This document shows positions 1 to 33,457 of a stretch of DNA of 33,457 bases, piece after piece (within the stretch, counting starts at the first letter, position 1; every line of letters starts with the position of its first letter). The position numbers were made by a program, and so were the translations under genes. Source of the stretch: Blastococcus sp. Lineage in GTDB: Bacteria > Actinomycetota > Actinomycetes > Mycobacteriales > Geodermatophilaceae. The notes under the pieces were generated by a model, which did no database searches, was not told where the DNA came from, and was given only the letters and a program-made list of their open reading frames with translations. The stretch is taken from NCBI GenBank assembly GCA_025465355.1, contig JAODNN010000151.1:1-33457 (forward strand). The letters run 5' to 3'.

Positions 1-9
1 ACGCGCCCC

Positions 10-930
10 TCAGACACCGAGCATCGCCTCCAGGTAGCGGGCCACGCCGTCCACGTCGTGCCCGCTGGTGAACTCGGGCGCGGCAGCACGGACGGCGGCG
101 TGCGCGTTGGCCACGGCGACGGCGCGGCCGCCGGCCTCGGCGACGGCCCGGATCATCGGCAGGTCGTTGGGCATGTCGCCGAAGGCCAGGACGTCGCCGA
201 AGCCGACCCCGTGCCGGTCGAGGGCGACGGCGAGCCCGCTGGCCTTGGTGATGCCCGGCGGCAGCACCTCGATGAAGCCCAGGCCGGCGTGGGTGACCTC
301 GGCGTCCGCGGGGTCGACGACGCGCTGCGCTCGCTCGAGCAGCTCGTCCTGACCGAGCGTCGACGAGCGGAGGAACACCTTGAGGACGGCGCCCGGCGGC
401 AGCACCTCGTTCCTGGGCAGCAGCTGCGCCGGCTCGGGGTAGGGCCAGGTGAACCCGTGCTGCACCCGCAGTTGGCTCCGCGCCTCGCCCCGGGCATGAG
501 CTTGCTCGGCGGCGTCCTCGACGGCCAGGATCAGCTCGCCGGCGACCGCCTCGATGCTCTCGATCACCCGCATCGCCTGCGCGCGGGGCAGGGCCACGGT
601 GCGGAGCACGTCGTCACGCTCGAGGTCGACGACGTAGCCGCCCTGCGCCAGCACCGCGATCCCCCGCCCGTCGAGTGCGATGCGGACGCTGTCGAGCAGC
701 CGCGGCCCGCGACCGGTGACGCCGACGACGGGGATCCCGGCGTCCCAGCAGGCGGTGAGCGCGGCGCGGGTGCGCGGGGTGACCTCCCCGGCGGAGTCGA
801 GCAGCGTGCCGTCGAGGTCGGTGGCCACCAGCTTGGGCCGCCACGGCCCGAGGTCGCCCAGCTCGACCACCTGGTCGGCGCCGGGCAGGGTGCCGTACGC
901 CTTGAGCGCCTTCGGGCGCCGTTCCGTCAT
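10..930 (-). CDS. HAD-superfamily hydrolase, Cof type (class IIB)
   Basis: A predicted cytoplasmic Mg-dependent phosphatase of 306 aa, probably acting on sugar phosphates or similar small phosphoesters. HAD motif I is DLDGT with the nucleophile Asp38 and the acid/base Asp40. Motif II is the Thr in GVTGRG, and motif IV is [10 protein letters not shown] near residue 255. A large cap sits between motifs II and IV, as in the Cof/YidA family. The ATG start is set by a 4-bp overlap (ATGA) with the serS stop codon, which implies translational coupling behind serS. The first 30 residues before motif I are unconserved-looking but in frame. The substrate cannot be read from the sequence. Confidence 0.9.
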
Positions 931-2231
931 GCGGGCGGACCGGGCGGGATCGGCGCCGCGAGCGACATCCCGGCCGTGATCCGGTCGATCCCGCCGAGCC
1001 ACGGGCGCAGCGCGACCGGCACGTACACCGAGCCGTCGGCCTGCTGGTGCACTTCGAGCAGGCAGGCGATGGTGCGGGCGACCGCGCAGAGCGTGCCGTT
1101 GAGCGTGGCCGCGGTCTGCGGCTTGCCGTCGGCGTCCCGGTACCGGATGTTCAGCCGGCGGGCCTGGAAGGTGCCGCAGTCCGACGTCGAGGTCAGCTCC
1201 CGGTAGGTGCCCTGGCTGGGGAACCACGCCTCGATGTCGAACTTGCGCACGGCGCTGGTGCCGAGGTCGCCCGCGGCGATGTCGACGACCCGGTAGGGCA
1301 GCTCCAGCGCCTGCAGGAACTCCTCCTCCCACGCCAGCAGTTGCAGATGCTCGGCCGCGGTGTCCTCGGGACGGCTGAAGCTGAACATCTCGACCTTGTC
1401 GAACCAGTGCACGCGGATGAGACCGCGGGTGTCCTTGCCGTACGACCCGGCCTCCCGGCGGAAGCAGGAGGACCAGCCGGCGTAGTGCCGCGGACCGCCG
1501 GAGAGGTCGAGCACCTCGTCCATGTGCATGGCGGCCAGCGGCACCTCCGACGTGCCGACGAGGTACAGGTTGTCCCGCTCGACCCGGTAGACCTCCTCGT
1601 CGTGCTCGCCGAGGAAACCGGTGCCCTCCATCGCCTCCGGCTTGACCAGCGCGGGGGCGATGACGGGGGTGAAGCCGGCGGCGACGGCACGGCCGATCGC
1701 GAGCTGGGCCAGCGCGAACTCGAGCAGGGCGCCCGGTCCGGTGAGGAAGTAGAAGCGGGCGCCGGAGACCTTCGCCCCGCGCTCCATGTCGATCGCGCCG
1801 AGCGCCTCACCGACCTCGAGGTGGTCGCGCACCGGGAAGTCGTACGCGGGGATGTCGCCGACGGTGCGGATGGTCACCGCGTCGTCCTCACCGCCGGGCG
1901 GGACCTCGTCGGCGACGACGTTGGGGATCTGGAGGTGCACGTCGCGCAGGGCCGCGTCGGCGGCCCGCTCGCCTTCCTCGGCCTCCTTGACCTGGGCGGC
2001 GAGGGCCTTGGCCCGGTCCAGGACGGCGGGGCGCTCCTCGGGCGTGGCGGACCGGACAGCCTGCGACGCGGCCTTCTGCTCGCCGCGCAGGTCGTCGGCG
2101 CGCTTGACCGCCTCGCGGCGGGCGACGTCGGCGGCAAGGAGCTTGTCGACCAGGGACTCGTCGGCGCCCCGCGCTCGCTGGCTGGCACGGACGACATCGG
2201 GGTGCTCGCGCACGAGTCGGAGGTCGATCAC
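927..2231 (-). CDS. serS: Seryl-tRNA synthetase
   Basis: Charges tRNA-Ser with serine in the cytoplasm. The protein is 434 aa, normal for bacterial SerRS. The N-terminal 110 residues are a charged, Ala/Glu/Lys-rich antiparallel coiled-coil arm that binds the tRNA long variable arm. The class II core follows: TSEVPLAA at the serine pocket, motif 2 [14 protein letters not shown], and motif 3 [16 protein letters not shown]. The GTG start gives the standard opening [17 protein letters not shown] and lies 6 nt after a TACGAT -10 box, so the message is probably leaderless. It is first in a two-gene unit with the HAD phosphatase. A longer open frame extends upstream but does not look like protein. 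Confidence 0.98.
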
Positions 2232-2237
2232 GCACCG

Positions 2238-2243
2238 ATCGTA
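2238..2243 (-). promoter_or_regulatory. -10 box of leaderless serS
   Basis: TACGAT on the minus strand ends 6 nt before the serS GTG. This spacing puts transcription start at or next to the start codon. It also supports the GTG over upstream in-frame codons. Confidence 0.6.
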
Positions 2244-2244
2244 G

Positions 2245-4154
<1,910 letters not shown>

Positions 4155-4182
4155 GCCGAGCCGTTCGGTACGGGTCTACCCC

Positions 4183-4211
4183 TTGACCTGCACTGTTCTC
4201 GGGCGTTGGGT
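4183..4211 (+). promoter_or_regulatory. Promoter of the cupin gene
   Basis: TTGACC (4183-4188), a 17-bp spacer and TTGGGT (4206-4211), followed 6 nt later by the ATG at 4218. This is a well-formed -35/-10 pair for a leaderless transcript, and it fixes the start against an upstream in-frame TTG. Confidence 0.65.
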
Positions 4212-4217
4212 GCGCCC

Positions 4218-4715
4218 ATGCCCGCGCCAGCGACGCCCCGGCCCCGGCTCCTGCGAGCCGACGAGGGGGACACGGTCTGGTTCCTCGGCAGTCTGGTCAC
4301 CGTCAAGGCGACCGGCGCCGACACCGGAGGGCGCGCCACGGTCGTGGAGTTCCTCAACCCGCCCGGTTTCGCCCCGCCGCTGCACCGGCACACCGTTGAG
4401 GACGAGATGTTCCTGCTGCTCGGCGGCCGGGCCACGTTCCTCTGCGACGGTGCGGAGATGGCCGCCGGGCCGGGCGACTTCGTGCTGCTGCCGGCCGGGT
4501 TGGCGCACTCGTTCATCGTCGGCCCCGCCGAGCCGCTCCGGACGTTGCAGATCACGACGCCCAGCGGCTTCGAGAAGTTCGCCGCAGCAGTCGGGGGCCC
4601 GGCCGGCGAGCGACGGCTCCCGGATCCGGGCCCGGTGGACCCGGGCGCGCTCGCCCACGCCGCGCAGCTGCACGGCGTGGAGATCCTCGGTCCACCGCCG
4701 GTGGCTGCGGACTGA
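4218..4715 (+). CDS. Cupin-domain protein
   Basis: A 165-aa single-cupin protein. Cupin motif 1 is around residues 55-72 with metal-ligand pattern PLHRHTVEDEMFLLLGG (His, His, Glu). Motif 2 is PGDFVLLPAGLAHSF, with the last His as fourth ligand. Such proteins bind a divalent metal and may be dioxygenases, isomerases or small-molecule binders. Nothing here selects among these. The C-terminal 40 residues lie outside the barrel and resemble a short helical tail. It is a separate transcription unit with its own promoter and is followed by a repeat element rather than a clear terminator. Confidence 0.85.
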   Translation: MPAPATPRPRLLRADEGDTVWFLGSLVTVKATGADTGGRATVVEFLNPPGFAPPLHRHTVEDEMFLLLGGRATFLCDGAEMAAGPGDFVLLPAGLAHSFIVGPAEPLRTLQITTPSGFEKFAAAVGGPAGERRLPDPGPVDPGALAHAAQLHGVEILGPPPVAAD

Positions 4716-4717
4716 AC

Positions 4718-4777
4718 GAGGACCCTCCTGCCCCCCACCCCTCGCAGGCTCGGGGCGGCACCCTGCAGCAGGGGGAC
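4718..4777 (-). repeat. GC-rich intergenic repeat, copy B
   Basis: A 60-bp element between the cupin stop and the groES -10 box. Read on the minus strand it matches the 58-bp element at 30474-30531 at about 50 positions by eye, with one 2-nt gap. It includes the shared core CGAGCCTGCGAG and a GTGGGGGG run. It ends 3 bp before the groES -10 hexamer. Confidence 0.7.
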
Positions 4778-4780
4778 GGG

Positions 4781-4786
4781 TAGCGT
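4781..4786 (+). promoter_or_regulatory. -10 box of groES-like gene
   Basis: TAGCGT ends 8 nt before the GTG at 4795. The 10-bp palindrome GTTGATCAAC (4785-4794) overlaps the box and fills the space up to the start codon. Confidence 0.5.
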
Positions 4787-4794
4787 TGATCAAC

Positions 4795-5133
4795 GTGTCA
4801 GACGACCTCACGACCGCAGCCGGAAAGCTGCCGATCAAGATGCTGCACGACCGCATCCTCGTGGCCCTGCGCAAGGAGGACGGCGACCGTCGCTCGAGCG
4901 GCGGCATTCTGATCCCGGCCACGGCGCAGGTGGCCAAGCGGCTGGTGTGGGGCGAGGCGAGGGGCGTCGGGTCGTCCGTCCGTCAGGTGAAGGTGGGCGA
5001 CCGGGTCCTGTTCTCCCCCGAGGACCAGCACGAGGTCGAGGTGCACGGCGAGGACCTGATCATCCTGCGCGAGCGTGACGTGCACGCCGTCGCCGCTGAG
5101 CGCATCGAGGAATCCACCGGCCTCTACCTCTGA
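4795..5133 (+). CDS. GroES-like co-chaperonin
   Basis: A 112-aa GroES-fold (chaperonin 10) protein. It has the entry strand KMLHDRILVAL, a mobile loop RRSSGGILIPATAQ that would contact GroEL, and the VKVGDRVLFSPEDQHEVEVHGEDLIILRERD barrel half. The C-terminal tail IEESTGLYL and the sequence type mark the second actinobacterial GroES-like group, not the canonical groES that sits with groEL. No groEL lies here. An in-frame TTG at 4786 is an alternative start, but the -10 box placement favours GTG 4795. It is convergent with pheA across a hairpin repeat. Confidence 0.88.
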   Translation: MSDDLTTAAGKLPIKMLHDRILVALRKEDGDRRSSGGILIPATAQVAKRLVWGEARGVGSSVRQVKVGDRVLFSPEDQHEVEVHGEDLIILRERDVHAVAAERIEESTGLYL

Positions 5134-5140
5134 GGGCCCC

Positions 5141-5203
5141 GTTGATCATCGGCATATGGCTGGTCGCCACGCTGAAGACGTCCGCCAGATGACGATGATC
5201 AAC
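5141..5203 (+). repeat. 63-bp inverted-repeat element, copy 1
   Basis: Two 22-nt arms with three mismatches flank a 19-nt loop. The outer 11 bp, GTTGATCATCG and CGATGATCAAC, are perfect. It lies between the convergent groES-like and pheA genes, and its right end contains the pheA stop codon. It matches the element at 10908-10970, read on the opposite strand, at 52 of 63 positions without gaps. As RNA it would be a strong hairpin in either direction and could act as a bidirectional terminator, although there is no T tract. Confidence 0.85.
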
Positions 5204-6161
5204 CGGGGAAGGGGCCGTCCCGCAACGCCGTCAGCCAGGCCTCGGCGTCGGTGAAGGCGGCGTCCTCCGACATCGGGGGGACGGCGCGGTTCTGCCGGCC
5301 GTCCGCCCGCGGGTACGAGCCGAGGAAGCGGACGTCGTCGCAGACCCGGTGCAGCGCCGCCAGCGCCTCGCCCACCCGCCGGTCGAGGACATGCCCCTCG
5401 CAGTCGAGCGAGAACGAGTAGACGCCCAGCCGCTCCCGCGTCGGGCGCGACTCGATCCGGGTGAGCGAGATCCCGCGGACGGCGAACTCACCGAGCAGCT
5501 CCAGCAGCGCACCCGTCCGGTCACCGACGACGGCGACCAGCGACGTCTTGTCGTTGCCGGTGGGCGCCGGCGGCGGGCCGGGAGGCGCGACCAGGACGAA
5601 GCGGGTCACCGCGCCCGCGTGGTCGGCGACGTCGTCCACGAGCCGCGTCAGCCCGTACCGCTCGGCGGCGATCGGGGCGCAGACGGCGGCGTCGAAGTTC
5701 CCGGCGGCCACCGCAGCGGCGGCCGCCGCGGTCGATGTCGCGGGCAGCGGCGTCACCCCCGGCAGGTTCGCCGACAACCAGCGCGCGGACTGGCCCAGGG
5801 CGTGCGGATGGCTCGCGACCGAGCGCACGTCGGCGAGCGCGACACCCGGCCGGGCGGCCAGCGTCATCGCGACGGCGAGGAACACCTCGCGGATGATCAT
5901 CACCGGGTCGCCGTCGGCCAGCCCGTCCATGGTGGCGGGCACCGAACCCTCGACGGAGTTCTCCAGCGGGACCAGCGCGGCGTCGGCGTCCCCCGAACGG
6001 ACGGCGGCGAGAGCCGCGGCGACGCTCGGCTGGGGGACAAGGACCGCAGGGGCTCCCTCCGAGGAGGCAACTGCACTCTGGAGCGCCGCTTCGGCGAAGG
6101 TACCCTCGGGCCCGAGATAGGCGAACCGCGTCGGAGGCGTGCTGAGAGGCGTCCCGGGCAT
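5199..6161 (-). CDS. pheA: Prephenate dehydratase
   Basis: Converts prephenate to phenylpyruvate in phenylalanine biosynthesis. The 320-aa monofunctional form has the PDT domain at about residues 10-190, with YLGPEGTFAEAAL, PLENSVEGSV and the catalytic Thr in the TRF motif (GAVTRFVLV). A C-terminal ACT domain (about 203-285) has the GALLELL and ESRP motifs that bind Phe for feedback inhibition. No chorismate mutase domain is fused, which is usual in actinobacteria. The ATG lies 6 nt after TACCCT, so the mRNA is probably leaderless. The stop codon is inside the 63-bp repeat. Divergent from the GGDEF pair. Confidence 0.97.
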   Translation of the reverse strand: MPGTPLSTPPTRFAYLGPEGTFAEAALQSAVASSEGAPAVLVPQPSVAAALAAVRSGDADAALVPLENSVEGSVPATMDGLADGDPVMIIREVFLAVAMTLAARPGVALADVRSVASHPHALGQSARWLSANLPGVTPLPATSTAAAAAAVAAGNFDAAVCAPIAAERYGLTRLVDDVADHAGAVTRFVLVAPPGPPPAPTGNDKTSLVAVVGDRTGALLELLGEFAVRGISLTRIESRPTRERLGVYSFSLDCEGHVLDRRVGEALAALHRVCDDVRFLGSYPRADGRQNRAVPPMSEDAAFTDAEAWLTALRDGPFPG

Positions 6162-6167
6162 CCGACG

Positions 6168-6173
6168 AGGGTA
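6168..6173 (-). promoter_or_regulatory. -10 box of leaderless pheA
   Basis: TACCCT on the minus strand, exactly 6 nt before the pheA ATG. No convincing -35 was found. Confidence 0.6.
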
Positions 6174-6275
6174 GTGCGGGCGCGTTGAGCTCATGGCTCG
6201 GCCCGGGGGAAGCTGCCGTCGCTCGACCCGCCAGACCCGGCCCGCGGCCGGCTGACCCCCCGACTGGAGGGATGC

Positions 6276-7985
6276 GTGACCCCCCGCCCGGCCCGTGTCG
6301 CCTCCGGCGACCTCGAGGCTCCGCTGTGGCGTCTGCTCAGCGCCAGCGACAGGGAGGAAGCCACCGCGTTCCTCGCCCTGCTCGACGAGACCGCCGACAC
6401 CTTCGAAGCGGCCGCCGAACCGCGGTGGGTCGCCTGGCGGCACGCGTTCGCCGCCCGCCGCGCGGTGATCGAGAACGATCCCGAGGCGGCCGCGGCCGAC
6501 GTCTCGACCGCCCGTGACCTGCTCGACAAGATCGCTCCCTCGGCAGAGACCGCGCTGCTGATGGCCTACCTGGCGCACGTCCAGGTGAGCGCCGACCATT
6601 TCGACGGCGCGATGCTGCTGGCCATCGACGCGAGCCTGCTCACCGAGGGCCCGGCCGCCGGCACACCGTCGCGGGCGCTGCTGCAGGCCCACCGGTGGCT
6701 CTCGCTGAGCCTCCTGGGGCTCGACCTCGAAGAGCCGGCCGTCGCCCACGCGATGCGCGGCCAGCACGTCGCCGCCGCGCTGCGCCAGACCCAGGAGCAG
6801 TGGCGGATGCGGCTGCTGTCCGCCCAGCAGCACACCGAGCTCGCCCAGACCGTGCTGCGCCAGGGCGACCGGGACCGGGCCCGCGAGCTGGCCGCCGAGG
6901 CGATCGCCGGCGCCGTCTCCGCCCGCGAGATGGCCTGGGAGCCCGAACCGGCCGAGAGCTACCTGCTCGACGTCGTCCAGGCGTGGGCCATGAAGTGCGC
7001 CGGCGACCTCGACGGCGCGCTGGGCCCGTTGCGCCGGGTCCGCCGGCGGGTGCAGGAGGAAGGCGGAGTCTGGCTGCGCGGCTACACCGATCTGGTGCTC
7101 GCCCGGCTGCTCGCCCGACTGGCCGAACGGGACGGTGACGAGGAGCTCGGCGAGGAGGCCATCGGCCTGCTGGTCGACGCGTCCGGGGCGTTCGTCGCGG
7201 CCGGTGACCGGCGCCGCTACCGGCAGAGCCTGCTCGAGCTGGGCCGGAACAGCGCCGACCTGGGGCGCCCGGCGGAAGCGCTGCACTGGCTCGAGGCCTA
7301 CCGAGCCGACACCGGGCGGGCGCACGCGCGCGGCCGGGAGATGTGGGCGGAGATGTTCGTCCGCCGCAGCCGGCTGCGCGAGGCCGAGCGGCAGGCCGCG
7401 CTGCTGCGCCGCCACGCGCTCGAGGACCCGCTGACCGGTCTCGGTAACCGGCGCAGCGCCGAGCGGCGGCTGGGCGCCATCCGGCTGGGTGAGCAGCCGC
7501 TGTCGCTGGCCGTCGTGGATGTCGACCGGTTCAAGGAGGTCAACGACGTCGCCTCGCACACCCACGGGGACGCCGTCCTGCGCCGGGTCGCCGACCTGCT
7601 CCGCGAGCACAGCCGCACCGGGGACGAGGTCTACCGATGGGCAGGTGACGAATTCCTGGTGGTCCTTCCCACCGCGACGGAGGCGCAGGCCGTCGTCGTC
7701 ATGGAGCGGTTGCGGAGCGCCGTCGCCGGCGCGAACTGGAGCGACCTCGAGCTGCCCGACCCCGTCACCGTCAGCATCGGGGTGGCCACTGCTCCGGCGG
7801 TGACCGAGGACCAGCCGGACGGCCGAGCGGAACGCGCCCCCGCGATCGTCGGCTGGCGCGCCCTGTTCGACAGCGCCGACCTGAACCTGTTCTCCGCCAA
7901 GCGGGGTGGCCGCAACCGGGTCCGGGCGCCGGGTGGCGCCCAGCCGGAGGAGAGTGCACCATCACCTGCGACGGAAACGACATGA
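6276..7985 (+). CDS. Diguanylate cyclase with N-terminal helical-repeat (TPR-like) region
   Basis: Predicted to make cyclic di-GMP from two GTP. The protein is 569 aa with no membrane segment. Residues 1-370 are Ala/Leu/Arg-rich helices resembling a TPR sensor (repeated AL, EA and GR pairings such as GRPAEALHWLEAY). The GGDEF domain begins at LEDPLTGLGNRR and carries VVDVDRFKEVND for metal binding. The signature is AGDEF (456-460) instead of GGDEF, a substitution found in active enzymes. The inhibitory I-site RxxD is intact (RTGD, 447-450), five residues upstream. The GTG start has a TGGAGGG ribosome-binding site. It lies 13 bp upstream of a close paralog, in the same transcription unit. Confidence 0.9.
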   Translation: MTPRPARVASGDLEAPLWRLLSASDREEATAFLALLDETADTFEAAAEPRWVAWRHAFAARRAVIENDPEAAAADVSTARDLLDKIAPSAETALLMAYLAHVQVSADHFDGAMLLAIDASLLTEGPAAGTPSRALLQAHRWLSLSLLGLDLEEPAVAHAMRGQHVAAALRQTQEQWRMRLLSAQQHTELAQTVLRQGDRDRARELAAEAIAGAVSAREMAWEPEPAESYLLDVVQAWAMKCAGDLDGALGPLRRVRRRVQEEGGVWLRGYTDLVLARLLARLAERDGDEELGEEAIGLLVDASGAFVAAGDRRRYRQSLLELGRNSADLGRPAEALHWLEAYRADTGRAHARGREMWAEMFVRRSRLREAERQAALLRRHALEDPLTGLGNRRSAERRLGAIRLGEQPLSLAVVDVDRFKEVNDVASHTHGDAVLRRVADLLREHSRTGDEVYRWAGDEFLVVLPTATEAQAVVVMERLRSAVAGANWSDLELPDPVTVSIGVATAPAVTEDQPDGRAERAPAIVGWRALFDSADLNLFSAKRGGRNRVRAPGGAQPEESAPSPATETT

Positions 7986-7998
7986 ACGGTGACGCTTC

Positions 7999-10893
7999 GT
8001 GAGCGCCACGCACGGATGGGACAGGTGGGACGCAACGGACAGGGGACGGCGCGCCTTCGAACTGATGCTCGACAGCGGCGTGGACGACGTGCACAGTGCG
8101 CTCGTGCCACCCGGAGCCCTGCACCATCGGGTCACCGCTGCCCTTGCGAACTGGCAGCTGGACGACGCCGAGGAGCTGCTCGCCGGAGTCGAGAGCGACC
8201 CGACTCCCTACGTCGCCGCCGAACCGGCCGCCGGCGCCTCACCCGACGAGCCGGACGACGCCCCCGCCCCGCTGAGCCGCGCCTGGGCCGACACACTGCG
8301 CGCCGAGCTTCTCGTGCGCCGCCTGCGCGTCGCCGGCTTCACCCTCGTCGGCGAGCCGGTGACCACCTCCGCGGACGCCGAACCCGAGCCGGCCCTCGAC
8401 CTGCACGCCGGGGTGGCCGAGCTGATCGACGGCGGCTCCGGCGCAGACGGCGACCCGCGCGCCGAGTCCGCCTCGCACGCCGCCCTCGCGATCGCGCTGG
8501 TCCGCTCGGCCAAGGCCGCCTTCGACGCCTCCGACGACGACGTCCAGCGCGCCGCCGGCCTGGCCCGGCACGCGCGCATCGAGCTGCTCTCCCGGCGCAT
8601 CGACGCCGCCATGGACGAGGCCGTCGAGGCGGCCAGCCTGCTCGACCCGGTGCTACCGCCGAGCGCGCTCATGGTCGACACCCTCGGCACGCTCGCCGCC
8701 GTGCTGGCCGACCTCGAGCTCATGCCGCTGGCGCTGGACTACCAACGGCGCGCGCACGAGGCCGCGATGGCCGCCGCCGCGGATCCCGACATCCTCAGCC
8801 CCGAGGACGGCACCCCCGACGAACTCGTCGCCGGCACCGCCACCCGCCTCGGCGAGCTGTGTGCCGAGCTCGGCGAAAGCCTGCTCGACGACGGCGTCCC
8901 CGAGTCGGCCGCGCCCTACTTCGCCGAGGCTCGCCTGCTGGCCGGGCAGGCGCTGACCCTGCTGCCGCCCGAGTCCCCCAGCGTCGTCACCGCGCAGGTG
9001 GTGCACGGCTGGGCGCTGGTCGGCCTCGGCGAACACCAGGCGGCGACCGGGCCGCTGCGGGCCGCCGTCCGCCTCACGTCGGCGACCGCGGACCGCGCCC
9101 AGCTGGCGTCGGCACAGCTCGCTCTCGGTCGTGCACTGCGCCGCCAGGGCGACGGCCTGGCGGCCGACCAGCACCTCGTCTCCGCGCTGGCGCTGGGCAC
9201 CGAGCACGGTCTCCCCCGGCTGCGCCGGGCCGCCCTCCGCGAGCTGTGCACGCTGCACGCCGACCTGAACGACGCCGGCCGCGCGCTGCCCTACCTGCAG
9301 GCCTATCTCGCCGACGAGCTGGACCGCGTCGACGAGCGGCGCACCCGCTGGGTGGAGCTGTTCGGCCGCCGCAAGAGCCTGCTGGAGACCGAGCGGGCCG
9401 CGGGACAGCTGCGCCGGCAGGCCTACGAGGACCCGCTCACCCGCCTGCCCAACCGCCGGTACGCGGAGGCGCGCCTCGACGGGCTGCTGTCCGCCGGTGC
9501 CGCACCCGCGCTCGCCGTCGTCGACGTGGACCGGTTCAAGTCGATCAACGACGCGGTCGGCCACCCCGGTGGGGACGTCGTCCTGCGGACCGTCGGCGAA
9601 CTGCTGGTCGCCGGCGTCCGTGACACCGACGAGGTGTGCCGCTGGGCCGGTGACGAGTTCGTGATCCTGCTGCCGGACACCACCGCCGAGCAGGCCGAGC
9701 GGGCCCTCGAGCGGATCCGCCGTTCGGTGGCGAAGCACGACTGGTCCGACCTCGAGCTCGAACTGCCCGTGACGATCAGCGTCGGCATCGCCTCCGCTGC
9801 CCGGGGCGACGACCGGCGGACCTTGTTCGCCGCCGCCGACGGCGTCCTCTACGACGCCAAGCGCAGCGGCCGCGACCGCGTCGTTCGCCTTTCCGGCGTG
9901 ACGCAGACCCGCGCGGGTGGCAGCCCCCTCGACCACCTGTTCGGGCCGCCGCCCGGCGCTGCCGCCGAGGCCCCCGACCAGCCTGAAGGCACCACCGAAG
10001 CACCCGACACGGCCGCCGCCGACTCCCCGGACGTGACCGCCCCGGCAGTTAGGGTCGACGCCGTGCAGCCTTCCCCGCTGGACGACGCCTCCTCCTCGCG
10101 CGCCGAGGCCGGCGGCTTCGCTCCCCTCCTGCTCGAGCCGCAGCCGACCCTCGACCCGCCGCTGAGCCTGGGCGGAGCGGGCCATCCGCTGCTGGGCCCT
10201 GTTCCCGGAGCGACGCCGGTCACCGGGCCGGTCCTGCCGGCGGAGGCGCCCGAGCCCCTGGCGCCCGCCGTCCCGGCCGCATCGGTGGAGCCCGAGGTCA
10301 TCTGGGGCACCGGCCGCACGACCGAGCAGATCCTCACGCTGGTCCGCGAGGCCCGGCGTGAGTTCCCCGATCGGCCGGCGCTCGTGCTGCGGGCCACCGC
10401 GGAGACGCTCGTCGCGCTGGCCGCCGAGCACGATGCGTACACGACCATGGACGCCGCCGCGCTCGCCGCCGCCGTCGGGCCGCTGCCCGAGCCCGCGGGC
10501 CGGGTCCGGGTGCTCTCCGGCGGTGGGGACCCCCGCGTGGCCGCAGAGGCTGCCTTCGTCGCGCGGGTCAGCGGCACCGAGGCCGTCCGGGTGGACGACG
10601 TGGCCGGCAGCCGGCTGCGCTCCCTCCTCGCCGACGGCTCGCTGTTCACCGGCGCCGACTGCCTGATCGTCGTCGCCGGCATGGACGCCTCGCTGGCCAC
10701 CGTGATCGGCGCGATGAGCGACCTGCCCGTCGTGGCGGTGCCGACCTCGGCCGGTGAGCCTGGGGCGCTCGGCGGTCTCGGCGCCCTGCTGACCATGCTC
10801 AACTCGGCCGCACCGGGTGTCACGGTCAGCAACATCGACAACGGCTACTCGGCCGGTGTCTTCGCGGCCCGCGTGGCCCGGCGATCGCGGTAG
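7999..10893 (+). CDS. Diguanylate cyclase fused to a degenerate LarB-like (PurE-fold) domain
   Basis: A 964-aa open frame. Residues 1-470 are TPR-like helices paralogous in layout to the previous gene. The GGDEF domain (about 474-635) has VVDVDRFKSIND, AGDEF (550-554) and an I-site RDTD (541-544). A Pro/Ala-rich linker follows (about 636-765). The C-terminus (766-964) matches nickel-pincer cofactor enzyme LarB: EVIWGTGRTTEQI, VVAGMDASLATVIGAMSD, AVPTSAG, LLTMLNSAAPGVTVSNIDNG. LarB uses Glu180 and Cys221; here the aligned residues, with the same spacing of 41, are Asp896 and Ala937. The LarB DVGVAG and VGYG segments are also lost. The domain is therefore probably not an active LarB. An in-frame GTG at 10063 might start it separately. 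larC follows after a repeat. Confidence 0.85.
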   Translation: MSATHGWDRWDATDRGRRAFELMLDSGVDDVHSALVPPGALHHRVTAALANWQLDDAEELLAGVESDPTPYVAAEPAAGASPDEPDDAPAPLSRAWADTLRAELLVRRLRVAGFTLVGEPVTTSADAEPEPALDLHAGVAELIDGGSGADGDPRAESASHAALAIALVRSAKAAFDASDDDVQRAAGLARHARIELLSRRIDAAMDEAVEAASLLDPVLPPSALMVDTLGTLAAVLADLELMPLALDYQRRAHEAAMAAAADPDILSPEDGTPDELVAGTATRLGELCAELGESLLDDGVPESAAPYFAEARLLAGQALTLLPPESPSVVTAQVVHGWALVGLGEHQAATGPLRAAVRLTSATADRAQLASAQLALGRALRRQGDGLAADQHLVSALALGTEHGLPRLRRAALRELCTLHADLNDAGRALPYLQAYLADELDRVDERRTRWVELFGRRKSLLETERAAGQLRRQAYEDPLTRLPNRRYAEARLDGLLSAGAAPALAVVDVDRFKSINDAVGHPGGDVVLRTVGELLVAGVRDTDEVCRWAGDEFVILLPDTTAEQAERALERIRRSVAKHDWSDLELELPVTISVGIASAARGDDRRTLFAAADGVLYDAKRSGRDRVVRLSGVTQTRAGGSPLDHLFGPPPGAAAEAPDQPEGTTEAPDTAAADSPDVTAPAVRVDAVQPSPLDDASSSRAEAGGFAPLLLEPQPTLDPPLSLGGAGHPLLGPVPGATPVTGPVLPAEAPEPLAPAVPAASVEPEVIWGTGRTTEQILTLVREARREFPDRPALVLRATAETLVALAAEHDAYTTMDAAALAAAVGPLPEPAGRVRVLSGGGDPRVAAEAAFVARVSGTEAVRVDDVAGSRLRSLLADGSLFTGADCLIVVAGMDASLATVIGAMSDLPVVAVPTSAGEPGALGGLGALLTMLNSAAPGVTVSNIDNGYSAGVFAARVARRSR
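10050..10065 (+). promoter_or_regulatory. Possible internal leaderless start for the LarB-like module
   Basis: TAGGGT (10050-10055), 7 nt, then an in-frame GTG (10063) inside the linker-coding part of the GGDEF gene. The arrangement copies the leaderless starts elsewhere in the window. If used, it would make a 276-aa LarB-like protein without the cyclase. No good -35 is visible. Confidence 0.35.
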
Positions 10894-10907
10894 ACACTCT
10901 TCCCGGA

Positions 10908-10970
10908 GTTGATCATCGTCGAATGGCTGCCCTCGTCGGCGTGTCGACCAGCCACTTGCCGATGATCAAC
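10908..10970 (-). repeat. 63-bp inverted-repeat element, copy 2
   Basis: The same length, 22-nt arms and 19-nt loop as the element at 5141-5203, in the opposite orientation. It fills most of the 95-bp gap between the GGDEF/LarB-like gene and larC and ends 6 bp before the larC -10-like hexamer. It contains the ATGGCTG/CAGCCA inner stem as well as the perfect 11-bp ends. Confidence 0.85.
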
Positions 10971-10988
10971 AGCTGAGATGATCGCTCC

Positions 10989-12167
10989 GTGACCATCGGG
11001 TGGCTCGATCTCGCGGCCGGCGCGAGCGGCGACATGCTGCTCGGCGCCCTGGTCGATGCCGGGGTCCCGCTCGACGTGCCGGCTGCTGCAATCGCCGCAC
11101 TGCCGGTCGAGCCGATCCGGCTGGAGGCCGAGCAGACGGCCCGCCACGGCCTGGGGGCCACCCGCGTGCACGTGCATGCGCCGCCGTCGTCGGAACACCG
11201 CACCTGGGCCGGGGTCCGCACCATGCTGACCGAGGCCGCCCTCGCCCCCGCGGTCAGGGACGTCGCCCTGGCGGTCTTCGAGCGGCTGGCGGTCGCCGAG
11301 GGCCGGGTGCACCGGGTGAGCCCCGACGAGGTGCACTTCCACGAGGTCGGCGCCCTCGACGCGCTGGCCGACGTCGTCGGGGTGGTCGCCGGGTTCGGGC
11401 ATCTCGGGCTGGAGCGGCTCACCGCCTCGCCGGTGGCGCTGGGCAGCGGCTCGGCGCGCGGCGCGCACGGCGTCGTCCCCGTCCCCGGGCCGGCCGTGCT
11501 GGAGCTCCTCACCGGGGTGCCGATCGTCGCGGGGCCGGTTCCGGCCGAGATGTGCACGCCCACCGGCGCCGCCCTGGTCGCGGAACTGGTCCGCGAATGG
11601 ACGACGCTGCCGCCGATGCGGGTGCGGCGCGTCGGCATGGGCGCGGGCGGCAGGGACCCGGTCGAGCTGCCGAACGTCGTCCGCCTGGTCCTGGGCGAAC
11701 CCGCTGCGGACCCGGCTGCGGCCGACCCCGTCGTCCTGGAAGCCAATATCGACGACCTCGACCCCAGGCTGTGGCCGGGCGTCCTCGACACCCTCTTCGC
11801 CGCCGGCGCCTCCGACGCCTGGCTGACCCCGATCCTGATGAAGAAGGGGCGCCCCGCGCACATGCTGTCGGTGCTCTGCCGACCCGAGGCGGTGGCCGGA
11901 GTGCAGGCGGCGGTCTTCGCGACGACGTCCACCATCGGGCTGCGGATCGTGCCGGTGGGCAAGCTGGCGCTGGAGCGGACGACGGGATCGGTGGAGGTGC
12001 TCGGCGGCCGGGTCGGCGTGAAGGTCGCCGTCGACGGCGGACGGGTGGTCAACGTCAGCGTCGAGTACGAGGACGTCGCTGCGCTCGCCCGTGACCGGGG
12101 GCTGCCTGTGAAGGAAGTGCTCCGGGCGGCCACCGCGGCAGCGGAAACTGCCTATCCCGTCGGCTGA
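10989..12167 (+). CDS. larC: Nickel-pincer cofactor biosynthesis protein LarC
   Basis: LarC inserts nickel into the pyridinium dithio-carboxylate mononucleotide in a CTP-dependent reaction, the last step of the cofactor made for lactate racemase-type enzymes. The 392-aa protein is one uninterrupted frame. In Lactobacillus plantarum the gene is split and needs a frameshift. Conserved family segments are DLAAGASGDMLLGAL at the start, VHFHEVGALD (from about residue 115), CTPTGAAL, EANIDDLDPR, and TPILMKKGRPAHMLSVLC in the C-terminal domain. The GTG start is 6 nt after GATGAT. It follows the LarB-like fusion gene; larE and larA are not in this window, so the cofactor's user cannot be named. Confidence 0.93.
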   Translation: MTIGWLDLAAGASGDMLLGALVDAGVPLDVPAAAIAALPVEPIRLEAEQTARHGLGATRVHVHAPPSSEHRTWAGVRTMLTEAALAPAVRDVALAVFERLAVAEGRVHRVSPDEVHFHEVGALDALADVVGVVAGFGHLGLERLTASPVALGSGSARGAHGVVPVPGPAVLELLTGVPIVAGPVPAEMCTPTGAALVAELVREWTTLPPMRVRRVGMGAGGRDPVELPNVVRLVLGEPAADPAAADPVVLEANIDDLDPRLWPGVLDTLFAAGASDAWLTPILMKKGRPAHMLSVLCRPEAVAGVQAAVFATTSTIGLRIVPVGKLALERTTGSVEVLGGRVGVKVAVDGGRVVNVSVEYEDVAALARDRGLPVKEVLRAATAAAETAYPVG

Positions 12168-12187
12168 GCGCAGGGCACACTGCGCCG

Positions 12188-12679
12188 ATGCAGCCTGACG
12201 TCGACGTCGTCCGCGCGGTCTACGGCGCCTTCGAGCGTGCCGACCTGCCAGCGATCCTGGCGCTGTTCCGCCCGGACGGGACGGTCTACCAGTCCCCCGC
12301 CCTGCCGTGGGGCGGCGCGCACGAGGGCCACGACGGACTGCTCACGTTCCTCGCGACGCTGAGCAGGACGATCGAGTCCCGGGTGACGACCGAGCATCTG
12401 GTCCCCGACGCTGCGGGGCACGTCGTGCAGGCCGGCCGCACGCGGGGCCGGGTTCGGGCCACCGGCGCCCGGTTCGACCTCGTCGAGACCCACGTGTGGA
12501 CGGTGGAGGACGGGCAGATCCGCCGCTTCGAGGTCTACCTGGACACCGAGGGCATGCTGGCGGCCCTCGACGCGCCGGCCACCGACCCCGGGGACGAGCC
12601 GGTCAGACCTGCTGGCCGCTCCACTCGGCCAGCCGTCGCTCGGCTTCCGCGGGTGAGACGTCCTGCACCCGGGTCATGA
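12188..12679 (+). CDS. SnoaL-like / NTF2-like protein
   Basis: A 163-aa protein whose first 130 residues have the NTF2-like cone fold pattern: an opening helix DVVRAVYGAFERADLPAILALF, then strands ending in VWTVEDGQIRRFEVYLDTEGM. Members are small isomerases, hydrolases or ligand binders. No catalytic set can be assigned. The ATG lies 6 nt after CACACT. The last 25 residues are Arg/Pro-rich and are encoded antisense to the end of the VOC gene, a 77-bp convergent overlap, so they may be a read-through tail without function. Confidence 0.75.
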   Translation: MQPDVDVVRAVYGAFERADLPAILALFRPDGTVYQSPALPWGGAHEGHDGLLTFLATLSRTIESRVTTEHLVPDAAGHVVQAGRTRGRVRATGARFDLVETHVWTVEDGQIRRFEVYLDTEGMLAALDAPATDPGDEPVRPAGRSTRPAVARLPRVRRPAPGS

Positions 12680-13079
12680 CCGCCCAGCGGTGGCCGAACG
12701 GGTCGTAGATCGAGGCGAACCGGTCGCCGGTGACGAATGTGCTCGGCTTCTCGCGCACGGTGGCCCCCCGCTCGACGGCCGCTGCGAAGACTGCGTCGAC
12801 GTCGGGGACGTAGATGCAGGTGGAGCCGCTGACCTTGTCCTCGGCCTGTCCGCTCGGGGGCACCAGACCGTAGGCCTCGTTCGGGTCGCTGAGCTGCAGC
12901 CGCCCGTCGCCGAGGTCGAGTTCGGCGTGCATGACCGTGCCGTCCGCTCCGTCCATGCGACCGACGACGGTCGCCCCGAAGACCTCTTCGTAGAAGGTGA
13001 TGGCATCGGCGGCTGGGGAGCAGACGAGGAACGGGGTCAGCGTGGTGTAGCCCGCGGGCTTTCCGTTGGTGATCGTCAT
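12603..13079 (-). CDS. VOC-family protein (glyoxalase/PhnB-like)
   Basis: A 158-aa vicinal-oxygen-chelate protein of the PhnB/YdhR-like type. It opens with TLTPFLVCSPAADAITFYEEVFGA, continues with MHAELDLGDGRLQLSD, and closes with FASIYDPFGHRWAVMTRV. It forms two beta-alpha-beta-beta-beta modules. A metal-binding function is possible through the His and Glu positions, but many such proteins bind antibiotics or have no known ligand. The start is the ATG at 13079, preceded by AGGGAC. It is divergent from the AraC gene with only 27 bp between start codons, so the regulator may control it. Confidence 0.85.
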   Translation of the reverse strand: MTITNGKPAGYTTLTPFLVCSPAADAITFYEEVFGATVVGRMDGADGTVMHAELDLGDGRLQLSDPNEAYGLVPPSGQAEDKVSGSTCIYVPDVDAVFAAAVERGATVREKPSTFVTGDRFASIYDPFGHRWAVMTRVQDVSPAEAERRLAEWSGQQV

Positions 13080-13094
13080 GTCCCTGACTCTGCC

Positions 13095-13100
13095 TAGGCT
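13095..13100 (+). promoter_or_regulatory. -10 box of the AraC-type gene in a divergent overlap
   Basis: TAGGCT, 6 nt before the GTG at 13107. It lies in the palindrome GCCTAGGC (13092-13099), in the 27-bp gap between the divergent VOC and AraC starts. The two promoters must overlap. Confidence 0.5.
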
Positions 13101-13106
13101 GCGGTC

Positions 13107-13982
13107 GTGGCGTCTTGGAAGAACGCGACAGGGCTGGCGACAGTGCGCGGCGGGAGCACACGTGGCGTGCTGCGGCCGGCCGAGACGGCGCAGGCGGCGA
13201 ACCTGACGCGCGAGTATCGCGTCGCGACGGGGCTGCAGCCTTTCGTGGAGCGGTACTGGTCGGTGCGTTGGGATCTGACCGGCCGCTCCGCCTTCCGGTC
13301 GGAGGTGCTCAGCCACCCGGCCGTGAACGTCTCGGTGGAGTCGGGCAGCTCCCCCCGCTTCGGCTTCCCGCTGCCCGCCGCGCTCGTGCACGGCGTCGTC
13401 ACCCGCCGCTTCACCGTCGACCTGGTCGGATGGGGCCGGGTGACCGCGGTGAAGTTCCGCCCGGGTGGCTTCCGGGCGTTCACCGGCGACCAGCCGGCAC
13501 TCAACAGCGTCACGCTCGTGAGCGGGGAGTTCGGCGCCGACCCGGACGCGGTGACGACGGCGGTGCTGGCCGAGGACGACGACGACGCCCGAGCCGCGGT
13601 GCTCGATGCCGCCCTGTCACCGCTGGCGCCCGAGCCGCAGCGGCCCTACCTCGACCTGCAGGAACTGCTCGGACGCATGGTCGAGGACCGCAGCCTGGTG
13701 CGGGTCGACCAGGTCGCCGCGCTCGGCGACATGAGCGTGCGCTCGCTGCAACGGCTGTTCGCGACCTTCCTCGGGGTGAGCCCGAAGAGCGTGCTGGCCC
13801 GCTACCGCCTCCAGGACGCCGCGGCCGCCATCGACGCCGGCGAGGTGGACGACCTCGCCGGGCTCGCGGTGTCACTGGGCTGGTTCGACCAGGCGCACTT
13901 CAGCCGGGACTTCCGCGTCGTCGTCGGCACCACGCCGTCGGCGTACCTGCGCGGGGCCAGGAAGGGCGCCGGCAGCGCGTGA
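13107..13982 (+). CDS. AraC-family transcriptional regulator
   Basis: A 291-aa regulator. The N-terminal region (about 40-160) resembles the ligand-sensing domain found in AraC proteins that open with LQPFVERYWSVRWDL and contain GRVTAVKFRPGGFRAF. The C-terminal AraC DNA-binding domain has two helix-turn-helix units: VDQVAALGDMSVRSLQRLFATFLGVSPK and LAVSLGWFDQAHFSRDFRVVVGTTPSAYL. The GTG start follows TAGGCT by 6 nt. The divergent VOC gene is the most likely target. The inducer is unknown. Confidence 0.9.
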   Translation: MASWKNATGLATVRGGSTRGVLRPAETAQAANLTREYRVATGLQPFVERYWSVRWDLTGRSAFRSEVLSHPAVNVSVESGSSPRFGFPLPAALVHGVVTRRFTVDLVGWGRVTAVKFRPGGFRAFTGDQPALNSVTLVSGEFGADPDAVTTAVLAEDDDDARAAVLDAALSPLAPEPQRPYLDLQELLGRMVEDRSLVRVDQVAALGDMSVRSLQRLFATFLGVSPKSVLARYRLQDAAAAIDAGEVDDLAGLAVSLGWFDQAHFSRDFRVVVGTTPSAYLRGARKGAGSA

Positions 13983-13986
13983 CCGG

Positions 13987-15426
13987 TCAGACGACGGGGT
14001 CCGACGGCGACCGGTCGCCGGACCCGTCCGTGACGGCATAGCGCTCGGCATCCGCGTCGGCCCGTGCCAGCAGGGCCACAGCGGTCCGCAGCACGTCGGG
14101 CGGCTGGGTGAAGGGCAACCGCAGGCGGTCGTCGAGTGCATGACCGGTCCCGAACAGCGGTCCGGCCGCCAGCCGGAGCCCGTACCGCTCGGCGGCGGAG
14201 ACCAGGGCGCGGGACCGGGGCGTCGGCAGGCCGCACCACAGCACCAGACCGCCCGGCGGCGCAGGCACCCGCCAGGCCGGGAGGTGCGCGCGCAGTTCGG
14301 CCGTCAGCACCCCCCGCTGCTCGCGCAGCCGCCGCCGATGCTCGTCGAGCGCCGCCGCGGCGCCGTCCATCAGGGCACAGGCGGCCAACTGCTCCACAAC
14401 CGGCCCGGCCATGGTGGACCGGACGGCGACGGCGGTCAGCCGCCGCACGACGTCGGCGTTCCCGCGCACCCAGCCGATCCGCAGTCCACCCCAGGCGATC
14501 TTGCTCAGCGTGCCTACCGACAGGTGCCCGTCACCGAATGCGGCCAGCGGAGGCGGCGGCGGGGTGTCCAGCCACAGTTCGGCGAACGTCTCGTCGATCA
14601 CCGCCGTCGTCCCGGCCCGCCGCAAGGCCCGTGCGAGCCGCTCCCGGCCGGCGACGTCGAGGAGCAGGCCGGTGGGGTTCTGGAAGTCCGGCATCAGGTA
14701 GGCGGCAGCCGGCCGGGCACTCGCCAGCGTCCGCTCGGCGGTGTCGAGCCAGGCGCCCGGGTCCTCCGGCTCCAGCGCGGTGGGCAGCAGCCGGACCCCC
14801 AGGGCGCGGGCCGCGTCGAGCGCGTTCGGATAGGTGGGCTGCTCGACCAGCAGCCGCTGGCCGCGGCGCAGCACGGTCTGGAACGCCGTCGACACGCCGT
14901 GCAGCGCCCCCGCCGTGACCAGCACCTGCTCCGGCGTCGTCGGCAGGCCGCGGGCGCTGTAGCGGTCGGCGATCCGGGCGCGGAGCTCGGGCAACCCGCC
15001 CGGGTGGTAGCCGTGCTGGGGCAGGTAGCGGGGCAGTTCGGTCAGCGCGGCGGCGAACGCGGTCGGCACCGACGCCGGGGCGGACGGCGCGGCGTGAGCC
15101 AGGTCGATCGTGCCGTCGTCCACCGGTCCGGGCACCCAGGCGCCGCGGTCCGGTCCGGCGGGCAGCGCGGCGAACGTGCCGGCGCCCTGGCGGGCGGTGG
15201 CCCAGCCGTCCTCCCGCAGCCGCGCGTAGGCGGCGGTCACCGTGGCCCTGCTCAGTGCGAGCGCCGCCGCGAGGTCGCGCTCCGCGGGCAGCCGGGTGCC
15301 CAGGGGAACGCGGCCGTCGGCGACCAGGAGCCGCACCCGCGTGGCCAGGGCGGCGTAGCGCGGGGGGCGGTCGGCGCCGAGGTCACCGACGAGCTCCGCA
15401 AGCCGGCGGGCCGACGTCGTCTCCAC
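13987..15426 (-). CDS. MocR-type regulator (GntR HTH plus aminotransferase-like domain), YczR-like
   Basis: A 479-aa MocR-family regulator. A GntR winged helix (about 18-85; GTRLPAERDLAAALALSRATVTAAY) is joined to a fold-type I PLP-dependent aminotransferase-like domain, with YLMPDFQNPTG and the Schiff-base lysine in TLSKIAWGGLRIGW. These proteins sense PLP or an amino compound and usually regulate a divergent gene. The neighbour is a YczE-like membrane protein, which matches the YczR-YczE pairing described for this family. The GTG start has a GGAGG about 9 nt upstream. Its stop lies 4 bp from the AraC gene's stop, so the two are convergent. Confidence 0.9.
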   Translation of the reverse strand: METTSARRLAELVGDLGADRPPRYAALATRVRLLVADGRVPLGTRLPAERDLAAALALSRATVTAAYARLREDGWATARQGAGTFAALPAGPDRGAWVPGPVDDGTIDLAHAAPSAPASVPTAFAAALTELPRYLPQHGYHPGGLPELRARIADRYSARGLPTTPEQVLVTAGALHGVSTAFQTVLRRGQRLLVEQPTYPNALDAARALGVRLLPTALEPEDPGAWLDTAERTLASARPAAAYLMPDFQNPTGLLLDVAGRERLARALRRAGTTAVIDETFAELWLDTPPPPPLAAFGDGHLSVGTLSKIAWGGLRIGWVRGNADVVRRLTAVAVRSTMAGPVVEQLAACALMDGAAAALDEHRRRLREQRGVLTAELRAHLPAWRVPAPPGGLVLWCGLPTPRSRALVSAAERYGLRLAAGPLFGTGHALDDRLRLPFTQPPDVLRTAVALLARADADAERYAVTDGSGDRSPSDPVV

Positions 15427-15440
15427 GCCACTACCCTCCG

Positions 15441-15465
15441 ATTGGCCTGTGGTTCACGAGCCAAT
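15441..15465 (+). promoter_or_regulatory. Inverted repeat in the MocR/YczE divergent promoter
   Basis: ATTGGC (15441-15446) and GCCAAT (15460-15465) form a perfect 6-bp inverted repeat with centres 19 bp apart. It lies in the 58-bp gap between the divergent starts, over the -35 area of the yczE gene. It is a candidate MocR binding site. Confidence 0.5.
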
Positions 15466-15484
15466 TCTGTACGACGATCGATCC

Positions 15485-16105
15485 GTGCTCCAGTCCGCCC
15501 GCCGCCTCCCCACCGTCCGCGGCCGCCGTCTGCCCCGGCGACTCGCCCAGCTCTACGTCGGGCTGGCCCTCTACGGCGCCTCGATGGCGCTGCTCGTGCG
15601 CTCCGGACTCGGCGTCATGCCCTGGGACGTGCTGCACCAGGGTCTCGCGCGGAACCTGGGCTGGTCGCTCGGCACGGTCACCATCGTCGTCGGGGCCCTG
15701 GTCCTGCTGGCCTGGATCCCGCTGCGGCAGTTGCCCGGCGTGGGCACGGTCAGCAACGTCGTGGTCATCGGCCTGGCCGTCGACGGCACGCTGGCCGTGC
15801 TCCCGGCTCCGTCGGCGATGGCGTGGCGGGTCGGGTTCGTCGTCGCCGGAGTGCTGCTCAATGCGGTCGCGACCGCCGCCTACATCGGCGTCCACCTCGG
15901 GCCGGGACCGCGCGACGGGCTGATGACCGGCCTGGTCCGCCGCACCGGCGGCTCGGTGGGGCTCGTGCGGACGTCGATCGAGGTCGCCGTCGTCGCCTCC
16001 GGCTGGCTGCTCGGGGGCACGCTCGGGCTTGCCACCGTCGTCTATGCGCTCGCGATCGGGCCCCTCGTGCAGTTGCTGCTGCCGCGGCTGGCCCTGACGG
16101 GGTGA
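15485..16105 (+). CDS. YczE/YyaS/YitT-family membrane protein
   Basis: A 206-aa integral membrane protein with about five hydrophobic segments, starting at LAQLYVGLALYGASMALLV. The family motifs SGLGVMPWDVLHQGLA and GPGPRDGLMTGL are present. The function of YczE proteins is not established; they are often described as putative transporters. The GTG start lies 6 nt after GACGAT. An earlier in-frame start at 15449 would put the coding region over the inverted repeat and is less likely. Divergent from its probable MocR regulator. Confidence 0.85.
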   Translation: MLQSARRLPTVRGRRLPRRLAQLYVGLALYGASMALLVRSGLGVMPWDVLHQGLARNLGWSLGTVTIVVGALVLLAWIPLRQLPGVGTVSNVVVIGLAVDGTLAVLPAPSAMAWRVGFVVAGVLLNAVATAAYIGVHLGPGPRDGLMTGLVRRTGGSVGLVRTSIEVAVVASGWLLGGTLGLATVVYALAIGPLVQLLLPRLALTG

Positions 16106-16115
16106 TGATCGTGTG

Positions 16116-16478
16116 GTGCGCCTTGCCCCACTCCTCGCCCTGGCCGTCTGTCTCGTCCTGTCCGCCTGCGCCGCGACCCCTGGTAAGCGTGCGGCCCAGG
16201 CCGCCTGCGACGCCTACGGGAACACCGCGGTGAAAGGGGACGCACCCCGTGCCGCGGCACAGAAGGACGCCGACCTGGCCGCCGCATCGGACCCCTCCTG
16301 GGCGGCTCTGCAGCGCGACATCAGAGCCTTCTATGCCCACGCTGACGCGAACACTGCCGCGCAGAACGCCGGTCGAACGGTGACGGCCCAGCAGTCGGAT
16401 GCCTACTTCGCCGCCGACAAGCGGGTGCGGGCGGACTGCGCGTCCGCCGGCCGGGATCTCGGCCCGCTGAAGCCCTAG
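16116..16478 (+). CDS. Small secreted lipoprotein of unknown function
   Basis: A 120-aa protein with a lipoprotein signal peptide: MRLAPLLALAVCLVLSAC, with the lipobox LSAC and the lipidated Cys18. The mature part is Ala/Asp-rich and helical, with two further Cys residues that could form a disulfide. I do not recognise a family. GTG 16116 is chosen over the adjacent GTG 16113 because it follows GATGAT by exactly 6 nt and gives a cleaner signal peptide. Its TAG stop shares a CTAG palindrome with the stop of the convergent MFS gene. Confidence 0.7.
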   Translation: MRLAPLLALAVCLVLSACAATPGKRAAQAACDAYGNTAVKGDAPRAAAQKDADLAAASDPSWAALQRDIRAFYAHADANTAAQNAGRTVTAQQSDAYFAADKRVRADCASAGRDLGPLKP

Positions 16479-17593
16479 CGACCCGTTCTCCCGGCCGCGG
16501 CGCTCCGGCGCAATCCGACGGCCGCGACCGGGACGACGGCCAGCGCGAGGACGGCGATCGCGCCGAGTCCGCCGAGTGCCCAGGCGGCGAACACGAGCAG
16601 GGCGGCGAGCTCGATGCCCAGGCCGGCGACCGAGGTGACCGTGGCGCGGTGCGCAGTGTCGATACGGTCCTGCAGCCGGGCCTCGGCAACCACCAGGACG
16701 GCGAGGTAGAGCGCGTAGAACGCGCCGACGGCGAGAATCGCCAGCGGACGCGGGTCGAGCACTGCGGCACCGAGGCACAGGGCCGCTGTGGCGAGCAGGG
16801 CCGGGAGCGCGCGGTCGGGCAGCCGACCGGCCCGCTCGGCGAGCGCGGCGCCGGCCGCCCCCGCCAGCGAGACGCCCAGGACGGCGAGCGGCACGGACGC
16901 GACCGGCACGCCACGGTCGGCCGCCAGCACCGGGAAGTACTCCTCGACCGCGTCCAGGCCACCGATCAGGCCGACCGCGAGGACGGCGAGCCACAGGGCG
17001 GGACTGCGCAGGGTCTCGACCAGGGCGGCACGGACCGTTCCGTCCGTCCCCTCGGCGCGACTCGTCCGCGCCGGTTCGGGCAGGCGCAGTGCGAGGGTGG
17101 CGGCACTCAGGCAGCAGCCCACGCTGACCCAGCCGACGAGTGCATAGCCGCCGAGCGCGAACAGCGCGGCCGCGGCGAGCGCCGTCGGCACCTGCACCAG
17201 GAGCTCCGCGGCCCGCATCCAGCCGCTGACCCGCAGGTACGTACCCGCCGCGCCGGCATCGGCCAGCCCGTCGTAGACCAGCGCCTCCGCAGCCCCGGAC
17301 GTCAGTGCGCCGGCCACGCCCCACACCACGAGTCCGGCCGCGAAGGACGCCGGCACGGGGATCGCCGTCCAGAGCGCGAAAGCGGCCGCCTGGAGGACGC
17401 CCGCCAGGGCCAGCGAACCACGGCGCGACCAGCGATCGGCGAGCGCGCCGGTCGGGACCTCCGCGAGGAACCCGGTCAGCGACCACAGGGCGAACAACCC
17501 CGAGATCTGGCCTTCGGACAGGCCGGTGTCGAGGAAGAGGAGCGCGTAGAGCGGGTAGTAGGGCACCAGCTCCGACAGCGCGGCCCAGCCCAC
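16475..17593 (-). CDS. MFS transporter
   Basis: A 372-aa major facilitator with about 11-12 hydrophobic helices. The N-terminal half carries the loop 2-3 signature GFLAEVPTGALADRWSRRGSL (motif A-like), typical of drug/proton antiporter-like members. Substrate unknown. The GTG start at 17593 leaves a short first helix (VPYYPLYALLFLDTG). A stop codon lies 19 codons upstream in frame, and no better ATG or GTG is available, so the N-terminus is uncertain. The gene shares a CTAG stop palindrome with the lipoprotein gene at its 3' end. Confidence 0.85.
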   Translation of the reverse strand: MGWAALSELVPYYPLYALLFLDTGLSEGQISGLFALWSLTGFLAEVPTGALADRWSRRGSLALAGVLQAAAFALWTAIPVPASFAAGLVVWGVAGALTSGAAEALVYDGLADAGAAGTYLRVSGWMRAAELLVQVPTALAAAALFALGGYALVGWVSVGCCLSAATLALRLPEPARTSRAEGTDGTVRAALVETLRSPALWLAVLAVGLIGGLDAVEEYFPVLAADRGVPVASVPLAVLGVSLAGAAGAALAERAGRLPDRALPALLATAALCLGAAVLDPRPLAILAVGAFYALYLAVLVVAEARLQDRIDTAHRATVTSVAGLGIELAALLVFAAWALGGLGAIAVLALAVVPVAAVGLRRSAAAGRTGR

Positions 17594-17714
17594 CGCACGG
17601 CGGGCGAGCGGCCGGGCGCCGGGCGGGAGTGCGTTCGGGGACCCAGGTCAACGGAACGGCATGCCGCGCAGGGTAGGCCGCCGGGCTCCGGATCGCAGCT
17701 GATTCCCGGTCGGC

Positions 17715-17720
17715 TACCCT
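17715..17720 (+). promoter_or_regulatory. -10 box ahead of the manganese riboswitch
   Basis: TACCCT lies 9 nt before the predicted first aptamer base. It is the only good -10 hexamer upstream of the aptamer. No clear -35 was found. Confidence 0.5.
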
Positions 17721-17729
17721 TGCGCTCGA

Positions 17730-17830
17730 GAAGGGGAGTAGCCCCCCGTCCGCTGGTCGACATGCTGGCGCACCTCGCGAGGTCGCCCGGTCAGCGGGCC
17801 CACGCCCCGGCGTGGGTGGGCGAGACCTTC
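17730..17830 (+). promoter_or_regulatory. yybP-ykoY (manganese) riboswitch aptamer
   Basis: The 5' strand has the hallmark GAAGGGGAGTAGCC (17730-17743) and the 3' strand GGGCGAGACCTTC (17818-17830). GAAGG and CCTTC pair as the closing stem around the conserved purine-rich L1 and L3 segments that bind Mn2+. The pattern matches the yybP-ykoY class, often found ahead of manganese exporters. Downstream, GCAGCA/TGCTGC (17835-17853) and CTGCCGG/CCGGCAG (17850-17886) form hairpins that share bases 17850-17853. They cannot both form, as expected of an expression platform. Confidence 0.85.
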
Positions 17831-17909
17831 GACTGCAGCAACCCATCTGCTGCCGGTCGGAGGCTTGCCCGTGCCCCGCCCGGCAGTGCCGAGCGGAAGA
17901 GAGACATTC

Positions 17910-18506
17910 GTGGTCCTGTCGGTCATCGCGGCCGCATTCATCCTGGTGCTGCCCATCGAGCTCCCGGACAAGACGCTGTTCGCCACCCTCGTGCTGGCCA
18001 CCCGGTTCCGGCCGCTGCCGGTGTTCATCGGGGTCGGGCTCGCCTTCGCCGTCCAGTGCCTGGTCGCGGTCACGGCCGGGAGCCTGCTGACGCTGCTGCC
18101 CGACGCGCTGGTCACCGGCATCGTGGCGGTGCTGTTCCTGATCGGGGCACTGGTGCTGTTCCGCAGCATCCGCAGCGGCGCCGAGGAGGAAGAGGACATC
18201 GAGACGCCGCCGCACCCCTCGTTCCTGAAGGCCGCGTCCATCTCGTTCGGCGTCCTGTTCGCCGCCGAGTGGGGTGACCTGTCACAGCTGGCCACGGCCG
18301 GTCTCGCCGCCCGCTACGACTCACCGGTGTCGGTGTTCATCGGATCGTGGGCAGCACTCCTGGTCGTCTCGGCGCTCGCGGTCTTCCTGGGCAAGAAGCT
18401 GGCCGACCGGCTGCCGATCCCGCTCATCCGGACGGTGGCGGCCATCCTCTTCACCGTGTTCGGGGTCATCGCCGGCGTCGAGACCATCCGCCTGCTCGCC
18501 GCCTGA
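17910..18506 (+). CDS. TMEM165/GDT1-family transporter (probable Mn2+ exporter)
   Basis: A 198-aa membrane protein of the UPF0016/GDT1 family. It contains the two family motifs: ELPDKT (near residue 18) and EWGDLSQ (near residue 118), each in a hydrophobic repeat of three helices. An acidic cytosolic loop (AEEEEDIETPP) separates the repeats. Related bacterial proteins export Mn2+, and the riboswitch upstream supports that role. GTG 17910 is chosen because GGAAGAGAG lies 6 nt upstream; the in-frame GTG at 17865 would lie inside the proposed expression platform. Confidence 0.9.
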   Translation: MVLSVIAAAFILVLPIELPDKTLFATLVLATRFRPLPVFIGVGLAFAVQCLVAVTAGSLLTLLPDALVTGIVAVLFLIGALVLFRSIRSGAEEEEDIETPPHPSFLKAASISFGVLFAAEWGDLSQLATAGLAARYDSPVSVFIGSWAALLVVSALAVFLGKKLADRLPIPLIRTVAAILFTVFGVIAGVETIRLLAA

Positions 18507-18515
18507 CCCCGGCCG

Positions 18516-18564
18516 GGACGGCGAGCTGGAACTCCTGCCCGGCGCGCCCTTCGCAGCGCCGTCC
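18516..18564 (+). terminator. Possible stem-loop after the GDT1 gene
   Basis: GGACGGCG (18516-18523) and CGCCGTCC (18557-18564) pair perfectly across a 33-nt loop, just before an A-rich stretch. There is no T tract, so termination is uncertain. Confidence 0.3.
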
Positions 18565-18576
18565 GGAAAAAGGTTC

Positions 18577-18607
18577 TTGACCCTGACGCGACGTCAGGCT
18601 GCACTCT
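18577..18607 (+). promoter_or_regulatory. MerR-type promoter with palindromic operator
   Basis: TTGACC (18577-18582), a 19-bp spacer and CACTCT (18602-18607). The spacer holds the perfect palindrome CCTGACG-CGA-CGTCAGG (18582-18598). A long spacer occupied by a dyad is the standard MerR/TipA design. The gene's own regulator is the likely binder. Confidence 0.8.
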
Positions 18608-18635
18608 CGTCCCCGTCACGGAAGGCGGGAACCCG

Positions 18636-19388
18636 ATGAACGTGGGAGAGGTCTCGGCGCTGGCCGGCGTCACGGTGCGCACGCTGCACCACTACGACCG
18701 GATCGGCCTGCTGTCGCCGTCCGGTCGGACGCCGGCCGGCTATCGGCAGTACGGGCCGGCGGATCTGGACCGGCTGCACCAGGTGCTGCTCTACCGCGAG
18801 CTCGGGTTCCCCCTGGAGGAGGTCGCGACCCTGCTGGACGATCCCGGCGCCGACACCGGCGAGCACCTGCGCCGGCAGCACGCGCTGCTGCGGGACCGGC
18901 TCGAGCGGACACAGGCAATGGTCGCGGCCGTCGAGAAGGAGATGGAGGCACGAGCGATGGGGATCTCACTGACCCCGGAGGAACGGTTCGAGGTGTTCGG
19001 CGACTGGCTGCCCGAGGAGTACGAGGCCGAGGCAGAGCAGAAGTGGGGGGACACCGAGGCATGGGCGCAGTCGCGGCAGCGGACCCGGGCCATGACCAAG
19101 GAGGACTGGCTGCGGGTCAAGGCCGAGGGAGACGACGTGGAGCGCCGCTTCGCCGAGGCGCTGCGCAACGGCGTCCCTGCCCACTCGGAGCAGGCGATGG
19201 ACATCGCGGAGGCACATCGGCAGCAGATCAGCCGGAACTTCTACGACTGCCCGCCGGGGATGCACGCCGGCCTGGGCCGGATGTACGTGGAGGACGAGCG
19301 GTTCACCGCGCACTACGAGGAGATCGCGCCGGGGCTCGCGCAGTACGTGAGCACCGCCGTCCAGGCCAACGCCGCCCGCCAGACCTGA
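18636..19388 (+). CDS. TipA-like MerR-family transcriptional regulator
   Basis: A 250-aa protein. The N-terminal MerR winged helix (1-70) reads VGEVSALAGVTVRTLHHYDRIGLLSPSGRT, then AGYRQYGPADLDRLHQVL. A coiled-coil linker follows, then a TipAS-type effector-binding domain (about 115-245) with LPEEYEAEAEQKWGDTEAW and MDIAEAHRQQISRNFYDCPPG. TipAS domains bind thiopeptide-type or other multidrug ligands, in TipA through a Cys. A Cys is present here in FYDCPPG. The ATG start has GGAAGGCGGG upstream. The operator in its own promoter points to autoregulation. The alcohol dehydrogenase downstream may be co-transcribed. Confidence 0.93.
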   Translation: MNVGEVSALAGVTVRTLHHYDRIGLLSPSGRTPAGYRQYGPADLDRLHQVLLYRELGFPLEEVATLLDDPGADTGEHLRRQHALLRDRLERTQAMVAAVEKEMEARAMGISLTPEERFEVFGDWLPEEYEAEAEQKWGDTEAWAQSRQRTRAMTKEDWLRVKAEGDDVERRFAEALRNGVPAHSEQAMDIAEAHRQQISRNFYDCPPGMHAGLGRMYVEDERFTAHYEEIAPGLAQYVSTAVQANAARQT

Positions 19389-19485
19389 CGGGGCGACCCG
19401 AGTCGGCAGCTTCCGCGAGAACCCTGGACGGGCCGGTTACCGGCGATGGATCGGGGCACAGTCGGTTCGTCGAAGGAGCCGTGCC

Positions 19486-20520
19486 ATGAAGGCAGTCCGC
19501 GTCCACGAGTACGGCAAGCCACCGTCGATCGACGACGTGCCGGAGCCGACCATCTCCGGCCCGCTCGACATCATCGTCAAGATCGACGCGGCCGGCCTGT
19601 GCCGCACCGACCTGCACATCATCGACGGCCAATGGGCCTCGCGGAGCGGCGTGACGCTGCCCTACATCCTGGGCCACGAGAACGCCGGAACCGTGGTCGA
19701 GGTCGGAAGTGCGGTGACCACCCTCGAGCCCGGCGACGCGGTGATCCTGCATCCGAACATCACCTGTGGACTCTGCCCGGCCTGCCGCCGCGGCGACGAC
19801 GTGCACTGCGAGAACAAGTCGTTCCCGGGCCTCGACCGGGACGGCGGGATGGCCGAGTACCTGCTCACCAGCGCGCGTTCAGCGGTCACGCTCGGCGAGG
19901 GTGTCCTGCCCATGCACGTCGCGGCGCTGGCCGATGCGGGGCTCACCGCGCACCACGCCGTCCGCAAGGCCGTACCGCTGCTGCCCGCCACGGCCCGGGC
20001 GGTGATCATCGGGCTGGGCGGGCTGGGCCACATCGGACTGCAGTGCGCCCTGGCCCTGACCGGCGCCGAGGTGATCGCGCTCGACCGCAACGAGGAGGTA
20101 CTGCACAAGGCCGAGGTCCTGGGTGCGCACCGCCGGATCCGCTACGACGACAACGCTGTGGCCGCCGTCCTCGACGCGACCGACGGCAAGGGCGCCGAGG
20201 TGGTCTTCGACTTCGTCGGCGAGTACGGAACCGAGGCCGCGGGCATCGCGATGACCCGCGACGGGGGGTTCTACTTCGTCATCGGTTACGGCGGAAAGGT
20301 CGAGGCCGAGACCCACGAGATGATCAGCCGCGAGATCAGCATGGTGGGCAATCTGGTGGGCTCCTACACCGACCTGCTCGAGCTCATGGCCCTGACGGAA
20401 CGCGGCCAGGTGACGCTCTCCACGAAGACCTATCCGCTGACCCGCGCACTCGATGCGATCAGCGACCTCGAGGCCGGCCGGCTGCCAGGCACCCGGGCCA
20501 TCCTCCTGCCCGCCGCCTGA
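19486..20520 (+). CDS. Zinc-dependent, NAD(P)-dependent alcohol dehydrogenase
   Basis: A 344-aa medium-chain dehydrogenase. Catalytic zinc ligands are Cys in AAGLCRTDLH and His-Glu in LGHENAG. The structural zinc is held by four Cys in CGLCPACRRGDDVHC. The Rossmann fold is marked by IIGLGGLGHIGLQ, and ALDRNEE follows the second strand, where the Asp favours NAD over NADP. The substrate is probably a primary or secondary alcohol or aldehyde, not determinable here. ATG 19486 is preceded by AAGGAG. No partner gene is evident; the TipA-like regulator lies 97 bp upstream on the same strand. Confidence 0.93.
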   Translation: MKAVRVHEYGKPPSIDDVPEPTISGPLDIIVKIDAAGLCRTDLHIIDGQWASRSGVTLPYILGHENAGTVVEVGSAVTTLEPGDAVILHPNITCGLCPACRRGDDVHCENKSFPGLDRDGGMAEYLLTSARSAVTLGEGVLPMHVAALADAGLTAHHAVRKAVPLLPATARAVIIGLGGLGHIGLQCALALTGAEVIALDRNEEVLHKAEVLGAHRRIRYDDNAVAAVLDATDGKGAEVVFDFVGEYGTEAAGIAMTRDGGFYFVIGYGGKVEAETHEMISREISMVGNLVGSYTDLLELMALTERGQVTLSTKTYPLTRALDAISDLEAGRLPGTRAILLPAA

Positions 20521-20535
20521 CGAGGACGGATGCGC

Positions 20536-21330
20536 TCACACGTGGATGAGCAGTTCACCGTGCAGCATGCCGAGCCAGCCGTCGTCCGCTGACGCCCAAC
20601 GCAGCCACGCCGCGGCGAGGGTCGCCAGGTCGTCGGGACCGGCCAGGCCGTAGGCGACCGCCTGCTCCGCGAAGGCCGACGACGTCGCGCGGCCGGCCCA
20701 GGACCGGCCCCACCACTCCCGCTCGTCCGGCGTCGCGAAGCACCACGACGACGTGGTCGCGACGGCGTCGCGCAGCCCCGCCGCATGGGCCCACGCGAGC
20801 AGCCGACGCCCGGCGTCGGGTTCGGCGTCGTTCCGCCGAGCCACCTGCTGATAGAGCGTCAACCAGCGCTCCAGTCCCGGGTCGAGCGGGAACCACGAGG
20901 TCGCCGCGTAGTCGACGTCCCGGACCGCGATCACTCCGCCCGGACGGCACACCCGGGCCATCTCCCGCAGGGCCGCCACCGGGTCGGTCAGGTGCTGCAG
21001 CACCTGATGGGCGTGCACGACGTCGAAGGAGTTCTCGGCCGCCTCGAGCGCGTAGACGTCGCCGACCTCGAAGGTGACCTCGACCCCCGCCCGCGCGGCA
21101 GCGGCCCGCGCCTCCGGCAGTGGGTCCGGTGAGACGTCGAGCCCGACCACCCGGCCGGGCGCCACGCGGGCCGCGAGGTCGACGGTGATCGTCCCCGGAC
21201 CACAGCCGACGTCGAGCAGGTCCAGGCCGGGACGCAGCGAGGGCAGCAGATAGCCGGCGGAGTTCTCGGCGGTCCGCCAGCGGTGCGACTGCAGTACGGG
21301 CTCGGCATGCCCGTGCGTATAGGTGTCCAC
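20536..21330 (-). CDS. Class I SAM-dependent methyltransferase
   Basis: A 264-aa cytoplasmic methyltransferase. SAM motif I is LLDVGCGPGTITVDLA (about 38-53), followed by GLDVSPDPL, FEVGDVYAL, then FDVVHAHQVLQHL and MARVCRPGGVIAVRDVDY. It resembles UbiE/Coq5-like enzymes of actinobacteria that begin with YTHGHAEPVLQSHRWRTAENSA, but the substrate is unknown. The GTG start lies 6 nt after CACACT. The gene begins 4 bp after the DUF2127 stop codon, so it is probably last in the glpD-DUF2127-methyltransferase run, with an optional internal promoter. Confidence 0.93.
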   Translation of the reverse strand: MDTYTHGHAEPVLQSHRWRTAENSAGYLLPSLRPGLDLLDVGCGPGTITVDLAARVAPGRVVGLDVSPDPLPEARAAAARAGVEVTFEVGDVYALEAAENSFDVVHAHQVLQHLTDPVAALREMARVCRPGGVIAVRDVDYAATSWFPLDPGLERWLTLYQQVARRNDAEPDAGRRLLAWAHAAGLRDAVATTSSWCFATPDEREWWGRSWAGRATSSAFAEQAVAYGLAGPDDLATLAAAWLRWASADDGWLGMLHGELLIHV

Positions 21331-21334
21331 GCGC

Positions 21335-22168
21335 TCAGTGTGCCGGTTTATCTCGCATGGTGGAACGCGGTTCCCATTGACTGGGATCCCGCCCGGCTGG
21401 CCGCCCGTCTCCGCAATCCCGGCCGGCCTGCTCGACCTCGAGCAGGCTCTCACCCCGGAGCTCCCGCTCGTAGGCCTCGCGCCCGCCCCGGAGGCCGAAC
21501 AGCCGCTTGGCCACCATGAGGTAGATGACCACCAGCACGTTGATCAGGAAAGTCACCAGTTTCGTGGTGGTGACCGACGTGAACAGCTCGTACACCTCGT
21601 ACGGGATGAACACCGCGGTGGCGACGACAGTCAGGTACTCGGCCCAGCGCTTGGCCAGCCACAGGCCGACGCCCTCGACGAGCTCGAGAAGTCCGTAGGC
21701 CAGCAGCCCGACGGCGACGAGCGTGAGCGTGCCGTGCCCGGCGTGCAGGGCCCGGGTGGCCGCCGACACGATCGACGAGTGGTCGAGATCGATACCCAGC
21801 CGGTCGGCGAGGGGCCGCGTGGCGGGGATCAGCTGACCGAACGAGCCGCGCAGCGCCGTCTGCGCGCTCTCGAACCGGTACACCCCGTAGCCCGCGGCGA
21901 TCAGCACGAGCGCCCGGACCACCCGTTCGACCGCGAGCACGCGCAGGATCGTCAGTTGCCGGAGCGCCCGTCCACGCGGCGGTACCGGCGCCTGGTCGGC
22001 GGGACCCCTCGCCGCAGGTGGGCCCAGGACCCAGTCACCACAACGCAGGCACCGCCAGGCCTCGCCCAGGGCGGTCTCGGCCCGGAGCCGCGCGGCCAGC
22101 TCGGGTTCGACCGGGGCATAGGTGAGATGCCCGCGGCGGCCGCAGACCCGGAGCTCCCGGTTGGTCAC
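21335..22168 (-). CDS. DUF2127-domain membrane protein with zinc-ribbon-like N-terminus
   Basis: A 277-aa protein. Residues 1-60 have a cysteine/histidine-rich segment, VCGRRGHLTYAP to WRCLRCGDWV, resembling a small zinc-binding ribbon. Four hydrophobic segments follow, for example RVVRALVLIAAGYGVY, LLAYGLLELVEGVGLWLA and FLINVLVVIYLMVAKRLF. This is the actinobacterial DUF2127 architecture; its function is unknown. GTG 22168 is chosen because the family usually begins just before CGRRGH. The open frame runs further upstream into glpD, but that part does not look coding. It lies 53 nt after glpD. Confidence 0.8.
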   Translation of the reverse strand: MTNRELRVCGRRGHLTYAPVEPELAARLRAETALGEAWRCLRCGDWVLGPPAARGPADQAPVPPRGRALRQLTILRVLAVERVVRALVLIAAGYGVYRFESAQTALRGSFGQLIPATRPLADRLGIDLDHSSIVSAATRALHAGHGTLTLVAVGLLAYGLLELVEGVGLWLAKRWAEYLTVVATAVFIPYEVYELFTSVTTTKLVTFLINVLVVIYLMVAKRLFGLRGGREAYERELRGESLLEVEQAGRDCGDGRPAGRDPSQWEPRSTMRDKPAH

Positions 22169-22221
22169 CGCCCGCCAGTACCCGAGACGCGGCTCCCCGA
22201 GCCATTCCCTGCCGAACGGGA

Positions 22222-23763
22222 TCAGCCGTCCTCGGCGAGCACCCGCTCGGCCACCGGGACGGCGCGCGCACGGTCGGCCGGCACCAGCCCGATCCGCGTG
22301 CGGCGGTCCAGCAGATCGGCGACCGACCTCGCCCCTTCGTAGCGGACGGCGAACCGCAACTCCCCCACCGTCTCCGCGCGCCCCTCGACGACGGCCTCCT
22401 TGCCCAGCTGGGCGACCACCGGCGCCTCCGTGCCGTAGCGGCCCACCAGCCGAACGGGTGCCGCCAGCCGACCGAGCACCATTCGCGGGGCAGCACCCAC
22501 CAGCGGCAACCGGCCGGTCGTCGAGGTGGACGCCCCCTTGCCCAGGCGAGCGACAACGGCGTCCACCGTCTCCTCCGCCATCGCCCGGTAGGTGGTCAGC
22601 TTGCCGCCGACAACGGTGAGAACCGGTCCGTCCCACGACAGCAGGTGCTTGCGGGAGAGGTCCGCTGTCGCGTCGCCGGGACCGGTTCCCGCCGAGGCGG
22701 GCAGCACCAACGGGCGCAGTCCGGCATAGGCCCCCACCACGTCCGCGCGGGTCAGCGGCTCGGCCAGCACCTGGTTCACCGTGTCGAGCAGCTGCTGCAC
22801 TTCCGCGTCGCTGGGCACCGGATCGTCGTCCGGCACGGGCCCGCTGACCGGCTCGTCGGTGATCCCGAGGTAGACCAGGCCGCCCGGCTGCGGCAACGCG
22901 AACACGTAACGCGAGCGCGAGCCCGGTAGCGGAACGGTGAGTGCCGCCGTCGGTGAGCCCAGCCGCGCGCCGGGCACCACCAGGTGCGAGCCACGCGAGG
23001 GAACCAGCCGGAGGGACGGCGCCAGCCGTTGCGCCCAGACGCCGGCGGCGTTCACCACCACCCGGGCCCGCAAGGTCACCGCCTCGCGATTGTCGACATT
23101 CACGTGCACGTCGGCGCCGTCCACTGCCGACACGTCTGCGCCGGTCAGCACCTGCGCGCCGTGGGCGGCGGCCGTCCGGGCCAGGGTCACCACCAGCCGG
23201 GCGTCGTCGGAGAGCTGCCCGTCCCAGAAGACGACTCCACCGCGCCCGGCCCGCAGGCCCGGGACCAGGCGGGATGTCTCGGCCGCCGACACCCGCCGCG
23301 TCGACCGGAGCGATCCCCGACCGCCGGGTACCGATCTCCGCACGGCGTCCCCCAGCCGCCCGCCCGCCGCAGCGAGCGCGGAGACGTCCCGGCCGGCAAC
23401 GTCCGGCACGAGGAACGGCAGGGGCCGCACCAGGTGCGGTGCGGTTGTGCCCATGAGGACGGCGCGCTCGCGGGCACTCTCCCGCGCCAGCCCGATCTCA
23501 CCGTGGGCCAGGTAGCGCAGCCCGCCGTGCACGAGTTTCGACGACCACCGGCTGGTGCCGGACGCCAGGTCGGCGCGCTCGAGCAGCACCACCGAGAGCC
23601 CCCGGACGGCGGCGTCCAGCGCCACCCCGGCGCCGGTCACTCCCCCGCCGACGACGACCACGTCGACGGCGCTCCCGGCGACGTCATCCAGGTCGCGGCT
23701 GCGCCTGGCGGCCGACAACGACCCAGGCAGCGAGGAGCTCACCGTGATCGCTCGCGCGGACAC
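22222..23763 (-). CDS. glpD: Glycerol-3-phosphate dehydrogenase/oxidase (FAD)
   Basis: Oxidises sn-glycerol-3-phosphate to dihydroxyacetone phosphate at the membrane, passing electrons to quinone. The 513-aa protein has the FAD dinucleotide fold VVVVGGGVTGAGVALDAA, then RADLASGTSRWSSKLVHGGLRYL and the substrate region GLRPLVLP, VVGGKLTTYR. The C-terminal DAO_C domain ends soon after LLDRRTRIGL, about 40 residues earlier than many GlpD proteins. GTG 23763 follows TACAGT by 8 nt; GTG 23742 (506 aa) is an equally possible start. Divergent from an alkyl-DHAP-synthase-like gene that could use its product. Confidence 0.9.
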   Translation of the reverse strand: MSARAITVSSSLPGSLSAARRSRDLDDVAGSAVDVVVVGGGVTGAGVALDAAVRGLSVVLLERADLASGTSRWSSKLVHGGLRYLAHGEIGLARESARERAVLMGTTAPHLVRPLPFLVPDVAGRDVSALAAAGGRLGDAVRRSVPGGRGSLRSTRRVSAAETSRLVPGLRAGRGGVVFWDGQLSDDARLVVTLARTAAAHGAQVLTGADVSAVDGADVHVNVDNREAVTLRARVVVNAAGVWAQRLAPSLRLVPSRGSHLVVPGARLGSPTAALTVPLPGSRSRYVFALPQPGGLVYLGITDEPVSGPVPDDDPVPSDAEVQQLLDTVNQVLAEPLTRADVVGAYAGLRPLVLPASAGTGPGDATADLSRKHLLSWDGPVLTVVGGKLTTYRAMAEETVDAVVARLGKGASTSTTGRLPLVGAAPRMVLGRLAAPVRLVGRYGTEAPVVAQLGKEAVVEGRAETVGELRFAVRYEGARSVADLLDRRTRIGLVPADRARAVPVAERVLAEDG

Positions 23764-23771
23764 ACCGGCAG

Positions 23772-23777
23772 ACTGTA
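23772..23777 (-). promoter_or_regulatory. -10 box of glpD
   Basis: TACAGT on the minus strand, 8 nt before GTG 23763. It overlaps CAGACT (23769-23774, plus strand), which is 6 nt before the divergent flavoprotein start. The two promoters therefore face each other within a gap of 17 bp. Confidence 0.45.
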
Positions 23778-23780
23778 GCG

Positions 23781-25484
23781 GTGCCCGAGCAGCCGGAACT
23801 GACGATTCAGGGGTGGGGCCCCGCGGGGTCCCACGTGGCCACGGTCGACAACACCGACGGCGCGGGGGACGGCGACCTCGCACCGGTGGCCGACCCAGAT
23901 CTGAGCCGGGCGCTCCCCAAGGTCGCGCGCCGCTACCTCGCCCGCGAACTGGGGTGGTCGCCGCGCTCCACGCCGCCGGTGCCGGTCGGGGAGATCTCCC
24001 TCGCGCCCTCGCGGCTGCCGGACACCGCCCGCGCGGCGCTCGCCGCGCTGCTCGGCGCGCAGAACGTGCACACCGACCGCGCGGCCCGGCTGAAGCGGGC
24101 CGGCGGCAAGAGCTATCTCGACCTGCTCCGCCGCCGCGAGGGCGACGCCTCGGACGCACCGGACGCCGTCGTCACCCCCGGAACCACCGAGGAGACCGCG
24201 GCGCTGCTGGCGGCCTGCGCCGGGCTCGGCGTCGTGGTGGTCCCGTTCGGCGGCGGGACGAGCGTCGTCGGCGGGCTGGCCGGGGTCGACCCCGACGACC
24301 GGCCGTCGATCGCCGTGGATCTGTCCCGCATGGCGTCGGTGCAGGCACTCGACGTGCCGTCGTCCCTGGTCACCGTCGGCCCGGGGATGCGCGGCCCCGC
24401 GCTGGAGGAGACGCTCGGGCGGGACGGGCTGACCTTCGGCCACCTCCCGCAGAGCTGGGAGTTCGCCACCCTCGGTGGCTACGCGGCGACCCGCTCGGCG
24501 GGCCAGAACTCCACCGGCGTGGGCCGCTTCGACGAACTGGTCGCCGGGCTGACCCTCGCCACGCCGTCCGGGGTGATCGAGCTCGGCCATCCCCCGGCGT
24601 CGGCGGCTGGCCCCGACCTGCTCGGCTTGGCTCTCGGCTCGGAAGGCACCCTGGGGGTGATCACCGAACTGCGGCTGCGAGTGCGGCCCAAGCCGCCGGC
24701 CAGTTCGTACGAGGGCTGGTCGTTCCGCTCGTGGCCGGCCGGCCTCGCGGCGCTACAGCGGCTAGCCCGACACGACCTGCTGCCCGACGTCGTCCGGCTC
24801 TCCGACACTGACGAGACCCGCGCCAACCTGCTCATGGCGTCCGGCCCGGGGGCACGGGCGCTGCGGGCCAGCCTCCGGACCCGCGGCCACCGGGACGCCT
24901 CTCTGCTGGTCGTCGGCTGGGAGGGGCTGCCGAGCCTGGTGCGGGCACGGATGCGGGCCGCCGCCTCGCTGCTGCGGGAGGGGAACGGGATCCGGCTGGG
25001 CCGTCGGGTCGGCGAGTCCTGGAAGAAGCACCGGTTCCAGGCCCCCTACCTCCGCGACACCCTGATGGACGCCGGGCTGCTGGTCGAGACGCTGGAGACC
25101 GCCGCCACCTGGTCGGCACTGCCCACCGTCTACGACACCGTCCGCCGTGCCCTGCGGGAGTCGCTGACGCGGAACGGGAAGCGGCCGCTGATCATGAGCC
25201 ACGTGTCGCACGGCTACCCGACCGGCGCCTCGCTGTACGTCACGGTGCTGGCCGACCGCGACGACGACCTGCCCATCCAGCAGTGGCTGACCGCCAAGCG
25301 GGCCGCGACCGACGCACTGCTGGCCGCCGGAGGCACGCTGACCCACCACCACGCCGTCGGCGCCGACCACCGCCCCTGGCTGGAGCGGGAGATCGGGCCG
25401 TTGGGCGTCGAGGTGCTGCGCGCGGTCAAGGAGCGGCTGGACCCACAGGGGATCTGCAACCCGGGCGTCCTGCTCCCCGAGTGA
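23781..25484 (+). CDS. FAD-binding oxidase, alkyldihydroxyacetonephosphate synthase-like
   Basis: A 567-aa flavoprotein of the VAO/PCMH fold. The FAD-binding domain (about 125-300) contains VVPFGGGTSVVGG and ATLGGYAATRSAGQNSTGVGRFDELV. The C-terminal cap carries THHHAVGADHRPWL, the His-rich motif that in alkyl-DHAP synthase binds substrate. The enzyme exchanges the acyl chain of acyl-DHAP for a fatty alcohol to make ether lipids. The bacterial homologues are mostly untested. It starts at GTG 23781. Its divergent neighbour glpD produces DHAP, a precursor of acyl-DHAP, a context that fits glycerolipid metabolism but does not prove it. Confidence 0.88.
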   Translation: MPEQPELTIQGWGPAGSHVATVDNTDGAGDGDLAPVADPDLSRALPKVARRYLARELGWSPRSTPPVPVGEISLAPSRLPDTARAALAALLGAQNVHTDRAARLKRAGGKSYLDLLRRREGDASDAPDAVVTPGTTEETAALLAACAGLGVVVVPFGGGTSVVGGLAGVDPDDRPSIAVDLSRMASVQALDVPSSLVTVGPGMRGPALEETLGRDGLTFGHLPQSWEFATLGGYAATRSAGQNSTGVGRFDELVAGLTLATPSGVIELGHPPASAAGPDLLGLALGSEGTLGVITELRLRVRPKPPASSYEGWSFRSWPAGLAALQRLARHDLLPDVVRLSDTDETRANLLMASGPGARALRASLRTRGHRDASLLVVGWEGLPSLVRARMRAAASLLREGNGIRLGRRVGESWKKHRFQAPYLRDTLMDAGLLVETLETAATWSALPTVYDTVRRALRESLTRNGKRPLIMSHVSHGYPTGASLYVTVLADRDDDLPIQQWLTAKRAATDALLAAGGTLTHHHAVGADHRPWLEREIGPLGVEVLRAVKERLDPQGICNPGVLLPE

Positions 25485-25514
25485 GCGGTGGCCCCCTTCT
25501 CAGAAGGCATGCAC

Positions 25515-26963
25515 TCAGAAGGCGTGGCCGAAGGAGAAGACGCCCGCCGGGTCGACGGTGCGCTTGACCTCCCGCAGCCGCTCCAGAGTCGCGGGCGGGT
25601 AGGCCGCTGCGACCTCCTCGGGACCCGACACGTCGCCCAGGTGGTTGATCAGGCTGCCCGGCGAGGCCCACGGCTGCAGGGCGGCGAGCACTCCGCGGCC
25701 GACGGCGGGCGCGACCTGCGCCAGCTCGGGGACGCCGGGGGCGAGCACGAAGCCGAGCCAGGCGGCATCCCGGCCGGGGACGGCGTTGGGCACCTTCGCC
25801 GGGCGGCTCAGCGCACCGCCGAGCTGCCGGATCTCCACCATGATGAGCGGGACGTTCAGCTGCGGACCGGCCGCGTCGAGCAGCGCGTCCACCGTCTCGG
25901 CGGTGAAATCCCTGAGCAGCATGCCCTTCTCCCAGGCGGGCATCGGGTCGACCGGGTCCATGTGGATGCTGTCCATCTCGTCGGTCCGGATGGGTCCGAT
26001 GAAGCCGAGCAGGATGGTGCCCGCCGCCTTCATCGGCTCCACCAGGCGTTCGCCCTCGGCCAGGTCGTCGCCCGAGTAGGCGTAGCGGAGGTGGACGACG
26101 GTCTGGCCACGCAACGGCGGCGGCAGCTCCTCGAACGGGGGCATCCGCATGATCGCCACGGAGGTCGTGACGTCCTCCGGCAGGGTCGGCGCCCACTCGC
26201 GGTAGGCGTGCAGGACGGAGGCGGCGTCGTTGCCGGCGAAGAAGATGCCTCCGGCGACCAGGGATGCCAGCGGCACCAGCTCCATCTCCAGGGCCGTGAC
26301 GATGCCGAAGTTGCCCTTGCCACCACGGACGGCCCAGAACAGCTCGGGGTCGGACTCGGCGCAGACGCGGCGCTGCCGGCCGTCTGCGGTGACGATCTCG
26401 ATCGCCCGGACATGGTCGGCGGCGAACCCGTACTTGCGGCCCAGCGAGCCGAGTCCACCGCCGAGGGCGTAGCCCACGACGCCGACGTCGGACGACGAGC
26501 CGCACAGCCCGGCGAGCCCGAACTCGGCCGCGGCCTCCATGACCCGCTGCCACGTGACGCCGGCCTGGACGCGGGCGATCCGGCGCTCGGGGTCGATGGC
26601 GACGCCCTGCATGCGGCGGGTGGTGATCATCAGCGACCCGGCGGCGTTGCGCACCGGGCCGTGCCCGGTGGCCTGCACGGCGACGCCCAGGCCGTGCGCG
26701 ACGGCCCAGGAGACGGCCGCGGCGACGTCCCCGGCGCAGGTGGCGCCGACGGCGACCGCCGGGGTGTGCTGGATGGCCACGTTCCAGGTGGCCACCTCGG
26801 CGGCGAGTCCGTCGTCACCCGCGGCGTAGACGGGGCCGTGGATCCGGCTGCGCAGATCGTCGACGTCGGCGGCCGGGATCGCCGGGGCCAGTGTGTCGAG
26901 GACGTCGTCGCCGATCGCGACGGACAGGTACTCGGGCTCGTCGTGGAGCTCGGTCAGGCTCAT
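25515..26963 (-). CDS. FAD-binding oxidoreductase, BBE family
   Basis: A 482-aa flavin oxidase of the berberine bridge / 6-hydroxynicotine oxidase group. The FAD_binding_4 domain (about 65-215) has VQATGHGPVRNAAG, where the His would bind FAD covalently, and LCGSSSDVGVVGYALGGGLG. The Cys that forms a second flavin bond in bicovalent members is not in its usual place, so a mono-covalent flavin is likely. The BBE domain ends in LREVKRTVDPAGVFSFGHAF. The substrate is unknown. ATG 26963 has GAGGAAA upstream. A SARP-like operator and a -10 box at about 60 nt face it, so it may have been a SARP-activated gene. Confidence 0.88.
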   Translation of the reverse strand: MSLTELHDEPEYLSVAIGDDVLDTLAPAIPAADVDDLRSRIHGPVYAAGDDGLAAEVATWNVAIQHTPAVAVGATCAGDVAAAVSWAVAHGLGVAVQATGHGPVRNAAGSLMITTRRMQGVAIDPERRIARVQAGVTWQRVMEAAAEFGLAGLCGSSSDVGVVGYALGGGLGSLGRKYGFAADHVRAIEIVTADGRQRRVCAESDPELFWAVRGGKGNFGIVTALEMELVPLASLVAGGIFFAGNDAASVLHAYREWAPTLPEDVTTSVAIMRMPPFEELPPPLRGQTVVHLRYAYSGDDLAEGERLVEPMKAAGTILLGFIGPIRTDEMDSIHMDPVDPMPAWEKGMLLRDFTAETVDALLDAAGPQLNVPLIMVEIRQLGGALSRPAKVPNAVPGRDAAWLGFVLAPGVPELAQVAPAVGRGVLAALQPWASPGSLINHLGDVSGPEEVAAAYPPATLERLREVKRTVDPAGVFSFGHAF

Positions 26964-27023
26964 CAGGGGGTTTCCTCTATGCGGTGCCGCGGCGGCGCCG
27001 CGGATCTGAACGGGACAAGAGGA

Positions 27024-27029
27024 AGAGTG
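27024..27029 (-). promoter_or_regulatory. -10-like box of the BBE oxidase gene
   Basis: CACTCT on the minus strand, 60 nt before the ATG. It lies exactly 8 bp from the nearest 11-bp-phased repeat, the spacing reported for SARP-activated promoters. Confidence 0.4.
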
Positions 27030-27037
27030 GCGGCCCC

Positions 27038-27079
27038 CCCTTGGCGGATACTTGCAGCCGACTTGCGGGCGCGCCAAGG
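27038..27079 (-). promoter_or_regulatory. SARP-type operator: three 11-bp-phased repeats inside an 8-bp dyad
   Basis: CTTG occurs at 27040, 27051 and 27062, within heptamers CCCTTGG, TACTTGC and GACTTGC, each separated by 4 bp. This is the classic layout of SARP/AfsR binding sites. A perfect inverted repeat, CCTTGGCG (27039-27046) and CGCCAAGG (27072-27079), frames the set with centres 33 bp apart. The site lies between the BBE oxidase and a truncated SARP gene. Confidence 0.55.
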
Positions 27080-27135
27080 CCCTGACCAGGGGCAATGGGT
27101 GCCGCTGGAGCCCCGTTCGTGGGAGCACCCCGCCC

Positions 27136-27202
27136 GTGCGCTCTCGCGTCCTCGGCCCGCTCGAGGTCACCGGTCCCGACGGAAGGGCGCGGCTCAGCGG
27201 GT
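27136..27202 (+). pseudogene. Truncated N-terminus of a SARP/BTAD-family regulator
   Basis: A GTG opens a reading frame encoding [20 protein letters not shown], then Ser-Gly. This is the typical first 20 residues of an AfsR/SARP regulator, whose DNA-binding domain normally begins with a VLGPLEV strand. After about codon 22 the frame runs into the end of the SDR gene on the opposite strand and no longer resembles any regulator. The rest of the gene is missing, so this is read as a deletion remnant; the junction is near the SDR stop codon at 27194-27196. It lies 57 bp after the phased operator. Confidence 0.6.
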
Positions 27203-27961
27203 GGTGGCGATACCCCCGTCGACGGCGATCACCGAGCCGGTCACGTACGAGCCGGCGCGGCTGGTCAGGAAGACGACGACGCCGGCCATGTCGTCCGGCC
27301 GGCCGATCCGGCCCAACGGCGAGCGGGCGGCGATCTCCTTGCCGAACGTCTCCAGGGTGGCGGCCATCATCTTCGACTCGAACGGCCCGGGCGCGACGGC
27401 GTTCACCGTGATGCGGCGGGAACCGAGCTCCTTGGCCAGCACGCGGGTGAGGTGGTGCAGCGCCGCCTTGCTGGTCGAGTACGAGTAGGTGTGCATCGGC
27501 GGGACGTGCAGTCCGTCGATGCTGCCGACGTTGACGATGCGCGCCGGGTCGTCGTCCGTCGCGGCCTCCTCGAGCAGCGGGAGGAAGGCCCGGGTGAGGA
27601 AGAACGGCGCCTTGAGGTTGAGGTCGAGCACCTTGTCCCACGCCGACTCGGGGAAGCTCTGGAGCGGCTCCCCCCAGGTCGCGCCCGCGTTGTTCACCAG
27701 GATGTGCACCTCGTCCTCGCGATCGGCCACCTCGGCGGCCAGCCGGACGCACTCCTCCTCCTGGGACAGATCGGCCGGGAGGGAGACCGCCCGGCCGTGC
27801 GCGGCCAGCTCGGCGACGGCGGCGTCCCCGGCCTCGGCCTTCCGGGAGCTGATGTAGACCCGGGCTCCGGCCTGGAGCAGGCCGCGGGCCATCATCAGGC
27901 CGATCCCACGGGTGCCCCCGGTGACCACGGCCACCTTGCCGGTCAGGTCGAACAGCTCCAC
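27194..27961 (-). CDS. Short-chain dehydrogenase/reductase (SDR)
   Basis: A 255-aa classical SDR. Cofactor motif TGGTRGIG, then NNAG in [11 protein letters not shown]. The catalytic Ser is in NVGSIDG and Tyr-xxx-Lys in YSTSKAAL. The C-terminus DGGIATTR is the normal family ending. Arg in SSRK after the second strand suggests NADP(H). The substrate is not predictable. GTG 27961 gives [16 protein letters not shown] and has CCGGAGG upstream. The longer in-frame extension was not used. Its 3' end abuts the SARP remnant. Confidence 0.93.
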
Positions 27962-28076
27962 GGGGCGCCTCCGGAGGATCGTCCCGGCCACCGCTGGCCG
28001 GTCCCGGCGACCCTATCCAGCGGTTTCCTGCACGGGGAACGGGCGCTGCGGCGCCCAGCTGTGTCAGCCTCTGACC

Positions 28077-29342
28077 ATGATCGAGTCCGCGTCGACCACA
28101 CCGGCCCCCGCGACGGCCCCCGCCATGGGCGCCACCAGCGAGGTCGGCCGCCTGCGCACCGTTCTGCTGCACCGCCCGGGGCCGGAGCTGAGCCGGCTGA
28201 CACCGCGCAACAACGACCAGCTGCTCTTCGACGGCGTCCCGTGGTTGGCCCGCGCGCAGGAGGAGCACGACGCGTTCGCCGCCGCCCTGGCCGACCGTGG
28301 GGTGGAGGTGCTGCACCTGGACCGCCTGCTCACCGAGGTGCTGTCGTTCCCGTCGGCGCGCGCCGAGCTGATCGCCGCGGCGGTGGACGACCCCCGGCTC
28401 GGCGCGAGCCTGCAGCGCAGCGCGTCGGCCCACCTGGCCGGCCTCTCACCGGAGGACCTCTCGGGCGCCCTCATCGCGGGGCTCGCGCACGACGAGCTGC
28501 GCGGCGGGCGCGGGCTGGCCTACCAGGTGATGGACCGGAGCGACTTCGTCGTCCCCCCGCTGCCCAACCTGCTGTTCACCCGCGACTCGTCGGTCTGGGT
28601 GGGCGACGAGGTGGCGGTCACCTCGCTGGCCATGCCCGCGCGGCACCGGGAGAGCACGATCACCGCCGCCGTCTACACCCACCACCCGCGCTTCGCGGGG
28701 GTCGAGCAGCTCTACGGCGCCCACCTCGAGCACCTCGAGGGCGGCGACGTCCTGCTGCTGGCCCCCGGGGTGGTGGCGGTCGGCGTCGGGGAACGGACGA
28801 CGCCCGGCGGCGCGGAGCGGCTGGCCCGGCGGGTGTTCGCCCGCGGCCTGGCCCGCACGGTGCTCGTCGTCCCCATCGCGCAGCAGCGCGCGACGATGCA
28901 CCTGGACACCATCGCCACCATGGTCGACGCCGACGCCATGGTCATGTACCCGGCCGTCGCGGACTCGCTGGTCGCCTGGACCGTCACCGCCCCCGCCGGC
29001 CCTGACTACGTAGGAGCCGACGACGCCGACACCGCCGAGCTCGCCGTCACCGGGCCGCAGCCGTTCGTCGTCGCGGCCGCGGCGGCCATGGGCATCGACC
29101 GGCTGCGGGTGATCGACACCGGCCTCGACCCGGTGACCGCCGAGCGCGAGCAGTGGGACGACGGCAACAACACCCTGGCGCTGGCCCCGCGGCTGGCCGT
29201 GGCCTACGAGCGGAACACCGTCACCAACGCCGCGCTCGAGGCAGCCGGTATCGAGGTGATCGCGATCGCGGGCTCCGAGCTCGGCAGCGGCCGCGGCGGC
29301 CCGAGGTGCATGTCCTGCCCCATCACCCGCGACCCCACGTGA
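28077..29342 (+). CDS. arcA: Arginine deiminase
   Basis: Hydrolyses arginine to citrulline and ammonia. The 421-aa protein keeps the guanidine-group pocket: Asp in [16 protein letters not shown], His in [11 protein letters not shown], and the nucleophile Cys411 in GGPRCMSCP near the end. The Glu-Gly-Gly-Asp in [10 protein letters not shown] is also present. The first 20 residues are Ala/Thr/Pro-rich and disordered-looking. ATG 28077 lies 6 nt after CAGCCT. Ornithine carbamoyltransferase and carbamate kinase are not next to it, so it stands alone instead of in an arc operon. Confidence 0.95.
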
Positions 29343-29353
29343 CGCGCTGGAAC

Positions 29354-29387
29354 GGCCCCGCTGCAGGCCCCACCGCGAGCCTGCGAG
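29354..29387 (+). repeat. GC-rich intergenic repeat, copy C (partial)
   Basis: A 34-bp core in the arcA/SEC-C convergent gap resembles the left half of the element at 30474-30531, including GGCCCC, GCAGG and the exact CGCGAGCCTGCGAG. The match fades to its right. It probably belongs to the same family, in a diverged subtype. Confidence 0.5.
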
Positions 29388-29498
29388 CTCTGCGTCAAGG
29401 TCCCCGTCCATCTTGGGATGTCACGTTCCCGTAACGCTCCCGTCATGGACGCTTCTGCGCCCGGCTGCCCCGCGGGCGGCTGTACGGAGAGCCCGGTG

Positions 29499-30458
29499 TC
29501 AGCGAAGGGTGATCTGGCGGGAGAGCAGCCCGGCTCGGGCCCGCCGCTCGTCGGCGGTCAACTCCGCGGTGGCCGCGAGAGCCTGCTCGAGCCGGTTCTG
29601 GAACTCCGTCGCCGGGCCCACCCAGTCCTCCGCCGGGACGTCGGCCGGCAGGTCCCACACCGGGACGACGAGCCCGAGGGCGCGGAAGGCGCCGGCGTAG
29701 CGGGTGCCCGACCCCAGGAGCAACTGCTCGGCGGCGCCCAGCCGGGCCAGGGCGTCGAGCAGACGCTCCTCCGGCTCGGGCCGGACCCAGCGCAGGTGGG
29801 CACGCTCGTTGCCCGGCCGCACCCAGTAGGCCGATTCCAGGCCTGGGAGCCGGACGGTGGGGAGGATCGACTCGTTGGCGTGTTCGAGGCCGGCCAGTGC
29901 CGCGGCGCCGGGCTCGGTGCCCTCCAGCCAGAAGCCGAAGTCGTCGTGGACCGTCACCTCGAACGGCACCGAGAGGTCCAGCAGCTCCTGGAGGCGGGGG
30001 CCGGCGGATCCGGCTGCCCCCACGGGGCCCGGGTCGACCGGAGCGCCCGCCGGCGCCTCGAGCGCGGCGGCCAGCGCCGTCCCGACGTCGCGGCTCACGT
30101 CGTCGGAGGAGGTCTGCATCTGGAGGCCGAGCAGGATCTCGCCGTTGGCCCGGACGAGCGCGGGCGAGCCCCCGGGCAGCACGCTGGCCAGCGTCACCTC
30201 GCGGCCGTCCGTCGTCCGCAGCGTGGCGGTCGCGGACGAGACCAGCTCGCGCAGGGCCACCCAGTCGGTCTCGCCCGGCAGGCCCTCGAACGGCCGGGTC
30301 ACGGGCGGCGCGTAACCCGAGCCGTGGCAGTGCTTGTAGCGGCGTCCCGACCCGCACGGGCACGGGGCCTTGGGGTTCACCCCTTCAGGGGCGGCCGAGG
30401 CGGCCGTCGAGGGGGCCGTCGAGTGAGCAGAGCGCTTGCGGGTCGCGGAGCGGGCCAT
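29499..30458 (-). CDS. SEC-C metal-binding protein (DUF5926-like)
   Basis: A 319-aa protein. A Lys/Arg/Ala-rich leader is followed by an SEC-C zinc motif, CPCGSGRRYKHCHG (about residues 33-46), the type found at the SecA C-terminus. The remaining 270 residues form an acidic globular domain, with EVTLASVLPGGSPALVRANG and LLGSGTRYAGAFRALGLVVPVWDLP, matching an actinobacterial family of unknown function. It has no secretion signal. ATG 30458 follows TACGCT by 6 nt. It is divergent from the P450 with a repeat element between the two promoters. Confidence 0.88.
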   Translation of the reverse strand: MARSATRKRSAHSTAPSTAASAAPEGVNPKAPCPCGSGRRYKHCHGSGYAPPVTRPFEGLPGETDWVALRELVSSATATLRTTDGREVTLASVLPGGSPALVRANGEILLGLQMQTSSDDVSRDVGTALAAALEAPAGAPVDPGPVGAAGSAGPRLQELLDLSVPFEVTVHDDFGFWLEGTEPGAAALAGLEHANESILPTVRLPGLESAYWVRPGNERAHLRWVRPEPEERLLDALARLGAAEQLLLGSGTRYAGAFRALGLVVPVWDLPADVPAEDWVGPATEFQNRLEQALAATAELTADERRARAGLLSRQITLR

Positions 30459-30464
30459 GACAGG

Positions 30465-30470
30465 AGCGTA
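30465..30470 (-). promoter_or_regulatory. -10 box of leaderless SEC-C gene
   Basis: TACGCT on the minus strand, 6 nt before the ATG, beginning 3 bp outside the repeat at 30474-30531. Confidence 0.6.
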
Positions 30471-30473
30471 TGT

Positions 30474-30531
30474 GGCCCCCTCGCAGGGTCCCGCCGCGAG
30501 CCTGCGAGTGGTGGGGGGCGAGGGGGTCCTC
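30474..30531 (+). repeat. GC-rich intergenic repeat, copy A
   Basis: A 58-bp element filling the gap between two divergent -10 boxes. The arms CTCGCAGG (30480-30487) and CCTGCGAG (30501-30508) pair around a 13-nt loop, and an outer GCCCCCTCGC/GCGAGGGGG pairing is an alternative. It matches the element at 4718-4777 at about 50 of 58 aligned positions by eye. Confidence 0.75.
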
Positions 30532-30535
30532 TTAC

Positions 30536-30541
30536 TACCCT
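30536..30541 (+). promoter_or_regulatory. -10 box of leaderless P450 gene
   Basis: TACCCT, 6 nt before the GTG start at 30548, beginning 4 bp after the end of the repeat. Confidence 0.6.
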
Positions 30542-30547
30542 TCCGGC

Positions 30548-31756
30548 GTGACCACGGCCGCTGTCCCGCTCGACCTCACCGACCCGGACGTCGTCGCGGA
30601 CCCCTACCCGGCGTTCGCGCGGGCCCGCGCGAACGCGCCCGTCCAGTGGCACGAGCGGCTGGGGCTGTGGCTGGCGTTCACCCACGCCGAGTCCAACGCC
30701 GTGCTGCGCGACCGGAGGCTGGGCCGGATCTGGACCGACAAGGTGCCGGTGGAGCGGTTCGAGAGCTTCAACCTGATCCACCGCAACGCGATCCTGGAGA
30801 TGGAGCCACCGGACCACACGCGCCTGCGCCGGCTGATCAGCACGGCGTTCGCCCGGGGTCACGTGGAGCGGCTGCGGCCGTGGGTCCAGGAGCTCGCCAA
30901 GGAACTGGTCGACGGGCTGGTGGAGCGCTCCGGCGGCACGGAGCCCGTCGACGTGCTGACCGGGATGGCCGAGCAGCTCCCCGTCGACGTGATCGCCGAG
31001 CTGCTCGGCGTCCCCCACGTCGACCGGCCGCTGCTGCGGCCCTGGTCCAACGCCATCGTGAAGATGTACGAGTACGGCCGGACCAGCGAGATCGAGGCCG
31101 GCGCCGAGCGGGCCGCCGAAGAATTCGTCGCCTACTTGCGCACGCTCGCCGGCCGGCGCCGCCGCTCCCCCGGTGACGACCTGCTCTCCCACCTGGTGCA
31201 GGTCCGCGACACCGAGGGCGACCGGCTCACCGAGGACGAGCTGGTCACCACCTGCATCCTGCTGCTCAACGCCGGGCACGAGGCCACGGTCAACGTGAGC
31301 GGGAACGGGCTGCTCGCCCTCCTGGAGCACCCCGGCCAGCTGCAGCGGCTGCGGGAGGACCCCGGCCTGCTGCCGACGGCGATCGAGGAGCTGATGCGCT
31401 TCGACTCCCCGCTCCAGCTGTTCGAGCGCACCGCCACCGAGGACGTCGCGATCGGCGGCGTGACCGTCGAACGCGGGCAGAAGATCGCCGCGCTGCTCGG
31501 CTCGGCCAACCGCGATCCGGCGGTCTTCACCGACCCGGACACCCTCGACGTCGGCCGCACCGACAACGCGCACATCTCCTTCGGTGCCGGCGTCCACTTC
31601 TGCATCGGGGCTCCGTTGGCCCGGGTGGAGCTGCAGGCCTCGTTCGGGGCGCTGCTGGACCGCACGTCGACGCTCGAGCTGGGCCGTGAGCCGGTCCGCC
31701 GTCCGGAGTTCGTCATCCGCGGACTGCGCGAGCTGCCCGTCGTCCTGAGCCGCTGA
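30548..31756 (+). CDS. Cytochrome P450
   Basis: A 402-aa soluble bacterial P450 monooxygenase. The I-helix is LLLNAGHEATV with the oxygen-activating Thr, the K-helix ExxR is EELMRF, and the heme loop is FGAGVHFCIGAPLAR with the proximal ligand Cys352. It needs a ferredoxin and reductase, neither of which lies here. The substrate is unknown; linear or terpenoid substrates are possible for this kind. GTG 30548 gives MTTAAVPLDLTDPDVVADPYPAF. A longer in-frame start exists, but it would lie within the repeat and the -10 box. An acyl-CoA ligase follows on the same strand. Confidence 0.94.
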   Translation: MTTAAVPLDLTDPDVVADPYPAFARARANAPVQWHERLGLWLAFTHAESNAVLRDRRLGRIWTDKVPVERFESFNLIHRNAILEMEPPDHTRLRRLISTAFARGHVERLRPWVQELAKELVDGLVERSGGTEPVDVLTGMAEQLPVDVIAELLGVPHVDRPLLRPWSNAIVKMYEYGRTSEIEAGAERAAEEFVAYLRTLAGRRRRSPGDDLLSHLVQVRDTEGDRLTEDELVTTCILLLNAGHEATVNVSGNGLLALLEHPGQLQRLREDPGLLPTAIEELMRFDSPLQLFERTATEDVAIGGVTVERGQKIAALLGSANRDPAVFTDPDTLDVGRTDNAHISFGAGVHFCIGAPLARVELQASFGALLDRTSTLELGREPVRRPEFVIRGLRELPVVLSR

Positions 31757-31853
31757 CCCCCCGGGGGGACCGGAGACCTGTGGTCCGGACGCGGCCGGGC
31801 CGGTCCGCGGCGCACGGCTGGAAGCTGAGCGCCGTCACTGGCACGATGCGCCC

Positions 31854-33457
<1,604 letters not shown>

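Follow-up and report, generated by a model that had tools for sequence, protein, structure and literature searches.

Architecture of the fusion gene

A single 964-aa frame without an internal stop, encoding TPR-like helices, a GGDEF domain and a LarB-like domain, was found on the forward strand of a 33,457-nucleotide stretch of Blastococcus sp. DNA, which we refer to as the window. The initial annotation had given its coordinates as 9400–10893. This range holds for the GGDEF and LarB parts but not for the start of the gene, which lies at about 7999. The features of the locus are as follows.

6276–7985, + strand: upstream neighbour, a related GGDEF protein (RWAGDEF, RxxD site) without a LarB part (profile matches)
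7999–10893, + strand: entire fusion gene of 964 aa, with a GTG start codon 13 bases 3' of the upstream gene
7999–9402, + strand: N-terminal TPR-like region, mostly helical, residues 1–468 (AF2 model)
9421–9879, + strand: GGDEF domain, residues 475–627 (Pfam E 3.5e-38; PleD and other solved cyclases)
9619–9630, + strand: RxxD inhibition site, Arg541–Asp544 (both residues in 29/29 rows of alignment A3)
9646–9660, + strand: active-site motif AGDEF, residues 550–554 (RWAGDEF in 88/92 and RWAGDEY in 4/92 fused frames)
9898–10275, + strand: linker, predicted disordered, residues 634–759 (pLDDT < 50)
10291–10887, + strand: degenerate LarB-fold domain, residues 765–963 (NCBIfam LarB match, AF2, Foldseek)
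10525–10530, + strand: Gly843 (LarB Ser127, lost) and Asp844 (LarB Asp128, retained) (alignment, codons)
10612–10614, + strand: Arg872, fixed anew in fused proteins where LarB has Gly (R in 91/101 degenerate domains, G in 9/9 separate LarBs)
10684–10686, + strand: Asp896 at the LarB Glu180 position, acid retained (alignment, codons)
10807–10809, + strand: Ala937 at the position of the catalytic Cys221 of LarB (alignment, codons)
10989–12167, + strand: larC, encoding the nickel insertion protein, 95 bases 3' of the fusion gene (PF01969 E 3.1e-131)

The match of the N-terminal region to TPR_12 is weak (Pfam E 0.0067; 17 bits against a cut-off of 30.1), and the AF2 model of this region is helical and solenoid-like, with a long helix (residues 426–475) running into the GGDEF domain. 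With a pTM of 0.48, the full-length model yields no predicted contact between the LarB part and the cyclase. The larC product scored 194.1 bits against TIGR00299 (cut-off 90), and promoter and terminator scans gave no matches.

The GGDEF domain resembles active cyclases

The GGDEF domain scored 131.4 bits against Pfam, for which the cut-off is 23.8. D509, K514, N517, D518, D552, E553, K621 and R625, which by comparison with PleD we take to have catalytic or metal-related roles, are each present in 29 of the 29 rows of A3, an alignment of 29 full-length proteins out of 57, as are the two RxxD residues. The first residue of the active-site motif is Ala rather than Gly, making AGDEF a variant of GGDEF. 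The same tested catalytic and RxxD residues occur in the GGDEF domains of PleD (1w25) and of the AGDEF cyclase VCA0965, which is reported to be active in Vibrio (PMC3974145). Soluble GGDEF cyclases like PleD also carry a long helix ahead of the GGDEF domain, as the fusion does. The domain thus looks able to synthesise cyclic di-GMP, and the fusion protein is presumably an active cyclase. As for cyclic di-GMP in this family, the binding anti-sigma factor RsiG is reported in its twin-motif form in 16 of 16 Geodermatophilaceae species (PMC8325347). What distinguishes the fusion from PleD and VCA0965 is its accessory C-terminal domain, which appears to be a former cofactor enzyme.

The C-terminal domain has a LarB fold without the catalytic cysteine

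LarB is the nickel-pincer enzyme that carboxylates NaAD and releases AMP, in which Cys221 forms a covalent adduct with the pyridinium ring and Glu180 removes the C5 proton. The NCBIfam LarB model (NF033503) aligned with residues 765–961 at 148.6 bits (152.6 bits when the same domain was scored from the genome), below the equivalog cut-off of 175. Six further fused domains scored 73.9–169.7 bits, whereas the four Cys-type LarBs scanned reached 243–255. The domain is predicted to be well folded (AF2 mean pLDDT 87.5), and its best Foldseek match is L. plantarum LarB (7mj1, E 1.6e-17); compared with LarB structures (7mj0, 7mj1), it shares the fold over about 200 residues, with TM scores of 0.77–0.86 and 39–41% identity. 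The core fold is also common to PurE, with PurE structures matched from E 3.1e-4. The AIRC family (PF00731) scored 38.7 bits, over its cut-off of 30; the purE model TIGR01162, in contrast, gave only 27.7 bits against a cut-off of 149.6.

Alignment with 7mj0 (E 4.4e-32) placed Ala937 at Cys221, Asp896 at Glu180, Gly843 at Ser127 and Asp844 at Asp128, and the 41-residue spacing between Asp896 and Ala937 is the same as in L. plantarum LarB. The domain therefore shares with LarB the Asp at position 128, the acid at 180 and the AVPTS and NIDNG segments, as well as a larC neighbour in the window, and differs in lacking Cys221, Ser127 and the N-terminal DxxRxxRTG, in its changed DVGVAG and VGYG segments and in being fused to a cyclase. 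The initial annotation had read the domain in much this way, as a LarB-related, PurE-fold pseudoenzyme joined to a GGDEF domain, with Cys221 replaced by Ala937, the spacing kept, DVGVAG and VGYG altered and AVPTS and NIDNG present, and the alignments and profile matches agree with it on all these points. Its reading of Asp896 as a lost catalytic Glu does not hold, as Cys-bearing LarBs of the Geodermatophilaceae also have Asp there (8/8 canonical second copies and 9/9 separate LarBs), and so do 9 of 13 Cys-bearing LarB loci from the order; the Glu-to-Asp change was rejected as a sign of lost catalysis.

Among the 101 degenerate domains identified in the family, the Ser127 position, part of the GTSD loop, is never Ser (50 Gly, 46 Ala, 2 Pro, 2 Val and one gap), while Ser is found in 9/9 separate LarBs of Geodermatophilaceae. 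Asp844 is kept in 99 and an acid at the Glu180 position in 100 (93 Asp, 7 Glu, 1 Gly). Newly fixed residues include Arg872 (91/101) and Ala897 (101/101), and position 920, Glu in the window, is Gln in 80. Cys888 is present in 100/101 and a Cys also occupies this position in 5/9 separate family LarBs. The positions of DxxRxxRTG are invariant in 16/16 Cys-type rows, and none of them is retained in more than 9 of the 64 fused rows. These sequence and fold comparisons support reading the protein as a plausible diguanylate cyclase that carries a fused LarB/PurE-fold pseudoenzyme.

The fusion is widespread in the Geodermatophilaceae

The family set comprised 112 Geodermatophilaceae genomes, and the DNA of the locus was read in 110. 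The GGDEF and LarB-like domains lie within a single frame in 92 of these 110, with Ala (70), Ser (10), Thr (6), Gly (4) or Pro (2) and never Cys at the Cys221 position; 43 of the 92 frames extend up to the 5' limit of the DNA read, so that only part of their helical region was in view. This recurrence bears out the fusion as genuine, and a sequencing error or chance frame was rejected. The other 18 consist of seven frames cut at a contig end (Ala at the Cys221 position in 7/7), two frames broken ahead of the LarB part (G046 and G091, Ala in both) and nine separate LarBs, all with Cys, from deep-branching genomes. In the last two of the 112 (G080 and G097), the TPR-GGDEF gene sits at a contig end, and G080 was for this reason rejected as a case of LarB-part loss. 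One of the 92 fused genes (G009) has a stop close to the start of the GGDEF domain. Overall, the degenerate domain is present in 101 of the 103 family genomes outside three deep genus groups, and the other two are cut at contig ends. In a named set of assemblies that overlaps with the family set, Cys was found in 0/63 readable fused rows (62 loci and the window) and in 12/12 separate rows; one locus set was the best 80 of 237 loci.

No fused form was found outside the family in an even draw of 298 genomes from the order and 394 from the class, partly overlapping the family set, with part of the first-look candidates scored; matches to the fused-domain model reached at most 225 bits there, overlapping the fused scores of 212–422 bits, so score alone does not separate the two groups. 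The top-scoring relatives outside the fused clade are separate LarBs encoded next to larC in other actinobacterial genomes (L237, L249 and L252; Nocardioides), which, unlike the fused domain, have the Cys, a full NCBIfam LarB score and no GGDEF domain in the stretches read. GGDEF matches were found in 0 of 26 outside loci read (13 order and 13 class loci picked for long frames or high scores), and a motif search recovered the Cys in 13/13 order and 12/13 class loci, with L274 unmatched by the pattern. Viral contigs gave no relative; 94 plasmid records matched, all below 60% identity, and among the matches listed 8/12 were annotated larB. At the level of titles and abstract openings, we found no description of a GGDEF–LarB fusion, in keeping with the earlier remark that no described system of this sort was known.

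The degenerate domain persists without the nickel-pincer pathway

In a tree that took in 28 of the 101 degenerate domains, these formed one clade with SH-aLRT 100 and a stem of 0.54. Across the family, dN/dS was 0.39 for the LarB part, 0.85 for the linker and 0.26 for the GGDEF domain, as computed by NG86, which is rough at this G+C and uses non-independent pairs, so that the values serve for comparison between regions only. Of the two domains, the LarB part is the faster-evolving.

The nickel-pincer genes vary among these genomes. A second LarB match together with LarC and LarE is present in 62 of the 101 genomes with a degenerate domain, where the second LarB is a match count and the Cys was checked in eight copies; in the window's own genome, an intact second LarB adjoins LarE elsewhere. 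In contrast, 28 of the 101, all at least 95% complete and spread over five genus groups, lack LarA, LarC, any LarE above its cut-off (the only LarE matches counted) and any further match to the fused-domain model. Because the first scans had scored only part of the first-look candidates, we rescanned these 28 with the LarB model and scored every candidate. Each genome yielded its degenerate domain at 118–179 bits; the sole other match in each was weak (24–43 bits) and fell in the rear part of the model. Two of the domains, in G090 and G093, exceed the LarB cut-off of 175 (177.3 and 178.7), which makes them an annotation trap: Cys-less proteins called LarB in genomes with no other Lar proteins.

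Among the genomes without the pathway, dN/dS was 0.42 for the LarB part and 0.90 for the linker. Judged from these comparisons, the degenerate domain is under purifying selection, also where the pathway is absent, and so has a function outside nickel-pincer synthesis. A role in that synthesis is weakened by the same 28 genomes. As to its origin, we infer that a single event, in an ancestor of most Geodermatophilaceae, fused the larB of an ancestral larB–larC pair to a TPR-GGDEF gene lying upstream of it, and that the captured larB would then have lost the Cys of the pyridinium adduct and been re-fitted to another use. Within one bacterial family the evolutionary series is visible: a separate Cys-bearing LarB, a fused Cys-less form, and the fused domain alone with the pathway gone.

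A putative regulatory module for cyclic di-GMP synthesis

Many diguanylate cyclases have no known input, and we know of none made from a disused biosynthetic enzyme like this one. The reading that we favour, and hold to be somewhat better than an even bet, is that of a soluble diguanylate cyclase in which the LarB pseudoenzyme at the C terminus acts as regulatory module. Two GGDEF domains would be paired by the helical region together with the long helix 426–475, and their product, cyclic di-GMP, would restrain the cyclase via the RxxD site. Tethered by a flexible stretch of about 125 residues, the LarB-fold domain would set the arrangement of the cyclase domains, probably depending on a bound ligand, for which the first candidate is a nucleotide such as NaAD, NAD or AMP. 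The disabled LarB part has probably turned into a sensor or assembly module, most likely regulating cyclic di-GMP synthesis via nucleotide binding, assembly or both. A narrower version, in which the dead LarB domain gates the cyclase by sensing NaAD or NAD, or the AMP/NAD balance, is offered tentatively and seems to us rather doubtful. If true, it would be a sensor that ties cyclic di-GMP control in Geodermatophilaceae to NAD supply, and a route from a cofactor-synthesis enzyme to a second-messenger sensor. With Ser127 lost and VGYG changed, the old pocket could have ceased to bind any nucleotide. Other points that speak against the favoured module are the variant AGDEF motif, the lack of a predicted contact between its two parts, the faster evolution of the LarB part and the scores of G090 and G093 just above the LarB cut-off.

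An alternative is a pure scaffold, in which the LarB fold is retained solely as an oligomer that gathers cyclase domains and binds no ligand. PurE-fold enzymes are oligomers, and the pocket motifs GTSD, DVGVAG and VGYG are changed while AVPTS and NIDNG are mostly retained. However, the motif-loop residues Asp844, Arg872, Ala897 and the acid at 896 are nearly or fully constrained, and we regard a scaffold without a ligand as unlikely. The same constraint on the acid and Asp844, together with the conserved Cys888, would suit an enzyme that catalyses some other, Cys221-independent reaction whose product or course signals to the cyclase. We consider this improbable: the Cys221 position tolerates Ala, Ser, Thr, Gly and Pro, and Cys888, shared with some separate LarBs, is unlikely to replace Cys221 as nucleophile because in the model it opens a strand that leads, at its far end, to the AGMD loop.

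Binding to intact LarB or LarC, coupling cofactor synthesis to cyclic di-GMP, would fit the larC just downstream in the window, the larC present within the stretch fetched for 51/92 fused frames, and the 62 genomes with a second LarB match, LarC and LarE. Proximity to larC is also expected from plain descent from a larB–larC pair, and the 28 genomes without the pathway keep the domain at a similar dN/dS, which leaves such a partnership with very little probability. Least credible is a decaying larB leftover or a misassembly. The long stem branch and the broken frames in G009, G046 and G091 would accord with it, but it is already contradicted by the conservation of the domain across the family, its good predicted fold and a dN/dS about half that of the linker. 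The purpose for which a pseudoenzyme is retained becomes directly testable here, given a short ligand list and natural controls.

Domain architecture and gene context

The fused protein is encoded in a single open reading frame of the window and has a related gene on one side and larC on the other.

6276-7985, related protein with a GGDEF domain and no LarB part, ending 13 bases upstream of the fusion gene
7999-10893, plus strand, fusion frame of 964 codons (open reading frame)
95 bases downstream of the fusion gene, larC (profile match)

A profile search with the window protein placed GGDEF at residues 475-627 (E 3.5e-38), and the LarB model matched residues 765-961 with 148.6 bits, below its cut-off of 175. 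The single frame and these two matches bear out the GGDEF-LarB fusion described in the initial annotation. Judged by its sequence, the window protein is a GGDEF protein. In an alignment of 29 full-length fused proteins, D509, K514, N517, D518, D552, E553, K621, and R625 are each present in all 29 rows, as are the inhibition-site residues R541 and D544. The cyclase motif is RWAGDEF in 88 of the 92 fused frames and RWAGDEY in 4. According to PMC3974145, a Vibrio AGDEF cyclase produces cyclic di-GMP, and a c-di-GMP-binding protein, the twin-motif RsiG, is known from 16/16 species of Geodermatophilaceae (PMC8325347). The upstream neighbor likewise carries an RWAGDEF motif and an RxxD site, and its relatives lie upstream of the fusion in those stretches of the genus that are long enough to show them.

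The predicted structure of the LarB part (49 sequences) has a mean pLDDT of 87.5 and a pTM of 0.86. Its best solved matches are LarB structures, including NAD and AMP complexes (TM 0.77-0.86), followed by PurE, in agreement with the LarB/PurE-type fold proposed earlier. A model of the whole protein, built from 29 sequences with a mean pLDDT of 73.8, runs from the helices through a long helix (426-475) and GGDEF to a disordered segment (634-759) and the LarB fold; at its pTM of 0.48, it predicts no contact between the LarB part and the cyclase.

Loss of the catalytic cysteine

The window protein was aligned with L. plantarum LarB (7mj0; E 4.4e-32), equivalent positions being counted by hand and codons read from the window DNA. 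Ala937 lies opposite Cys221, confirming the substitution claimed from the sequence, while Asp896 faces Glu180, and Gly843 and Asp844 face Ser127 and Asp128. The AVPTS and NIDNG segments are retained and DVGVAG and VGYG are altered, also as first described. Across the 92 fused frames the Cys221 position is occupied by Ala (70), Ser (10), Thr (6), Gly (4), or Pro (2). The named set (63 loci plus the window), which shares assemblies with the unnamed set and is not independent of it, gave Ala in 49, Ser in 8, and Thr in 6, with one row cut. Cys is found in 12/12 separate LarBs of the named set, and five further rows labeled as stand-alone are contig-edge fragments, all with Ala.

Asp896 had also been taken as an altered catalytic residue, a claim that did not hold. 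The Glu180 position is Asp in 85, Glu in 6, and Gly in 1 of the fused frames, and Asp is also found in 9/9 separate family LarBs and 8/8 canonical copies with Cys. Because these Cys-bearing LarBs have it too, Asp at this position is normal in the family.

Ser127 is absent from all 101 degenerate domains, that is, the Cys-less LarB-fold domains (Gly 50, Ala 46, Pro 2, Val 2, one gap), and Asp128 is kept in 99 of them. Newly arisen residues are Arg872 (91/101), Ala897 (101/101), and Gln at 920 (80/101; Glu in the window). The N-terminal segment DxxRxxRTG, invariant in 16/16 Cys-type rows, is not retained in 64 fused rows, and all six fused domains scanned with the LarB family model fell below its cut-off.

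Distribution of the fusion

In Blastococcus, a relative at 74-100% identity and a second LarB match at 43-46% were found in each of the 16 genomes. Among the best 80 of 237 loci, named fusion loci come from Blastococcus, Geodermatophilus, Modestobacter, and Trujillonella, and from Klenkia solely as a contig-edge fragment; all five are genera of Geodermatophilaceae. The fused-domain model matched 111/112 family genomes, and the DNA was read at the best match in 110. GGDEF and the LarB-like domain share one frame in 92 of these, a contig end cuts the frame in 7, the frame is broken in 2 (G046 and G091), and the other 9, all from the deep-branching genus groups g5-g7, carry a stand-alone LarB that retains Cys. 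In the remaining two family genomes (G080 and G097), the TPR-GGDEF gene sits at a contig end. The architecture, for which a search of actinobacterial genomes had been proposed, thus recurs in 92/110 family genomes and is not a chance frame of one assembly. One of the 92 frames (G009) has a stop close to the start of the GGDEF domain. This defect (L035) and the broken frames of G046 (L215) and G091 (L185) are stops or shifts in single genomes, either assembly errors or real.

Outside the family, the fused-domain model reached no more than 225 bits in 298 order and 394 class genomes, a maximum with which the fused-domain scores of 212-422 bits overlap, and GGDEF had no match in the 26 outside loci read. 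The helical N-terminal region found no match in nine deep family genomes (G066-G074, 74-98% complete) or in seven other order genomes searched. As G066-G074 (g5-g7) gave no such match, the origin or acquisition of the cyclase gene may postdate the split of these genomes.

Persistence without the nickel-pincer pathway

The 112 family genomes include 82 with LarC, 72 with LarE over the cut-off, and 35 with LarA. A second LarB match, LarC, and LarE accompany the degenerate domain in 62 of the 101 genomes that have it, and 11 have mixed Lar gene content. The fused domain is INDEPENDENCE from the pathway: 28/101 genomes are without a second LarB match, LarC, LarE over the cut-off, and LarA. These 28, each at least 95% complete, belong to five genus groups, and the fused domain therefore persists where LarB has nothing left to do. 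This result was strengthened by rescanning the 28 genomes with the LarB model and scoring every candidate, in which each gave the degenerate domain at 118-179 bits and one weak match (24-43 bits) to the back part of the model, taken to be PurE. The domain shares a frame with GGDEF in 27 of the 28, the frame of G046 being broken.

Values of dN/dS (NG86; for between-region comparison only) over the family were 0.26 for GGDEF, 0.42 for the helical part, 0.85 for the linker, and 0.39 for the LarB part (4073 pairs; linker 3940). In 27 of the 28 pathway-free genomes, the corresponding values were 0.26, 0.47, 0.90, and 0.42 (351 pairs; linker 322).

The LarB family model scored 26 of the 28 pathway-free domains below its cut-off, and those of G090 and G093 narrowly exceed it. 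These two Cys-less fused domains (G090:C82:38469-39062 and G093:C1:2485195-2485788), in genomes where no other Lar protein was found, would probably be labeled LarB in automated annotation.

In the window genome, the second LarB adjoins LarE on another contig (C36) and has Cys in LTACAPG and Asp in AGMDGAL. The only LarC copy is that of the window, and LarA had no match in this genome, which does have LarB, LarC, and LarE. Of the 101 genomes that carry the degenerate domain, 32 combine a second LarB match, LarC, and LarE with no LarA, so the family may have a user of the nickel-pincer cofactor other than LarA; such a user has been suggested for ~15% of genomes analyzed (PMC11796402).

Possible role and origin

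The window domain agrees with LarB in fold and kinship and departs from it in model score, at Cys221 and Ser127, and in the N-terminal segment. By the tests done, it would not be a working LarB. The cysteine is lost in every fused domain read, and the domain is retained and is present without the parent pathway. The C-terminal domain is most likely a pseudoenzyme regulating the cyclase via nucleotide binding, assembly, or both, a scheme in which we infer the ligand, the effect on the cyclase, and the oligomer. The substrates of LarB are NaAD and CO2, and AMP is released in the reaction (PMC11796402), which makes these compounds the first candidate ligands. The initial annotation knew of no such system, and no description of a LarB-GGDEF fusion was found in the open literature at the level of titles and abstract openings; with subscription papers mostly outside this search, the result speaks only weakly against an existing description.

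A tree was built from 73 rows, 28 of the 101 degenerate domains among them. All its fused domains form a single clade (SH-aLRT 100), the stem of which measures 0.54 changes per column. The order's separate LarBs with the highest scores against the fused domain adjoin larC, a position that fits a capture in which the upstream TPR-GGDEF gene would have taken larB out of a larB-larC pair. At four further loci (L245-L248), LarE, LarB, and LarC lie together in three and LarE and LarB in one, and in at least two cases, the genomes G047 and G056, LarA is close by. The LarBs of these loci form a clade distinct from the larE-adjacent and fused clades.
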